Under the pieces are notes generated by a model, which had not been told where the DNA came from, made no database searches, and saw nothing but the letters and a program-made list of their open reading frames with translations. A stretch of 64,000 nt of DNA from Buchnera aphidicola (Cinara strobi) (GTDB lineage Bacteria; Pseudomonadota; Gammaproteobacteria; Enterobacterales; Enterobacteriaceae), in assembly GCF_900560745.1 (NCBI RefSeq), contig NZ_LR025085.1, forward strand, positions 124,001-188,000, read 5' to 3'. A program made the position numbers and the translations under genes. Below, piece by piece: positions 1 to 64,000 of the stretch (the first letter of the stretch is position 1; each line of letters begins with the position of its first letter).

Positions 1-918
1 TTTTCTGTAGGTTTTATAATTTTTAGTGCAAGTATTTTAAGTTTAATAGAGAGAAAGTTATTAGCATTATTTCAAAATAGATATGGTCCAAATAGAGTGG
101 GTTGGAAGGGATGTATGCAAGTATTTGCTGATGGAATCAAGTTACTTTTTAAAGAAGACTGGATTCCTCCTTTTAGTGACAAAATATTATTTTTGTTGGC
201 CCCGGTTATTTCTTTTGTATCGCTATTATTGGTTTGTTCAGTGATTCCTGTAACTTCGAATTTAATGGTTATTAATTTAAATATTGGAGTTTTATTTTTT
301 TTAATGATGTCTTCTTTATCTGTATACGGGGTTTTATTGGCTGGTTGGTCTAGTAATAACAAATATGCTTTATTAGGATCTCTTCGTGCAGTAGCTCAAA
401 TGTTGAGTTATGAAGTTTTTTTAGGTTTATCTTGTATGGGTCCAGTTATTCAGTGTGGATCTTTTAATTTAGTAGATATTGTTTATTCGCAAGAAAAAGT
501 ATGGAATATTGTTCCTCAGTTTTTTGGTTTTATAACTTTTTTTATTGCTTGTATTGCAGTTTGTCACAGACATCCTTTTGATCAACCTGAAGCAGAACAA
601 GAGTTAGCAGATGGATATCATATTGAATATTCTGGAATGAAGTTTGGTATGTTTTTTATTGGTGAATATATTTCTGTTATTACAGTATCAGCATTAATAG
701 TATGTTTATTTTTTGGAGGCTGGTTAGGTCCGTTTTTTTACCCAGGAATTTGGTTTATTTTAAAAGTGTTATTGTTTATATTTTTATTTATTTTATTGAG
801 AGCATCTCTTCCTAGGCCAAGATATGATCACGTTATGTTGTTTGCATGGAAGTTTTGTTTACCAATTTCATTGTTAAATTTGATATATACGTCTTTTAAA
901 GTATTGCTATATTTATAG
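1..918 (+). CDS. nuoH: NADH-quinone oxidoreductase subunit H, 5'-truncated by window edge
   Basis: Membrane subunit of Complex I next to the quinone cavity, linking the peripheral arm to the proton-pumping arm. The reading frame is open from base 1, so the first in-window GTG (base 97) is not the start; about 18 N-terminal residues lie outside compared with the 325-residue E. coli protein. Diagnostic stretches are [19 protein letters not shown] near the start, [11 protein letters not shown], the acidic quinone-channel loop [20 protein letters not shown] and the C-terminal [10 protein letters not shown]. The protein is hydrophobic with about eight membrane helices. It is the first gene of an uninterrupted same-strand run nuoHIJKLMN and lies 16 bases before nuoI. 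Nothing suggests decay. Confidence 0.97.
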
Positions 919-934
919 GATAAAATTATAGATG

Positions 935-1480
935 ATGAGTATAAAGAATATTATTTTAGGGTTTTTTAGCTGTATACGTACCTGTATATTAATATTTTGC
1001 AACATATTTTCCCCTAGAGAAACAAGAATGTATCCCGAAGAACCGTTGAATTTATCTTTAAGGTATCGTGGACGAATTATTTTAACTAGAAATACTGATG
1101 GGTCAGAGCGATGTGTAGCATGTAACCTTTGTTCGGTAGTTTGCCCTGTTAACTGCATTTCTTTAAAAAAATCAGAAGATAAAGATGGTCGTTGGTATTC
1201 TGAATTTTTTCGGATAAATATTTCGCGTTGTATTTTTTGTGGTTTATGTGAAGAAGCTTGCCCGACAGCAGCAATTCAATTGATTCCAGATGTAGAGTTA
1301 AGCGAAATTAAAAGAAATAGATTAATTTATGAAAAAAAAAATTTATTGATTTCCGGTCCAGGAAAATTTCCTAAATATAATTTTTATTCTATTTCAGGGG
1401 TTAATAAAAAAAAAGTATTTAATGATGCTTCTTCAAAAAAAATATTAAATTGCATTGATGTTACTTCTTTATTACCATAA
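935..1480 (+). CDS. nuoI: NADH-quinone oxidoreductase subunit I (two 4Fe-4S clusters)
   Basis: Peripheral-arm ferredoxin-like subunit that passes electrons to the terminal cluster N2. Two CxxCxxCxxxCP motifs are intact: [12 protein letters not shown] (Cys60, 63, 66, 70) and [12 protein letters not shown] (Cys99, 102, 105, 109). Two ATG codons are adjacent at 932 and 935; I chose 935 because [10 protein letters not shown] then aligns residue for residue with E. coli MTLKELLVGF and gives 181 residues against 180. An N-terminal amphipathic segment precedes [11 protein letters not shown]. The end, IDVTSLLP, is also family-typical. It sits in the nuo operon 11 bases before nuoJ. Confidence 0.97.
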
Positions 1481-1491
1481 GGAATAATTTT

Positions 1492-2001
1492 ATGGTTCTC
1501 ATATTTTATTTATTAAGTAGTTTTTCTATTTTATCTTCATTTTGGATAGTCGTAGGAGATAATCCAATTCATTGTTTGTTATTTTTAATTTTATTAATAT
1601 GTTCTCTTTCTGGAATTTTTTTTATTTTAGGTTCTTTTTTTATTGGAATATTAGAAATAATTATTTATGCTGGTGCGATTATGGTGTTATTTGTTTTGGT
1701 GGTAATGTTAATTGATTTAAATGAACGTAATTTTAATATTCCATTGAAAAATCTTAGTAAATTTTTTGATATTATTTCTATTTTTAGTTTATTGATAAGT
1801 TTATTTTTTTTAATTATCCAATTAGTTTTTCATAAGAAGAAGTTTTTAATGTTTCAGAATATTTGTATTAAAGAAATTGGTTTATGCTTATTCGGTAAAT
1901 ATATTTTTTTAGTCGAATTATCTTCTTTATTATTGTTGTCTTCTATAATATTAGTATGTTTATTTTTTAAAAAGATAAAGTTTATTTTTAATTCTTCATA
2001 A
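1492..2001 (+). CDS. nuoJ: NADH-quinone oxidoreductase subunit J
   Basis: Small membrane subunit of Complex I at the junction between NuoH and the antiporter-like subunits. It has 169 residues against 184 in E. coli; the missing part is the hydrophilic C-terminal tail. The conserved third helix is clear (EIIIYAGAIMVLFVLVVML), with five predicted membrane helices, and a late helix reads KYIFLVELSSLLLLSS. The start follows AAGGAATAATTTT, a good ribosome-binding site. Genes on either side are in the same operon; nuoK starts within 20 bases of its stop. Confidence 0.95.
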   Translation: MVLIFYLLSSFSILSSFWIVVGDNPIHCLLFLILLICSLSGIFFILGSFFIGILEIIIYAGAIMVLFVLVVMLIDLNERNFNIPLKNLSKFFDIISIFSLLISLFFLIIQLVFHKKKFLMFQNICIKEIGLCLFGKYIFLVELSSLLLLSSIILVCLFFKKIKFIFNSS

Positions 2002-2019
2002 AGGATGATATATAAAATT

Positions 2020-2322
2020 ATGTTTTTATTAAATCACGGGATTATTTTGTCTATTATTTTATTTTTTATTGGTCTTTTTTCTTTATTAATTCGAAAAAAT
2101 TTAATATTTATATTAATTAGTTTAGAGGTATTAACTCATTCAGTAATATTAGCAGTAGTATTAATTGGACATTATTGGAATCAACGGGATAGCCAAGTAA
2201 TGTATATTTTTATTGTAACTTCGTCTGCAGCTGAAATAAGTATTATATTGGCGATTTTTTTAAAAATATATCAACGTTATGGTACGTTAGATATATATAA
2301 ATTAAGTGAGATTTATAAATGA
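2020..2322 (+). CDS. nuoK: NADH-quinone oxidoreductase subunit K
   Basis: MrpC-like membrane subunit of Complex I with three helices and buried glutamates in the proton path. The reading frame is also open from an ATG at 2005, but starting at 2020 gives MFLLNHGIILSIIL, matching E. coli MIPLQHGLILAAIL, and exactly the E. coli length of 100 residues. The buried glutamates are visible in LISLEVLTHS and SSAAEISIIL. The possible ribosome-binding site AAGGA at 2001-2005 overlaps the nuoJ stop and is rather far from 2020, so the 2005 start cannot be excluded. Its stop overlaps the nuoL start (ATGA), suggesting coupled translation. Confidence 0.93.
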   Translation: MFLLNHGIILSIILFFIGLFSLLIRKNLIFILISLEVLTHSVILAVVLIGHYWNQRDSQVMYIFIVTSSAAEISIILAIFLKIYQRYGTLDIYKLSEIYK

Positions 2323-4202
2323 ATTTAATTTATTTTGTTATTTTTTCCCCTTTAATTAGTTTTTTTTTATTAATTTTTTTTCAAAAATTTATTTCTAATA
2401 GGCAGGTTGCAATAATTAGTATTATTTCTATGTTTATTTCTTTATTGTCATTTATTTATGTTGCATATGATTACTACTATCTATGTTATAAATCTATAAC
2501 TTTTCATATACCCTTTTTTCATTGGATGACTATAAAAAATTATAGTATTAAATTTAATTTTTTAGTAGATGTATATTCTTTATCAATGTTAGGAATGGTA
2601 TTGTTAATTAGTTTGTGTATTTATTTTTTTTCTTTTTGGTATATGAACAATTCTTTAGAATGCTCTAAATATTTTATGTATACGAATTTATTTATTTTTT
2701 TTATGATGTTATTTATATTAACTGAAAATTTGGTTAGTATGTTTTTTACTTGGGAAATAGTTGGTATTTTCTCATACTTATTAATTGGATTTTATTTTAA
2801 AAAAGAAGAAAATGGATATGCAGCAATTAAATCATTTTTAATGACACGCATAGGTGATGTATTTTTTTTAATATCTATTTTTTTAATTTTTTTTAAATTT
2901 CGTACATTAGATTTTTTTGTTTTAAATCATTTAAGAGGAGAAATAATTTATTTAAATAGTTGTTCATATTATATATTTTTTATTGCTTTTTTCTTGATTC
3001 TTGCTGCAGTAGGTAAATCTGCTCAAGTTCCTTTTCATACTTGGTTAACTAGTGCTATGTGTGGGCCTACACCAGCATCTGCATTAATTCATGCAGCTAC
3101 ATTAGTAACTATGGGCGTTTATTTGATTATTCGATTGTATGCTTTATTTTTATATAACTTATATATAATGCGTTTGTTATCTAGTATTGGTTGTATTACT
3201 ATTATAATATCCAGTATTTCAGCTATTTTTGAAAAAGACATTAAGCGTATTTTAGCGTTTTCTACTATCAGTCAAATTGGTTATATGTTTTTAGCATTAG
3301 GAACTAATAATGTTTTAGGTGCTTTTTATCATTTAATATTCCATTCATTTTTTAAATCGTTATTATTTTTATCTGCAGGATCAATTATTAAACATATGAA
3401 TGGTGAAAGAAATATTTTAAAAATGGGTGGGTTATATAGGAAAATGCCGTTTATATATGTTGTTTTTCTTATTGGATGTAGCTCTCTAGCTTCATTTCCA
3501 TTTTTAAGTTCTAGTTGTTACAGTAAAGGAGAAATTTTGTTAAATCTTCTCGCAAAGAAAGAAAATATTTTTTTTTTATGTAGTCTTTTAGGAGTATTTC
3601 TAACCTCTATATATTCATTTAGAATGATATTTTTAGTTTTTCATGGTTATAATAAATCTATTATACTGTCCATTCAAAAAAATTTTTTTTATTACCTTTC
3701 CATGATCTTTTTATGTTTAGGCTGTACTCCTTGTACTTGGTATATTCTTTCTAAGATTTTTTTAAATATGATTTATATTCCTGAGATTATTAGGATTCAA
3801 TATTGGTATATAGAATATATTTCTTTTGGGGTTACATTGGTTGGATTAATGTGTGTATACATATTTTATATAAAACAGCCTATTTTTTTTAAAGGACATT
3901 GTTTAAAGATTATATTTTTTCCGTTAACTTCATTAGTATTCAATGATTGGTTTTTTGATATTTTTTATTCTTATTTTTTTGTACGATCATATTTAAATAT
4001 TATAAAATATTTTAATAGTAAGAATTATTTTAATATAGAAAAATATTTTCTAAATTTTATCAATTTTTCTAAAAAAGAAATATTTAAAATAGAATTAATA
4101 AATATTGTTTACCATATTAAATGGTATATCTATTGTTTAGAAATAGTTTTAATTTTGATGTTTTTAGAAAAAATACTTGTAAGTAGATGGCGTTTTTTAT
4201 AA
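2319..4202 (+). CDS. nuoL: NADH-quinone oxidoreductase subunit L
   Basis: Distal antiporter-like proton-pumping subunit of Complex I with the long lateral helix. At 627 residues it slightly exceeds the E. coli protein (613). The channel residues are present: the glutamate in FFTWEIVGIFSYLLIGFY (about residue 146), the lysine in AAVGKSAQVPFHTWL, the histidines in YHLIFHSFFKSLLFLSAG, and the lysine in YSKGEIL. The C-terminal third is very rich in Phe, Ile and Lys but keeps a final membrane helix before RWRFL. It overlaps nuoK by four bases; a 74-base spacer, the longest in the operon, separates it from nuoM. Confidence 0.97.
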   Translation: MNLIYFVIFSPLISFFLLIFFQKFISNRQVAIISIISMFISLLSFIYVAYDYYYLCYKSITFHIPFFHWMTIKNYSIKFNFLVDVYSLSMLGMVLLISLCIYFFSFWYMNNSLECSKYFMYTNLFIFFMMLFILTENLVSMFFTWEIVGIFSYLLIGFYFKKEENGYAAIKSFLMTRIGDVFFLISIFLIFFKFRTLDFFVLNHLRGEIIYLNSCSYYIFFIAFFLILAAVGKSAQVPFHTWLTSAMCGPTPASALIHAATLVTMGVYLIIRLYALFLYNLYIMRLLSSIGCITIIISSISAIFEKDIKRILAFSTISQIGYMFLALGTNNVLGAFYHLIFHSFFKSLLFLSAGSIIKHMNGERNILKMGGLYRKMPFIYVVFLIGCSSLASFPFLSSSCYSKGEILLNLLAKKENIFFLCSLLGVFLTSIYSFRMIFLVFHGYNKSIILSIQKNFFYYLSMIFLCLGCTPCTWYILSKIFLNMIYIPEIIRIQYWYIEYISFGVTLVGLMCVYIFYIKQPIFFKGHCLKIIFFPLTSLVFNDWFFDIFYSYFFVRSYLNIIKYFNSKNYFNIEKYFLNFINFSKKEIFKIELINIVYHIKWYIYCLEIVLILMFLEKILVSRWRFL

Positions 4203-4276
4203 ATAAGTATTATTAAAAATATAATGGACTGACTTTTATTCAAGATAAAGTAAATAAAATAAGGATAACATAGTTT

Positions 4277-5788
4277 ATGATTCTTCTGATTTTTATTTTA
4301 ACACCTGTTTTTGGAGCTGTATTATCATATTTAATATCCTATGTTAAAAATACATTCCCTCGTTATGTAGCTTTTTGTTCTATTTTTTTTTGTTTTGTTC
4401 TTTCTTTATTTTTTTATTTTAATAATTTTTATTTTACGAAAATTGTAGCCTCTTCAGTTAATTTATACTCTATTTTTTATTGTAACTGGTTTCCTGAATA
4501 TGGAATTTCTTTTTATTTTGGTATAGACAAGCTATCTTGGTGTATGATTTTTTTAACATCTATACTAGGTTTAGTTGCAATTTTTTGTGAATGGAATTCT
4601 GTTCATGATCATTCAGGGATGTTTTATTTCTTTTTATTGCTGGTAATTGCAGGTATATTTGGTATTTTTTTATCCTTTGATATGATAATATTTTTTTTGT
4701 TTTGGGAAATGATATTGATTCCTATTTATTTTTTAATTTTTTTTTGGGGTAATTTTCATAGAAATAAAAATTATGTTTATTTTTCTGCTAATAAATTTTT
4801 TATTTATTCACAGTTATCTGGTTTTATTTTATTATTTTCTATTTTAAGTTTATCTTGTATTTATCATAATTATTCGGGAATTTGGACGTTTAATTATTTT
4901 ATTTTAAAAAATATTATTTTATCAGATCGCATTGAAGTTTTTTTAATGTTTAGTATATTATTAGCTTTTGTAATAAAAATTCCATTAGTTCCTTTTCATA
5001 GTTGGATGCCAGATCTTCAAGAATGTTTGCCTTTTTCTAATTCAGTTGACTTAATTATAATATTGCTAAAACCAGCGATATATGGATTATTGCGATTTAA
5101 TTTAGTATTTTTTCCTCATTCATTACATAAATTTTCTCTTTTTTTAATGTGTTGGGGACTGTTTTCTATGTGGTATGGATCTATAATGGCTTTTTCTCAA
5201 AGTAATCTTAAAAGATTAATAGCGTTTTCTTCTATTTCTAGTATGGGTATTATTTTTTCAGCTTTGCATAGTGAAAATATCTTTGCTTATCAAGGGATGA
5301 TTATATATTTATTATCTTATATGATATCTACTACTGCTTTATTAATTCTTATTAATAAGATTTTTAAGCACATGAAAACACATAATATACGTCATATTCG
5401 TGGATTGTGGTCGTGTATGCAATTTATTCCTTCATTTTTTTTATTTTTTTCGTTTGCTAATTTAAATATTCCGATTACTGGGAATTTTAGTGGTGAATTT
5501 ATGATGTTTTATGGGATTTTTTCATCTTTTCCTATTATTAGTTGTTTATTTATTTTTGGTTTGATTTTTTCTTCTATTTATTCGTTAATGATGATACAAC
5601 GGGTTTGTTACGGTACTACTAATCATTGTGTAGTTAAAAATGAATTAACTGTCTTTGATATAATTTTATTAACTTTTTTCACTATATTGTTAATAGCCTT
5701 AGGGTTAAATCCTAATTTTATCTTACAATTTTCTCATGATATATCAGAGAAATTATATCAAAATTATATTTTTTTGATTACTAGGTAA
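4277..5788 (+). CDS. nuoM: NADH-quinone oxidoreductase subunit M, two conserved histidines replaced
   Basis: Central antiporter-like subunit of Complex I. It has 503 residues (E. coli 509) and numbering matches E. coli through most of its length: Glu144 (LFWEMILIP), Lys234 and His241 (IKIPLVPFHSW), Lys265 (ILLKPAIYGLLRF) and Glu407 (TGNFSGEFMMF) are all present. Two membrane histidines of the family are not: residue 322 is Ser (AFSSISSMGI, normally SISHMG) and residue 348 is Tyr (LLSYMIST, normally IAHGLSA). Another usually conserved stretch, HSQAPTAGSVD, reads QECLPFSNSVD. The frame is intact, so the gene is presumably used; ion translocation through this subunit may be altered. Confidence 0.96.
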   Translation: MILLIFILTPVFGAVLSYLISYVKNTFPRYVAFCSIFFCFVLSLFFYFNNFYFTKIVASSVNLYSIFYCNWFPEYGISFYFGIDKLSWCMIFLTSILGLVAIFCEWNSVHDHSGMFYFFLLLVIAGIFGIFLSFDMIIFFLFWEMILIPIYFLIFFWGNFHRNKNYVYFSANKFFIYSQLSGFILLFSILSLSCIYHNYSGIWTFNYFILKNIILSDRIEVFLMFSILLAFVIKIPLVPFHSWMPDLQECLPFSNSVDLIIILLKPAIYGLLRFNLVFFPHSLHKFSLFLMCWGLFSMWYGSIMAFSQSNLKRLIAFSSISSMGIIFSALHSENIFAYQGMIIYLLSYMISTTALLILINKIFKHMKTHNIRHIRGLWSCMQFIPSFFLFFSFANLNIPITGNFSGEFMMFYGIFSSFPIISCLFIFGLIFSSIYSLMMIQRVCYGTTNHCVVKNELTVFDIILLTFFTILLIALGLNPNFILQFSHDISEKLYQNYIFLITR

Positions 5789-5796
5789 CTTCAGTT

Positions 5797-7260
5797 ATGA
5801 TTAGATTATTTTATAACATTAAATCTATATTACCAATTTTTATATTTATTTTTTCTATGGTTGCTATATTTTATAGCATTTATTTAAAAAAAAGTATGTA
5901 TTGGGGATATATAATTTCTATATTAAGCATCTTTTTTAGTATTTTAACAGTCTTATATTTAAGAAATTTAATTTCAGAATATTGTTCTGATTTAATTAAA
6001 GTTGATCAATATTCTTATTTTTCTATTTTTATTTTATTAATTTCAAGTTTTTATACTTGTATTTTTTCTCATCCATGGTTTTTATTTAAAACTCAACGTT
6101 CTATTGAATTTTATTTTTTTATTTTTTTATCTACTATTGGTGGTATTATAGTTTCTATATCATTTCATTTTTTTACTTTATTCTTAGGAATAGAATTATT
6201 ATTTTTACCATTATTGGGTATTTTGATGTTTTTTCCTAAATCTAAAAAGAATTTATTATCCTTAATGGTATACATGATATTATCTATTTTTTCTTCTACT
6301 TTGTTATTATTAGGTTTTTCTTTTATTTACTTTGTTTCTGGACGGTTATGTTTTTCGTATTTTTCGTATTTTTTTATATTTAATCCTTCTTTAATGTTAG
6401 GAAGCATTATGTTGTCAGGAATAGGGATATTATGTTTATCTCTTTTTTTTAAGTTATCCCTATTTCCTTTACATACCTGGTCTCCTGGTATATATGAAAA
6501 CGTTAATTCTTGTTCGTTGATTTATTTTTCTACAGTAACCAAAATTGCGATTTTGTCATTTTTAATGCATCTTTTTTTATATGTTCCATTTTTATTTCAA
6601 ACATCTTCCTTATATTTTATTATTAAATTTTTTGCTTTAGCTTCTGTGATATTTGGTAGTATAGCAGCTATTATTCAAACTAATATACAAAAAATAATAG
6701 GTTACTTATCAATTTCTAATCTTGGAATATTAATATTAATTATATTAACATTTTCTTATAGTAATTCTTTATTACTAACTAAGTTATTATCAATTTATTT
6801 ATTTAACTATGTATTAAGCATCATTGGTTTTTTTAGTATTAAAAGTATTGTTGATTTAAGTTTTTTTTCTCAAAATAATTGTTTTATTACTACAGATAAT
6901 TCTTTAATTGGTCTTTTTTGGATAGATCCTGTTTTAGGGATTACAATGACAATCATTTTGTTTTCTTTATCTGGTTTTCCTATTACTTTAGGATTTTGGG
7001 GAAAATTTTTTTTCTTAAGGTATTTAATTCAAAAGAATTTTTTTTTTACAGTATTAGTGATTATTACTAGCGGTATAATTGGGACTCAAAGTTACTTGTT
7101 TGTTCTTAGAAGTTTATACTTTAAAAAAATTCAAAATGAACAGATAAATAAAAAATTTAATTTTTGTATTACTCAATTGCAAAAAATTTTAATTGTATGT
7201 ATTGGTTTAATTTTAGTAATTTTAGGATTATTTCCTAAAGTAATTTTTAATTTTTTTTAA
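5797..7260 (+). CDS. nuoN: NADH-quinone oxidoreductase subunit N
   Basis: Third antiporter-like proton-pumping subunit of Complex I and last gene of the nuo operon. It has 487 residues (E. coli 485) with about 14 membrane helices. Recognisable segments are the acidic helix LGIELLFLPLLGIL, FKLSLFPLHTWSPGIYE, and SGFPITLGFWGKFFFLRY with the lysine that takes the place of the NuoM glutamate. Several usually conserved spots have drifted: TPDVYQGAP became SPGIYENVN, and the SIAHLGY helix reads SISNLGI without its histidine. A strong hairpin about 90 bases downstream probably ends the operon transcript. Confidence 0.95.
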   Translation: MIRLFYNIKSILPIFIFIFSMVAIFYSIYLKKSMYWGYIISILSIFFSILTVLYLRNLISEYCSDLIKVDQYSYFSIFILLISSFYTCIFSHPWFLFKTQRSIEFYFFIFLSTIGGIIVSISFHFFTLFLGIELLFLPLLGILMFFPKSKKNLLSLMVYMILSIFSSTLLLLGFSFIYFVSGRLCFSYFSYFFIFNPSLMLGSIMLSGIGILCLSLFFKLSLFPLHTWSPGIYENVNSCSLIYFSTVTKIAILSFLMHLFLYVPFLFQTSSLYFIIKFFALASVIFGSIAAIIQTNIQKIIGYLSISNLGILILIILTFSYSNSLLLTKLLSIYLFNYVLSIIGFFSIKSIVDLSFFSQNNCFITTDNSLIGLFWIDPVLGITMTIILFSLSGFPITLGFWGKFFFLRYLIQKNFFFTVLVIITSGIIGTQSYLFVLRSLYFKKIQNEQINKKFNFCITQLQKILIVCIGLILVILGLFPKVIFNFF

Positions 7261-7350
7261 ATAATTTCTAATGATTATAGATATAATATAATGATATAAA
7301 AATTATATTTTAAAAAATAAAAATTTAAATTATAAATTATATATAATATA

Positions 7351-7372
7351 ATGTTGGAATTTTTTCCAACAT
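7351..7372. terminator. Hairpin between convergent nuoN and prs
   Basis: Perfect 9-bp inverted repeat ATGTTGGAA/TTCCAACAT with a four-T loop in the 180-base convergent spacer. It is followed by A/T-rich sequence on both strands (ATTTATTATA on the plus strand), so it can serve as a bidirectional Rho-independent terminator. Its three G-C pairs stand out in this base composition. Confidence 0.75.
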
Positions 7373-7440
7373 TTATTATAAAAAAAAATTTATTTAAATA
7401 ATAAGAATTTATTACATAATATAATTTTTTTTATTTTTTT

Positions 7441-8388
7441 TTAATTAAAAAACATTTCTGAAATTGATTGCTCTTGATGGATTCGATGAATAGCTTCTGC
7501 TATTATTTCTGATACAGTTATTACTCTAATATTTTTTAAAAATTTTATTTTTTGAGAGAGAGGAATAGTATCACATATAATAACTTCATCTATACATGAT
7601 GTTTTTAGGTTATAGTATGCCTGACCCGAAAAAATAGGATGAGTTGCATATGCATAAATATTACGTGATCCATATTTTTTTAGTGCTTCAGCAGCTTTAC
7701 ATAATGTTGATCCGGTATCAATCATATCATCTATTAAGATACAATCTTTATTTTTTATATTTCCAATAATATGCATTACTCGAGAAATGTTTATGCTTGG
7801 CCTGCGTTTGTCAATAATAGCCATTTCAGAATCATTTAATAATTTTGCAATAATTCTTGTTCGTATAATTCCCCCAATATCTGGGGATACAAATACTGGA
7901 TTTAAGAAATTCATTGCTTTAAGATCTTTTAGAAAAATAAAACTAGTAAAAATATTGTCTATAGGAATATTAAAAAATCCTTGGATTTGTTCAGAATGTA
8001 AATCAACTGTTAAAATTCGATCTACTCCAGCGCTAGACAAGATATCAGCAATAACTTTTGCAGTAATAGGTACTCGTGAAGATCTAATTCTTCTATCTTG
8101 TCGAGCATAACCAAAATAAGGAATTACAGCTGTAATTCTTCCAGCAGAAGCTCTCCTTAATGCATCAATCATAATTATTAACTCCATAACATTATCATTT
8201 ACAGGAGAGCAAGTAGATTGTATTAAAAAAACATCTGATCCTCTTATATTTTCATTTATTTGTACGCTAACTTCCCCGTCACTAAATTTACTAACAGAAG
8301 CATCACCTAATTTAATTTTTAAATGTTTAGAGATATTATTAGCTAAATTTAAAACAGAATTTCCAGAAAATAATTTAATTCCCCTCAT
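7441..8388 (-). CDS. prs: Ribose-phosphate pyrophosphokinase (PRPP synthase)
   Basis: Makes PRPP from ribose 5-phosphate and ATP for nucleotide, histidine and tryptophan synthesis. The frame is open further upstream, but the ATG at 8388 is preceded by AGAGGA and starts [10 protein letters not shown], giving 315 residues, the E. coli length. Motifs are intact: [37 protein letters not shown], the catalytic-histidine region [14 protein letters not shown], and the PRPP loop [14 protein letters not shown]. It runs convergent to nuoN and divergent from prfA, with about 200 bases in between that must hold both promoters. Confidence 0.97.
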
Positions 8389-8591
8389 AGTTCCTCTTAT
8401 AAAGAATAATATAATATTTTTTTTAAATAGTTTTTTATGATACATATATTATTTTTAATTTAAATATTTTAAAAATATTTTATATAATATCTTTAACTAT
8501 AATATGATATTATAAATTATATATTAATATATTTTTATTGATATAGATTTTTTAATTTTCTTATTTTTTTATAGAAAAAGGATTTATTTTT

Positions 8592-9671
8592 ATGAAAAAA
8601 TCTATAATTACGAAAATGCAAAATTTAATAAAAAGATATGAAGAACTAGAATTATTGTTATCAAGTAATGATACAGTTTTTGATAAAGAAGAATTTTTAA
8701 AGTTATCAAAAGAATATTCTAGTTTATTTGATTTACATAAAATTTTTGTTTCTTGGTTAGAAGTAAAATCAGAAATAAAAAATATTAAATTATTGTTAAA
8801 TGATTCTGTGATTGGTGAATTAGCTGAAGAAGAGTTATTTTTAGCGAAAAAAAAAAAAAAAATTATTGAAAAAAAGATCAAAATCTTATTGATACCTATT
8901 GATCCATATGATAAAAATAGTTGTTTTATTGAAATACGGGCAGCTACAGGGGGAAATGAGGCTGCTATTTTTTCTGGAGATTTGTGTAAAATGTATATGC
9001 GGTATGCTGATTTAAAATCCTGGAAAGTAAAAATTATTAATTTTCATATAGGTGAAAAAGGCGGTTATAAGGAAATTGTATTAAAGGTTTCTGGTTCTGG
9101 AGTATGTGGACGATTAAAGTTTGAATCTGGAGGACATAGAGTACAGCGTGTTCCAAAAACAGAATCACAAGGACGTGTTCATACTTCTGCGTGCACTGTA
9201 GCTATTATGCCTGAGCCGTCTATATCAGAAAAAATTATTTTAAATAGTGTAGATTTAAAAATAGATACTTTTCGTTCTTCTGGTGCCGGAGGGCAGCATG
9301 TTAATACAACAGATTCTGCCGTTCGTATTACACATATTCCTACTGGATATACAGTAGAATGTCAAGATGAACGTTCACAACATAAAAATAAAGAAAAAGC
9401 ATTATCAGTTTTATCTGCAAAAATTTATTCTGAACATTGTGCAAAAAAAGAATTAGAAAGTTCTTTAATGAGAAGAAATTTACTAGGAACAGGATCTCGG
9501 ACAGATAGGAATAGAACATATAACTTTTCTCAAAATCGGGTGACAGATCATCGTATTAATTTGACGATATATCGTTTAAATGAAGTTTTATCTGGTAAGT
9601 TAGATTTATTAATAGAACCTTTATTACAGGAGCATCAAGCAGATTTGTTATTAACAGTGGAAAAAAAATAG
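8592..9671 (+). CDS. prfA: Peptide chain release factor 1
   Basis: Terminates translation at UAA and UAG. It has 359 residues (E. coli 360). The hydrolysis motif GGQ is present in [17 protein letters not shown], and the stop-reading tripeptide at residues 188-190 is PKT (VPKTESQGR) where E. coli has PAT. An unbroken run of 16 A at 8847-8862 encodes AKKKKKII in the N-terminal domain and could cause slippage. The ribosome-binding site is AAAAGGA 10 bases upstream of ATG. It is followed by the gene for its own methylase, prmC, 13 bases downstream, as in E. coli. Confidence 0.97.
8847..8862 (+). repeat. In-frame A16 homopolymer in prfA
   Basis: Sixteen consecutive A residues inside the intact prfA frame, coding for a lysine run. 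Tracts of this length are prone to polymerase slippage; the frame as given is uninterrupted. Confidence 0.9.
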
Positions 9672-9684
9672 ACTGGTATACATA

Positions 9685-10521
9685 ATGAATGTTTTAACAT
9701 GGCTATTAACTTCTCAAAAAAAATTAGTTAGAAGTTTTACACCTAAACTGGATGTAGAGTTATTATTATGTTTTGTATTAAAAATATCAAAAGAAAAACT
9801 ATTTTTAAAACAAAATAAAATAATTCATGAAAATGATCTATATATTTTAAATACTTTTTTACGTAGAAGGATTTTAGGGGAACCAGTTGCTTATATTTTG
9901 CAAAAAAAAGAATTCTGGTCACTTCCCTTATTCGTTTCCCGACATGTTTTAGTTCCACGACCAGATACAGAAATTTTAGTAGAACAGGTATTATTAAAAG
10001 TTTCTTCAGTTTGTAAGAATATCCTAGAATTAGGAACTGGTAGTGGAGCTATATCTTTAGCTTTAGCTTCAGAATTTCCTAAATGTAAAATTACAGGAAC
10101 CGATATTAGTTTACCATCTTTATCGATAGCAAGATATAATGCTATTCAGTTAAATATTAAAAATATTAAATTTATTTATAGTGATTGGTTTTCAAATGTC
10201 CCTGTTAAAAGATTTCATATAATTGTAAGTAATCCTCCATACTTATCTGAAGACGATTTATCGCTAGCTTCTAGCAGAGATCTTTTTTTTGAGCCACGTC
10301 ATGCCTTAGTTTCAGGAAAGCATGGAATTGAATGTATACAGTATATTATAGAAAATTCTTTTCGTTATTTTATTTCTTCAGGATGGTTATACATAGAACA
10401 TTGTCATAAGCAAGCTTTGAAAGTAAAGATTTTGTTCCAAAAAAATTTTTATACTAAAGTTTCTTCTGTCATGGATTATTCTAATCGTAATAGGGTAACT
10501 TTTGGTTATTTGAATAAATAA
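9685..10521 (+). CDS. prmC: Release factor glutamine methyltransferase
   Basis: Methylates the glutamine of the GGQ motif in release factors using S-adenosylmethionine. It has 278 residues (E. coli 277). The SAM-binding segment ILELGTGSGAISLALASEFP and the substrate-glutamine motif in IVSNPPYLSEDD are intact, as is the upstream VPRPDTEILVE. The N-terminal helical domain has drifted but aligns throughout. It follows prfA, its substrate gene, with a 13-base gap, and belongs to the prfA-prmC-sirB1 run. Confidence 0.96.
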   Translation: MNVLTWLLTSQKKLVRSFTPKLDVELLLCFVLKISKEKLFLKQNKIIHENDLYILNTFLRRRILGEPVAYILQKKEFWSLPLFVSRHVLVPRPDTEILVEQVLLKVSSVCKNILELGTGSGAISLALASEFPKCKITGTDISLPSLSIARYNAIQLNIKNIKFIYSDWFSNVPVKRFHIIVSNPPYLSEDDLSLASSRDLFFEPRHALVSGKHGIECIQYIIENSFRYFISSGWLYIEHCHKQALKVKILFQKNFYTKVSSVMDYSNRNRVTFGYLNK

Positions 10522-10584
10522 ATCTAATTGTTTTATAATAAACTGTTTATATTTTATTTTATTTTGAATTGTTTAAGGAAAGAT

Positions 10585-11394
10585 ATGATAGATATAAATA
10601 ATATTGATTTTTCTAAGGTCTCTTTATTTGAGACAATGATTACCATAATGGCGAAAATTCGTAGTGATTTTTCTCAAGAAAATGTAATGATATTATGCAA
10701 TAGTAAAGTAGAAGAATCTTTGTTAGTTATTAAAAATAAAGTGTCTCAAAAATACAAATTAAAGAAATTATTAATTTTATTTTATAAAAAATGGAATTTT
10801 AGTTGTTCTATTCAAAAATATAAGTTATCTCAAATGTTGTGGTTAGATAAAGTAATGCTATCTCATCAAGGTAATGCTTTTTCGTTAGGAATAATTTTTA
10901 TGTATATTGCTCATCAATTAAATTTATTGATAGAGCCAATAATTTTTCCTACGCAATTGATTTTAACAATGAAACTATCAGAAGATAATTATCTTTATTT
11001 TAATCCGTTAAATGGAGATATACTTACTAAACATATTTTAGATGTTTGGTTAAAATGTAATATTAGTCCATCAATTAAGCTTAATAAAAATCATTTAAAA
11101 AGATCTAAATCATTATTAATTATACACAAAATACTGGATATGCTAAAAATAGCATTAATTGAAGAGAAAAATATAGAATTAGCATTAAATGTTAGTAATA
11201 TATTACTAACTTTAAAACCAAAAGATCCTTATGAAATGCGAGATCGAGGGTTAATTTTTTCTCAGCTAAATTGTTATAAAGCAGCTATATCAGATTTATT
11301 ATATTTTGTTGAGCGATGTCCAGAGGATCCTATTAGTGATATTATAAAAATTCAAATTCATTCTATTGAACAAAAGAAAATTACTTTTCATTAA
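10585..11394 (+). CDS. sirB1: SirB1/YchA family protein (transglutaminase-like with TPR tail)
   Basis: Orthologue of E. coli SirB1 (YchA), a protein of unproven biochemical function that travels with prfA and prmC. I start it at ATG 10585, behind AAGGAAAGAT, because this gives 269 residues, the E. coli length, and the N-terminus NIDFSKVSLFETM aligns. Family-typical segments are SQMLWLDKVMLSHQGNAFSL, IIFPTQLILTM, LDVWLKCNISPS, and the TPR-like end KPKDPYEMRDRGLIFSQLNC followed by VERCPEDPIS. The upstream extension of the frame to 10528 has no homology. Persistence in so small a genome argues for a needed role, possibly tied to release-factor biology; that is inference. Confidence 0.9.
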   Translation: MIDINNIDFSKVSLFETMITIMAKIRSDFSQENVMILCNSKVEESLLVIKNKVSQKYKLKKLLILFYKKWNFSCSIQKYKLSQMLWLDKVMLSHQGNAFSLGIIFMYIAHQLNLLIEPIIFPTQLILTMKLSEDNYLYFNPLNGDILTKHILDVWLKCNISPSIKLNKNHLKRSKSLLIIHKILDMLKIALIEEKNIELALNVSNILLTLKPKDPYEMRDRGLIFSQLNCYKAAISDLLYFVERCPEDPISDIIKIQIHSIEQKKITFH

Positions 11395-11515
11395 TAAGAT
11401 TATATTTATTGATAAAATTATAACAGAAAAATTGTTTTTTTGATTTTTTAAAATTTTCTTAAATAGATAAGTAATAAATTTTTAATAATAATGGATATAT
11501 AAAAAGAGATATTTT

Positions 11516-12724
11516 ATGGTAGAAAAATTAATTTTAGTATTAAATTGTGGTAGTTCATCTGTTAAGTTTTCAATTATTAATCCAACTAAAAAAATAACTT
11601 ATTTGAACGGAGTAGTAGAGACGATTAATAGTGTTACGTCAATTTATGTATATAATTTAATTAACCAAAAAAAAATTTTTAAACGATTCGATAAAATAAA
11701 GAAATATAAAAAATTAATTTCGATGATTTTTGATACATTAGATAATGAATATAAAAATTATTTAGAAAAAATAATTGGAATTGGACATAGAGTTGTTCAT
11801 GGAGGGAAATATTTAAAAAAATCTATGATTATTAATAGTGATGTTATATCAAAAATTAATAAATCATCCATTTTTGCTCCGCTTCACAACCCTTTTCATT
11901 TATTAGCTATTCAGGTATCCTTTTCAAGGTTTGAAAAATTGAAAAATAATAATGTAGCTGTATTTGACACTTCGTTTCATCAAACTATTCCTAAAGAATC
12001 TTTTTTATATGCAATTCCGTATTATTTTTATAGAGATTATTATATTCGTAGATATGGTGCTCATGGGATTAATCATTTTTATGTTATGAAACGATCGGCT
12101 TTATTATTAAATAAATCAGTTAGACTATTAAACGTTATTAGTTGTCATTTAGGAAGCGGGTCATCTATTACAGCAATTGTTAAAGGTGAATCAGTAGATA
12201 CTTCCATGGGTTTGACTCCATTAGAGGGATTAGCTATGGGAACAAGATGTGGAGATATTGATCCGTCTATAATTTTTTATATGATTAATAAATTAAAGAT
12301 GTCTGTTCAAGAAGTAGAAAAAATTTTAACTTCAAATTCTGGAGTATTAGGCGTGAGTACTATTACTAGTGATTTTAGAGAATTAGAAGAAAAATATAGC
12401 ATACATAAAAAATCTAAATTAGCAATTGATTTATTTTGTCGTCGAGTGTCTAAATATATTGGAGGATATTCTGTATTAATGAATGGGCAATTAGATGCCC
12501 TTATTTTTACTGGAGGGGTTGGAGAAAATTCTTCTTTTATTCGTAAAAAAATTGTTGATAAATTGTCTCTATTGGGTTTTTTTATTGATTTACAGAAAAA
12601 TTTAAATAAATCTAAAAAAGATAAATTTATACACTTTCAAGATAGTATTCCTATACTAGTAATTTTAGCTAATGAAAATCAAGTAATTGCTCAAGAAACT
12701 TATGATTTAGTAAATAAATTATAA
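11516..12724 (+). CDS. ackA: Acetate kinase
   Basis: Interconverts acetyl phosphate plus ADP with acetate plus ATP. It has 402 residues (E. coli 400). Both family signatures are seen: VLNCGSSSVKFSI at the N-terminus and the histidine/glycine-rich AVFDTSFHQTIP. Further motifs are YGAHGINHFYV, GLTPLEGLAMGTRCGDIDP and FTGGVGENSSFIRKK. It is followed 79 bases downstream by pta, so the two form the usual overflow pathway that makes ATP from the acetyl-CoA produced by the pyruvate dehydrogenase encoded at 34693-40134. Confidence 0.97.
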   Translation: MVEKLILVLNCGSSSVKFSIINPTKKITYLNGVVETINSVTSIYVYNLINQKKIFKRFDKIKKYKKLISMIFDTLDNEYKNYLEKIIGIGHRVVHGGKYLKKSMIINSDVISKINKSSIFAPLHNPFHLLAIQVSFSRFEKLKNNNVAVFDTSFHQTIPKESFLYAIPYYFYRDYYIRRYGAHGINHFYVMKRSALLLNKSVRLLNVISCHLGSGSSITAIVKGESVDTSMGLTPLEGLAMGTRCGDIDPSIIFYMINKLKMSVQEVEKILTSNSGVLGVSTITSDFRELEEKYSIHKKSKLAIDLFCRRVSKYIGGYSVLMNGQLDALIFTGGVGENSSFIRKKIVDKLSLLGFFIDLQKNLNKSKKDKFIHFQDSIPILVILANENQVIAQETYDLVNKL

Positions 12725-12803
12725 ATTATAATATACATGGTGATATATTGTTATATATATCTTTACATAAACTGCTTTATTTTTATTTTAGTAAATAATA
12801 TTT

Positions 12804-13790
12804 ATGAAAAATTATTCAAGGGATTTTAAGTTATTTTTAAAAAAACAAGCCAGTTTAAAAGTTAGAACTATTGTTTTCCCTGAAGGAAATAATTTAAAAA
12901 TTATAAAATCTGTATCGATATGCAGTAAATTGAAAATTTCTAAGTGTATTTTATTGGGAGATAGTTCTTATATTAAAAATATGGCTGTTCAGAATAATAT
13001 TGTTTTAAATGATAATATTTTAATTATTAATCCAGATAGTATTCGTAAAAATTATGTGGATGATTTATTTAAATTAAGAAAAAATAAAGATATTTTTAAT
13101 CGAGATCAAGCATTAAATAAGTTAAATGATAATGTAATATTATCTATTATGATGTTATATTTAAATGATGTAGATGGAGTAGTAGCTGGAATTACACGTC
13201 CTACAGCTGAAATTATACGACCAACTTTTCAGATAATACAAAATGGATGTAAAGATCCTTTTGTTTCCTCTGTTTTCTTGATGCTTTTTTTAGACAAAGT
13301 TTTAGTATATGGAGATTGTGCCATCAATCGGTATCCTAATTCTACTGAATTAGCTAAAATTGCTATACAATCTGCAAATACAGCTAGTTCTGTAGGTATT
13401 TTTCCTTCCGTTGCTATGTTATCGTATTCTACTGGAAGTTCTAGTTCAGGTGCTTCAGTAGATCGAATTAGTCATTCGTTAGAAATAATAAAAAAAATTA
13501 AACCAGAATTGTTAGTAGATGGACCGATACAATACGATGCTGCTATTTCAAAGGAGATAGCAAATATAAAATTACCTGAATCTCAGGTAGCTGGCCAAGC
13601 GACTGTGCTAATTTTTCCTGATTTAAATTCTGGAAATATTACATATAAAGCTGTACAACAAACAGCTAAGATTACATCTATTGGACCTATTTTACAGGGT
13701 TTGAAAAAACCAGTGAATGATTTGTCGCGAGGCGCATCAGTTGATGACGTAGTATATACTACAGCTATGACTGTTATTCAGTCTTTTTAA
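12804..13790 (+). CDS. pta: Phosphate acetyltransferase, catalytic domain only
   Basis: Converts acetyl-CoA and phosphate to acetyl phosphate. The 328 residues correspond only to the C-terminal catalytic domain of the 714-residue E. coli enzyme: IVFPEGNNLKI, SVFLMLFLDKVLVYGDCAIN, AMLSYSTGSSSSGASVDR, DGPIQYDAAIS, and the C-terminal GPILQGLKKPVNDLSRGASV. The N-terminal P-loop and DRTGG-type regulatory domains are absent, and only 79 bases separate the start from ackA, so they were deleted rather than split off. Short Pta enzymes of this layout are active in other bacteria, so the product is probably functional but lacks the allosteric part. Confidence 0.95.
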   Translation: MKNYSRDFKLFLKKQASLKVRTIVFPEGNNLKIIKSVSICSKLKISKCILLGDSSYIKNMAVQNNIVLNDNILIINPDSIRKNYVDDLFKLRKNKDIFNRDQALNKLNDNVILSIMMLYLNDVDGVVAGITRPTAEIIRPTFQIIQNGCKDPFVSSVFLMLFLDKVLVYGDCAINRYPNSTELAKIAIQSANTASSVGIFPSVAMLSYSTGSSSSGASVDRISHSLEIIKKIKPELLVDGPIQYDAAISKEIANIKLPESQVAGQATVLIFPDLNSGNITYKAVQQTAKITSIGPILQGLKKPVNDLSRGASVDDVVYTTAMTVIQSF

Positions 13791-13842
13791 GGTTTTTAGT
13801 TAACATTCCACTAAGATCGCTTTTATTATAATTTTTAATTCG

Positions 13843-13885
13843 TAAAATTACTATCATAAATATTTTTATTTGCATAGTAATTTTA
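13843..13885. terminator. Hairpin between convergent pta and gyrA
   Basis: Twelve-base perfect arms TAAAATTACTAT and ATAGTAATTTTA with a 19-base A/T loop that can itself pair further. The right arm touches the gyrA stop codon at 13883. The position in the convergent gap suggests a shared terminator; low G+C and lack of a clear U-tract lower the confidence. Confidence 0.55.
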
Positions 13886-16381
13886 TGATTTTAATGAGTT
13901 GTTTGAGAGTTTTTGTAATCCGACTACTTTTTCTTTCTTTTTCGTTCTAATTAAAATAACTCCTTGCGTATTTCTTTTTAAAACAGTAATTTCTGATACT
14001 CGTGTGCGAACGAGTGTTCCAGCATCAGTGATGAGCATTATTTGATTTTCATGATTGACTTGTATAGCCCCTATAACTACTCCGTTTTTCGGTGTTACTC
14101 GTATAGAAATTACTCCTTTTGTGGCACGTGATTTTACTGGAAATTGATTAAATTTAGTTCTTTTACCATATCCATTTTCAGTTACAACAAGAATATCATC
14201 TTTTGTCTTTGGAACTAAAAGAGAAACTAATCGATCGCTTTTATCAATACTCATACCTTTAATCCCAGATGCAGTTCGACCCATTTTTCTAATGTTTTTT
14301 TCGGAAAATTGAACTACTTTTCCTTTAGAGGTAAACATTAATATATTATTTTCTCCATTTGTTAATGCAACTCCTATTAATTCATCATTCTTTCTTAAAT
14401 TTATAGCAATAATACCGGAATTTCTTGGATTTTGAAATTGACTTAATGGTGTTTTTTTAACATATCCTAATGCAGTAGCCATAAATATATTAATAGAAGA
14501 TTGATATACAGAAATAGGTAAAATTGTAGTAATTCTTTCTTTTGAAGTTAACGGTAATAAGTTAATAATCGGCCTTCCTCGTGCATGTCTACTAGTTTCT
14601 GGAAGTTGATATACTTTCATCCAGTATAATATTCCTCTACTAGAAAAACACAAGATAGTATCATGGGAATTGACAACTAATAAATTTTCGATATGATCTT
14701 TCTTTTTTGTTTTAGCGGCGGACTTCCCTTTTCCTCCTCTTTTTTGTGCGTTATAATCAGAAATAGGTTGGTATTTTACATATCCTGATCGTGACAACGT
14801 GACTACAACGCTTTCTTTGAGGACTATATCTTTTAAGTTTATTTCTGATGTTGTACTAATAATTTTAGTTCGGCGTGAATCAGAAAAATTTTTTTGTATA
14901 TATATTAATTCATCTTGAATAATTTTTTTTAATTTTTTTGAATCTGATAATATTTTTTTGAGTTTTTTTGTTTTTTTAATTAATTGAGTATATTCATTAT
15001 TAATTTTACATTGTTCTAATGTTGTTAGCTTATGTAGTTTAATATCTAAAATAGCAAGAGCTTGTTTTTTACTGAAATTAAAAAATTTTTTATTTCTATT
15101 ATCTTTTTTATTATAATTAAGAAAAATATTTTTTTTCCAATTTATGGTTTCTAAATTTTTTCTTGCAGTAGTAATATTGTTTGCAGTTTTAATAATATTA
15201 ATTATTTTATCAATATTTTCTAATGCAGTAGAAAATCCCTCTAGGATATGTATTCGTTTTTTTGATTTTTTTAATTTAAATAAACATTTTCGAGTAATAA
15301 TAATTTTTCTGTGTTGAATAAATTCTTTGATGATATCTTTCAAGCTCATTTTTTTTGGTTGGTCTGATGATAATGCAACCATGTTAATACCAAAAGATAT
15401 TTGTAAAGACGTGAGTGTATATAATTGATTAAGAATTACTTTAGCATTAAAGTCTTTTTTAATATCGATAACAATTCGCATTCCGTCTTGATCTGATTCG
15501 TCACGTATATTTTTTATTCCATTAATTTTTTTATCTTTGACTAAGATAGCAATTTTTTCAATTAATTTTGATTTATTAACTTGATAGGGTAGTTCGTGAA
15601 TAATTAAAGATTCTTTTTTATTTTTTGAACTTGTTTCTATTGAATACTTTGATCGAAGATATAGTTTTCCTTTTCCTGTACGATAAGCTTCTTTAATACC
15701 CTTTTTTCCATAAATAATTCCTGCAGTTGGAAAATCCGGTCCTGGAATATATACCATTAATTCCTTTAAGGAAATTGATTTATTTTTTAAATATGCTATA
15801 CATCCGTTTATCACCTCTGTTAAGTTGTGTGGAGGTATATTTGTAGCCATTCCAACAGCGATTCCTGATGAACCGTTAATTAGTAAATTTGGAATTTTAG
15901 TTGGTAAAATTTCTGGTATTTTTTCTGTTCCGTCGTAATTGAGGACAAAATTTGTCGTATCTTTTTTTAGGTCGCTTAGCATTTCATGGGCAATTTTAGA
16001 CATACGTATTTCTGTATAACGCATAGCTGCTGCAGAATCCCCATCTATTGATCCAAAATTCCCCTGACCGTCAATTAAAGTATATCTTAAAGAAAATGGT
16101 TGAGCCATACGTACAATAGCATCGTATACCGCAGAGTCGCCGTGTGGATGGTATTTCCCGATCACATCTCCTACAATACGGGCAGACTTTTTGTAAGGTT
16201 TATTCCATTCGTTGTGTAATATATTCATAGCAAATAATATTCTACGATGAACTGGTTTTAATCCATCTCTTACATCTGGTAAAGCTCGACCAATTATTAC
16301 AGACATGGCATAATCAAGATAAGATCTTTTTAATTCTTCTTCAATATTGACCCGTTTGATTTCTCGTTTAAGGTCTTTCAT
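13883..16381 (-). CDS. gyrA: DNA gyrase subunit A
   Basis: Breakage-reunion subunit of gyrase, which introduces negative supercoils. It has 832 residues (E. coli 875); the shortfall is mainly the acidic C-terminal tail. The winged-helix region [13 protein letters not shown] keeps the serine and aspartate of the quinolone-binding pocket. The catalytic tyrosine lies in [15 protein letters not shown]. The C-terminal pinwheel carries the GyrA box as QKRGGKG (E. coli QRRGGKG), so wrapping activity is likely kept. The coiled-coil region is unusually lysine-rich. It stands alone between convergent pta and the upstream peroxiredoxin gene. Confidence 0.97.
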
Positions 16382-16545
16382 TAATTTTTATCTCAATAAA
16401 ATATGGAAAATTTAAAATTTTTTTTAATTATATCATAATTTTATTATTTGATAATTATTTTTATGTTTTTTATTTTATATAGTTTATATTTTATTATTGT
16501 TTATTTTTATTTATATTTGTTTTTCTTTTTAAAAAAGAATGTTTA

Positions 16546-16580
16546 TTAAAACCAATGTAATTATATATACATGGTTTTAA
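16546..16580 (-). terminator. Probable terminator of the peroxiredoxin gene
   Basis: Inverted repeat TTAAAACCA/TGGTTTTAA (9 bp), then one bulged base, then TGTA/TACA. It lies 34 bases past the stop of the minus-strand peroxiredoxin gene and well upstream of gyrA, so it best fits termination of the former. There is only a short T run afterwards. Confidence 0.5.
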
Positions 16581-16613
16581 ATTTTTTAAAATATATGTTG
16601 TTTTGGGAAATCA

Positions 16614-17216
16614 TTATATTTCTTGAAAGCTTTGTGTTAAATATTTTTTAATTCCATTAGGGTTTGCTTGAATTGTTTTTTTTCCGGGTTCCCAGTTAGC
16701 CGGACAAACTTCACCATACTTCGCATATATTTTTAAAGCATCAATGATTCTAATTATTTCTTTTATATTTCGACCAATAGGTAGATCGTTAACAGACTGA
16801 TGTCTGATAATACCAGAAGAATCTATGACAAATGATGCTCGTAGTGCAATTTTTAATTCTTCATGTTCAATTCCATAAGATTGTTGTATTTTTTTTGTAA
16901 TATCAGAGATCATTGGGAATTTTATTTTTCCAATTCCTCCTTCTTGAATTTTAGTATTTTGCCATGCATTATGTGTATATACAGAATCAATAGAAACTCC
17001 TATTATACATACGTTTCTTTTTTTAAATTCATCGTATAATTTATTAAATGCTATTATTTCTGATGGACATACAAAAGTAAAATCCATAGGCCAAAAGAAT
17101 AAAACTACTGTTTTTCTATGAGTATATTCCTTAAAATTAAAGTCATTAATGATTACTCCGTTTTTTAAAATAGCTGAAGCAGTAAAATTTGGTGCTTTTT
17201 TAGATACTAATATCAT
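16614..17216 (-). CDS. ahpC: 2-Cys peroxiredoxin (AhpC/Tsa family)
   Basis: Reduces hydrogen peroxide and organic hydroperoxides. It has 200 residues in the typical 2-Cys layout: peroxidatic Cys50 in FWPMDFTFVCPSE and resolving Cys171 in YGEVCPANWEPGKK. The GEVCPANW form resembles the Tsa/Prx1 type more than the 187-residue E. coli AhpC, so a thioredoxin-reduced enzyme is more likely than one served by AhpF; that is inference, and no ahpF is in the window. The start lacks alternatives. In Buchnera this gene is often named tsa or ahpC. Confidence 0.93.
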   Translation of the reverse strand: MILVSKKAPNFTASAILKNGVIINDFNFKEYTHRKTVVLFFWPMDFTFVCPSEIIAFNKLYDEFKKRNVCIIGVSIDSVYTHNAWQNTKIQEGGIGKIKFPMISDITKKIQQSYGIEHEELKIALRASFVIDSSGIIRHQSVNDLPIGRNIKEIIRIIDALKIYAKYGEVCPANWEPGKKTIQANPNGIKKYLTQSFQEI

Positions 17217-17430
17217 TATTTATACCTCTATTTTTTTTAAAAATTTATATTTAATCATTTCTTATTAAATAATTGTATATTAAACTATAACATATTTCTT
17301 CTTTTTTTTTAGTTTTATTCAAAATTATTATTTTAATTTTTTTTAAAAAATTAAATATATTTTATTTTTTTAGATTATCAGTTATTTTTTATTATAATTA
17401 TCTTTATATTTATATATAGGTTTTTTATTT

Positions 17431-18114
17431 ATGCTTATGAATTCTAATACATTATGGTCAGATTTTTTATCTGAAGAAAAAAAAAAAAAATATTTTGTTA
17501 ATTTATTAAAAACGATTACGAATATAAAAAGAAATACAGTAGTTTTTCCAATTAAAGAGCATATTTTTAATGCTTTTCGTTTAACTCCATTGTCAATAGT
17601 TAAAGTAGTAATTTTAGGACAAGATCCTTATTACCGTTTTGGTCAGGCAGACGGATTATCTTTTTCTGTTCCTCGAGGATGTATTTTACCTCCTTCATTA
17701 AAAAATATTTTTTATGAATTAAAAAATAATTTTTTAATTTCTCATAAAAATATGAGTGGTTGTTTAAAACCTTGGGCTAAACAGGGAGTTTTATTATTAA
17801 ATTCTATCTTAACTGTTTCTGAAGGTTCCCCAGGATCGCATAAAGGAATAGGCTGGGAAATATTTACTGATCAAGTTATCAGAATAGTTAGTGATATTTG
17901 TTCTGGAGTGATATTTATATTATGGGGATCGTTTTCTTTGAGAAAATATAATTTAATTGATCGAAAAAAACACTTTATATTGAGGTCGTCGCATCCATCA
18001 CCATTATCGAGTCATCGAGGTTTTTTTGGATGCAGACACTTTTTAAAAACAAATATTTTATTAAAAAATCAAAAAAAACAACCTATTGATTGGTTTAATA
18101 AAATGGAACACTAG
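17431..18114 (+). CDS. ung: Uracil-DNA glycosylase
   Basis: Removes uracil from DNA to begin base-excision repair. It has 227 residues (E. coli 229). The water-activating loop is GQDPYYRFGQADGLSF, with catalytic Asp and the uracil-packing Tyr, but the His usually following (GQDPYH) is Tyr. The uracil-recognition Asn is in LLLNSILTV, and the catalytic His in SSHPSPLSSHRGFFGC. An A14 run at 17477-17490 encodes EKKKKYF near the N-terminus. The gene stands alone. In a genome under strong C-to-T pressure its retention is notable. Confidence 0.95.
   Translation: MLMNSNTLWSDFLSEEKKKKYFVNLLKTITNIKRNTVVFPIKEHIFNAFRLTPLSIVKVVILGQDPYYRFGQADGLSFSVPRGCILPPSLKNIFYELKNNFLISHKNMSGCLKPWAKQGVLLLNSILTVSEGSPGSHKGIGWEIFTDQVIRIVSDICSGVIFILWGSFSLRKYNLIDRKKHFILRSSHPSPLSSHRGFFGCRHFLKTNILLKNQKKQPIDWFNKMEH
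17477..17490 (+). repeat. In-frame A14 homopolymer in ung
   Basis: Fourteen consecutive A residues inside the intact ung frame near codon 20. One of several long poly(A) tracts in coding sequence in this window. Confidence 0.9.
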
Positions 18115-18155
18115 GTATTTTTTATTTATCATTGACGGTTTTAGAATATTATATA

Positions 18156-18680
18156 CTATATTTGAACAATAGCTTTTTTTATAACTTTCTTATTAAAAGT
18201 ATATCCATTTTTAATAATATTTTTAATAATTGTAGTGTTTGTAATTTTTTTTAGTTTTTGTGTTTTTTTTAAAGAATGTATGTTTGAATTAAAAGGTATA
18301 TTGAGTTTGTTTATTTTCTTAATATTCCAAATTTTTAGGTTTTTTTCAAAAATGTTTTTTGTAAGTTTTATTCCTTCGATTACAGGATGTTTCTCTACAA
18401 TGAAATTTTCAGATTTTTTTACTAAATTGTCAATTTTATTAACAATAGGAACGATAGATTGAATAAAATTAAAAAACATATTATTTTGAATGTTCAGTAC
18501 TTCTTTAGAATTATTTTTTTTTATATTTTCTATTTCTGCATAAAACCTTAAACGCATATTTTTTTTTTTTTTTTTTATAGAATAAATTTTTTTTTCTATT
18601 TCATTAGATATTAAATCTGTTTTTTTTTTATTTTTATCTTCATTTAGTTTGATAGTATTACTTTTATTTATATTATTCAT
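18156..18680 (-). CDS. grpE: Nucleotide exchange factor GrpE
   Basis: Releases ADP from DnaK in the Hsp70 cycle. It has 174 residues (E. coli 197) and is among the most A/T-biased proteins here, yet it is identifiable: a charged coiled-coil N-terminal half with KNMRLRFYAEIENIKK, then HPVIEGIKLTKNIFEKNLK (E. coli MVEGIELTLKSMLDV), FNSNIHSLK, and the beta-wing end KNGYTFNKKVIKKAIVQI. A run of 18 T at 18559-18576 (A18 in the gene) codes for the lysine run before NMRLRF and is a candidate slippage site. I see no sigma-32-type promoter upstream. Confidence 0.9.
   Translation of the reverse strand: MNNINKSNTIKLNEDKNKKKTDLISNEIEKKIYSIKKKKKNMRLRFYAEIENIKKNNSKEVLNIQNNMFFNFIQSIVPIVNKIDNLVKKSENFIVEKHPVIEGIKLTKNIFEKNLKIWNIKKINKLNIPFNSNIHSLKKTQKLKKITNTTIIKNIIKNGYTFNKKVIKKAIVQI
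18559..18576 (-). repeat. In-frame A18 homopolymer in grpE
   Basis: Eighteen consecutive A residues on the coding strand within an otherwise open grpE frame; the longest homopolymer that I noticed in coding sequence in this window. Confidence 0.9.
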
Positions 18681-18956
18681 TTGGTTTATTATGTTAAAAT
18701 GTAAAGTTATATTTATAATGTATTAATTACAAAGAAAGTTATAATAATTTCATATTTATTATAAATAATTGTAATATATTTTAATTATATTTAAAAGATA
18801 TTTACCGATAATTTCAATTAATTATATTAATAATATTTATTTTATCAATGGATAGTATGAATAGAATTTTATGAAAAAAAATAAATATTTTTTAAATATA
18901 TTTATTATATTTAATAACTTGTAATCTATTTATAGATATATTTACATTTTTTATAA

Positions 18957-19330
18957 TGGAGCTGGCGGGAGTTGAACCCGCGTCCAAAAATAACTATTAG
19001 TATTGCTCTACATGTTTAGTTTATTTTATTTAATAAAATAAATACTAAAATAAACAAAGTATTATTTTTTATCTTGATTTTTTATAACTCTGATGTTTCA
19101 AGATTAACGTTTCAGCGTTATCTCTTTTAAATATAACCTTTTATAAGATATTTATTCTATTAAAAGAGAGTAAAATAGACTAAAAAAAAGGGCTTTATCC
19201 AGGTTTTTAAGCTGCTAAAGCGTATTTTTGTTTATTTGCGTTTAATTAATTTGGTTTTTTAACGAGGCAAACCAATCCTCGACATGCAACAATAATGATA
19301 GTAAATTTTGTCAAATCCATGATCAGCCCC
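18957..19330 (-). ncRNA. ssrA: Transfer-messenger RNA (tmRNA)
   Basis: Rescues stalled ribosomes and tags the unfinished protein for degradation. On the minus strand the 5' end reads GGGGCTGATC and the 3' end GCGGGTTCAACTCCCGCC then AGCTCCA, forming the tRNA-like acceptor and T arms; the final CCA is not encoded. The CATGTCGAGGA and TTGCCTCGTTAAAAA segments match the E. coli 5' region. The tag frame (19207-19239) starts at resume codon GCA and reads ANKQKYALAA then TAA, against ANDENYALAA in E. coli. Length is 374 bases. It sits between grpE and the divergent grxD, preceded by a promoter-like TATAAT. Confidence 0.96.
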
Positions 19331-19350
19331 ATATGTAATTTTTACTGTTA

Positions 19351-19379
19351 ATTATAGTAGATCTATTTAATTTAAACAA
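19351..19379 (-). promoter_or_regulatory. Probable sigma-70 promoter of ssrA
   Basis: On the minus strand TTGTTT (19379-19374), a 17-base spacer, and a perfect TATAAT (19356-19351) lie 20 bases before the tmRNA 5' end. This spacing would start transcription about 14 bases ahead of the mature end, leaving a short leader for RNase P. The -35 box is a weak match. Confidence 0.6.
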
Positions 19380-19460
19380 TACTATATACATATTTAATTA
19401 CTTTATTATAAAAAAATTAATTTTTCTAAAAAATAATTAATGATTTTTATTTTATATAAA

Positions 19461-19478
19461 TAGTCTAATTTTAGACTA
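19461..19478. repeat. Inverted repeat in the ssrA-grxD divergent spacer
   Basis: Perfect arms TAGTCTAA/TTAGACTA separated by two T, followed on the plus strand by AATTATTATTTTTT. It looks like a terminator hairpin but lies between two divergent genes with nothing upstream to terminate, so it may be a relic or an operator-like site. Function unknown. Confidence 0.5.
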
Positions 19479-19570
19479 AATTATTATTTTTTATAAATTT
19501 ATAGAACAGATAAAAAATAAAAATTTTTATTTATTTTAATTTATGTTGATTAACAAGCAGGTAATTTCTA

Positions 19571-19900
19571 ATGACAGATGCTATTAAAAGAATAAAGCAA
19601 CAATTACAAGACAATAATATTGTTATATACATGAAAGGATCTCCTGAACATCCTAGTTGTGGTTTTTCTTCTCAGGCTGTTCAAGCCTTATCATCTTGTA
19701 CATCAAATTTTTTTTACGTTGATGTTTTAAAAGATTCTGATATTAGATTAGCTTTACCTAAATATTCGCAATGGCCTACTTTCCCGCAGTTATGGATTAA
19801 TAAACGCTTAATTGGTGGATGTGATATTATATTGGAAATGTTGTATAATGGAGAATTATTAAAATTAATTCAAAAATATAATATAGATAGTTCATTATAA
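19571..19900 (+). CDS. grxD: Monothiol glutaredoxin
   Basis: Monothiol glutaredoxin that carries or transfers [2Fe-2S] clusters. It has 109 residues (E. coli 115). The active site is CGFS (HPSCGFSSQAVQ), preceded by the glutathione-contact lysine in VIYMKGSP, with the cis-proline in WPTFPQLWI and the GG segment in LIGGCDIILEM. The upstream neighbour is divergent ssrA and the downstream one convergent rnt. It may work with the iron-sulfur carrier ErpA encoded at 40580-40903. Confidence 0.95.
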   Translation: MTDAIKRIKQQLQDNNIVIYMKGSPEHPSCGFSSQAVQALSSCTSNFFYVDVLKDSDIRLALPKYSQWPTFPQLWINKRLIGGCDIILEMLYNGELLKLIQKYNIDSSL

Positions 19901-19933
19901 AAATAATTTTTTAAATTATACTCATAAAATATT

Positions 19934-20599
19934 TTAAATCTCATCGTATTTTTTACGGTGAGAGGTTTGTGGTGGCCAACCTCCTAATCTTTTCCATCGG
20001 TTTACTAGTTCGCAAAATAAATGTGCTGTTTTTTTAGTATCATATAAAGCTGAATGTGCTTGTGATATATCAAAAGGAATACCTGCAATTTGACAGGCTT
20101 TTGCTAAAACTGTTTGTCCGAAAATTAATCCACTTAGTGTTGCTGTATCAAAGGTGGTAAATGGATGAAAAGGATTTTTGATTATTCCAGATCGCTTGGA
20201 TGCAGCCATTAAAAAATTATGATCAAAACTTGCATTATGTGCTACTAAAATTCCTTTCTTGCAACTATGTTCATCTATTTTTTTTCTTACTAGCCGGAAG
20301 ATGTTTTCCAATGCATTTTTTTCGCTAATAGCCCCTCTGAGAGGGTTAAATGGATCGATTTTATTAAATTCTACTGATTCTTTTTTTATAATTGATCCCT
20401 TAAAAGGTATGATGTGAAAATGTAAAGTATCAGCTATTTTTAGCCACCCTAAATGATTCATTTTTAAAGTAACAATAGCAATTTCTAATAATGCATCTGT
20501 TTTTGCATGAAAACCGGCGCTTTCTATGTCTATTACTACAGGATAAAATCCTCTAAATCGATTATTGATAGTAAAACGAGTATCTTTTTTTATGGGCAT
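19934..20599 (-). CDS. rnt: Ribonuclease T
   Basis: 3'-to-5' exoribonuclease that trims tRNA CCA ends and matures stable RNAs. It has 221 residues (E. coli 215). The DEDDh residues are visible: Asp24 and Glu26 in [10 protein letters not shown] (the usual Thr after Glu is Ser), Asp in HNASFDHNF, and His and Asp in [13 protein letters not shown]. The end [10 protein letters not shown] is family-typical. It is convergent with grxD, the usual neighbour in E. coli, and divergent from pth across a spacer with no gene. Confidence 0.96.
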
Positions 20600-21138
20600 G
20601 GGAATCTCAATTGCAGTGTATAGTAAATATTAAGTATTGTAAGTATTTTAAAAATATAATTTTATATGTTTAGCTTGATTTATATAATTTTATGAGATTA
20701 AATAATTTTTATTTTTTATTGAAAAATAAAACTTTTATTTTAGGATTAAATATTCAATAATACGATTTTTTTTTAATTTTTTAAATTATGTTAATATTAT
20801 AGTAAATATTATTTTTAATAAAAGTTTTTTTTTAAGAATTTATTTGAATATATTAATCAAATAATCATTGATTCTTTAAAGGTATTTTATATATCTTTTA
20901 TTTTTATTATATTGTTATTATGAATCATTTATTTTTATTTTATACTATTTAGTATAAAGATTTTTAAAAACGTTATTAGATGATTAATTGATTTTTTATA
21001 TTAGAAATAAAAATAAGTTAATAAAAGATGATCATAATCAAGATTATGAGTATAATATGAATATATGATTTTATTAAAATATTTTTTAATATGTATAATT
21101 TTATTAATTACTTTGATTATTTTGAAGAGAAGGTTTTT
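20600..21138. other. Gene-free spacer between rnt and pth
   Basis: 539 bases of A/T-rich sequence between divergent genes. I see no open frame with protein-like content. A hairpin at 20939-20958 is described separately. In the Buchnera gene order I remember, sodA lies between rnt and pth, so this may be its remnant; I could not read any SodA residues in it. Confidence 0.5.
20939..20958 (+). terminator. Orphan terminator-like hairpin upstream of pth
   Basis: Inverted repeat TTTATACTA/TAGTATAAA with two bases between, followed by GATTTTT on the plus strand. No plus-strand gene now ends near it (the nearest upstream gene is on the other strand), so it may be the surviving terminator of a lost gene. 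Confidence 0.4.
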
Positions 21139-21711
21139 TTGAAAAGAATAAAAATGATTGTAGGTTTAGGAAATAAGTCCAATCAATATTATAATACACG
21201 ACATAGTGCTGGATTTTGGTTTATTGATGCAATAGCAAATTTTTATAAAACAGAATTAAAATTTAAAAAAAAATTTTATGGATATATTTCTTCTATTAAA
21301 TTACATAATAAAATTATTTATTTATTACGACCAAATTTGTTTATGAATGTTAGTGGTTATTCAGTAAAAGCTGTATCTTTATTTTATAAAATCTCATTAT
21401 CTGAAATTTTAATAGTACGAGATGAATTAAACATATTACCTGGATTTTTTAAAATAAAATATGGAAGATATCATAATGGGCACAATGGTATAAAAAGTAT
21501 TATTAATAATCTTAAAAGTGGTAGTTCTTTTTTTCAGTTATGTCTTGGAATTGGTCGTCCAAGATTTCAAGAAGATGTTTCGAAGTATGTTTTAAGTGAA
21601 CCTAATGATATAGAAGCAAAAAAAATTCATCGATTAATATTAAGATTTATTTTTTTTACTAAAGAAAATATATATAAGAAAGAATTTTTAAAAAGCAAAA
21701 TTGTTCTATAA
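21139..21711 (+). CDS. pth: Peptidyl-tRNA hydrolase
   Basis: Frees tRNA from peptidyl-tRNA dropped by ribosomes. I start at TTG 21139, five bases after AGAGAAGG, giving MKRIKMIVGLGN like E. coli MTIKLIVGLAN and 190 residues (E. coli 194). An ATG at 21154 is the alternative, with a weaker ribosome-binding site; the longer frame from 21091 has no homology. The catalytic His is in NTRHSAGFWF and the acidic residue in VRDELNI. The usual GNPG and RHN signatures read GNKS and RHS. FMNVSGYSV and GHNGIKSII are intact. It lies 65 bases before ychF. Confidence 0.92.
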   Translation: MKRIKMIVGLGNKSNQYYNTRHSAGFWFIDAIANFYKTELKFKKKFYGYISSIKLHNKIIYLLRPNLFMNVSGYSVKAVSLFYKISLSEILIVRDELNILPGFFKIKYGRYHNGHNGIKSIINNLKSGSSFFQLCLGIGRPRFQEDVSKYVLSEPNDIEAKKIHRLILRFIFFTKENIYKKEFLKSKIVL

Positions 21712-21776
21712 AAGAATCAAAAATTTTTTATTTTCTGTGTTGTTTTTATTTATTAATTTGATAGGTATAAATTATT

Positions 21777-22865
21777 GTGGTATATAAATTTGGTATTATA
21801 GGATTACCTAATGTAGGAAAATCAGCATTATTTAATAAAATAACAAAATTGAATGTTCCGTCAAAAAATTTTCCTTTTTGTACTATTAATCCAAATATAG
21901 GGATAATATCTGTTCCAGATGATAGATTAGAGAAAATTGCACATTGTGTCTCATCAACTACTATAGTTCATAGTTTAGTTAAACTAATTGATATTGCTGG
22001 TTTAGTTAAAGGCGCCTCTACTGGAGAAGGGCTAGGAAATCAATTTTTAGAAAAAATTAGAGAATGTCACGCTATTATACATGTAACACGATTTTTTAAA
22101 AGTAATAACATTACTCATATATATGAAAAGGTTGATCCAATTCGTGATGTTGAGATTATTAATTCGGAATTGTTATTATCTGATTTTTCTGTGTGTAATA
22201 AGATTATTAAGAAACTTTTAGTAAATAAAGCTCCTCATCAAAAAAATAAAGATTTAACAATTAATTTAATACAGCTGTGTATATCTCATTTACAGAGAGG
22301 TATATTCCTAAAAGATATAGCGTTTACAGAAGAAGAATTGGAAATATTAAAACAATTTCGGTTCTTAACTTTTAAGCCTATGATTTATGTTTTAAATTTA
22401 GAATGTAATTTAGATTGTAATTTTGATATAAGTAAATTTATTCAATCTGCTCAATTAGATCCATCTATTATTTTTCCTATTTTTGTAGAGAGTCTAGATA
22501 GTAATAATTGTAATACTGTGAATAAAAAAACACGTGTCAATAATATTGATATAATAAAGTATACTGATTGTAATGAAATTATTAAAAAATTATGTAATTT
22601 TTTAAATTTAAAGACTTTTTTTACAGCAGGAAAGAAAGAAGTACGAGCATGGATGTTTAAGTCTGGGAGTACTGTTCTTCAAGGAGCTCGATTTCTTCAT
22701 ACTGATTTTTTTAGAGGATTTATTAGGGCTCAGGTTGTTTCGTATCATGATTTTATACGAATGAAGAGTATTCGCTCTATTAAAGAGTGTGGAAAAATGC
22801 GAAGTGAAGGAAAAAAATATATTATACAAGACGGTGATATTATTCACTTTTTATTTAATATTTAA
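21777..22865 (+). CDS. ychF: Redox-responsive ATPase YchF (OLA1 family)
   Basis: Obg-related P-loop protein that binds the ribosome and prefers ATP to GTP. It has 362 residues (E. coli 363). G1 is GLPNVGKS, G2 contains NFPFCTINPN, G3 is DIAGLVKGASTGEGLGNQFL, and the NxxE motif that replaces the GTP-specific NKxD is in YVLNLECNLD. The TGS-like C-terminal domain holds HTDFFRGFIRAQVVS and GKMRSEGKKYIIQDGD. The start is GTG at 21777, aligned with the E. coli N-terminus. It follows pth, its partner in many enterobacteria. A strong hairpin lies about 40 bases past the stop. Confidence 0.95.
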   Translation: MVYKFGIIGLPNVGKSALFNKITKLNVPSKNFPFCTINPNIGIISVPDDRLEKIAHCVSSTTIVHSLVKLIDIAGLVKGASTGEGLGNQFLEKIRECHAIIHVTRFFKSNNITHIYEKVDPIRDVEIINSELLLSDFSVCNKIIKKLLVNKAPHQKNKDLTINLIQLCISHLQRGIFLKDIAFTEEELEILKQFRFLTFKPMIYVLNLECNLDCNFDISKFIQSAQLDPSIIFPIFVESLDSNNCNTVNKKTRVNNIDIIKYTDCNEIIKKLCNFLNLKTFFTAGKKEVRAWMFKSGSTVLQGARFLHTDFFRGFIRAQVVSYHDFIRMKSIRSIKECGKMRSEGKKYIIQDGDIIHFLFNI

Positions 22866-22906
22866 AATAAAATTTAAAGATAATTTATTTTATTTTCATT
22901 AGTAGT

Positions 22907-22941
22907 CATTTAGAGAGTAAATATATTTACCTCTCTAAATG
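22907..22941. terminator. Strong hairpin between convergent ychF and thrC
   Basis: Perfect 11-bp stem CATTTAGAGAG/CTCTCTAAATG; the 13-base loop contains a further TAAAT/ATTTA pairing. On the plus strand GTTATTTTTT follows, so it is a good Rho-independent terminator for ychF. On the minus strand it lies just past the thrC stop and can also end thrABC. Confidence 0.8.
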
Positions 22942-22949
22942 GTTATTTT

Positions 22950-24242
22950 TTAAATTTGAGTTAATAGAAAGTTTTTTAATTTTAAAAAATTTGGCTTCAT
23001 ATGGTATGAAATATTTTTTAAATTAATTCTTGATTGTAAGGATTCTGGAAGCGATAACTTTATATTTAATGCTTTTTCTACAGTATCTTGAAATTTGGAG
23101 GGATGTGCTGTTCCTAGAAATAATCCGAAATTTTCTTTTGTAATATTTTTTTTTAGTATTCTATATGCTATAGCTGCATGTGGTTCTGAAATATATCCAA
23201 TTTTATATAATTCCTTAAGTGTTTTAATAGTTTTTTTATCAGATACACTATCAGATATTAAATTACTTATATTCCATTTTTTTCTTTTAAATAGTTCTTC
23301 TACTCGCGGCCAATTATTAGGTTGACTGATATCCATAGCGTTTGAAATCGTAGATATTGTTTTTTTCGGATCCCAGATACCTTTTTTTAAAAATCTTGGA
23401 ACAGTATCATTAGAGTTTGTAGCAGCAATAAAGGATTGAATGGGTAATCCTAGTGATTTTGCAATTAATCCTGCAGTTAAATTTCCAAAATTACCGCATG
23501 GAATAGAAATTACAATTTTATTATGATATTTTTCAGGTATTAATGCAAATGCTTCAAAATAATAACAAATTTGGGCTAATAATCTACTAATATTAATTGA
23601 ATTAGCGGAATTTAATCCAATGTTTTTTTTTAATTGCTTGTCATTAAAAGATTGTTTTACTAAACACTGGCAGTCATCAAAACTTCCATCAATAGCAATT
23701 GTATGTATATTTTTTCCTAATGTACAAAATAATTTTTCTTGTAATGAACTAATTCTTCCTTTGGGATATAAAATAACAACACGAATATTATTCATGCAGT
23801 AAAATGCATGAGCTACTGCTGCTCCAGTGTCCCCCGAAGTAGCTGTTAATATTGTCATGGTAGAGTTTTTATTTTTCCAGTAAGATAGCATTTGAGCCAT
23901 AAATCTTGCTCCAAAATCTTTAAAAGCTAAAGTTGGACCATGAAATAACTCTAAACAAGAAATGTTATTAGTAACAGGAATAATAGTAGGTTTTTTAAAA
24001 TTAAACGCTAATTTTACTTGTTTTTTAAGGTTTGTAAATGATATTTCATCTGATATAAAGTGTGATAGTATATGTGTGCTTCTTGTAATAAAATCCATTT
24101 TTATTAAATCATGTAATACCTGTGAGTTAAATTTTGGTAAATATTTTGGAAAAAATAATCCTTGTTTTTTTCCTAACCCGTACTGAATAGCATCTAAAAA
24201 ACTAACTTCTTCTTTTTTTTCTTTTAAATTATATAGTTTCAT
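22950..24242 (-). CDS. thrC: Threonine synthase
   Basis: PLP enzyme converting O-phosphohomoserine to threonine, an essential amino acid for the aphid. It has 430 residues (E. coli 428). The PLP lysine is in GPTLAFKDFGARF, with TATSGDTGAAVAHAF and the phosphate-binding SIPCGNFGNLTAG. The family N-terminus MKLYNLKEKKEEVSF aligns. It is the third gene of thrABC, starting 8 bases after thrB. Confidence 0.97.
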   Translation of the reverse strand: MKLYNLKEKKEEVSFLDAIQYGLGKKQGLFFPKYLPKFNSQVLHDLIKMDFITRSTHILSHFISDEISFTNLKKQVKLAFNFKKPTIIPVTNNISCLELFHGPTLAFKDFGARFMAQMLSYWKNKNSTMTILTATSGDTGAAVAHAFYCMNNIRVVILYPKGRISSLQEKLFCTLGKNIHTIAIDGSFDDCQCLVKQSFNDKQLKKNIGLNSANSINISRLLAQICYYFEAFALIPEKYHNKIVISIPCGNFGNLTAGLIAKSLGLPIQSFIAATNSNDTVPRFLKKGIWDPKKTISTISNAMDISQPNNWPRVEELFKRKKWNISNLISDSVSDKKTIKTLKELYKIGYISEPHAAIAYRILKKNITKENFGLFLGTAHPSKFQDTVEKALNIKLSLPESLQSRINLKNISYHMKPNFLKLKNFLLTQI

Positions 24243-24250
24243 AATTAAAC

Positions 24251-25177
24251 CTAGATTCTTCTAGCTCCTAATTTATCAATTTTGCAAATATATACAAATC
24301 CAGATTTATTGTTAATATAATTTTTTTCTAACCATATTTTTATTTTTTTTGCGATTTTTAGGTTTGAGCATATTGAAAATAAAGTAGGTCCAGAACCTGA
24401 TATATGACACGAAAGTGCTCCTAATTTTTTTATTTCGCTTTTTATTTTTAAAAAATTTGGTATTAATGGAATTCTATACGGTTCTGCAATTTCATCAATC
24501 ATGACTTGAATTGCTAATTCAGATTTATTAGTATGTAGCGCATGAATAAAAGTAGATAAATTGCGACTATTTTTAATACATATTTCTTTTTTGTATTTTA
24601 GTGGTAAAATTTTTCTTGCTATAGAAGTAGATACCGTGCTTCCAGGCCAAGCAATAACCCATAACCAATGATTGAATATAGGCAAATTTTGCGTTACTGG
24701 TGTTGTATCATCTGCAATTAATTGTAATCCACCTAGATAACATGGAGCTACATTATCATAATGAATTCCACCTGATATAAATCCTTCTATTTTTCCCATA
24801 ATATTTATTAATTCTATTTGGGTTAGTTTTGTTTTATAAAATTTATTAAGTGCTAGAACGCTTGCTACTATAGAAGAGGCGCTTGATCCTAAACCCGATC
24901 CGATTGGCATATTTTTTTCTAACGTTATTAATACAGGTTTAATGATTTTTATTTTTTTATTAAAAATATTCCATGCTTTCCAGGTAATATTATCTTTCAT
25001 ATTGATAGGTAATTGATTGGAAAAATTTCCATAATTTTTTATTTTAAAAGTTTTTGATGATTGTACTGATACACAATCTCCTAACAAAGAACCGTCTATT
25101 GGCATAATAGCAGCCCCTAAAATATCAAAACCAACACCAACATTTCCAATAGACGCAGGTGCATAAATTTTTATCAT
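24251..25177 (-). CDS. thrB: Homoserine kinase
   Basis: GHMP-family kinase phosphorylating homoserine. It has 308 residues (E. coli 310). Motif 1 is APASIGNVGVGFDILG, motif 2 (ATP loop) MPIGSGLGSSASSIVA, and motif 3 near the end SCHISGSGPTLFSI. It is the second gene of the thr operon, with a 21-base gap from thrA and an 8-base gap to thrC. Confidence 0.97.
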   Translation of the reverse strand: MIKIYAPASIGNVGVGFDILGAAIMPIDGSLLGDCVSVQSSKTFKIKNYGNFSNQLPINMKDNITWKAWNIFNKKIKIIKPVLITLEKNMPIGSGLGSSASSIVASVLALNKFYKTKLTQIELINIMGKIEGFISGGIHYDNVAPCYLGGLQLIADDTTPVTQNLPIFNHWLWVIAWPGSTVSTSIARKILPLKYKKEICIKNSRNLSTFIHALHTNKSELAIQVMIDEIAEPYRIPLIPNFLKIKSEIKKLGALSCHISGSGPTLFSICSNLKIAKKIKIWLEKNYINNKSGFVYICKIDKLGARRI

Positions 25178-25198
25178 TATTTTTTTAAACTCGCAATA

Positions 25199-27652
25199 TT
25201 ATAATATAATACGTAATAAATCAGAGAAAATACCAGATGCTGTTACAATATTCCCGGCTCCATATCCGCGTAGTATTAAAGGAATTGGGTTATAATATTT
25301 TGTATAAAAAACAAATATATTTTCTCCATTTTTTATATGATATAAAGGACTATTTTTTTTTACAGCATGTATTGTAACGCTACAAGCTCCATTTTTTTCA
25401 ATAGTACCAATGAATCGTAATACTTTTTTTTCATTTTTAGCTTTTTTGACTTTTTCAAAAAATAAATTATTTAGTTTTTTTAATTTTGATAAAAATATTT
25501 TTTTATTACGTATTTCTTTAAAAGAGTCAGGTAATATTTTTTCTACTTTTATATCTGATAATTCTAATTTATATCCAGCTTCTCTTGCTAAAATCAGTAG
25601 TTTTCTTGCAACATCTGTCCCAATGAGATCATCTTTTGGATTAGGTTCTGTAAATCCTAATTTTTGAGCTTTTTGAACTGATTCAGATAATGTGTTTCCA
25701 TGATCTAATTGCCCAAATATATATGACATGGATCCTGAAAGAATACCTTGAAATTTAATTAATTTATCTCCAGAATCCAGTAGATTCTTTAGATTATGAA
25801 TAATCGGTAATCCAGCTCCTACGTGAGTTTCGTAAAAAAATTTTTTTTTATATATTTTAGCTGTTTCTCTAACTTGAAGATATTTAGAAAAGATAGATGC
25901 ATTAGATTTTTTATTAGCTGTTATAATATGAAATCCAGATTTAAGAATGTAACTATATTGATTCGAAATGTTTTGGCTAGCAGTACAGTCTATTAAAATA
26001 GGGTTTATCAGACCATATTTTTTTGGAAAAGTTAAAACTTTGTCTAGATTAAAAAATTTTTTAGATTGGTTCAGCCTGTTTTCCCATGTATTTAAATCAA
26101 TAGTATTTTTATTTAGAATATAATTTTTTGAATTAGCTATAAGATTAATATTGAGTTGTATGGATTTTTTTTCAAGTATATAATATTGATTTGAAAATAT
26201 TTTTAATAATTCCTTCCCTACTCCTCCAACTCCGATTAAAAAAATATTAATTAATTTAATATTATGAATAATCAAGTTATGTATTTTTTCTATTATAGGA
26301 ATAATTTTTTTATCTTTTAATACTATCGATAATGATATATCAGGTACATTTTGTGATATAGAAAATATCTTTGTGTTAAAACTTTGTACGATTAAACATA
26401 TTTTTTTTAAAATACTAGAGTAATATTTTTTTATATTAGATCCAATTATAGATATAATACTAAAACCTTTTAAAGTAAAAATAGGTTTTAAGAGTTTTTT
26501 ATCTAATTCTAATTGAAGAGTATTTTCTATTTTTTTTTGAGTAATTATTAAAAAATTTTTTTTTATATAAAAACTAACAGTATTTTCTGCAATAGAATTA
26601 TTAAATAAATATGTAATAATGTTATTTGAAGATAAGCATTGAAGTATTTTATACGTAATATTGTTTATATTAAAATTTTTAGTTCCAAAAATTTTAATTA
26701 AAACAATTTTTTTAATATATGTAATCCCCTGGACTACGCTCGATCTATCTATTTTTTTATTTCTAATGATGGTTCCAGGATAATTTGGATTATTAGTATT
26801 TTTAATAATACATGGAATATTATTGCTTTTCAGAGGTTTTATTGAAAATGGATGTATGACTTTAGCTCCTAGCCATGATAAAGCTGAAGCTTCCCTATAT
26901 GTTATTTCTGATATAATTTTGGCTGTTAATATGATATTAGGGTCAACTGTGTAAATACCATTGACATCTGTCCATATTTCACATACTTCAGAATTCATGC
27001 AGACTGATAATACTGCTGCAGAATAGTCAGATCCATTTCGTCCTAATAATACTAGTTCTCCTGCTTGGTTTCCTGCAATAAATCCGGGCATTAGAATAAT
27101 ATTTTTTTTTGAAATATTTATTTTTTTAAAAATTTTTTTTGATTTTTCTATTTTGACGATAGCATTAAGGTAATCGTTGGTAGCTACTATTGATGTTATA
27201 GGATTAATTTCGGTGATACTATATCCTTTTGTTTTTAATAACTCTTTCATTAAAATTACTGATATAATTTCCCCGGTACTAATTATTTGAGCTTGAATAT
27301 TTTGGTTACATTTTTTAAGTAATTTTATTTTATCAAAAATATCATGTAGTTTATGAAATTTTTTATTTATTTTTTTGTATATCGTTTCTAGGGGGTATTG
27401 ATTGTATGATTTATGAATGTCTTTTATTAATTTTAAAAAAAAATTTTTTATATAAATAAGTTCATCAACTGGATTTTTTATTTTTTTTATACATTTTTTT
27501 ATGGATTTTTCTAATTTATTTGTAATAGTTGCTGGGGCTGATAATACAATTGATACTTGATCATTTTTAAATTTTTTGATAATTATAGAAGATACTTGTA
27601 TAAATTTTTCTGCATTTGCAAGCGATGTCCCCCCAAATTTTAATGTTTTCAT
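25199..27652 (-). CDS. thrA: Bifunctional aspartokinase/homoserine dehydrogenase I
   Basis: Catalyses the first and third steps of the aspartate-to-threonine pathway. It has 817 residues (E. coli 820). The kinase domain starts MKTLKFGGTSLANAEKF and holds LLGRNGSDYSAAVLS and SWLGAKVIHPFSIKPL. The linking ACT domains (about residues 310-460) are lysine- and isoleucine-rich and drifted. The dehydrogenase domain starts at FLIGVGGVGKELL, with ITANKKSNAS, ETHVGAGLPIIHNL, FQGILSGSMSYIFG and EPNPKDDLIGTDVARKLLIL. No threonine/isoleucine-rich leader peptide or attenuator is visible upstream, so attenuation seems lost; feedback sensitivity cannot be judged. Confidence 0.97.
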   Translation of the reverse strand: MKTLKFGGTSLANAEKFIQVSSIIIKKFKNDQVSIVLSAPATITNKLEKSIKKCIKKIKNPVDELIYIKNFFLKLIKDIHKSYNQYPLETIYKKINKKFHKLHDIFDKIKLLKKCNQNIQAQIISTGEIISVILMKELLKTKGYSITEINPITSIVATNDYLNAIVKIEKSKKIFKKINISKKNIILMPGFIAGNQAGELVLLGRNGSDYSAAVLSVCMNSEVCEIWTDVNGIYTVDPNIILTAKIISEITYREASALSWLGAKVIHPFSIKPLKSNNIPCIIKNTNNPNYPGTIIRNKKIDRSSVVQGITYIKKIVLIKIFGTKNFNINNITYKILQCLSSNNIITYLFNNSIAENTVSFYIKKNFLIITQKKIENTLQLELDKKLLKPIFTLKGFSIISIIGSNIKKYYSSILKKICLIVQSFNTKIFSISQNVPDISLSIVLKDKKIIPIIEKIHNLIIHNIKLINIFLIGVGGVGKELLKIFSNQYYILEKKSIQLNINLIANSKNYILNKNTIDLNTWENRLNQSKKFFNLDKVLTFPKKYGLINPILIDCTASQNISNQYSYILKSGFHIITANKKSNASIFSKYLQVRETAKIYKKKFFYETHVGAGLPIIHNLKNLLDSGDKLIKFQGILSGSMSYIFGQLDHGNTLSESVQKAQKLGFTEPNPKDDLIGTDVARKLLILAREAGYKLELSDIKVEKILPDSFKEIRNKKIFLSKLKKLNNLFFEKVKKAKNEKKVLRFIGTIEKNGACSVTIHAVKKNSPLYHIKNGENIFVFYTKYYNPIPLILRGYGAGNIVTASGIFSDLLRIIL

Positions 27653-28110
27653 GCATTTAATCTCATTTAAAATGATTGTTTAGATTTTTTTTTAATGTTT
27701 TTAATGTTAAATTAACCAATTTTTACTATAATAGTGATAGTATTTTGATTTTTTTAAGTGATATGTGAAAATTTTAGAATAAAGTATTTTTATTTTTCAA
27801 TGATATTCTTGATAAATAAATATATTGTTAAGAAATTTAATAAATTGTATCATATTTTCTAATATTTTTCTTTTTTTTTAATAAATTTACATTAAAATAA
27901 TTAAATAAGAATAATTTTTATATGCAAGAGTTAATAATTTTTTAATTTTCAGGTAGGTATTTATTTGTAAAAATTTTATCTAGAAATTTTAAGCGTTCAT
28001 TTGTAATGATATTTCAAGATTATAAATATTTTTTTAGAAAGGGTTTATGTTTCTTAATTTGTATAGAAATTTATTTTTATTTTTTTAATAAAGTTTATAT
28101 AAATATATAT
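27653..28110. other. Gene-free spacer upstream of thrABC
   Basis: 458 bases between the pcnB stop and the thrA start, both on the minus strand. It must hold the thr promoter. I looked for a thrL-like leader frame and an attenuator stem and saw neither, nor any open frame with recognisable protein content. Confidence 0.5.
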
Positions 28111-29316
28111 TTAAGAAAAAATGTATTTTTTATTCAAAGAAAGTATAATTCTTTTTAGTTTTATTTGATTTTCTATTTTGGACCGCAAGTATAGCAATTC
28201 GAGTGAATAATAAAATATATTGTTTTTTATAATTTTTTTAGTTTTATTTTTTTTTATTTTTTCTATTTCTATTTGTAAGTTCCAGATTTTTTCAATTTTT
28301 AATGAAATATTTTTAGGTATTCCTATAGAAATTGAATATTTTTTTAGAATATAGTGCATAGAAAGAGAATATATTTTAAAATAATTCAGTGTAGTTTTAG
28401 TTGATAATATTTTTATATTATCAGTTAAAGGATACCATAGAAATAGTGAAAATAAAAATGATGGACAACGTATTTTCATAGAAGAATCAATTTTTTTTAG
28501 TCCGTATATAATAATATTTTTTAGAAATATTGAGTTTTTTTTACTAAGAGTTTTACATAAAAAAGGTAACAAGAAAGAGATTAAATAATATTTTTGTAAC
28601 TGAATATACGTTAAATAGCCATGTCCAAAACAAAACAATTTTATTGACTCATTAAATAATCTAGCAGATGGTATTTTTTTTAAAAGGTGAGATAATTGTA
28701 TAATTGGTTTTTCAGTTTTTTTATCTATATTCATGCGTAATCTTACTGAAAATCTAATGACTCGTAACATACGTACGGGATCTTCTTTATACCGTTTTTC
28801 TGCATTACCAATAAGTCGTATTTGTTTTGATTTTATATCTTTAATTCCTCCAACATAATCGCGAATTCCAAAATCTTGAATACTATAATATAATGCATTA
28901 ACTGTTAAATCTCTTCGGTAGGCATCTTCTTCAATTTTTCCGAATGTATTATTAAGTAATAAAATTCTATTTTTTTTTTTTCTTGAATAGTTATATAAAA
29001 GTTTATTTTCAATATTTCGATTATGAGCTCTAAATGTCGATACTTCAATAATTTCACTTTTAAAGATTAGATGAGCAATAATAAATCGACGCCCTATTAA
29101 TCGACAATTTTTAAATAGTTTTCTAATTTCACTAGGCCTTGCATTAGTAGCAATATCGAAATCTTTAGGTTTTTTTCCTAGTAATAAATCTCTAACCCCT
29201 CCGCCTACTAAATATGCTTCATATCCTAGCTTGTTCAGTCTGTATAATACTTTCATGGCATTTCTACTAATTTTTTTTTGGGATATATTATGATTTTTTT
29301 TTATAATAAGATTCAT
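28111..29316 (-). CDS. pcnB: Poly(A) polymerase I
   Basis: Adds poly(A) tails to RNA, promoting its decay. It has 401 residues (E. coli 465). The nucleotidyltransferase motif LVGGGVRDLLLGKKPKDFDI carries the catalytic Asp pair, followed by RLIGRRFIIAHLIF, EEDAYRRDLTVNALYY, RDYVGGIKDI and YKEDPVRMLRVIRF. The basic Arg-rich C-terminal tail of E. coli is missing, which may weaken RNA binding. A T12 run at 28970-28981 (A12 in the gene) lies in frame. A 14-base palindrome sits where the ribosome-binding site should be. A CCA-adding enzyme is the usual alternative for this family, but the N-terminal alignment is PcnB-specific. Confidence 0.93.
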   Translation of the reverse strand: MNLIIKKNHNISQKKISRNAMKVLYRLNKLGYEAYLVGGGVRDLLLGKKPKDFDIATNARPSEIRKLFKNCRLIGRRFIIAHLIFKSEIIEVSTFRAHNRNIENKLLYNYSRKKKNRILLLNNTFGKIEEDAYRRDLTVNALYYSIQDFGIRDYVGGIKDIKSKQIRLIGNAEKRYKEDPVRMLRVIRFSVRLRMNIDKKTEKPIIQLSHLLKKIPSARLFNESIKLFCFGHGYLTYIQLQKYYLISFLLPFLCKTLSKKNSIFLKNIIIYGLKKIDSSMKIRCPSFLFSLFLWYPLTDNIKILSTKTTLNYFKIYSLSMHYILKKYSISIGIPKNISLKIEKIWNLQIEIEKIKKNKTKKIIKNNIFYYSLELLYLRSKIENQIKLKRIILSLNKKYIFS

Positions 29317-30285
29317 ATGTTAACATCGATGTTATTGTTATGTTTGTATCAATTTTTAAAAAATAAAAATTATCTCTAATAAAATAAAATGTGATTTTTT
29401 AAAAAACATGACGCTTGTTCTATTTATTTGACTGATATGAAATATATAAATTATACAATAACTTAAAACATTATATTGGCACATATAGGGTATCTTGTCA
29501 CCATATATTTTATGATGTTTTATAAAATATGCTTAAGATAAAAAATTTTTATTATTTTAATATTTCTTTGTTTAGAGTAATTTGAAATTTAGTGAAATTA
29601 ATGAAAATTAAGAGATAAATATAATAATTTTTATTATTTAATAAATTATTTTGAATGAATGTTTACTTTTTTAGATAAAAAAATAGTTTTTCAGGGGTAT
29701 TATTAGATTTTATAGATAGTGAGTATATAAATTTTATTAGATTAATAAATCATTTTTAAAATTATATTATTTATATAAATTATTTTTTTTTTTTTGCATA
29801 ATAACTTTATAAGTTTTTAAGATTTATTTAATTAAGGAGTTATTTTTTTAAAAAAGTGTTTTATAATGTATTTTAAATATGATATATAATTTTATATAAT
29901 ATTGTTATTATCTGTTTAAAAGTTAAATTATATTATTTTTAATATATTGAATTTTTTATATTTTGGTTTTTATATGATTTACTCTTGGTAAAATTGAAGG
30001 TTATATTTTTATTAAATATAATATTATGAATTTTAATATTTTAATATTTTAGCGAATAGAACGTATTTGATATACCATAAGTTTTAAACTATAAAGAATA
30101 TTATTGATAAAAATTTTTATGTCGTAAATCTTACATATAGAAAATTTAATATTTTTTATATCTTATTTAAGAAATATTTTGATAATAAAAACATTTTTAA
30201 ATTAAATACTAGTTAATATTTTTATATTAAACAGATTTATTTGAGTGATAATTAGTTTTTTATTTATTATTTATAATAGGAAAAT
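29317..30285. other. 969-base gene-free spacer between pcnB and truA
   Basis: The largest fully gene-free stretch in the window, between divergent genes. From memory, other Buchnera carry panC, panB and dksA near here, so it is a plausible graveyard. I read both strands around the few G+C-richer spots (about 29470-29520 and 30055-30075) and could not match any of these proteins. It contains a perfect palindrome at 29321-29334 and a 15-base T run near 29785. Confidence 0.5.
29321..29334. repeat. Perfect 14-base palindrome at the pcnB start
   Basis: TAACATCGATGTTA lies four bases ahead of the pcnB ATG (minus strand), replacing the expected Shine-Dalgarno site. It could be an operator or an RNA hairpin at the ribosome-binding region, or chance. 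Confidence 0.5.
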
Positions 30286-30288
30286 TTG

Positions 30289-31041
30289 ATGAGGTTTGTT
30301 TGCGGGTTAGAATATGATGGTACCGTGTATTTTGGTTGGCAAAAACAGAAATCAGTTATTACTGTACAAGAATGTATGGATTTAGCGTTATCTACAATTG
30401 CTAATCATTCAGTATTTACTGTTTGTTCTGGAAGAACTGACCGGGGAGTACATGCTGTTATGCAAATTATTCATTTTGATACACATGCAATACGAAATAA
30501 TCAATCTTGGTTAAATGGATTAAATTCTTTGCTACCTAAAGATATAACTGTTTTATGGATACAAGAAATTTCTTTTGAATTTCATGCTCGTTTTTCTACT
30601 GTATTTAGGTCATATCGTTATTTAATTTTAAATAAAAAATATCAATCTAGTTTTTTAAAAAATTATTACTTTCATGTAAGGGATCAGTTAAATATTAATA
30701 ATATGAAGTATATGTCAAAGTTTTTAATTGGTTGGCATGATTTTTCTGCGTTTAAAAGCAGTGGATGTCAGTCTAAAACTTCTATTAAGCATGTGTATTC
30801 ATTAGAAATATATTCTAATAATAATTTTATAATTATTGATATTACCGCAAATTCTTTTTTATATCATATGGTAAGAAATATAGTAGGTTATTTAATTACT
30901 ATAGGTTTATCTAAAGGTACTATCAGTTATCCTAATACATTTGTAAATAACGCAGATCTCAAAAAAAAATATGTTACAGCGCCCCCACAGGGATTATATT
31001 TTTTATATGCACAGTATTCTAGACATTATCATTTACCTTAG
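30289..31041 (+). CDS. truA: tRNA pseudouridine(38-40) synthase
   Basis: Isomerises uridines 38-40 in the tRNA anticodon arm. It has 250 residues (E. coli 270). The catalytic aspartate is residue 51 in CSGRTDRGVHAVMQI. Other family segments are GLEYDGTVYFGWQKQ, FHARFSTVFRSYRYLI, WHDFSAFKSSGCQS and NSFLYHMVRNIVGYLI, and the end PQGLYFLYAQY. I start at ATG 30289 rather than the overlapping TTG at 30286; AGGA lies eight bases upstream. It is isolated between two large gene-free spacers. Confidence 0.96.
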   Translation: MRFVCGLEYDGTVYFGWQKQKSVITVQECMDLALSTIANHSVFTVCSGRTDRGVHAVMQIIHFDTHAIRNNQSWLNGLNSLLPKDITVLWIQEISFEFHARFSTVFRSYRYLILNKKYQSSFLKNYYFHVRDQLNINNMKYMSKFLIGWHDFSAFKSSGCQSKTSIKHVYSLEIYSNNNFIIIDITANSFLYHMVRNIVGYLITIGLSKGTISYPNTFVNNADLKKKYVTAPPQGLYFLYAQYSRHYHLP

Positions 31042-31600
31042 AAATTTTATTTTTTACATCACGTAAATTTATTTGTAAAGTTTTCAGTAATTATTTTTGA
31101 TATACGTACTTATATAATATAGAATATTAATGAATAATCTTTATTAAGAGATACATCTTATAATATAGTTATAAATTGATATAGAAATTAATTATGTTGA
31201 TATAAAAACTTTTATTGATTGTTTATTTATTAAAATATATATTATCATTAAGATGATTTAAAATAATAATTTTTATGATAATAAAAACGATTAAAATATA
31301 AATTATTATTTACAATTAATATAGTATATATGTAAAAATATATAAAATTAATTATACTAATTTAACTGATGTATCATTAATATTGAGGATTGAAAAATTT
31401 TAATAATTAAATTAAATTATTTTTAAATAAATGTATTTGTTAAGTTTATTTTTTATATTTTGAATATTTTTTCATATAAAAATATTTACCTGGGTATTGA
31501 TATACCAATTAAAAAATATATAGATATTTAAAGGTTTAGAATTATTGTTTCATTTTATATATCTTTTAATATACTTTATTAGCGAATATGAGATTTTAGT
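31042..31600. other. 559-base gene-free spacer between truA and secA
   Basis: No convincing open frame on either strand. From memory, mrcB (a peptidoglycan synthase) lies between truA and secA in better-known Buchnera; its absence agrees with loss of the wall pathway. I could not recognise MrcB remnants. A short inverted repeat GGTATTGATATACC at about 31496-31509 is visible. Confidence 0.5.
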
Positions 31601-34192
31601 ATGTTAGGAAAATTTATTAATAAGTTTTTTCTTAGTCGTAATGAACGTATTTTAAATAATTTAAGTAATCTTGTAATTAAAATTAATCTTTTAGAAAAAG
31701 ATCTTATAAAATTATCTGATCAAGAATTGAAAAAGAAAACACATGAATTTAAATTACGATTAAAATATGGGGAAACATTAGATTTTTTACTTCCTGAAGC
31801 ATTTTCTGTAATTCGCGAAGCTAGCAAAAGAGTATTTGGTATGCGTCATTTTGATGTTCAGATTTTAGGTGGAATTATTTTGCATCGAAAATGCATTGCG
31901 GAAATGCGAACAGGGGAAGGAAAAACTTTGACAGCCACTTTACCAGCTTATCTTAATGCTCTTTTAGGTAAAGGAGTTCATATTGTTACAATGAATGATT
32001 ATTTGGCTCAAAGAGATGCAAATGAAAATCGTGTTTTATTTGAATTTTTAGGATTAACAGTTGGTATTAATATTTCAGGTATGTCACGAGAGGATAAAAA
32101 AAAGGCTTATTTAGCAGATATTACATATGGAACTAATCATGAGTATGGTTTTGATTATTTACGAGATAATATGGTTTTTTGTGGTACCCATAAAGTTCAA
32201 AGAAAATTGTATTTTGCTCTTATTGACGAGGTAGACTCTATTTTAATTGATGAAGCTCGTACACCATTGGTTATTTCTGGTCCTGTAGAAAACAGTAATA
32301 TTTTATATAATCAAATTAATTCTCTTATTCCTTATTTAATACCAAAAAACAAAAAATATTCAAATACCATTTGTGTAGTAGGAGATTTTTATATAGATTA
32401 TAAGCAGCGTCAAGTTCATTTAACTGAAATTGGGTTAAAAAAAATAGAAAAAATGTTAGTAAAATATAATTTTTTACCAAAACAAGAGTCATTGTATTTA
32501 TCTAAAAATATTTATTTTATCCATCATATTCTTTTAGCGCTTAAAGCTCATTATATTTTTTTTAAAAATATAGATTATATTATACAGAATAAAAAAATTA
32601 TTATTGTTGACGAGCATACTGGACGTATTATGCCTAGTAGAAGATGGTCTGATGGATTACATCAAGCAATAGAGGCTAAAGAAAAGGTTTCTATACAGAA
32701 TGATAATCAAACACTAGCTACTATTACTGTACAGAATTATTTTCGTTTATACTCAAAATTATCTGGAATGACCGGTACAGCTGCAACAGAAGCTTGTGAA
32801 TTTTATTCTATTTATAATTTAGATACTGTTATCATTCCAACTAACAAACCTATGATTCGTAATGATCTGTCTGATTTGATTTATCTTTCAGAAAAAGATA
32901 AAATTAATGCTATCATTTTAGATATACGTGATTGCGTGACTCGTCAGCAACCGGTTTTAGTAGGAACAGTTTCAATTGAAAAATCTGAAAAAATTTCAAT
33001 TTTATTAAATAAATTAAAAATTAAACACAACGTTTTAAATGCAAAATATCATTTTCAAGAAGCAGAGATTATTGCAAAAGCTGGAGAACCAAAAGCTGTA
33101 ACTATTGCAACAAATATGGCAGGAAGAGGTACTGATATTGTTTTAGGAGGTTTAGTAAAAGATTTATCGAATAAAGTATATTTAATGAAAAAAAATGATT
33201 TACTAAAAAAATCTTGGAGAAAAAAAAATCAATTAGTTATTCAATTAGGTGGATTGCGAATTATAGGCACTGAAAGACATGAATCACGTAGAATTGATAA
33301 TCAATTACGAGGACGATCTGGAAGGCAGGGGGATCCCGGTTCTTCAAGGTTTTATTTATCACTCGAAGATTCGTTGCTACGTCTTTTTTCTTCAGATAAT
33401 ATTGTTAGTTTTATGAAGAAAATTGGAATGAAGTCAGGAGAGTCTATTGAACATCCTTGGTTAAGTAAAGCTATTGAAAGGGCTCAAAAAAAAGTTGAGA
33501 ATCAAAATTTTGATTCTAGAAAGCAATTATTAGAATTTGATAATGTTGTTAATGAACAGCGATCTGTGATATATAATGAGAGAAATAAACTCATTAGTAC
33601 GTCAAATATTCATAGTCATATTTTACGTATTTTGAAAGATCGAGTTCGATTTTGTATTAAACAATATATGTCTGGGAATTCAGTAAATATCGGAAGTTTT
33701 TTTGCTCTAGAAAAGGAATTAAAAAATAATTTTTATTTTATTAAATCAATAAATAAATTTTTAGAACATGATTCTACTTTATATGAAAATGTAGATAAAT
33801 TAATTGATTTAATTGTTACAACTATACAGTTTAATTATAATCAAAATACTTCTATAGTTCCTGAAAAATATTCAAATATGATTGAAAGGTCAGTAATGTT
33901 ACAAATATTAGATATTTTTTGGATAGAGCATTTAAATTCAGTTGAATGCTTAAGGTATAGTGTTAATTTACGTGGATATGCTCAACAAGACCCACAACAG
34001 GAATATAAACGAGAATCATTTTTTATGTTTCAATCCATGCTGGAGGCAATTAAAAATAATGTAATTAAAAGTTTAATTAATATTTTTTTTGTAGATTTTG
34101 AGCAAAAAAAAAGTATATATATTGATATTTTTGATCAAAAAGATTACGATTCTTTTCATTTATTAGTAATGAAGTCAATAGATATAACTTAA
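31601..34192 (+). CDS. secA: Preprotein translocase ATPase SecA, zinc finger absent
   Basis: ATP-driven motor that pushes preproteins through SecYEG. It has 863 residues (E. coli 901). NBD1 holds Walker A ([13 protein letters not shown]) and Walker B ([20 protein letters not shown]); NBD2 holds [14 protein letters not shown] and [20 protein letters not shown]. The preprotein cross-linking domain (about 230-370) is drifted. The C-terminal cysteine/histidine zinc-binding motif that contacts SecB and lipids is missing: the protein stops at VMKSIDIT. No SecB is in the window. It is flanked by two long spacers, suggesting its former neighbours were lost. Confidence 0.96.
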
Positions 34193-34212
34193 TAATAGAA
34201 ATTTTATTATTA
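34190..34212 (+). terminator. Weak A/T hairpin at the secA stop
   Basis: Arms TAATAATA/TATTATTA overlap the stop codon, seven-base loop, then AAAATTTTT. The lack of G-C pairs makes this a weak candidate. Confidence 0.3.
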
Positions 34213-34692
34213 AAATTTTTCAATAAAGATTAAGTGTTAAAAATTTTTATAAAATATTTTTAATTTTATTTATTTAATTTTTTTTAAAAAAATATCTTTA
34301 ATAAATTTTAAGTATTATTCTTAAATAAATATTATTTTATAATTCTTTAGCCACATACATTAGTTATGTACTTTTAGTAAAGTTTTTATACATTACTTGT
34401 ATATTTGAAATAATTTTTTTAGAAAATAAAATTTTTATTACATAGATATGTAGATTTGATTTAATTTTTAATATATATTTGTTTAGATAATTGAAAATAT
34501 ATTTTTATATAATATGGTTATTTTTTTATTTATGAATTATTATTGATATATACAAAAATATATTTTTTTATATATATAGTATTTTGACGTATGAATTAGA
34601 ATTTTTAGTGTATTGTGACGATTTTAAAGATAATATTAAAAAAATGAATTTATTAACTTTGATAATATTTATACCTTAAAGGATTAGAAGCA
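34193..34692. other. 500-base gene-free spacer between secA and aceE
   Basis: Both flanking genes are on the plus strand. From memory, mutT and guaC lie here in other Buchnera; I could not read any remnant of either. The region must carry the aceE promoter; I see no PdhR-like ATTGGT/ACCAAT operator. Confidence 0.5.
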
Positions 34693-37353
34693 ATGTCAAA
34701 AAATATTTTTAGTGATTTTGATCCTATTGAAACTGCTGAATGGATAGATTCTATTAATTCAGTTGTAGAAAGACATGGAGTAAAACGAGCTTTATTTTTA
34801 ATAAATAAACTTTTAAATACAAAAATTTTAAAAAATACTAACTTTTACCGATATATTGTTTCAGATTATGTTAATACCATTGATGTTGATAATGAACCTC
34901 AATATCCAGGAAATATTGATTTAGAAAACAAGATTTGTTCTGCTGTTCGCTGGAATGCAATTATGATAGTTTTACGTGCTTCTAAAAAAAATTTAGATTT
35001 AGGTGGTCATATTTCTTCATTTCAATCAGCAGCCATGATATATGAAGTATGTTTTAATCATTTCTTTAGAGCTCGAAATGAATTTGATGGAGGTGATTTA
35101 ATTTATTTTCAAGGACATGTATCTCCAGGGATTTACGCTCGAGCATTTTTAGAAAACCGTTTAACAGAAGAGCAGATAGATAATTTTAGGCAAGAGGTTG
35201 GTGGAAAAGGGCTTCCTTCATATCCTCATCCTAAACTTATGCCAGATTTTTGGCAATTTCCATCTGTTTCTATGGGATTGAGTGCTATTTCAGCAATTTA
35301 TCAAGCAAAATTTTTAAAATATCTAAAAAATCGGGATTTAAAGGATACTTCTAAGCAAACTGTTTATGTTTTTTTAGGTGACGGAGAAATGGATGAACCT
35401 GAATCGAAAGGAGCAATTACTATTGCTGCAAGAGAAAAATTAGATAATTTAATTTTTGTAGTAAATTGTAATTTGCAACGTTTAGATGGACCTGTAACTG
35501 GAAATGGAAAGATTATCAATGAATTAAGTGGTATTTTTTCTGGAGCTGGATGGCATGTTATTAAAGTAATTTGGGGTAGTCAATGGGATTATTTGTTAGA
35601 ACGAGATTATGGTAATTTTTTAAAAAACCTAATGAATGAAACTCTAGATGGAGATTATCAAACTTTTAAATCGAAAAATGGCGCATATATTCGAAAACAT
35701 TTTTTTGGTAAGTATGTTGAAACAAAAAAACTAGTAGAAAATATGACAGACGATGATATTTGGAAGTTACAAAGAGGTGGTCATGATTTTAAAAAATTAT
35801 ATTCTGCATTTTATTCTGCTAAATTAATAAAGAATAAACCGGTTGTTATATTAGTTCATACAGTTAAGGGTTATGGTTTAGGAAATTCAGTAGAAGGAAA
35901 AAATATTGCTCATCAAATAAAAAATTTGGATATTTTAGATATTCAAAACTTGAAAAGAGAATTAAATATATCATTAGATTCAGAATCCATAAGAAAATTA
36001 TCATATATAAAATTTTCCATTGATTCCCCAGAATTTAAGTATATTCACAATCAAAGAAGAAAATTGAAAGGTTATGTGCCAACGCGTTTAAAAAGATTTT
36101 CTGGTGAATTAATTATTCCAGAGTTACATACATTTCATTCATTACTAGTTAATCAAGAAAGACCTATTTCTACTACTATAGCTTTTGTTCGTATACTAAA
36201 TATTTTATTAAAAAATATTTCTTTAAAGGATCGTATAGTACCTATTGTAGCAGATGAAGCACGTACTTTTGGGATGGAAGGTTTATTTCGTCAAATAGGT
36301 ATATATAATCATCAAGGTCAAAAATATACTCCAGCTGATCAGGATCAGTTGTTTTATTATAAAGAAGATTTTAAAGGTCAAATTTTACAAGAGGGAATTA
36401 ATGAGTTAGGCGCTGGTTCATCTTGGTTAGCTGCTGCTACATCTTATAGTGTTAATAACTTTCCTATGATACCTTTTTATATTTATTATTCTATGTTTGG
36501 TTTTCAGAGAATTGGCGATTTATTGTGGTCTTGCAGTGATCAACAGGCAAGAGGTTTTTTAATTGGCGCTACTTCAGGTAGAAGTACTTTAAATGGAGAA
36601 GGATTACAACATGCTGATGGACATAGTCATATTTTATCTTTAACGATTCCTAACTGTATTTCTTACGATCCTACTTATAGTTATGAGTTAGCTGTAATTA
36701 TTCAATCTGGTTTAAAGCGTATGTATGGAGTTAAGCAAGAAAATATTTTTTATTACATTACTACATTAAATGAAAATTATGTTATGCCTGGAATGAATGA
36801 AAAAATGATAGAAGGGATTTGTAAGGGAATATATAAGTTAGAGACTTATTCTGGAAAACAAGGTCATGTACAGTTATTAGGATCAGGATCCATCTTATGC
36901 TGCGTTAGAAAAGCAGCTGAAATTCTATTTTCAGATTATAATATCGGTTCAGATATATATAGTGTTACATCATTTACAGAAATTGCTCGTGATGGTCAAG
37001 ATTGTGTTAGATGGAATATGCTACATCCTTTAAAAAATAAAAAAATACCATATATCTCTGAAGTTATGAATAATGCTCCAGCAGTAGCTGCTACAGATTA
37101 TATGAAAGTTTTTGCAGATCAAATTAGAGCTTATGTTCCATCTAAGAAATTTTATGTGTTAGGGACAGACGGTTATGGTAGATCTGATAGCCGCGCGAAA
37201 TTGCGTACGTTTTTTGAAATAGATGAATTTTATATTGTAAGCGCGGCGTTACATGTATTAGTTGAAGAAGGGACAATAGATCCCGGAGTACTTTTTACTG
37301 CTTTAAAGAATTTTAATATTGTTTTAGATGGATTAAATCCACGTTTTGCATAA
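34693..37353 (+). CDS. aceE: Pyruvate dehydrogenase E1 component
   Basis: Thiamine-diphosphate enzyme that decarboxylates pyruvate and acetylates the E2 lipoyl group. It has 886 residues (E. coli 887). The TPP motif is FLGDGEMDEPESKGAI ending in VVNCNLQRLDGPVTGNGKI. Others are GGHISSFQSAAMIYEVCFNH, QADEAR-type VADEARTFGMEGLFRQIGIY, and GRSTLNGEGLQHADGHSHI. The ribosome-binding site is AAAGGATTAGAAGC. It is the first gene of aceE-aceF-lpdA and ends 16 bases before aceF. Confidence 0.98.
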   Translation: MSKNIFSDFDPIETAEWIDSINSVVERHGVKRALFLINKLLNTKILKNTNFYRYIVSDYVNTIDVDNEPQYPGNIDLENKICSAVRWNAIMIVLRASKKNLDLGGHISSFQSAAMIYEVCFNHFFRARNEFDGGDLIYFQGHVSPGIYARAFLENRLTEEQIDNFRQEVGGKGLPSYPHPKLMPDFWQFPSVSMGLSAISAIYQAKFLKYLKNRDLKDTSKQTVYVFLGDGEMDEPESKGAITIAAREKLDNLIFVVNCNLQRLDGPVTGNGKIINELSGIFSGAGWHVIKVIWGSQWDYLLERDYGNFLKNLMNETLDGDYQTFKSKNGAYIRKHFFGKYVETKKLVENMTDDDIWKLQRGGHDFKKLYSAFYSAKLIKNKPVVILVHTVKGYGLGNSVEGKNIAHQIKNLDILDIQNLKRELNISLDSESIRKLSYIKFSIDSPEFKYIHNQRRKLKGYVPTRLKRFSGELIIPELHTFHSLLVNQERPISTTIAFVRILNILLKNISLKDRIVPIVADEARTFGMEGLFRQIGIYNHQGQKYTPADQDQLFYYKEDFKGQILQEGINELGAGSSWLAAATSYSVNNFPMIPFYIYYSMFGFQRIGDLLWSCSDQQARGFLIGATSGRSTLNGEGLQHADGHSHILSLTIPNCISYDPTYSYELAVIIQSGLKRMYGVKQENIFYYITTLNENYVMPGMNEKMIEGICKGIYKLETYSGKQGHVQLLGSGSILCCVRKAAEILFSDYNIGSDIYSVTSFTEIARDGQDCVRWNMLHPLKNKKIPYISEVMNNAPAVAATDYMKVFADQIRAYVPSKKFYVLGTDGYGRSDSRAKLRTFFEIDEFYIVSAALHVLVEEGTIDPGVLFTALKNFNIVLDGLNPRFA

Positions 37354-37369
37354 AGAGAGGATATATATA

Positions 37370-38623
37370 GTGGACGTTGAAGTTTGTGTTCCTGATATTG
37401 GAGTAGATCATGTTGAAGTAATTGAAGTTTTAGTTAAAATAGGTGATACAATTAAAAAAGAAGATAGCCTTGTTTCTGTTGAAGGTCATAAGTCTGTATT
37501 AGAAATTCCATCCCCGGTTTCTGGAATTGTGAAAAAAATTTTTGTTAAAGTTGGTGATATATTATCAGTTAATAAATTAATTTTAATTGTAGATGAAAAC
37601 GAGATAATTGCTTCTCAAAAAGAAGTTTTAGAAAATAATTTTTTTTCAAAAAGTTTGCATGATTCAGATAATAAATACATTAATTATGATAAAAAAAGTA
37701 TTTTTGATGGAAAAAAAATTCAGAATAATTATTATGCTTCTCCAAATATTCGTCGTATAGCTAGAATATTAAATATTAATTTATTGAGTATTTCAGGTAG
37801 TGGCTCTAAAGGGCGAATTACAAAAGAAGACATAAACCGTTATATTAAATTAAATAAAAATACTAATACTCAAAAAAAGATAGTATCTACTTCAGAAAAA
37901 GATAATATTTCTATGATTAAAAATATTCATGAATATAAGGAATTAACAAATATTCAAAAAATTTCTGGAAAGAATTTATTAAATAACTGGAAGAATATTC
38001 CTCATGTTACTCAGTTTGATGAAGCTGATATTACTGATTTAGAAAATTTTAGAAATTTATATAATTCTAAGCAATCTACAGATAAAAATTATTGTAAAAT
38101 TTCACTTTTATCTTTTTTAGTAAAAGCTGCTATTGCAACATTATTAAAATATCCTAGATTTAATAGCATCTTAGATACTAGTAAAAAAGGAATTATTTTA
38201 AAAAAAGACATTAATATTGGTATAGCTGTAGAGACTTCTGAAGGTTTATTAGTTCCAGTTTTAAAAAATTTAATTCACAAGAATATTATGGCTATATCTA
38301 GTGATATTCAAACCATAGTTAATAGAGCTAAAAAAAATACTTTGAGTTCTTTGGACATGAGTAATGGTAGTTTTACTATCTCTAGTTTAGGTGGAATTGG
38401 AGGTACTGGTTTTACTCCAATAATTAATTCCCCTGAATCAAGTATTTTAGGTGTATCTAGGGCAAGTATCAAACCTATTTGGAATAAAAAAAAATTTTCT
38501 CCTCGTTTAATTCTTCCTTTTTCTTTATCATATGATCACCGTATTATTGATGGAGCAGATGGTGTGCGTTTTACAACATTTTTTAGTCAACTTTTATCAG
38601 ATATTAGAAATTTATTGATATAA
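37370..38623 (+). CDS. aceF: Pyruvate dehydrogenase E2, dihydrolipoyl acetyltransferase with one lipoyl domain
   Basis: Core of the pyruvate dehydrogenase complex, passing acetyl groups to CoA. I start at GTG 37370, behind AGAGAGGA, because MDVEVCVPDIG aligns with E. coli MAIEIKVPDIG; the frame is open to 37346 but those residues lack homology. The 417 residues hold a single lipoyl domain (E. coli has three) with Lys41 in VEGHKSVLEIPSP, where the usual GDK is GHK. Then come a peripheral-subunit-binding domain (SPNIRRIARILNINLLSISG) and the catalytic domain with SLSYDHRIIDGADGVRF. Linkers are short and lysine/asparagine-rich. Confidence 0.96.
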   Translation: MDVEVCVPDIGVDHVEVIEVLVKIGDTIKKEDSLVSVEGHKSVLEIPSPVSGIVKKIFVKVGDILSVNKLILIVDENEIIASQKEVLENNFFSKSLHDSDNKYINYDKKSIFDGKKIQNNYYASPNIRRIARILNINLLSISGSGSKGRITKEDINRYIKLNKNTNTQKKIVSTSEKDNISMIKNIHEYKELTNIQKISGKNLLNNWKNIPHVTQFDEADITDLENFRNLYNSKQSTDKNYCKISLLSFLVKAAIATLLKYPRFNSILDTSKKGIILKKDINIGIAVETSEGLLVPVLKNLIHKNIMAISSDIQTIVNRAKKNTLSSLDMSNGSFTISSLGGIGGTGFTPIINSPESSILGVSRASIKPIWNKKKFSPRLILPFSLSYDHRIIDGADGVRFTTFFSQLLSDIRNLLI

Positions 38624-38712
38624 TTTTTGAAAAATATTTTTTTATTTTATTTATCATGTTATTTTAATTCATTTCAATAAAATTTTTTTTTTATTAATAA
38701 AAAGAGTATTTT

Positions 38713-40134
38713 ATGAAAAAAGATATTAATATAAATGTAGTAGTCATTGGCGGGGGGCCCGCCGGATATTCTGCTGCGTTTCGATGTTCTGATTTAGGGT
38801 TATCGACTTTAATTGTAGAAAAGTATGGAGTTTTAGGTGGAACATGCTTAAATGTTGGCTGTATTCCATCTAAATCATTATTACATTTAGCTTCTTTGAT
38901 AAGAGAAATACAAGATTTTTCTCGATATAATATTAATTTAGGTAACACAAAAAAATTAGATATTTTGAAAGTTATGAATTGGAAGGAAAATATTGTTTCT
39001 AATCTAGTTCATGGATTAAAGTGTATGGCCAAATCAAGACAAGTAAAAATATTACAGGGAATGGCTAAATTTATAAATAAAAATTTATTAGAGGTGACAC
39101 ACAATGATTCTATTTACAACATTCAGTTTAACTATGCTATTATTGCTACTGGGTCTAAGTCAATAAAATATCCTGGAATATCTTATGAAGATAATCGTAT
39201 TCTAGATTCTACTAAAGCTTTAAATTTATCTAGGATTCCAAAAAATTTTTTAATTATTGGAGCTGGTATTATCGGTCTAGAGATGGCTACAATATATAGC
39301 TCTTTTGGATCATCTGTAGATATTATAGATAGTTCAAAAATATTTTTTCCATCAATGGATCGTGATATCAGTAATTTTTTTCTTGATAAAACAAAACAGT
39401 ATTTTTCTATAAAATTAGATACTTCGTTGATAAAATTAAATTCTACACCTACAGGTGTTTCCGTTAGAATTAAAAATAATAATGATTCTTCTGTATATGA
39501 TCAGATTTATGAGAATGTATTGATTTCTATAGGAAGAAGAGCAAATACTGATAGTTTGAATTTATCTGCTATTGGTATAGAACAAGATTCTTTAGGATTT
39601 ATTAAATCTGATAATCAAATGCGAACTAATGTATCAAATATTTTTGCAATAGGTGATGTAGTTGGTCAGCCAATGTTAGCGCATAAGGGTATTCATGAAT
39701 CTCATATAGCTGCTGAAGTTATTTCAGGTAAGTCGCATTTTTTTGAACCAATTGTAATTCCTTGTGTTGCTTATTGTGATCCTGAAATTGCTTGGACAGG
39801 AATGATGGAAGATCAAGCTAAAAACAGTGGTATAAGTTGCCGATCAGTAACTGTTCCGTGGAAATTTTTAGGTAAAGCAATTAGTTCGAACTGTTTCGAT
39901 AGAGGAATCACTAAATTAATTGTTGATACTAATTCGAATCGAATTATTGGCGGTGTTATTGTTGGTAAGCATGCAGGAGAAATGTTATCTCAAATTAGTT
40001 TATCTATTGAAATGGGATGTGATATTGACGATTTAGCTTTGACAATTCATGCTCATCCAACATTATCTGAATCTCTTCATATAGCTGCTCAATTATTTAA
40101 TGGAACTACTACAGACATGATAAACAACAAGTAG
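38713..40134 (+). CDS. lpdA: Dihydrolipoyl dehydrogenase (E3)
   Basis: FAD enzyme reoxidising dihydrolipoyl groups of pyruvate (and, if present, 2-oxoglutarate) dehydrogenase. It has 473 residues (E. coli 474). The FAD site is VVVIGGGPAGYSAAFRC, the redox disulfide GGTCLNVGCIPSK, the NAD site IIGAGIIGLEMATIYSSFG, the second FAD site NIFAIGDVVGQPMLAHK, and the catalytic His-Glu segment HAHPTLSESLH. Third gene of the pyruvate dehydrogenase operon, 89 bases after aceF. Confidence 0.98.
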   Translation: MKKDININVVVIGGGPAGYSAAFRCSDLGLSTLIVEKYGVLGGTCLNVGCIPSKSLLHLASLIREIQDFSRYNINLGNTKKLDILKVMNWKENIVSNLVHGLKCMAKSRQVKILQGMAKFINKNLLEVTHNDSIYNIQFNYAIIATGSKSIKYPGISYEDNRILDSTKALNLSRIPKNFLIIGAGIIGLEMATIYSSFGSSVDIIDSSKIFFPSMDRDISNFFLDKTKQYFSIKLDTSLIKLNSTPTGVSVRIKNNNDSSVYDQIYENVLISIGRRANTDSLNLSAIGIEQDSLGFIKSDNQMRTNVSNIFAIGDVVGQPMLAHKGIHESHIAAEVISGKSHFFEPIVIPCVAYCDPEIAWTGMMEDQAKNSGISCRSVTVPWKFLGKAISSNCFDRGITKLIVDTNSNRIIGGVIVGKHAGEMLSQISLSIEMGCDIDDLALTIHAHPTLSESLHIAAQLFNGTTTDMINNK

Positions 40135-40579
40135 TGATTTAGATTTTTACGAAAAAGAAATATTTTTATTACAAATGATTTTTATGTATAAGTTTTATTT
40201 GATTTAAAAAAATTTTGATATTAAGTAACAATATTTTTAATTTTGAAATTAATTATTATATTTAATCTTATAAATAAGTTTATTCGTATTATATGCTTTG
40301 TTGTTATTAAATAAGCCTATTGATTAGATATGTAATATACTTTTTAAGTATTTGATATGAATGAATTTTCATATATATATATTTATATTTATTAAATAAT
40401 ATATTGAATTTTTACTAATCTTTAGGAAGTAAATAGTATTTTAATTTTATTAAAGCAACATTAACCGACTGGTATGCATATAACGTTTTAAAGAGCAGGT
40501 CAGATTCCTGCTCTAAAAATAAATTATATATTTTAAAAAATATAAAATTATTCAATTAAATATGGTTATGGTAACTGAC
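40135..40579. other. Gene-free spacer between convergent lpdA and erpA
   Basis: 445 bases with one G+C-richer hairpin (40492-40514) and no coding content that I can recognise. From memory, speE and speD lie here in other Buchnera, so the polyamine genes may have been lost from this locus. Confidence 0.5.
40492..40514. terminator. Hairpin between convergent lpdA and erpA
   Basis: Perfect 8-bp stem AGAGCAGG/CCTGCTCT with seven-base loop TCAGATT; flanking TTTTA and AAAAA can lengthen it. It is the only G+C-rich stem in the spacer. On the minus strand it lies 65 bases past erpA and is followed by TTTAAAA; on the plus strand it is far from lpdA, so it may have served a gene now lost. Confidence 0.6.
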
Positions 40580-40903
40580 TTATTGTATACTAAAAGATAG
40601 CCCGCATCCGCATGTCGTTTGAGCATTTGGATTAATAACTATAAACTTTGATCCATCCAGATTTTCTATATAGTCTACTTTCCCTCCAGTTAAGTATTGA
40701 AGACTAATAGGGTCGACAATTACACCTACTCCTTTATCTACAAAATAAATATCATCCTTTTTTCTTTTTTCTTCTAACTTGAACCCATACTGAAAACCAC
40801 TACAACCTCCTCCTGTTATGTATATACGTAATTTTAATTTTTTTTTTTTTACCAGTTTTTTAATTTGGTTAATAGCATTAATTGTTATCTTTATTGGATA
40901 CAT
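40580..40903 (-). CDS. erpA: Iron-sulfur cluster insertion protein ErpA
   Basis: A-type carrier that delivers [4Fe-4S] clusters to apoproteins. It has 107 residues (E. coli 114). The three conserved cysteines are present: one in [12 protein letters not shown] and two in [10 protein letters not shown] at the C-terminus. [18 protein letters not shown] is the family middle. An A13 run in the coding strand (T13 at 40838-40850) encodes VKKKKLK. Its clients may include Complex I, whose NuoI is encoded at 935-1480. IscA or SufA are paralogues that could be confused with it, but the position next to the lpdA region fits ErpA. Confidence 0.9.
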
Positions 40904-41102
40904 AGAGTATATATACTTATTTTTAAAATTGTCTAAAAATAATATTTAGAAAACTTTTTATCAAAAAAAAATTATTAATTACTTAAAGTTTTCTATAAAT
41001 ATTAATCTTTAATGGATAAACAGAATTTTTTTTTAATTTTTAAAGTTTAAATTTTATAAATTTATTTTTATATTTTTATATTAGTAATTATTATTAACGT
41101 TG

Positions 41103-42266
41103 TTAATCTGCTTTTTTTCTTAAAAAAGCAGGAATGTCTAAAAAATTTCTTTCGTATTTTTTAATTTTATTTGTTTTTTGATGATTATTGATATTTTTTT
41201 TAATTTTTTCAGTATTACTGATAACTCTATGTCTTTGCAAAGATTGATTTCTATAGTTAACTAAAATTTCCTTGGATGACTGATTTCTCATAAAAGAGAT
41301 TTCAGATTGTTTTTCCATTCCAATACCAGTTGCTACTACAGTTACACGTAACGCATGATCCATTTGAGGGTCAAGCGATGTCCCTATAACAACCGTTGCG
41401 TTATCAGAGGAAAATGCTCGAATAGTATTTCCAACAGTTTCAAATTCATCTAATCTTAAATCAAATCCAGCTGTAATATTTACTAATACCCCACGTGCTC
41501 CAGAAAGGTCAATATCTTCTAGTAATGGGCTAGATATAGCAATTTCAGAAGCTTCTTCTGCTCGATTTTCACCTGAAGCTGATCCAGTCCCCATCATAGC
41601 ATAACCCATTTCTGACATAACTGTCCTTACATCTGCAAAATCTACATTCATTAAACCCGGACGTGTAATTAATTCAGCTATCCCTTGAACTGCCCCCTTT
41701 AATACATCATTTGCAGCCCCAAAAGCGTCTAATAAAGATATCCCTCGAGTTAATACTTTTAATAATTTATCGTTAGGAATAGTTATTAATGAGTCAACAT
41801 ATTTAGATAGTTCATTAAGACCTTGTTCAGCAAAGTTCATTCTTTTTTTTCCTTCAAAACTAAACGGTTTAGTAACTACCGCTACAGTTAATATACCTAG
41901 ATCTTTCGCTACTTCAGCCACTACTGGAGCTGCTCCAGTACCAGTCCCCCCACCCATACCTGCAGCTATAAATACCATATCAGCACCATCCAATGCTGAT
42001 TTTAATATTTCTTTATCTTCTTCAGCAGAATTTTTTCCTACATCAGGATTAGCCCCAGCACCTAATCCTTTTGTAATGTTATTTCCAATTTGTATTGTTT
42101 GTCCTACAGCCACTTTTCTTAATGCTTGAGCATCTGTATTAATAGCAAAAAATTCTACTCCTTCTATTTTTTCACGAACCATATGTTCTACTGCATTACT
42201 ACCTCCACCACCTACACCAATAACTTTAATTACTGCATCATTACTTAATTCAGAAGGTTCAAACAT
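41103..42266 (-). CDS. ftsZ: Cell division protein FtsZ
   Basis: Tubulin-like GTPase forming the division ring. It has 387 residues (E. coli 383) and is by far the best-conserved protein of its neighbourhood. The tubulin signature is [20 protein letters not shown], with [14 protein letters not shown] near the N-terminus and the T7-loop region [20 protein letters not shown]. The C-terminal peptide [13 protein letters not shown], which binds FtsA, is intact. ftsA lies immediately upstream with a 63-base gap. Confidence 0.98.
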
Positions 42267-42329
42267 ACAATAACTCCATAAAATTTGAGTAGTAAGAATC
42301 TTATATATTTTTGTATATATTATTTTTAA

Positions 42330-43586
42330 TTAAATTATTTTTTTAACTACTTTTTTAAAATTTTTTAATAAATATTTTAAAAATCTATATTTTTTTTCTT
42401 TTTTAAAAGAATAATTTTGATAATTTTTCCTATAACTTAATAATCCAATTATTGTTGCGTATTCTGGTTTAGAGAGATAATCAGGTATTTTGGAGATACT
42501 GCATGGTTTTTTTATTGTAACGTTGGCATGAAATATTTTTTTTGCATATGCAGATAAATATTTTATTTTAGAAGATCCACCGGTAAGTATAATATTTGAT
42601 AGTATTTGTTTTTTGTTTTTGTTAGTATTATATTGTTCATATAATTTTAAAATTTTTTGATTTACTAAGCGAAGTAGTTCATTATATCGCGGTTGAATAA
42701 CTTTAACTAATTCAGAATGATTACAATAAGCAATCTTTTTCCCTTGTTTATTAACAATTGCTAAGTTTTTACATGTAATTGAAATATCTTCTATTGTATA
42801 TCCGTATTTTTTTTTTATAAATTCTGCATCAGAATAAGACAAAGAAAATGCGTAAGCAATATCTTTAGTTACAATATTTCCAGCATATGGGATAACGGAA
42901 GTATGATATAATAATCCTTTTATATATACACTGATATGCATATTTTCTCCACCCATATCAATTAAACATACTCCTGTATTTTTTTCTTCTTCAGTTAAAA
43001 CTGATAATCCAGATGCTAATCCGGAGAATATTATTTTTTTTACATAAATTCCACATTTTTGAACAGCTTTAATAATGTTTTTTTGAATATTTTGGTTACC
43101 TGTGATTAAGTGCACATTAGCCTGTATTCTTATTCCTGATAATCCAATTGGATTTTTAATTCCTGATTGTTTATCTACACAAAAATCTTGAGGAACAATA
43201 TGTAAGATATTATGATCATTTTTTATTTTAACAGATTTCGCGGTTTTAATAACAGTCTCGATGTCTTTTTTTGTAACTTCATTATTTTTAATGGGAGTGA
43301 TTCCAATTTCATTATAACAGTGAATATCTTGATGGGAGATAGATAGATAAACAGAATAAATTTTGCATTTTGCCATACTTTCCGCTTGTTGAATAGACTT
43401 ATTAATACACTTAGTTAATAATTCTAAGTTATTAATATTTCCTTGCTCTATACCCTTAGTTTGACATTTACCGAACCCAATGATATTAATAACTCCATCT
43501 TTAAGAATCTCTCCTATTAATGTGATTATCTTAGTGCTCCCTATTTCTAATCCGACAGTTATTTTTTTTTTTATTGAAAGGTTCAT
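42330..43586 (-). CDS. ftsA: Cell division protein FtsA
   Basis: Actin-like ATPase tethering FtsZ to the membrane. It has 418 residues (E. coli 420). Phosphate 1 is VGLEIGSTKIITLIGE, phosphate 2 VCLIDMGGENMHISVYIKG, and the adenosine motif NIILTGGSSKIKYL. The C-terminal basic amphipathic helix (FLKYLLKNFKKVVKKII) fits the membrane-targeting sequence. In E. coli the genes upstream are ddlB and ftsQ; here the next upstream item on the strand is the decayed murE. Confidence 0.96.
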   Translation of the reverse strand: MNLSIKKKITVGLEIGSTKIITLIGEILKDGVINIIGFGKCQTKGIEQGNINNLELLTKCINKSIQQAESMAKCKIYSVYLSISHQDIHCYNEIGITPIKNNEVTKKDIETVIKTAKSVKIKNDHNILHIVPQDFCVDKQSGIKNPIGLSGIRIQANVHLITGNQNIQKNIIKAVQKCGIYVKKIIFSGLASGLSVLTEEEKNTGVCLIDMGGENMHISVYIKGLLYHTSVIPYAGNIVTKDIAYAFSLSYSDAEFIKKKYGYTIEDISITCKNLAIVNKQGKKIAYCNHSELVKVIQPRYNELLRLVNQKILKLYEQYNTNKNKKQILSNIILTGGSSKIKYLSAYAKKIFHANVTIKKPCSISKIPDYLSKPEYATIIGLLSYRKNYQNYSFKKEKKYRFLKYLLKNFKKVVKKII

Positions 43587-44292
43587 ATTATTTATACTAG
43601 ATTTTTATTATAATTTTTGCGATTTTATGTAATAATTTTATATTACATATTTTTTTAAAAATGAATAGTACTTTAAAGTATAAATTGTGATATGAAATAT
43701 AATAAATAGGACTAAATTTATTTTATTTTTTTGTAGAGATAGACTTTATACTTCAAAATATAATCATTAGACTGAATTGTAAATTGGAATTCAAAATAAA
43801 TACTAATATATTTTTTAAAAATTTATTAATTTTTTTGGATATTTTAAATTAAAAACATAATTTTATATGATAGTTAATAGATAATTTTTAAATTTAATAT
43901 TCAGTAATTTTTAAGTAATTATTTTTAATGTTAAAAATTATAAATTTTATATTTAAAAATTATTAGAGTGACTTTAGTTAGATTATTGATATTTTTATTT
44001 ATTAATACTAAGCTATATATTAAACTTATTTTTAATATATTCGTTTATATTTCAATATAATATTATTACTTTATATATTTCTAGATAGGAAATAAGATTT
44101 TTGTATCACTAATATATTAGAGAATAAAAAAAGAATCTTTATATAGATCAATAACAATTAATAAATTGTTTGAAATATTTAGAGTAAATATATTTTTATT
44201 TATTTGATAAGATACATATATTTGAATATATATGTTGTAGTTAGCTTAAAATAATTTTATTGGAAGATTAATGGTTTATTTAAAATAAATTA
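43587..44292. other. Gene-free spacer between ftsA and the murE remnant
   Basis: About 700 bases of A/T-rich DNA where murF, mraY, murD, ftsW, murG, murC and ddlB would lie in the ancestral order. I see no open frame longer than a few dozen codons and could not match any segment to those proteins, unlike the adjacent murE remnant. Confidence 0.55.
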
Positions 44293-45257
44293 TTATTTTA
44301 ATAGAGAGGCATCCTTACTTGTGTCCTTGTCTTTAAAATTAAAATTTTTAGTAAATTTTATAAGGGTTTTAGTTTTTTTTTTTCTTGTCCTAATTCTATA
44401 ATTATATCATATTTGTTAGTTTGAGAAAAAATAAATTGTATAGCTGTTTTAGTATTAAAGAATATAAAGAATTTATTTTTTTTCTACAATCTTGAATTAT
44501 ATCTTGTATAATAGATTTATTTTTTTCTTTTTTATATTTATTAATTAATATAATAAAATTACAAAATTTTTCGATAATATTCCCGATAATTTTTCTTTCA
44601 CTTATTCCTTGTATTTTTTTATACCCTAAAATATATCATATTTTTTGATAGTTATAATTGGTAGTTAAAGAATATAATATACGATATAATATTTGTGAAG
44701 AGTAAATATTATTGAAAATTAGTTAAGGTCTCTTTTTTATTAGAATTTTTTCCATTTTTTCCTGTATAGGTCTTAAGAATTGACTATTTGGAACGAGTTG
44801 TTTTAAAGAATGATTCATAGATAATATCGTAGCTATAGAAAATAGTATATTTGTAATATTAAAATCACTTAATAGTGTGATGTATAAATTCCCTAACCCC
44901 AGCCGGAATTGAAAAAAATTTTTGTTATTGAGAGTTTATAAACAATTTTAATTGTATTGATCTAGTATTGAGTATTAAAAATATTATCTTGTTTTAAAAG
45001 AGTCACTGAGATTATTTTTTTATTGTTTAATTTTTTTATCTAGTGATTAGTTACATTATCAATGTCTATTGACAATAATTGTTTTTATTTATTCATCATT
45101 TAAAAAGGAAAATTTTATTTTTTTTTCTAAAAAGAATTACAAATAGATCTCCATTTTTTATTTTTATTGTTTTCTTTCATGTTATATATTTTTTTTGTAG
45201 AACATTAATAATCCAAGGATTTAATAGTTCTTGTATATCTTTTATTTTTTTTATCAT
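44293..45257 (-). pseudogene. murE: Decayed murE (UDP-MurNAc-tripeptide synthetase)
   Basis: I found this by translating the minus strand by eye against remembered E. coli MurE. It begins at ATG 45257 with DIQELLNPWI (E. coli NLRDLLAPWV) and NGDLFV (AGDLFV), with an in-frame TGA at 45177-45179. After an internal deletion of roughly 500 bases that removes the ATP loop GTNGKTT, it resumes at about 44895 with SDFNITNILFSIATILS (GAFNVSNLLLALATLLA) and QEKMEKI (CGRMEVF). It then runs without gaps through SSQILYRILY, a TGA at 44636-44638 replacing the Trp of KLWCVFG, ISERKIIGNIIEKF (KRPLMGAIAEEF) and SIIQDII (AIINDIL). One frameshift follows, then TAIQFIFSQTNKYDIII and a stop at 44293. About 965 bases remain of an expected 1,490. 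It cannot make MurE. Confidence 0.88.
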
Positions 45258-45399
45258 AATTAAATATTATTTATTATTTTTAATAATTACTATATTTTAT
45301 AGTATTGATTAAAAAAATTTATTGAATATTGCATATAGCATCTTTAAATAAATTATTTCAATAATGAATCTATGATTGCATATTTTTTTCTAAATTATA

Positions 45400-46323
45400 T
45401 TATAATATTTCTGCAATGCGTAGAATAGCACTACGAGATCGCGGATTTTTTTTAACTTCTATTTGATTAGGTTTAATTTTTTTTATGATTTTTATTTTTT
45501 TATTTTTATATTTTTGCATTTTTTTATGAGTAATTGGAAAACCTTTAGGGAAAAAGGGATATTGACTATATTTTTTAAAAAAATTTTTTACAATTCTATT
45601 TTCGATGGAGTGAAAGCATATAATAACTAATCTTGATTTATTTGCTAATATTTTTATTGAAATTTTTAGTATTTTTTTTAGTTCTTGTATTTCATTATTA
45701 ATATAAATTCGTATTGCTTGAAAGGTTCGGGTAGCAGGGTGTTTATGTTGATATTTTCTTGGTATTGATTTATTGATAATGTCTACTAAATCAAGTGTTC
45801 GAGTGATTGTTTTTTGTTTATTTCTTTCAATAATAGAAAAAGAAATTTTTTTTGCATATTTTTCTTCTCCGAAATTTTTTAAAACAAATTCTATTTTTTT
45901 TTGATTAGATTTTTTTAACCACAACCAAGCTGGTATTCCAGTTGAAGTATTCATACGCATGTCTAGTAGACCGTCTTTCATAAATGAAAAACCTCTATTA
46001 GCTGTATTTAGCTGTATTGATGAAACACCTAAATCTAATAAGATCCCGTTAATTTTATTATTACAATGTTTAATATATATATCTTTTATTCTTTCAGAAA
46101 AACTTCCATGTTTAATAAAAAATCTTGGATCATATATTTTTTTTCCTAATTTAACAGCTGACAGATCTTGATCTATAGCATATAATTTTCCAGATTTTCC
46201 TATATTTTTTAATATTTCTAATGAATGCCCCCCTGCTCCAAATGTTCCATCGACGTATATTCCAGTTCTTTTTATTTTTAAAGCTGTAATAGACTCTTTT
46301 AATAATACAGGTATATGTTTCAT
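45400..46323 (-). CDS. rsmH: 16S rRNA m4C1402 methyltransferase
   Basis: N4-methylates C1402 of 16S rRNA. It has 307 residues (E. coli 313). SAM-binding motif YVDGTFGAGGHSLEIL, then GILLDLGVSSIQLNTANRGFS, DMRMNTSTGIPA, HPATRTFQAIRIYINNE, and the C-terminal SRSAILRIAE. In E. coli it opens the dcw cluster (mraZ-rsmH-ftsL-ftsI-murE...). Here the murE remnant starts only 142 bases past its stop, so ftsL and ftsI have been removed entirely. Confidence 0.96.
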   Translation of the reverse strand: MKHIPVLLKESITALKIKRTGIYVDGTFGAGGHSLEILKNIGKSGKLYAIDQDLSAVKLGKKIYDPRFFIKHGSFSERIKDIYIKHCNNKINGILLDLGVSSIQLNTANRGFSFMKDGLLDMRMNTSTGIPAWLWLKKSNQKKIEFVLKNFGEEKYAKKISFSIIERNKQKTITRTLDLVDIINKSIPRKYQHKHPATRTFQAIRIYINNEIQELKKILKISIKILANKSRLVIICFHSIENRIVKNFFKKYSQYPFFPKGFPITHKKMQKYKNKKIKIIKKIKPNQIEVKKNPRSRSAILRIAEIL

Positions 46324-46486
46324 AGTTTATATTTCTTTGAGTAAATATTTATACATTCTCTATAATGTTATTTATTAAAAAATAAAAAATATTTTTCTAA
46401 ATATTGAATAGAAAATGTATAAATGATGATATTAATTATATTAAGTTAAAAATTTTTATTTAATAAAAACATTTTTCTGAATATCA

Positions 46487-46966
46487 TTATTGATAACTAA
46501 TACAAAGAATCCCAGATCTAGAAGATTCGAGTATAACAAAAGATTTTTTTGCAATATTTAAAAAAGAATCGATTATATGATTTGTACTAGAAATTTGAAT
46601 TATATATTGTTCTGAAGAACAATCGATAATAACACCTTGATAAATTTCTATTAATTGATTTATTTTATGAGTTTTTTTATAATCTTTGATTTGTATTTTT
46701 ATCAATAAAATTTCTCTTTCAATATAATTTTTATTAGTTATTTCTACAACATAATGCACATCAATTAATTTTTGTAACTGTTTTTCTATTTGTTCAATAG
46801 TTTTTTTATTTCCAAAAGTTTGAATAGTTAATCGAGATATTTTATGATTTTCAGTAGGAGCTACAGACAGACTATCTATATTATACCCTCTTTGAGAAAA
46901 AAGACCTACAACTCTGGATAGAGCTCCTGATTCATTTTCTAATAAAATTGATAAAATTCGGCGCAT
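46487..46966 (-). CDS. ilvH: Acetolactate synthase III regulatory subunit
   Basis: Small subunit of the valine-sensitive acetolactate synthase in branched-chain amino-acid synthesis. It has 159 residues (E. coli 163). The ACT domain reads ILLENESGALSRVVGLFSQR then GYNIDSLSVAPTE. The C-terminal half is strongly drifted and lysine/isoleucine-rich but full length. It starts three bases after the ilvI stop, so the two are co-translated. Confidence 0.96.
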   Translation of the reverse strand: MRRILSILLENESGALSRVVGLFSQRGYNIDSLSVAPTENHKISRLTIQTFGNKKTIEQIEKQLQKLIDVHYVVEITNKNYIEREILLIKIQIKDYKKTHKINQLIEIYQGVIIDCSSEQYIIQISSTNHIIDSFLNIAKKSFVILESSRSGILCISYQ

Positions 46967-46969
46967 AAT

Positions 46970-48700
46970 TTATATTGATCCTATCTTTTTTAATAACATG
47001 TCATTCATACCGCCATTTTTAATTTGCATAGGGTAAATATGTTCGAGGGGATCTATGTATACATCTACAAATACTAATGATCCTGATTGAACTATTTTAA
47101 TAGCTTTTGTTAATTTTGGAATTATTTCATTAGTTTTTTTAATTTTTAATCCGATATGTCCGTATGATTCAGAAAGTTTTTTAAAATCAGGTAGTGATTG
47201 CATGTATGAGTGAGAATGTCTTCCAGAATAAATTATGTCTTGCCATTGTTTTACCATTCCTAACGATTGATTATTTAGATTAATAATTAGTATTGCCAAT
47301 CCATATTGTTTAGCTGTGGATAATTCTTGTATATTCATTTGGATACTGCCATCACCTGTAATACATATTACTAATTTGTTTAGAAATGCAATTTTTACAC
47401 CTAAGGCAGCAGGTAGGCCAAATCCCATTGTCCCTAATCCTCCAGAATTAATCCATCGGCGTGGTTTTATAAAGGTATAATATAGAGCTGTAAACATTTG
47501 GTGTTGTCCAACATCTGATGTGACATATGCATTCCCTTGAGTTAATTTGTATAGTTTTTTAATAAAGTATTGAGGTTTAATTTTTTCTCCATAATTTTGT
47601 TGATTATTTTTTTTTATATTTCTCCAACTTTTAATTTTATCCCACCATTTTTTTAAATATATTGGAGATCTATTTATTTTATTTTTTTTAATTAAATTCA
47701 ACATATAAGTTATTATTTCTTTTGCATCCCCGATAATAGGAATATCTGCAGTGATAGTCTTAGATATAGATGTTGGGTCAATATCAACATGAATAATAGT
47801 TGCTTTAGGGCAATATTTTTCTACATTATTGGTAGTTCTATCGTCAAATCTTACTCCAATAGCTAATATTACATCAGAATGATGCATAGCCATGTTAGCT
47901 TCATATGTACCGTGCATTCCTAACATAGATAAGTTTTGAGAATTATTTCCTGGAAAAGATCCTAAAGACATTAACGACATTGTAACTGGTATATTAAGTA
48001 TTGTTGCTAATTTGTACAATTCTATATGACTATTGGAGCTAATTACACCTCCTCCAGCATAAATGATAGGTTTTTTAGAGGCAAGCAAAATATTTACGGA
48101 ATCTTTTATATTTTTAGTATTAAGTTTTTGTTCAGATTTATAAGACTTTATATCAATTTTATCTGGAAAAACATAATATTTTTTTATTTTTTGATCAAGG
48201 ATATTTTTAGGCAAGTCGATTACTATAGGCCCCGGTCGTCCTGTAGATGCTAAGAAATATGATTTTTTAAAAATAACTGGAATATCTTCAGATTTTTTAA
48301 CTAAAAAACTATGTTTAACAATTGGTCTAGAAATACCTATCATATCGCATTCTTGAAATGCATCAAATCCAATTAACTCTACAGGAACTTGTCCTGAGAT
48401 GACAATGATTGGTATAGAGTCCATATAAGCTGTTGCAATACCTGTAATTGCATTAGTTGCTCCAGGACCAGAAGTTACTAATACTACTCCTATTTTTCCA
48501 GTAGATCGTGCATACCCATCTGCCATATGAACTGCCGCTTGTTCGTGTCGAACTAGTATATGTTTTATTTTTTTATGTCCGATAGTGTAAATAGCATCAT
48601 AGATATCTAATACAGCTCCTCCAGGATAACCGAATATTACATTTATTTTTAAATCTATTAATGATTGTATAACCATTTCAGCACCTGATAATAATGCCAT
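46970..48700 (-). CDS. ilvI: Acetolactate synthase III catalytic subunit
   Basis: Thiamine-diphosphate enzyme forming acetolactate or acetohydroxybutyrate for valine, leucine and isoleucine, which aphids need. It has 576 residues (E. coli 574). [15 protein letters not shown], the catalytic Glu in [34 protein letters not shown], the FAD-region GVRFDDRTT, and the TPP motif [12 protein letters not shown] ending in [12 protein letters not shown] are all intact. Together with thrABC it covers part of the isoleucine route. Confidence 0.97.
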
Positions 48701-48795
48701 TCTATTGTGATCCTTGTATTATAATTTAATTTTTTAAATAAATTTTAATGTTTAGTATATATTACTACATTTTATAAAGTTTAAATTTTATAAAT

Positions 48796-48811
48796 ACCCG
48801 CCTATTTAGGC
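48796..48811 (-). terminator. Probable dapD terminator hairpin
   Basis: CCGCC/GGCGG stem around TATTTA (further A/T pairing inside), 44 bases past the dapD stop on the minus strand and followed there by GTATTTAT. Five consecutive G-C pairs are exceptional in this sequence, so the structure is very likely selected. Confidence 0.65.
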
Positions 48812-48854
48812 GGATAATGATTTTTAGTTTAATCTTGAAGGTTATTTAATAAAA

Positions 48855-49682
48855 TTAATTTTTTATATTTCGAAGTAAAGTATTTATTTCGGTTTTTTTT
48901 AACGTCCCTGAATCAACTTTTTTTACAATAACTGCGCAATAAAGATTCACATTATTTTTTTTAGATGGTAAAGTTCCAGAGACTACAACAGATCTAGAAG
49001 GAATTCGCCCGTAGAATATTTTTCCTGTTTCTCGATCAAAAATTTTTGTGCTTTTCCCAATATATACACCCATAGAAATGACTGAATTTTCTTCTACAAT
49101 AATACCTTCAACGATTTCAGATCGGGCTCCAATAAAACAATTATCTTCTATAATTGTTGGATTGCTTTGTAGGGGTTCTAGAACACCTCCAATTCCAGCG
49201 CCGCCTGATATGTGAACATTACAGCCAATTTGTGCGCAGGAACCAATAGTTGCCCAAGTATCGATCATTGTATTTTTTCCAATGTAGGCCCCTACATTTA
49301 TGAAACTAGGCATAATAATTACATTTTTGTCAATAAATGAACCAAATCTTACTACTGCTCCAGGTACAATTCGTACAGCATCCTTTAAAAATTGTAGTTC
49401 ATTATAATTTTTATATTTTAAAGGTATTTTATCATAAAAAGAATTTTCCGATGTTTTAATAATTTTATTTTTATTAAAATATAAATAGAGTAAAACACAT
49501 TTTTTTATCCACTGATTTGTAATCCATTGATTATTATTTTTTTCTGCAATTCTAATTTTTCCGGAATTTAATAATTTAATAGCTTTTAGTACATCTTCTT
49601 TCTCTTTTTTGATAGGTTGATAATTATTAATGTTTATTTTTTTTTGAAAAATTTCTTCTATTCTATTTTTGATTTTTATCAT
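48855..49682 (-). CDS. dapD: Tetrahydrodipicolinate N-succinyltransferase
   Basis: Succinylates tetrahydrodipicolinate on the way to diaminopimelate and lysine. It has 275 residues (E. coli 274). The left-handed beta-helix hexapeptide repeats run through [24 protein letters not shown] segments (residues about 130-210): [59 protein letters not shown] and [15 protein letters not shown]. Since murE, the user of diaminopimelate for cell wall, is a pseudogene here, the pathway now probably serves lysine alone. Confidence 0.97.
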
Positions 49683-49846
49683 CGGAATTTAACCTATATT
49701 AATTGTGTAAATTTTGACCGTTAGAAAATAAATTTTATTTATTCAAATATATTGATAACAATAATAATTTTAATTTACGTAATAATGGTTATCCTAACGG
49801 AGTAAATGGGAATAAAAAATTTATAAGTATTTTTTGATGATATATT

Positions 49847-50638
49847 CTAATTATTAATAAAAATTTTTGGGATTTTTTCATTTTTTTGATGTGTGAGGAG
49901 TTCACAGCCTTTTTGGTTGACTAATACTGTGTGTTCATATTGAGCTGAACAACCTCCGTCTCGAGTCTTTACAGTCCAACCATCTTTCATGCATTCTACG
50001 TATTGAGATCGGGTATTTACCATAGGTTCTACTGTAAATATCATCCCAGCTTGCATTTTCAAGCAATCGTATTTATTATAGTAATGTAAGATATGCGGTG
50101 GTTCGTGAAAATTATTTCCTATTCCATGTCCGCAATATTCTTTTACTACGTGGAGTTTTTGACTTTCTACATACTTTTGTATTTTTTTTCCAATATTATT
50201 TATTTTTATTCCAGGTTTTATGCATTTTAATGCTTGGTATAAACTTTTTCTTGTAATTTTACATAATAGTTTTTTTTTGGTGTTTACTTTTCCTACAAAG
50301 AACATTTTCGATGCATCAGTATAGTAATTATTTTTTATTACAGCAACATCGATATTAACAATATCGCCTTTTTTTAATAAAATATTTTTATCTGGGATAC
50401 CATGACATACTATATCATTGATGGAAATACAGATAGATTTAGGAAAACTTTTATATCCTAAACATGCCGGGACAGCTTTTTTTATTTTTGTAATATAATG
50501 GTGACAAATGTTATTAATATCTTGGGTAGAAATATCAGGATATATATGATTTTTGATCATAGTTAAGACATCGGCTGTAATTTTTCCGGATAAACGCATT
50601 TGTTGAATGTCGTATTTATTTTTTAAGATTTTTTTCAT
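49847..50638 (-). CDS. map: Methionine aminopeptidase
   Basis: Removes the N-terminal methionine from new proteins. It has 263 residues (E. coli 264). Metal ligands are in place: Asp in GDIVNIDVAVIKNNYYTDAS (two), His in GHGIGNNFHEPP, Glu in IFTVEPMVN and Glu in SAQYEHTVLV; the catalytic His is in NDIVCHGIPD. It is divergent from rpsB, the arrangement also found in E. coli. Confidence 0.97.
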   Translation of the reverse strand: MKKILKNKYDIQQMRLSGKITADVLTMIKNHIYPDISTQDINNICHHYITKIKKAVPACLGYKSFPKSICISINDIVCHGIPDKNILLKKGDIVNIDVAVIKNNYYTDASKMFFVGKVNTKKKLLCKITRKSLYQALKCIKPGIKINNIGKKIQKYVESQKLHVVKEYCGHGIGNNFHEPPHILHYYNKYDCLKMQAGMIFTVEPMVNTRSQYVECMKDGWTVKTRDGGCSAQYEHTVLVNQKGCELLTHQKNEKIPKIFINN

Positions 50639-50924
50639 TTTAGTATATAATTTATAGTAATAGTTATTTTTTTATTAAATCTCTATTTAGAGATGGTTTA
50701 TAATTTTCGAAGGGTTCAAAAAAATTTTTACTTTCTTTAGATATGAAAAACGATCTCAATAATATTATTATATTATGATATAATAATTAAAAATTAATAA
50801 GTGATAGATGGTTTATTGATTTTTTTAAAAATTAAATAATATTTTTTATTATAAGAAAAATAAGTTAAATAATATTATGATAACATATTTTTTTTTATTT
50901 TAATAATTAGAAAGGAAGGTAGTA

Positions 50925-51650
50925 ATGGATATTGCATTAATGAAAAATATGATTAAAGCTGGAGCACATTTTGGACATCAAACTCGATACTGGAATCCAA
51001 AAATGAAACCGTTTATTTTTGGAATAAAAAATAAAGTTCATATTATTAATTTAGAAAAAACAATACCTTTATTACAATCAGCTATTAGATCTCTTCAAAA
51101 AACAATTAAATATAACGGAAAAATTCTTTTTGTAGGAACTAAGCGAGCAGCTAGTCCAGCGATAAAATCAGTTGCGTTATCCTGTAACCAATTTTATGTA
51201 AATCGTCGTTGGTTAGGTGGAATGTTAACAAACTGGAAAACTGTTAGACAGTCAATAAATAAATTAAAGGATTTAGAGAAACAATCTACTGATGGAACAT
51301 TTGAAAAATTAACTAAAAAAGAAGTATTACTTCGAATACGATTATTAGATAAATTAGAAAATAGTTTAGGTGGAATTAAAAATATGGGTGGGTTACCAGA
51401 TGCTATTTTTGTTGTAGATGCTTCACATGAACATATTGCGATACGGGAAGCAAATCATTTGGGTATCCCTGTTTTTGCTATTGTAGATACTAATTCTAGT
51501 CCGGAAGGAGTAAATTATGTAATACCTGGAAATGATGATGCTGTTCGATCTATTAATCTTTATTTTGGAATGATTTCTCATGCATTATTAACATGTTATC
51601 GAGAAAAAACTGAATCGTTTCTTTTAAAAAAGAGATTTCAAGAATCATAA
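50925..51650 (+). CDS. rpsB: 30S ribosomal protein S2
   Basis: Structural protein of the small subunit. It has 241 residues, the E. coli length. Signatures [66 protein letters not shown] and [19 protein letters not shown] are all clear. It has a strong ribosome-binding site (AGAAAGGAAGG). It leads the translation cluster rpsB-tsf-pyrH-frr. A hairpin about 230 bases upstream could belong to a leader, but I cannot show S2 autoregulation. Confidence 0.98.
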
Positions 51651-51701
51651 TTTTAAATTATTAAAATATGTATATTAAGTTAACTTTAGGTAATAAATAT
51701 T

Positions 51702-52511
51702 ATGGTAACTTCAATAAAACTTATTAAAGAATTACGAATGAAAACTGGGTCAGGTTTTTTAGAATGTAAAGTAGCGTTACAGAAGTCTAATGGAAACTTG
51801 GCTCATGCTATTGATTATTTAAGAACTGCTGGAGCGTGTTTAGCTGAAAGAAAAATATTACGTAAAACTAAATTTGGTCGAATATTTCTATACCAACAAT
51901 CGAATCTAGGTGTTTTATTAGAATTAAATTCTGAAACTGATTTTGTTTCTAGTAACAAAGAGTTTGAGAATTTTGGACAAATGATTATTGATTTTGCTGG
52001 ATCTAATAATTTATTTGATATAGAAAAATTAAATAATTTTTTTGAACAAAAAAAGATTTTATTAATTTCAAAATTTTCTGAAAATATTGTGATTCGTAGA
52101 ATTCAATATTTAACAGGTAATATGATTACATCATACATGCATTTAGGAAAAATTGGAGTTATTTTGTCAGGAACTAATTCATTGAATTCTTGTAGTCAAA
52201 AAAAACATTTTAAATATGTAGCTATGCATATTGCCGCAACTAATCCTCGGTATTTATCTGAGACTGATATTCCTTCAGATATTATGATTCGAGAAAAAAA
52301 TATTCAATCTCAAATCGCCGAAAAAACCGGAAAAAATCCTACTGTTTTACAGGCAATTATTCAAGGTCGAATGAATAAATTTATTAATGAAATTTCATTG
52401 ATTCGTCAAAGTTTTATAAAAAATCCGAAGATAACAGTAGGTGAATATTTAAAAAAACATAGATTATCGATAAATTCATTTATACGTTTTCAGGTTAGTG
52501 AAAAGATATAA
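51702..52511 (+). CDS. tsf: Elongation factor Ts
   Basis: Guanine-nucleotide exchange factor for EF-Tu. It has 269 residues (E. coli 283). N-terminal UBA-like signature ELRMKTGSGFLECKVALQKS, and the EF-Tu-contact TDF motif in LLELNSETDFVSSNKEF. HIAATNPRYLSE aligns with the E. coli core domain. It follows rpsB by 51 bases; no clear attenuator hairpin separates them. Confidence 0.97.
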   Translation: MVTSIKLIKELRMKTGSGFLECKVALQKSNGNLAHAIDYLRTAGACLAERKILRKTKFGRIFLYQQSNLGVLLELNSETDFVSSNKEFENFGQMIIDFAGSNNLFDIEKLNNFFEQKKILLISKFSENIVIRRIQYLTGNMITSYMHLGKIGVILSGTNSLNSCSQKKHFKYVAMHIAATNPRYLSETDIPSDIMIREKNIQSQIAEKTGKNPTVLQAIIQGRMNKFINEISLIRQSFIKNPKITVGEYLKKHRLSINSFIRFQVSEKI

Positions 52512-52623
52512 TATTTTATAAATATGAATAATGTTAATATTTATATTCTATATGAATTTTTCGTTTTTTGATCTCAGCTAGTATAGAGATTTTTATTTAT
52601 ATGAACAAAACTGGTATATTTTT

Positions 52624-53352
52624 ATGTATAAATCAAAAAAAAATAAATATAATAGAATTTTATTAAAAATTAGCGGTGAGTTTTTAAAAAGTTCAAACGA
52701 GAGTGGTATCAATTTTCTTTTTTTAAAAAATTTAATATCACAAATAAAACTATTAGTAAAATTGGGAATTCAAGTTGGTTTAGTTGTTGGTGGTGGTAAT
52801 TTATTTCGTGGATCTGATTTAGAAAAGATAGGTATGCGACGAGCTGTCTCTGATCAGATTGGAATGTTATCTACTGTTATAAATGCATTATCGATTTATG
52901 AAATTATGAAAAGAATGAATTGTCAGTCTAGAATTTTTTCGTCAACTACTATAGGTGGGATTTGTGAAAAATATAGATTAGATGATGTGAATCAAGCATT
53001 AGAAAATAATTGCGTTGTTTTATTTTGTTTTGGTTTAGGAGTTCCTTTTTTTACTACGGATTCTTCTGCGTGTGTACATGGGATTGCTATAAAAGCAGAT
53101 ATTTTTTTAAAAGGAACTAAAGTAGACGGAGTTTATTCATCAGATCCGAATATTAATGAATCAGCTACGATATATCATCAATTAAAATATAAAGATTTAA
53201 TTAATAAAGAATTAAATGTTATGGATTATACGTCGTTAATTTTAGCTAGTCAACATAAATTGCCAATTTTGGTATTTAACATGAGTAATCCGAAAATTTT
53301 ATATGAAATTCTTTTAGAATCGCGCCAAGTTGGTACTTTAATTACGGAATAA
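52624..53352 (+). CDS. pyrH: Uridylate kinase
   Basis: Phosphorylates UMP to UDP. It has 242 residues (E. coli 241). Amino-acid-kinase motifs: RILLKISGEFL, VGLVVGGGNLFRG, ADIFLKGTKVDGVYSSDP, and FFTTDSSACVHGIAIKAD. The glycine-rich AGTGNPFF region reads FGLGVPFF. Third gene of the rpsB-tsf-pyrH-frr cluster. Confidence 0.97.
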   Translation: MYKSKKNKYNRILLKISGEFLKSSNESGINFLFLKNLISQIKLLVKLGIQVGLVVGGGNLFRGSDLEKIGMRRAVSDQIGMLSTVINALSIYEIMKRMNCQSRIFSSTTIGGICEKYRLDDVNQALENNCVVLFCFGLGVPFFTTDSSACVHGIAIKADIFLKGTKVDGVYSSDPNINESATIYHQLKYKDLINKELNVMDYTSLILASQHKLPILVFNMSNPKILYEILLESRQVGTLITE

Positions 53353-53407
53353 ATTGTCCGTTTTTATTATATTTATTTTGAAATGTATGATATGAGAGTA
53401 AAATATT

Positions 53408-53965
53408 ATGATAAATATTTTAAAAGAGCGTGTTTATATTCAAATGAACAAATGTTTTCTTTTATTTCAAAAAGATTTAAATAAAGTACGTACTAATCAA
53501 ATTTCTCCAGCTTTATTAGATTCGATTTATATAGATTACTATGGAGTGTCGACTGTTTTAAAAAAAATATCTAATATTATTGTAGAAAATAATACTACAT
53601 TAAAAATTACTTTATTTGATATATCTCAAAAAAGTGCTGTTGAAAAAGCTATTAGAAATTCTAATCTTGGGTTAAACCCAGTTTCTCTTGATTCAGATAT
53701 TCGTGTTCAAGTTCCGAATTTAACTGAAGATCGGAGAAAAGATTTAATTAAAATTATTTTTAATGATGCAGAAAATTCTCGTATCTCTGTTAGAAAAATA
53801 AGACGAGAAGCTAATGATCAGTTAAAAAAATTCCTCAAAATAGGTGATATAACTCAGGATATAGAGAAAGAAACAAAAAAAAACATTCAACAAAATACTA
53901 ATTTTTTTATTAAAAAAATTAATGATCTTGTTAAATTAAAAGAAAAAGAGTTATTAACTATATAA
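53408..53965 (+). CDS. frr: Ribosome recycling factor
   Basis: Splits post-termination ribosomes together with EF-G. It has 185 residues, the E. coli length. [56 protein letters not shown] and [15 protein letters not shown] match domains I and II. It ends the cluster that begins at rpsB. In E. coli dxr, uppS (ispU) and other genes follow before bamA; here only about 275 bases do. Confidence 0.97.
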
Positions 53966-54241
53966 GAATATTTTAGAATAGATTATTATTAATAATTTTT
54001 TTATATATATAATTCACAATGAAATTTTTTTTAATAAATATTAGTTTTTAATAAATACTGATTTTTTAAATACCTAATTAACGTAAAATTAAATTTTATT
54101 TTCTTATCTAATAGCTTATATTTAGGGAAATTTGGTATATACCGATGATGTTGAATAGTAAATTTATTACTTTTTAAAATAATTTTATTGATATATTTTT
54201 TTTTAAATTTTTTATTGTATAAGGAGGATAATTTTAAATGT

Positions 54242-56671
54242 ATGTTATTTAAAAAATTTTTTTTTGTAAGTTTTTTATTTTTTTCTACTTTTGCCTCAGC
54301 CACTAATATAGATAATATGCATCGGATTTCAATACACGGAATTCAGAATATCCCTTCTCAAAAAATACTACAGATTTTAAATCATAGTTCTTTACGAAAA
54401 AATATACAGAATAACGCTGTAAAAAACATAAATTATTTATTTAATACGAAAAATTTTACTAATATACGTTTGGTAAAAAAAAATAATAAATTGATTGCTT
54501 TTTTAAAGGAATCCCCTTTTGTTGAAAAAATTAGTTTTAGTGGAAACCATTCTTTTTCAAATGAATATATAGATCAACTTTTACAGAAGTTTAATATTCA
54601 AGATAAAATTTTTCTTAATTTATATGATTTTAAAAATTTTTTATTTTTATTAAATAAAAAATATGAGAATAAAGGATATTTTAATGTAAAATATGATTTA
54701 CAAAAAACTTTATTATCTAAAAATACTATAAATATAAAAATTATAATTTCTGAAAATTCTAGATCTTCAGTTGTAAAATTTAATATTTATGGAAATAAAT
54801 ATTTTTCTAAAAATAAATTATTGACGAGTTTATTTTACTGTAATAGAAGTTTATTCTATAATAATTTTATACTGCAACCCTACGATGGTTTTAAATTTAA
54901 GAAGTTATTAATAGATTTAAGAAAATTTTATATTGATCATGGATATTTAGACTTTAAAATTAAGGAAATAAAAAAAATTTATTCAAAAGATAAAAAAAAA
55001 ATCAATATATATATTAATATTCATGAAGGAGAGAAGTATTTTATAAAAAACCTTTTTATTTATAATAAAAATAAAAATTGTTTTAATAAAAATATTAATG
55101 AAGTGATAAAATCCTTTAAGGGATCTCCACTTAATAATCAGAATATTAGTACAATAAAAAATAAAATAGAAGATATTTTTTTAAAATTAGGGTTTCCAAA
55201 TATATCTGTATCATTACATGTAGATGTTGATCGAAATAATAAGAAGGTTTTTCTTTATACCTTAATCACTTTAAAAAAACGATATTTTATTGATAAAATA
55301 TCCTTTTCGGGAAATAAGTATTTATCTCAAAGATTATTAAAAAATATATTTAATCATAATTCTAGATGTTTTTTTGATAAACAATCTATTAAAGATGTAT
55401 GTTACCATTTATTTGAAACAGATTTATTTCAATTTATTAAAGTACATATAACGAAAAAATTAGGAAGTATAAATGATGTAAATGTTAATTATGTTATTCA
55501 AGAAAATTCAAAAACTAAAAATGTTAATATGTCTACTAATTATGATCCAAATAGAGGTTTTTTATTAAAATTTATTTTTTTAGAAAAAAATATTTTTAAA
55601 AGTGGGAATGAATTTTATTTAGATATTTTAAAAAATTTTGTAGACACTAATATAAAGTTACATTTATTAAAACCGTTAGGATTATTTAAGAGATTTGTTT
55701 TAAAATCAGATGCTTTTTTAAATATTTTAAGGAATAGTAGTCATCTTCCTCATAATTTTGCTAATAAAGTTTTTGGTTGTTGTACTTCTCTTTATACTCC
55801 TACAATACGAAATAAAACTCTAGCTTTATCTTGTGGATATGAAAATATCAGGATTGTAAATATTATTCCCCATGTTTCGTTATTTCGATATTTATCTTCA
55901 TTATCAAAAAATCCTTTTTCAAGACGTATAAAAAATAATTTTTTTATTAATGATTTTTTCATTAAATATATATTTGATTTTAATAATATCATTGAAAAAG
56001 GTTTCTATAAAAAAGGAATGCATATGAAACTTATAGGAAAGTTCATGTTGCCATTTTCTGATAATTTTTATCATAAAATTTTTTTTAATTTAGATCAATA
56101 TGTTCCTATAAGAAGTATTTTTAATGCAATTTTTCATAATCATTTAGAAGTTGGAACCGGTTTTTCTTCAGGATTTCGCCTTTTTCCATTGTATGAAAAT
56201 TACAAATTTTTTAATAGTTCATTAAAGAGTGGTTTCAAAGATAATTTTATAGGACCTGTAGCAATTTATTATAAATTTATTCCTTATATAAATTCAAATA
56301 AAAATAGGACATCTATTTTAAAATTTTATCCTTCTACTGATTTTATTGGTGGAAATATGATGATTCATGCAAATATGGAGTTATTATTCCCTACTTTTAA
56401 ATTATTTAAAAGGCTTTTTCGTTTTTTTCAGGCCGGTTGTTTTTTAGATGCTATAAATATTTGGGATACTCAATGGAAAAATAGTATTTCATTATTTTCA
56501 CTTCATGAAACAGAAAATTTTAACAATCCTAGCAATACTTACATATCTACTGGTATATTTATACGTTGGCTTTCTTTTTTAGGGCCTATCACATTTGTAT
56601 TTTCGAACCCCTTGCTTCCTAAAGATATTCCTAATCGATTTATAAATAAATTTGATGTGAATTTTACTTAA
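54242..56671 (+). CDS. bamA: Outer-membrane protein assembly factor BamA, loop-6 motif altered
   Basis: Omp85 protein inserting beta-barrels into the outer membrane. Starting at ATG 54242 gives a clean signal peptide MLFKKFFFVSFLFFSTFASA and 809 residues (E. coli 810); the frame is open to 54188 without homology. Five POTRA repeats follow (for example VEKISFSGNHSFSNEYIDQL and IDKISFSGNKYLSQRLLKNI), then a barrel from about residue 420 with GNMMIHANMELLFPTFKLF and FIRWLSFLGPITFVFSNPL. The near-universal loop-6 motif VRGF, in E. coli SSTVRGFQSNTIGP, reads SSLKSGFKDNFIGP: the arginine position (residue 663) is Ser. The last strand ends VNFT instead of in an aromatic residue. AAGGAGG lies 14 bases upstream. 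Confidence 0.93.
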   Translation: MLFKKFFFVSFLFFSTFASATNIDNMHRISIHGIQNIPSQKILQILNHSSLRKNIQNNAVKNINYLFNTKNFTNIRLVKKNNKLIAFLKESPFVEKISFSGNHSFSNEYIDQLLQKFNIQDKIFLNLYDFKNFLFLLNKKYENKGYFNVKYDLQKTLLSKNTINIKIIISENSRSSVVKFNIYGNKYFSKNKLLTSLFYCNRSLFYNNFILQPYDGFKFKKLLIDLRKFYIDHGYLDFKIKEIKKIYSKDKKKINIYINIHEGEKYFIKNLFIYNKNKNCFNKNINEVIKSFKGSPLNNQNISTIKNKIEDIFLKLGFPNISVSLHVDVDRNNKKVFLYTLITLKKRYFIDKISFSGNKYLSQRLLKNIFNHNSRCFFDKQSIKDVCYHLFETDLFQFIKVHITKKLGSINDVNVNYVIQENSKTKNVNMSTNYDPNRGFLLKFIFLEKNIFKSGNEFYLDILKNFVDTNIKLHLLKPLGLFKRFVLKSDAFLNILRNSSHLPHNFANKVFGCCTSLYTPTIRNKTLALSCGYENIRIVNIIPHVSLFRYLSSLSKNPFSRRIKNNFFINDFFIKYIFDFNNIIEKGFYKKGMHMKLIGKFMLPFSDNFYHKIFFNLDQYVPIRSIFNAIFHNHLEVGTGFSSGFRLFPLYENYKFFNSSLKSGFKDNFIGPVAIYYKFIPYINSNKNRTSILKFYPSTDFIGGNMMIHANMELLFPTFKLFKRLFRFFQAGCFLDAINIWDTQWKNSISLFSLHETENFNNPSNTYISTGIFIRWLSFLGPITFVFSNPLLPKDIPNRFINKFDVNFT

Positions 56672-56739
56672 GAGTTTTTATAATTTACTGTTTTTTAAAA
56701 AATACTTTTTATCCATCAAATAGATTTAGAGACTTCATA

Positions 56740-57198
56740 ATGATAAATTTAATAAATAAAAACAATATTTTTAATATCAGTGATATTTTAAAGATTTTGC
56801 CGCATCGTTTTCCCTTTATTTTAATTGATAAAATATTGGATTATAAAAAAAAAATTTATATAAAAGCTTTAAAAAATATTACTGCAAATGATTTTTTTTT
56901 TATGGGCCATTTTCCAAAAAATTTTATTTTCCCTGGTATATTAATGGTAGAATCAATTGCACAAGTAAGCAGTTTATTGCTTTTATTTCATGAAAAAAAT
57001 CAGTTTTTAAAGAAAAAAAAGCTTTCATTATCAAGTATAAAAAATACTCGTTTTATACATCCAGTATATCCTGGGGATCAAATGTTAATAGAGGTTTTTT
57101 TAAAAAAGAAATTGTTTAATTTTTATTTTTTTGATGGTTCTATTATAGTAGATAATATTGTTATTTGTAAATCAACAATTTCTTTATCATTTTTTTAA
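56740..57198 (+). CDS. fabZ: 3-hydroxyacyl-ACP dehydratase FabZ
   Basis: Dehydrates 3-hydroxyacyl-ACP in fatty-acid elongation. It has 152 residues (E. coli 151). Hot-dog fold with ILPHRFPFILIDKILD, the catalytic His in FFMGHFPKNFIFPGIL and catalytic Glu in MVESIAQVSSLL, and PGDQMLIEV. In E. coli it sits between lpxD and lpxA in the bamA-dnaE block; here the lpx genes and skp are gone and fabZ alone remains, consistent with lipid A loss at this locus. Confidence 0.95.
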   Translation: MINLINKNNIFNISDILKILPHRFPFILIDKILDYKKKIYIKALKNITANDFFFMGHFPKNFIFPGILMVESIAQVSSLLLLFHEKNQFLKKKKLSLSSIKNTRFIHPVYPGDQMLIEVFLKKKLFNFYFFDGSIIVDNIVICKSTISLSFF

Positions 57199-57368
57199 TT
57201 TTTTTAGGTAATTTATATTTCATATATTGTTTTTTAAAAAAAATATGATTGAGTAGATTTTTAAAAATAAAATAAATTGTTATTTTTATATAGTATTTTT
57301 TTATTTACGATTACATATTTTTAATTTTTTATAATATTTTATATTATCATTTTAGGTTATATATACGT

Positions 57369-60300
57369 ATGAATAGTTTTGTACATATACGATCGCATAG
57401 CGATTTTTCTATGATTGATGGGTTAGTGAAACCTGAAAAGCTAATAGAATGTGCTAAAAAAATGAATATGATGTCATTAGGTATGACTGATGTAAATAAT
57501 TTACATGGTGTTATTAAATTTTATTCTTCTGCTTGTAGATTAGGGATTAAACCGATAATTGGAATAGATGTTCTTGTATCATCACAGATAATTGATAATT
57601 TTAATCATAACTTAACATTATTAGCTTTAGATAATAAAGGTTATAACAATATAATAGAGTTATTGTCTGAATCGTATCAATCAGGGTATGATGATCGCGG
57701 TTTAGTAATAAAAATGAATCATTTATTGTGTTTTAAGAAGGGTTTATTGATTTTATCTGGAGGAATGTCTGGTGATATCGGTAAATGTATTTTTGACAAT
57801 GATATAGATTCATTAAATCGCTGTATTGTTTTTTATAAAAAATATTTTCCTAATAAATTTTATTTAGAAATTTCTAGATTAGAAAAGCCTTATGAAGAAG
57901 AATATATTAGATATATTAAGTATATTTCTAGTATTCATTCTATACCAGTTGTTGCTACTAATGAGGTTTTATTTTTAAAATCGGATGATTTCAATGTGCA
58001 TAAAATTAAAGTAGCTGTTTATAAAAAACAAACTATCATGGATAAAAAATTTATATATCCATATACTAAGAATCAATTTTTTAAAAGTCAACAAGATATG
58101 ATCAGAATATTTAGTGATTTTCCTGAATCAATTATTAATGGTCTTGAGTTAGTTAAGAGATGTAATGTTATTATTCCTTCTGGTTCTTATTTTTTACCAA
58201 TATTTCCTACAGGGTCATTGGACCCATATAATTTTTTTGTTCAGAAATCTATAAAAGGTTTAAAAATACGTTTGCGAGATATATTTCCTGATAAAAAAAA
58301 AAGAAATAAAATAAAAAAAATATATTTTTCTAGACTTAGATATGAATTATTGATTATAAAAAAAATGGGTTTTGTTAGTTACTTTCTTATTGTAATGGAA
58401 TTTATTCAATGGGCGAAAATTAATGATATACCAGTAGGACCTGGAAGGGGATCCGGATCTGGATCTTTAGTTGCATTTTCACTTAATATTACTGAAATTG
58501 ATCCTTTACAATTTGATTTATTATTTGAAAGATTTTTAAATCCTGATCGTGTTTCTTTACCAGATTTTGATATTGATTTTTGTATGGATAAAAGAGATTT
58601 AGTAATTGATCATGTTTCTAGAAAATATGGTAAAAAATCTGTTGCTCAAATAGTAACATTTGGAACTATGGCTGCAAAGGCTGTAATACGCGATGTTGGA
58701 CGTGTTCTTGGTTATCCTTATGGTTTAATAAATAAAATTTCTAAATTAGTTCCTTTGGATTCAAAAATGAATTTAAAAAAAGCATTTTCTATACAAAAAG
58801 AATTAATAGATTTATATCATCATAACCATGATATAAAAAAATTAATTGATATTGCTAAAAAACTGGAAGGTGTAACACGTAATATTGGGAAACATGCAGG
58901 GGGAGTAGTTATTGCTCCTACTAAATTATCTGATTTTGTTCCAATTATCTGTGATTCTTTTGGTTCTAATCAAATAACACAATTTGATAAAAATGATATT
59001 GAGTATGTTGGATTAGTAAAATTTGATTTTTTAGGCTTAAAGACTTTAACAATGATTGATTCAACTATTAAGATGATTAACAAGACAAATAGGTTTTATA
59101 AAAAAAAAGAATTATGTCTTAACAAAATTAATCTTAGTGATAAAAAAAGTTTTTTATTACTAAATAAATCTGAAACTACATCTATTTTTCAGTTAGAATC
59201 TATTGGTATGAGAAGTTTAATTAAACGATTAAAACCAGACTCATTTGAAGACATTATTGCATTAGTAGCGTTATATCGACCAGGCCCGTTGCAATCAGGA
59301 ATGGTCGATAACTTTATTAATCGTAAGCATGGATATGAAGTTATTTCCTACCCAGATTCTAAATGGCAACATAAATTATTAAAACCAATTTTAAAATCAA
59401 CATATGGAATTGTTGTATATCAAGAGCAAGTTATGAAAATTGCTCAAACTTTATCTAATTTTTCACCTAGTGAAGCAGATATTTTAAGAAGAGCTATGGC
59501 AAAAAAAAATCCTAAAGAAATGGCTCAACAAAGAAAACTATTTCAATTAGGAGCAGTTAATAATTTCATTTGCCCTAATTTATCAAAAAAAATATTTGAT
59601 TTATTAGAGAAATTTTCTGCATACGGGTTTAATAAATCCCATTCGACTACTTACGCTTTATTAGCGTATCAAACGTTGTGGTTAAAAGCAAATTATGCTC
59701 CTGAGTTTATGGCATCAGCTATGACTTTAGATATGACAAATACTAATAAAATTGTTAACTTAATTTATGATTCTCGTCGTATGAAATTAAAGATTATTCC
59801 TCCTAATATTAATATTAGTTATTATTCATTTTCTGTTAATTCAAAAAGAGAAATAATTTATGGATTAGGAGCGATTAAAGGATTAGGGAAAGCATCTATT
59901 GATATTATCATTTCGGAAAGAAGAAATAATAGTGCACCTTTTACTAGTTTTTTAGATCTTTGTGTTCGATTATGTTCAAAAAAAATAACACGACATATTT
60001 TTGAAATATTAGTTATGTCAGGAACATGTGATTGCTTTAAAGTATGTAGGATAAAGTTGTTTCAGAATATTGAATACTTTATGAAAGTAGCTAAACAAAA
60101 AATTATAGAAAAAGAATCACAACAAAATGATTTATTTCAATTTAATGATTTTTTATCATCCGAATATTTAATACTAAATAATAATACAAGTAATTTTGAT
60201 AATTTAAAATTTTATCATTTATTTTTAAAAACTTTAAAATGGGAAAAAGAAACGTTAGGATTATATTTAACTGGACATCCGATTAAAAATTTTTTAAATG

Positions 60301-60881
60301 AAATTTCTTATTATACTAATGGAGTAACATTGAATCAGTGTGTTTTAAAGAATCAGACTTGTAGTATAGTATTAGCTGGAATGGTATTTGCGATAAAAAT
60401 AGCTTTTACAAAGAAAAGAAAGAAATTTTATATTATTACTTTAGATGATTCATATAGTCGATTAGATGTATTTTTTTTCACTAATACTCATAGTAAAATA
60501 GATTTTTTATTTAATCAAGATAATATGATTGTAGTGTTGCAAGGGAAAATATCGTTTGATTCTTTTACTTATCGGTCTAGAGTATTAGTGAATAAAATAT
60601 ATAATCTTGAAAAAATTAGATCTAAAAAAGTTCGTAGAATTAAAATTTTTATTAAAAATCAATATTTTCAGAATTATAACATATTTGATTTATTGAATAA
60701 TTACCTACAGAATAGAGTAAAAAAGGGAGATGTAGTTGTTTGTTTTCTTGCTCGTAAAAAAAAATATATGAACCATAAATTATTTAACTCCATATATACT
60801 ATATATCCCGATAATAATTTTTTAAATTATTTAAAAATTTTTTCAAAAAAAATAATAATAAAATTAAATTTTTTTAAATAA
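57369..60881 (+). CDS. dnaE: DNA polymerase III alpha subunit
   Basis: Replicative polymerase. It has 1170 residues (E. coli 1160). PHP domain RSHSDFSMIDGLVKPEKL at the N-terminus; palm motifs PVGPGRGSGSGSLVAFSL and LPDFDIDFCMDKRD with the two catalytic aspartates; then VTFGTMAAKAVIRDVGRVLG, NIGKHAGGVVIAP, ALYRPGPLQSGMVDNFI and SAYGFNKSHSTTYALLAYQT. A beta-clamp-binding motif is visible as QNDLF (E. coli QADMF) in ESQQNDLFQFNDF. The C-terminal OB and tail region is strongly A/T-drifted. It is the downstream end of the bamA-fabZ-dnaE block. Confidence 0.98.
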   Translation: MNSFVHIRSHSDFSMIDGLVKPEKLIECAKKMNMMSLGMTDVNNLHGVIKFYSSACRLGIKPIIGIDVLVSSQIIDNFNHNLTLLALDNKGYNNIIELLSESYQSGYDDRGLVIKMNHLLCFKKGLLILSGGMSGDIGKCIFDNDIDSLNRCIVFYKKYFPNKFYLEISRLEKPYEEEYIRYIKYISSIHSIPVVATNEVLFLKSDDFNVHKIKVAVYKKQTIMDKKFIYPYTKNQFFKSQQDMIRIFSDFPESIINGLELVKRCNVIIPSGSYFLPIFPTGSLDPYNFFVQKSIKGLKIRLRDIFPDKKKRNKIKKIYFSRLRYELLIIKKMGFVSYFLIVMEFIQWAKINDIPVGPGRGSGSGSLVAFSLNITEIDPLQFDLLFERFLNPDRVSLPDFDIDFCMDKRDLVIDHVSRKYGKKSVAQIVTFGTMAAKAVIRDVGRVLGYPYGLINKISKLVPLDSKMNLKKAFSIQKELIDLYHHNHDIKKLIDIAKKLEGVTRNIGKHAGGVVIAPTKLSDFVPIICDSFGSNQITQFDKNDIEYVGLVKFDFLGLKTLTMIDSTIKMINKTNRFYKKKELCLNKINLSDKKSFLLLNKSETTSIFQLESIGMRSLIKRLKPDSFEDIIALVALYRPGPLQSGMVDNFINRKHGYEVISYPDSKWQHKLLKPILKSTYGIVVYQEQVMKIAQTLSNFSPSEADILRRAMAKKNPKEMAQQRKLFQLGAVNNFICPNLSKKIFDLLEKFSAYGFNKSHSTTYALLAYQTLWLKANYAPEFMASAMTLDMTNTNKIVNLIYDSRRMKLKIIPPNINISYYSFSVNSKREIIYGLGAIKGLGKASIDIIISERRNNSAPFTSFLDLCVRLCSKKITRHIFEILVMSGTCDCFKVCRIKLFQNIEYFMKVAKQKIIEKESQQNDLFQFNDFLSSEYLILNNNTSNFDNLKFYHLFLKTLKWEKETLGLYLTGHPIKNFLNEISYYTNGVTLNQCVLKNQTCSIVLAGMVFAIKIAFTKKRKKFYIITLDDSYSRLDVFFFTNTHSKIDFLFNQDNMIVVLQGKISFDSFTYRSRVLVNKIYNLEKIRSKKVRRIKIFIKNQYFQNYNIFDLLNNYLQNRVKKGDVVVCFLARKKKYMNHKLFNSIYTIYPDNNFLNYLKIFSKKIIIKLNFFK

Positions 60882-60924
60882 TCTTTTAATTTATAGATTT
60901 TTTTTAAATAATTCTAAATGAGAA

Positions 60925-60950
60925 GATATATTTTGTAAGAAATATCTTGA
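60925..60950 (+). terminator. Possible dnaE terminator
   Basis: Arms AAGATAT/ATATCTT with a 12-base loop, then GATTATTATTTTT on the plus strand, 44 bases past the dnaE stop and in the convergent gap with proS. Weak stem. Confidence 0.4.
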
Positions 60951-60966
60951 TTATTATTTTTAATAA

Positions 60967-62580
60967 CTAATTTATTTTTTTTATGATAAAAGAAATAATT
61001 TGATTTATTGGGACTTGTATTTTAGAATTATTTTTTCTTGAATAAAATTCAATTATTTTAGATGTAATATTATTATTGCTAATAATAATTCCATAAGGAA
61101 TTCCTATAAGGTTCATATCAGCGAACATTTTTCCTATATTTTCCTTACGATCATCAAATAAAACGTCAATATTTTTATTTATTAGCTTTATATATATTGA
61201 TTTTGCTACTTCTTTTACTTTTTTATTTTTATGCATATTAATAGGGATAATAAAAATCGTAAATGGAGAAATACATTTAGGCCATAAAATACCATTATGA
61301 TCATGATTTTGTTCAATTATAGAAGCTATAATTCTGTTTATTCCGATTCCATAACAACCCATATATAATAATTTTTTATTATTTTTCTTATCCTGAAGAG
61401 AAAAATTAATATATTTGGAGTATTTTTTACCAATTTGAAAAATATGACCAATTTCAATACTATTTTTTGTTGTTAGCTGTTCTTCTTTTGTTTTATAATA
61501 AAAAATTTTTTTAATATTCTGAATAGTTATTATTTTATTAAAAAAAAATTTTTTATTCCATATAATTGGAATAAAATTTTTCTTTTTTATTTTTTTTTTT
61601 ATAACAAAATATGACATATCGATAATTCTAGAATCTGCAATAATAAATATTTTTTTATTAATATAAAAATTTTTATTCGCATCTTCTTTATAGAAGTCAT
61701 CTATTTTTTTATCTTTAATAAAATTAACAGGATATGAAAGAACGGGAATATTATTTAAATCTTTTATACTGAAAGTTTCATATTCCCGTATTAATAAAAC
61801 AGCACACTTATACTGATTTTGATCACTTTTTGTTTGTAGAAAGTAAAATTTAATTTTATTAGATTTTTTGTTAAACTTATCTAAATGTACTGCGTGATGT
61901 GATTGATTAGAAAAAACTATTTTATCTTCTCCTGTATTAGATATTGCATGAAATTCATGTGAAACAGACCCCCCCATGATTTTTGAATCAGCTATAACAA
62001 CTTTAAAATTTAAGTGAAATTTTTTAAATATTTTTATATAAATTTGTTTCATATTTTCATATGTTTTTTTTAATGATTTTTTATTCATATGAAAAGAATA
62101 TGCATCTTTCATAATGAATTCTATCGATCGAATGACACCAAATCTAGGTCTTATTTCATCTCTAAATTTTTTTTGTATTTGATAAAATACAATTGGTAAT
62201 TGTTTGTATGAATAGATTTCTTGACTAAAGATATGATTTATTGCTTCTTCATTTGTTGGATTTAATACATATTCTTGTTTTTTTCGGTTTAGAAAGTGTA
62301 TTAACTCTTCCCCGTATAGTTTGTTTCGCCCGCTTTGACTCCATAAACTAATAGGATGTATTATAGGTATACAAATTTCGTGGTATCCATTTTTGTCCAT
62401 AATATTAGAAATAATGTTTATAACTTTTTTAATTACCCTGTAGCCAGTCGGAAGCCAGGTATATATTCCAGAAGATAACATGCGAATCATTCCTGCTCGT
62501 AACATTAGTTGATGACTAATAGCTTCAGTATTGATAGGTTTTTCTTTTATGGTAGAAAGTAAATATTTAGTAGTATACAT
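60967..62580 (-). CDS. proS: Prolyl-tRNA synthetase with degenerate editing domain
   Basis: Charges tRNA-Pro. Starting at ATG 62580, six bases after AAAGGAG, gives MYTTKYLLSTIKEKP (E. coli MRTSQYLLSTLKETP) and 537 residues (E. coli 572). Class II motifs are intact: RAGMIRMLSSGIYTWLPTG, FRDEIRPRFGVIRSIEFIMK and MGCYGIGINRIIASIIEQN, and the anticodon domain has DDRKENIGKMFADMNLIGIP. The INS editing insert (about residues 220-385) has lost some 25-30 residues, including the segment with the catalytic lysine (KTVKTLLV in E. coli), and the GSLGP substrate loop has been replaced by NKNFY. Aminoacylation should be kept; hydrolysis of Ala-tRNA-Pro probably is not. Confidence 0.95.
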   Translation of the reverse strand: MYTTKYLLSTIKEKPINTEAISHQLMLRAGMIRMLSSGIYTWLPTGYRVIKKVINIISNIMDKNGYHEICIPIIHPISLWSQSGRNKLYGEELIHFLNRKKQEYVLNPTNEEAINHIFSQEIYSYKQLPIVFYQIQKKFRDEIRPRFGVIRSIEFIMKDAYSFHMNKKSLKKTYENMKQIYIKIFKKFHLNFKVVIADSKIMGGSVSHEFHAISNTGEDKIVFSNQSHHAVHLDKFNKKSNKIKFYFLQTKSDQNQYKCAVLLIREYETFSIKDLNNIPVLSYPVNFIKDKKIDDFYKEDANKNFYINKKIFIIADSRIIDMSYFVIKKKIKKKNFIPIIWNKKFFFNKIITIQNIKKIFYYKTKEEQLTTKNSIEIGHIFQIGKKYSKYINFSLQDKKNNKKLLYMGCYGIGINRIIASIIEQNHDHNGILWPKCISPFTIFIIPINMHKNKKVKEVAKSIYIKLINKNIDVLFDDRKENIGKMFADMNLIGIPYGIIISNNNITSKIIEFYSRKNNSKIQVPINQIISFIIKKIN

Positions 62581-62997
62581 TTCAACTCCTTTAATATACA
62601 AAATAAATGTAATTAAAAAATTTTATGATTTTTATTTATTATAAATAAATTTTTCTTAATTATTTTAATTAAATGTAATATTTTGTATGTGAGTACATAT
62701 AATATATATTTTGGATATAATAATAATTATTATATATTAATATTTTTAATATTAGAGTATTTAATTTATAATTATTAGTAAGTATCATAATACATGATCA
62801 ATAAGTATAATAAAAAATATTTATAAGATAGAATTATTATATCTTGAAGAAATTAAATTTAAATAAAAATAATGAATATATGATTCATATAAGATTCATT
62901 TTTATAAATATTTTTTAATTTAATTAATAGAATTAGTAATTTTTTTCTAAAAAAAATTGAATTAATATTAAATAATTTTTAAGTAAGGTATAATTTG
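62581..62997. other. Gene-free spacer between divergent proS and flhB
   Basis: 417 bases of A/T-rich sequence holding the proS and flhB promoters. I saw no RNA gene or open frame. Confidence 0.5.
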
Positions 62998-64000
62998 ATG
63001 AGCAACAATTCATATGAAGATAAAACAGAAGAACCCACTCCTCATAAAATTAAAAAATTTAAAGATAGCGGAGAAACACGATGTTTATATGATTTAAATT
63101 CATTTTTTATATTACTATTTTTTTTTTTATTTTTTTATATAAATAAAAAATTTGTTTTTTTATATTTTATAAATTTATTTATATCTAGTTTAACGTTTAA
63201 TTCAACTATAGCAAATATTGAAGAATTAACTTTTATGATTTTATTTAAGAACATAAAAATTTTTATTTTCTTTTTTTCAATATTTTTTTTTGGAATATTA
63301 TCCATATTGGTTTTTTTGCCAACTTTTATTTATGGAAAAACTATTAGGATTAGATTTTTAGGAATTAGACTAATTTTTTTAAATTTTTTAAGTCATATTA
63401 AAAAAAAGAATTTTTTTAGTTCATTTCTTGAAAGTGTATTTATTTTTTTTAAAATTTTTTTTATTTCCATGGTTATTTTTTATTTCTTACATAAAAATTA
63501 TATTTTATTATATAGGTTATCTAGATTTTCATTATTTTTTAGTTTATTTTTTTGTATTAATTTTATTTTTAAATATATTTTTATTTTAATAGGTTCTATT
63601 TTAGTAATAGCAATTATAAATACATTAATGCAGTATATACAATATTTGCGAAATATTCGTATGACTATTCAAGAAGTAAAAGAAGAGTATAAAGAATTAG
63701 AAGGTAATCCATTAGTTAAACAAAGAATTGGATTATTAAAACAAAAAACAATAAAAAATTTTATTGTACCTGAATTAGTACAATCAGATATAATTATTTT
63801 TAATTCAGTCGATTGCTGCGCTGTAGCTATAAAATATAATACAAAAACTATATCTTTTCCTAAGGTAGTGTCTAAAGGTTTAGGGAATTTTGCATTAAGA
63901 ATTATAAAAATTGCAAAAAAAAATAATATTCCTATTTTTTTTTCAAAGTCTTTAGCTGTATTTTTATACTATCATACATTTCCTAGAAATGATATACCGG
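62998..64000 (+). CDS. flhB: Flagellar export switch protein FlhB, 3'-truncated by window edge, NPTH motif lost
   Basis: Membrane gate and substrate-specificity switch of the flagellar type III export apparatus. The frame is open from ATG 62998 to the window edge (334 residues seen, E. coli 382). The N-terminus SNNSYEDKTEEPTPHKIKKF matches the family, followed by four membrane helices, MTIQEVKEEYKELEGNPLVK, and SFPKVVSKGLGNFALRIIKI. The autocleavage site should be NPTH at residues 269-272; here the same positions read Asn269-Ser-Val-Asp272 within DIIIFNSVDCCAVAIKY. Autocleavage between Asn and Pro is therefore unlikely. TAAGG lies about 10 bases upstream of the start. Confidence 0.94.
   Translation, partial: MSNNSYEDKTEEPTPHKIKKFKDSGETRCLYDLNSFFILLFFFLFFYINKKFVFLYFINLFISSLTFNSTIANIEELTFMILFKNIKIFIFFFSIFFFGILSILVFLPTFIYGKTIRIRFLGIRLIFLNFLSHIKKKNFFSSFLESVFIFFKIFFISMVIFYFLHKNYILLYRLSRFSLFFSLFFCINFIFKYIFILIGSILVIAIINTLMQYIQYLRNIRMTIQEVKEEYKELEGNPLVKQRIGLLKQKTIKNFIVPELVQSDIIIFNSVDCCAVAIKYNTKTISFPKVVSKGLGNFALRIIKIAKKNNIPIFFSKSLAVFLYYHTFPRNDIP

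Follow-up and report, generated by a model that had tools for sequence, protein, structure and literature searches.

Can the decay of one murE gene date the loss of peptidoglycan synthesis in a Buchnera genome, or had this gene already left the wall pathway when it died? The question is raised by the gap between ftsA and rsmH in the Buchnera of Cinara strobi, studied here within a window of 64 kb (positions 124001-188000 of a 440,120-base contig; the genome has 449,015 bases on 3 contigs). In small symbiont genomes the usual practice is to interpret gene loss one pathway at a time, with leftover genes regarded as relics in waiting. We argue that in the Buchnera of Cinara the wall pathway was lost and that MurE alone persisted, acquiring a role outside the making of the wall, a reading to which we assign a probability of about 0.7.

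The murE remnant and its surroundings

The minus strand from 45257 to 44382 is a murE pseudogene, in which a colinear match to MurE, found by profile search and tblastn, is broken by stops, frameshifts and a deletion (Table 1). The initial annotation had placed murE on this strand between ftsA and rsmH, and this was borne out both by the NCBIfam murE model, which matched the minus strand at window 44471-45118 (genome 168471-169118; E 8.6e-13), and by tblastn with MurE proteins of relatives in the genus. It had foreseen a minus-strand tblastn match with E <1e-5 spanning both halves of the gene; the eight intact sister proteins, run against the whole 64-kb window at two settings, gave best E values of 3e-30 to 4e-51. 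Elsewhere in the window they gave nothing better than E 0.035. The best match to the remnant among MurEs from related genomes outside the genus had E 3.9e-13.

The damage proposed from the letters alone also held up. Both of the stops that had been named are present, one in the frame of the ATG and one at a Trp of the sisters; the frameshifting is seen in recognisable segments that fall in three frames; and the internal deletion, put at roughly 500 bases and said to include the ATP-binding loop, measures about 515 bases and has taken the P-loop with it. Eleven stops (2 TGA and 9 TAA) lie inside the NCBIfam match and, together with the deletion and the frameshifts, make the description of a gene being erased an apt one. 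The last ~20 codons of murE, before 44293, are not recognisable. The antisense ORF at 45079-45312 amounts to a mechanical frame of 77 aa with a TTG start, in a gap whose GC content is 16%.

Table 1. Features of the ftsA-rsmH region, in window coordinates.
Feature	Position	Strand	Evidence and remarks
ftsZ	41103..42266	-	intact; present in 16/16 genomes
ftsA	42330..43586	-	intact; present in 16/16 genomes
AT-rich stretch between recognisable remnant and ftsA	43587..44381	unassigned	
murE remnant, C-terminal part	about 44382..44453	-	tblastn; sister aa ~448-471, third frame
murE remnant, best-preserved part	44477..44917	-	tblastn, TIGR01085 match; sister aa ~293-438
TGA in best-preserved part	44638-44636	-	replaces Trp codon of sisters
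murE remnant, middle part	44890..45138	-	tblastn; sister aa ~219-300, two frames with stops; segments aa ~219-242 at 45138-45068 and aa ~262-300 at 45009-44890
Deletion junction	45120..45138	-	gap between tblastn segments; sister aa ~48-218 missing
murE remnant, 5' part	45120..45257	-	tblastn and sequence; sister aa 1-47
ATG and in-frame TGA in 5' part	ATG at 45257; TGA 45179-45177	-	sequence
rsmH	45400..46323	-	intact; present in 16/16 genomes

We used 111 frames drawn from 34 related loci (Mur ligases and the DNA within ~1.5 kb of them) to look for remnants of other wall genes in the ftsA-rsmH gap; in the window they matched the murE region (5 matches) and nothing else. Between the remnant and ftsA about 800 AT-rich bases without a readable frame persist. 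The corresponding spacer of the sisters has 339-688 bases and no clearly conserved block, the best 40-column stretch having a mean majority share of 0.74 against an average of 0.51. Spacer divergence is 11% in the pair G003/G004 and 8% in G006/G007, below the dS of murE (0.179 and 0.196, respectively), and base composition may be the reason. In three genomes without murE (G008, G009 and G014) the whole gap has shrunk to 417-477 bases. The only RNA gene found in the window was a tmRNA (tag ANKQKYALAA) at 18957-19330 on the minus strand; neither ARAGORN nor Rfam at gathering thresholds found a tRNA gene anywhere in the window.

murE in genomes without a wall pathway

Sixteen genomes of the genus were compared, the window's own (G000) among them; its leucine plasmid and its FtsA are most similar to those of Buchnera living in Cinara aphids. 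Likely hosts, though not proven, are C. cuneomaculata (G001), C. piceae (G005), C. cedri (G009), C. fornacula (G012), Nippolachnus piri (G008), Tuberolachnus salignus (G014) and C. kochiana kochiana (G015). G011 is likely from C. pseudotaxifoliae (its plasmid is 100% identical) and G003 from C. splendens or a near relative. The gene was found in 10 of the 16, always between ftsA and rsmH: in eight it is an open frame of 488-497 codons, in G015 it is frameshifted and in the window it is the pseudogene described above. A Mur-ligase middle domain was present once per genome in nine of the 16, where it belongs to murE, and was absent from the other seven. Profile searches for the MraY/WecA, transpeptidase, FtsW/RodA and MurG families each scored 0/16; among 14 named genomes that served as positive controls, the same searches scored 12, 10, 10 and 13, respectively.

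MurC, MurD and MurF are absent from the relatives that have an intact murE at this locus. MurA is seemingly missing as well, since the sole EPSP-synthase-fold gene of each genome is AroA where this was checked (3/16). Matches to Dala_Dala_lig_C, found in six of the 16 genomes, lie in frames of 1075-1115 aa; from this size they appear to be CarB, and Ddl is seemingly missing. By the searched wall genes we mean, here and below, those for MurA, MurC, MurD, MurE, MurF, Ddl, MraY, MurG, FtsW/RodA and transpeptidases.

The relevant passages of PMC9116674 describe the C. cedri Buchnera as having no peptidoglycan genes at all and name the Lachninae as one of the subfamilies from which such genes have almost completely disappeared. 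The list in PMC11188193, as far as that section goes, passes over murE without comment. Our own literature search, with most subscription papers outside its reach, found no discussion of an orphan murE in Cinara Buchnera.

The wider family was surveyed with an even draw of 119 genomes, in which most genera are represented by one genome. Four reduced genomes outside the genus (G073, G105, G114 and G124) had a single Mur-ligase domain and were considered as further carriers of an orphan murE; in all four the Mur_ligase_M match is FolC. One sequence filed under a Janthinobacterium lividum MAG (P0002) is 88% identical to the orphan MurE of G011 and is probably a misbinned Buchnera contig.

Purifying selection on the intact copies

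The eight intact copies of murE are under purifying selection across all three domains. Under codon model M0, omega for murE was 0.083 in the eight genomes, and omega = 1 was rejected (2dlnL 806). Eight neighbouring genes ranged from 0.010 to 0.079; murE was thus the highest of the nine genes, though slightly, and sits at the upper edge of its neighbours yet far from neutral. By domain, omega was 0.092 (N-terminal), 0.079 (middle) and 0.083 (C-terminal). Pairwise dN/dS was 0.103 for G003/G004, 0.073 for G006/G007 and 0.132, 0.199 and 0.159 for three other pairs, and all five values fall inside the range of the neighbouring genes, of which all 12 were used in the pairwise test. G015 was left out of the codon tests because of its frameshift.

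A two-ratio branch test on the remnant, used as a positive control, gave a saturated branch (length 9.2) with an omega of 0.012, which is not raised; the same test on the G000 branch of ftsA, rsmH, tsf and lpd gave 0.030-0.044. Since the control is saturated, omega on long branches is not trustworthy and it is the short pairs that bear the argument.

Residues and predicted fold of the orphan protein

The eight intact orphans were compared without a motif filter to 27 ordinary MurEs (12 proteins and 15 loci), which are presumed to be functional. The ordinary proteins have 54 invariant residues, of which 30 are lost in all eight orphans and 14 are kept in all eight. At 17 of the 30 lost positions the orphans have one new residue in common.

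Most of the substrate-contact residues are lost. Among the contacts to DAP, R389 is kept in three of the eight orphans, N414 in one, and D413, R416, G464 and E468 in none; in the ordinary set R389 is found in 26/27 and the other five in 27/27. The DNPR motif is intact in 0/8 orphans. T157, T158 and R192 of the UDP-MurNAc site are gone from all eight, as are H210, R341, D356 and Y357, invariant in the ordinary MurEs. Kept in all eight are G115, T116, G118, K119, T120, E182, N310 and K224, the position of the carbamylated Lys; within the P-loop TGTNGKT every orphan has Ile for T114 and Tyr for N117. The sister proteins score 193-229 bits against TIGR01085, below the curated cut-off of 257.3. In a structural model of a sister MurE (pLDDT 85.6) the three-domain MurE fold is present and the best PDB matches are to E. 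coli MurE, so that the fold is predicted to be intact.

Timing and number of losses

At 21 diagnostic sites one residue is found in 20 ordinary MurEs and another in all eight orphans; for the set of 20, a motif filter had excluded 4 of 14 loci. The remnant is readable at 11 of the 21, with the orphan residue at eight, the ordinary residue at one (Ec 464) and a third residue at two. Judged from the sequence at these sites, the window copy is one that died after the orphan MurE had changed.

Traces of the C-terminal part were found with the orphan profile in the C. cedri symbiont (E 1.7e-7) and in G012 (7.8 bits, E 4.5e-4). Among 140 crudely shuffled gaps, from seven genomes that lack murE or carry a pseudogene, the best score was 1.0 bits. 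With tblastn at E 0.01 the trace was recovered in the former and not in G012, for which the profile search is the sole source. No trace was found with the orphan profile in the ftsA-rsmH gap of G008, G010, G013 or G014. If these traces are genuine, the ancestor shared by no fewer than 12 of the genomes already had the orphan, which has since been lost or disrupted on more than one occasion; how often depends on weakly supported nodes.

The murE of the C. kochiana Buchnera (G015, locus L095) has a frameshift at an A run near codon 45, gap position ~215-235, and is otherwise open. Transcriptional slippage can bridge A-run frameshifts in Buchnera, so expression of this gene may persist. C. cuneomaculata, C. 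pseudotaxifoliae and C. kochiana are hosts of Erwinia according to a passage of PMC6908640. A test did not reject monophyly of the nine murE carriers (p-AU 0.127, though the program warned that replicates were too few), and any association between murE retention and Erwinia as co-symbiont may therefore amount to one data point.

In the initial annotation the decay of murE was taken to fix a fairly recent loss of peptidoglycan synthesis. This is not supported by comparison with the sisters, eight of which keep an intact murE without the other searched wall genes. Because those genes are gone from the sisters, most of the substrate-contact residues of their MurE are lost and the remnant has eight of the 11 readable derived residues, peptidoglycan synthesis had most likely already gone before murE died here, and it is a later function that is now being erased.

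Explanations for an orphan MurE

Under the reading that we favor, MurE would have outlived the peptidoglycan pathway when this was lost in the Buchnera of Cinara and would have persisted as a nucleotide-binding pseudoenzyme or as a scaffold for a protein partner, candidates being what remains of the FtsA/FtsZ apparatus, encoded alongside, or the transcription apparatus. The need for that function would have ceased on more than one occasion, and the deletion of ~515 bases, the frameshifts and the stops would have destroyed the gene in the window lineage. We read the protein as repurposed because the fold and the core of the nucleotide site are kept, the substrate contacts are lost, new residues are fixed and the constraint is strong. 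The role of a nucleotide-binding pseudoenzyme is most likely, although the kept P-loop residues may serve folding only. Since ftsA next to murE is the usual gene order, their adjacency is weak evidence for a partnership; and since several relatives have a broken copy or none, the orphan murE is not essential everywhere. A narrower proposal is one we hold only tentatively: that MurE underwent a second conversion, independent of the one in plants, to a non-enzymatic partner of the division or transcription machine in a bacterium moving toward an organelle-like state, and that some descendants, the window's lineage included, later gave it up.

The orphan MurE might instead still be an amide ligase, joining a different amino acid to a different acceptor. 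The presence of G115, T116, G118, K119, E182, K224 and N310 in 8/8 would suit such an enzyme, as would the common new residues at the old substrate contacts G464, E468 and R192. It would have to work, however, after the loss in 8/8 of H210, R341, D356 and Y357, positions of a kind that in Mur ligases lie in the core that contacts metal and ATP (in part after a section of PMC9434261), and we regard it as unlikely. That murE is an ordinary relic, one of the last wall genes, whose decay dates the loss of peptidoglycan, is highly improbable. The window does show the decay of a wall gene where no other searched wall gene was found, but eight intact and one frameshifted sister copies exist without the other searched pathway genes, the sisters are under purifying selection and the remnant has derived residues in common with them. 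Both the relic reading and the dating drawn from it are unsafe when the leftover gene is constrained and its substrate site is mostly gone.

Even less credit is due to a patchwork wall synthesis, as proposed for mealybugs, in which host or co-symbiont gives the substrate and MurE performs one step. Cinara aphids carry co-obligate symbionts (PMC6908640, in the part that treats them), but all eight orphans have lost D413, R416, G464 and E468, which in ordinary MurE serve the DAP site, as well as T157, T158 and R192 of the UDP-MurNAc site, and the aphid genes named in a section of PMC9116674 (amiD, ldcA, rlpA and lysozymes) are not Mur synthesis genes. The least probable reading is that the intact copies of the sisters are decaying as well and have so far escaped disruption by luck. 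Losses within the genus and the frameshift in the C. kochiana Buchnera would be expected of such genes; against this, simulated neutral evolution left 3 of 300 frames open at 0.05 substitutions per site and 0 of 300 at 0.1, while the tree of the eight intact copies has a length of 3.97 substitutions per codon, far beyond either value. Nor does murE have any indel in the pairs G003/G004, G006/G007 and G003/G011, although alignments of the spacer beside it contain 8, 17 and 30 gap columns, respectively.

Comparison with known systems

The sister proteins share with E. coli MurE (1e8c, 7b53; UDP-MurNAc-L-Ala-D-Glu:meso-DAP ligase) the place between ftsA and rsmH, the fold, the core of the P-loop (T114 and N117 apart) and K224, the position of the carbamylated Lys, and their length of 488-497 aa is like that of an ordinary MurE. 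They differ from it in that 30 of the 54 invariant residues are gone, DNPR is missing and the other searched pathway genes are absent; the window copy differs in that the gene is destroyed. Decay of murE is known elsewhere in Buchnera. In the Aphidini it is lost or inactivated (PMC9116674, in the part on that tribe), and a homopolymeric frameshift in murE of the Schizaphis graminum symbiont is mentioned in a passage of PMC3164680. The Aphidini Buchnera, however, keep many other wall genes, and that of R. maidis still makes a wall, according to the same part of PMC9116674, whereas in Cinara Buchnera murE is what remained when the other searched wall genes had gone, and it had already changed.

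The nearest parallel is PAP11 of plastids, which resembles MurE and is described in sections of PMC12681378 and PMC9434261 as a subunit of the plastid RNA polymerase. It matches the sister MurEs by sequence and fold, and in both cases a MurE fold would be kept for a role outside the wall in a compartment of endosymbiotic origin. The two differ in that PAP11 chains in the PDB have 768-774 aa, whereas the Buchnera protein has no long N-terminal extension, and in that most plant homologues, among those covered by the sources consulted, keep DNPR or DNPK while the Buchnera protein lacks DNPR. The orphan of Cinara Buchnera would be a second natural case, beside PAP11, of a MurE retained outside peptidoglycan synthesis, and with it one can test why a 440-kb genome without a wall pathway still needs a Mur-ligase fold.
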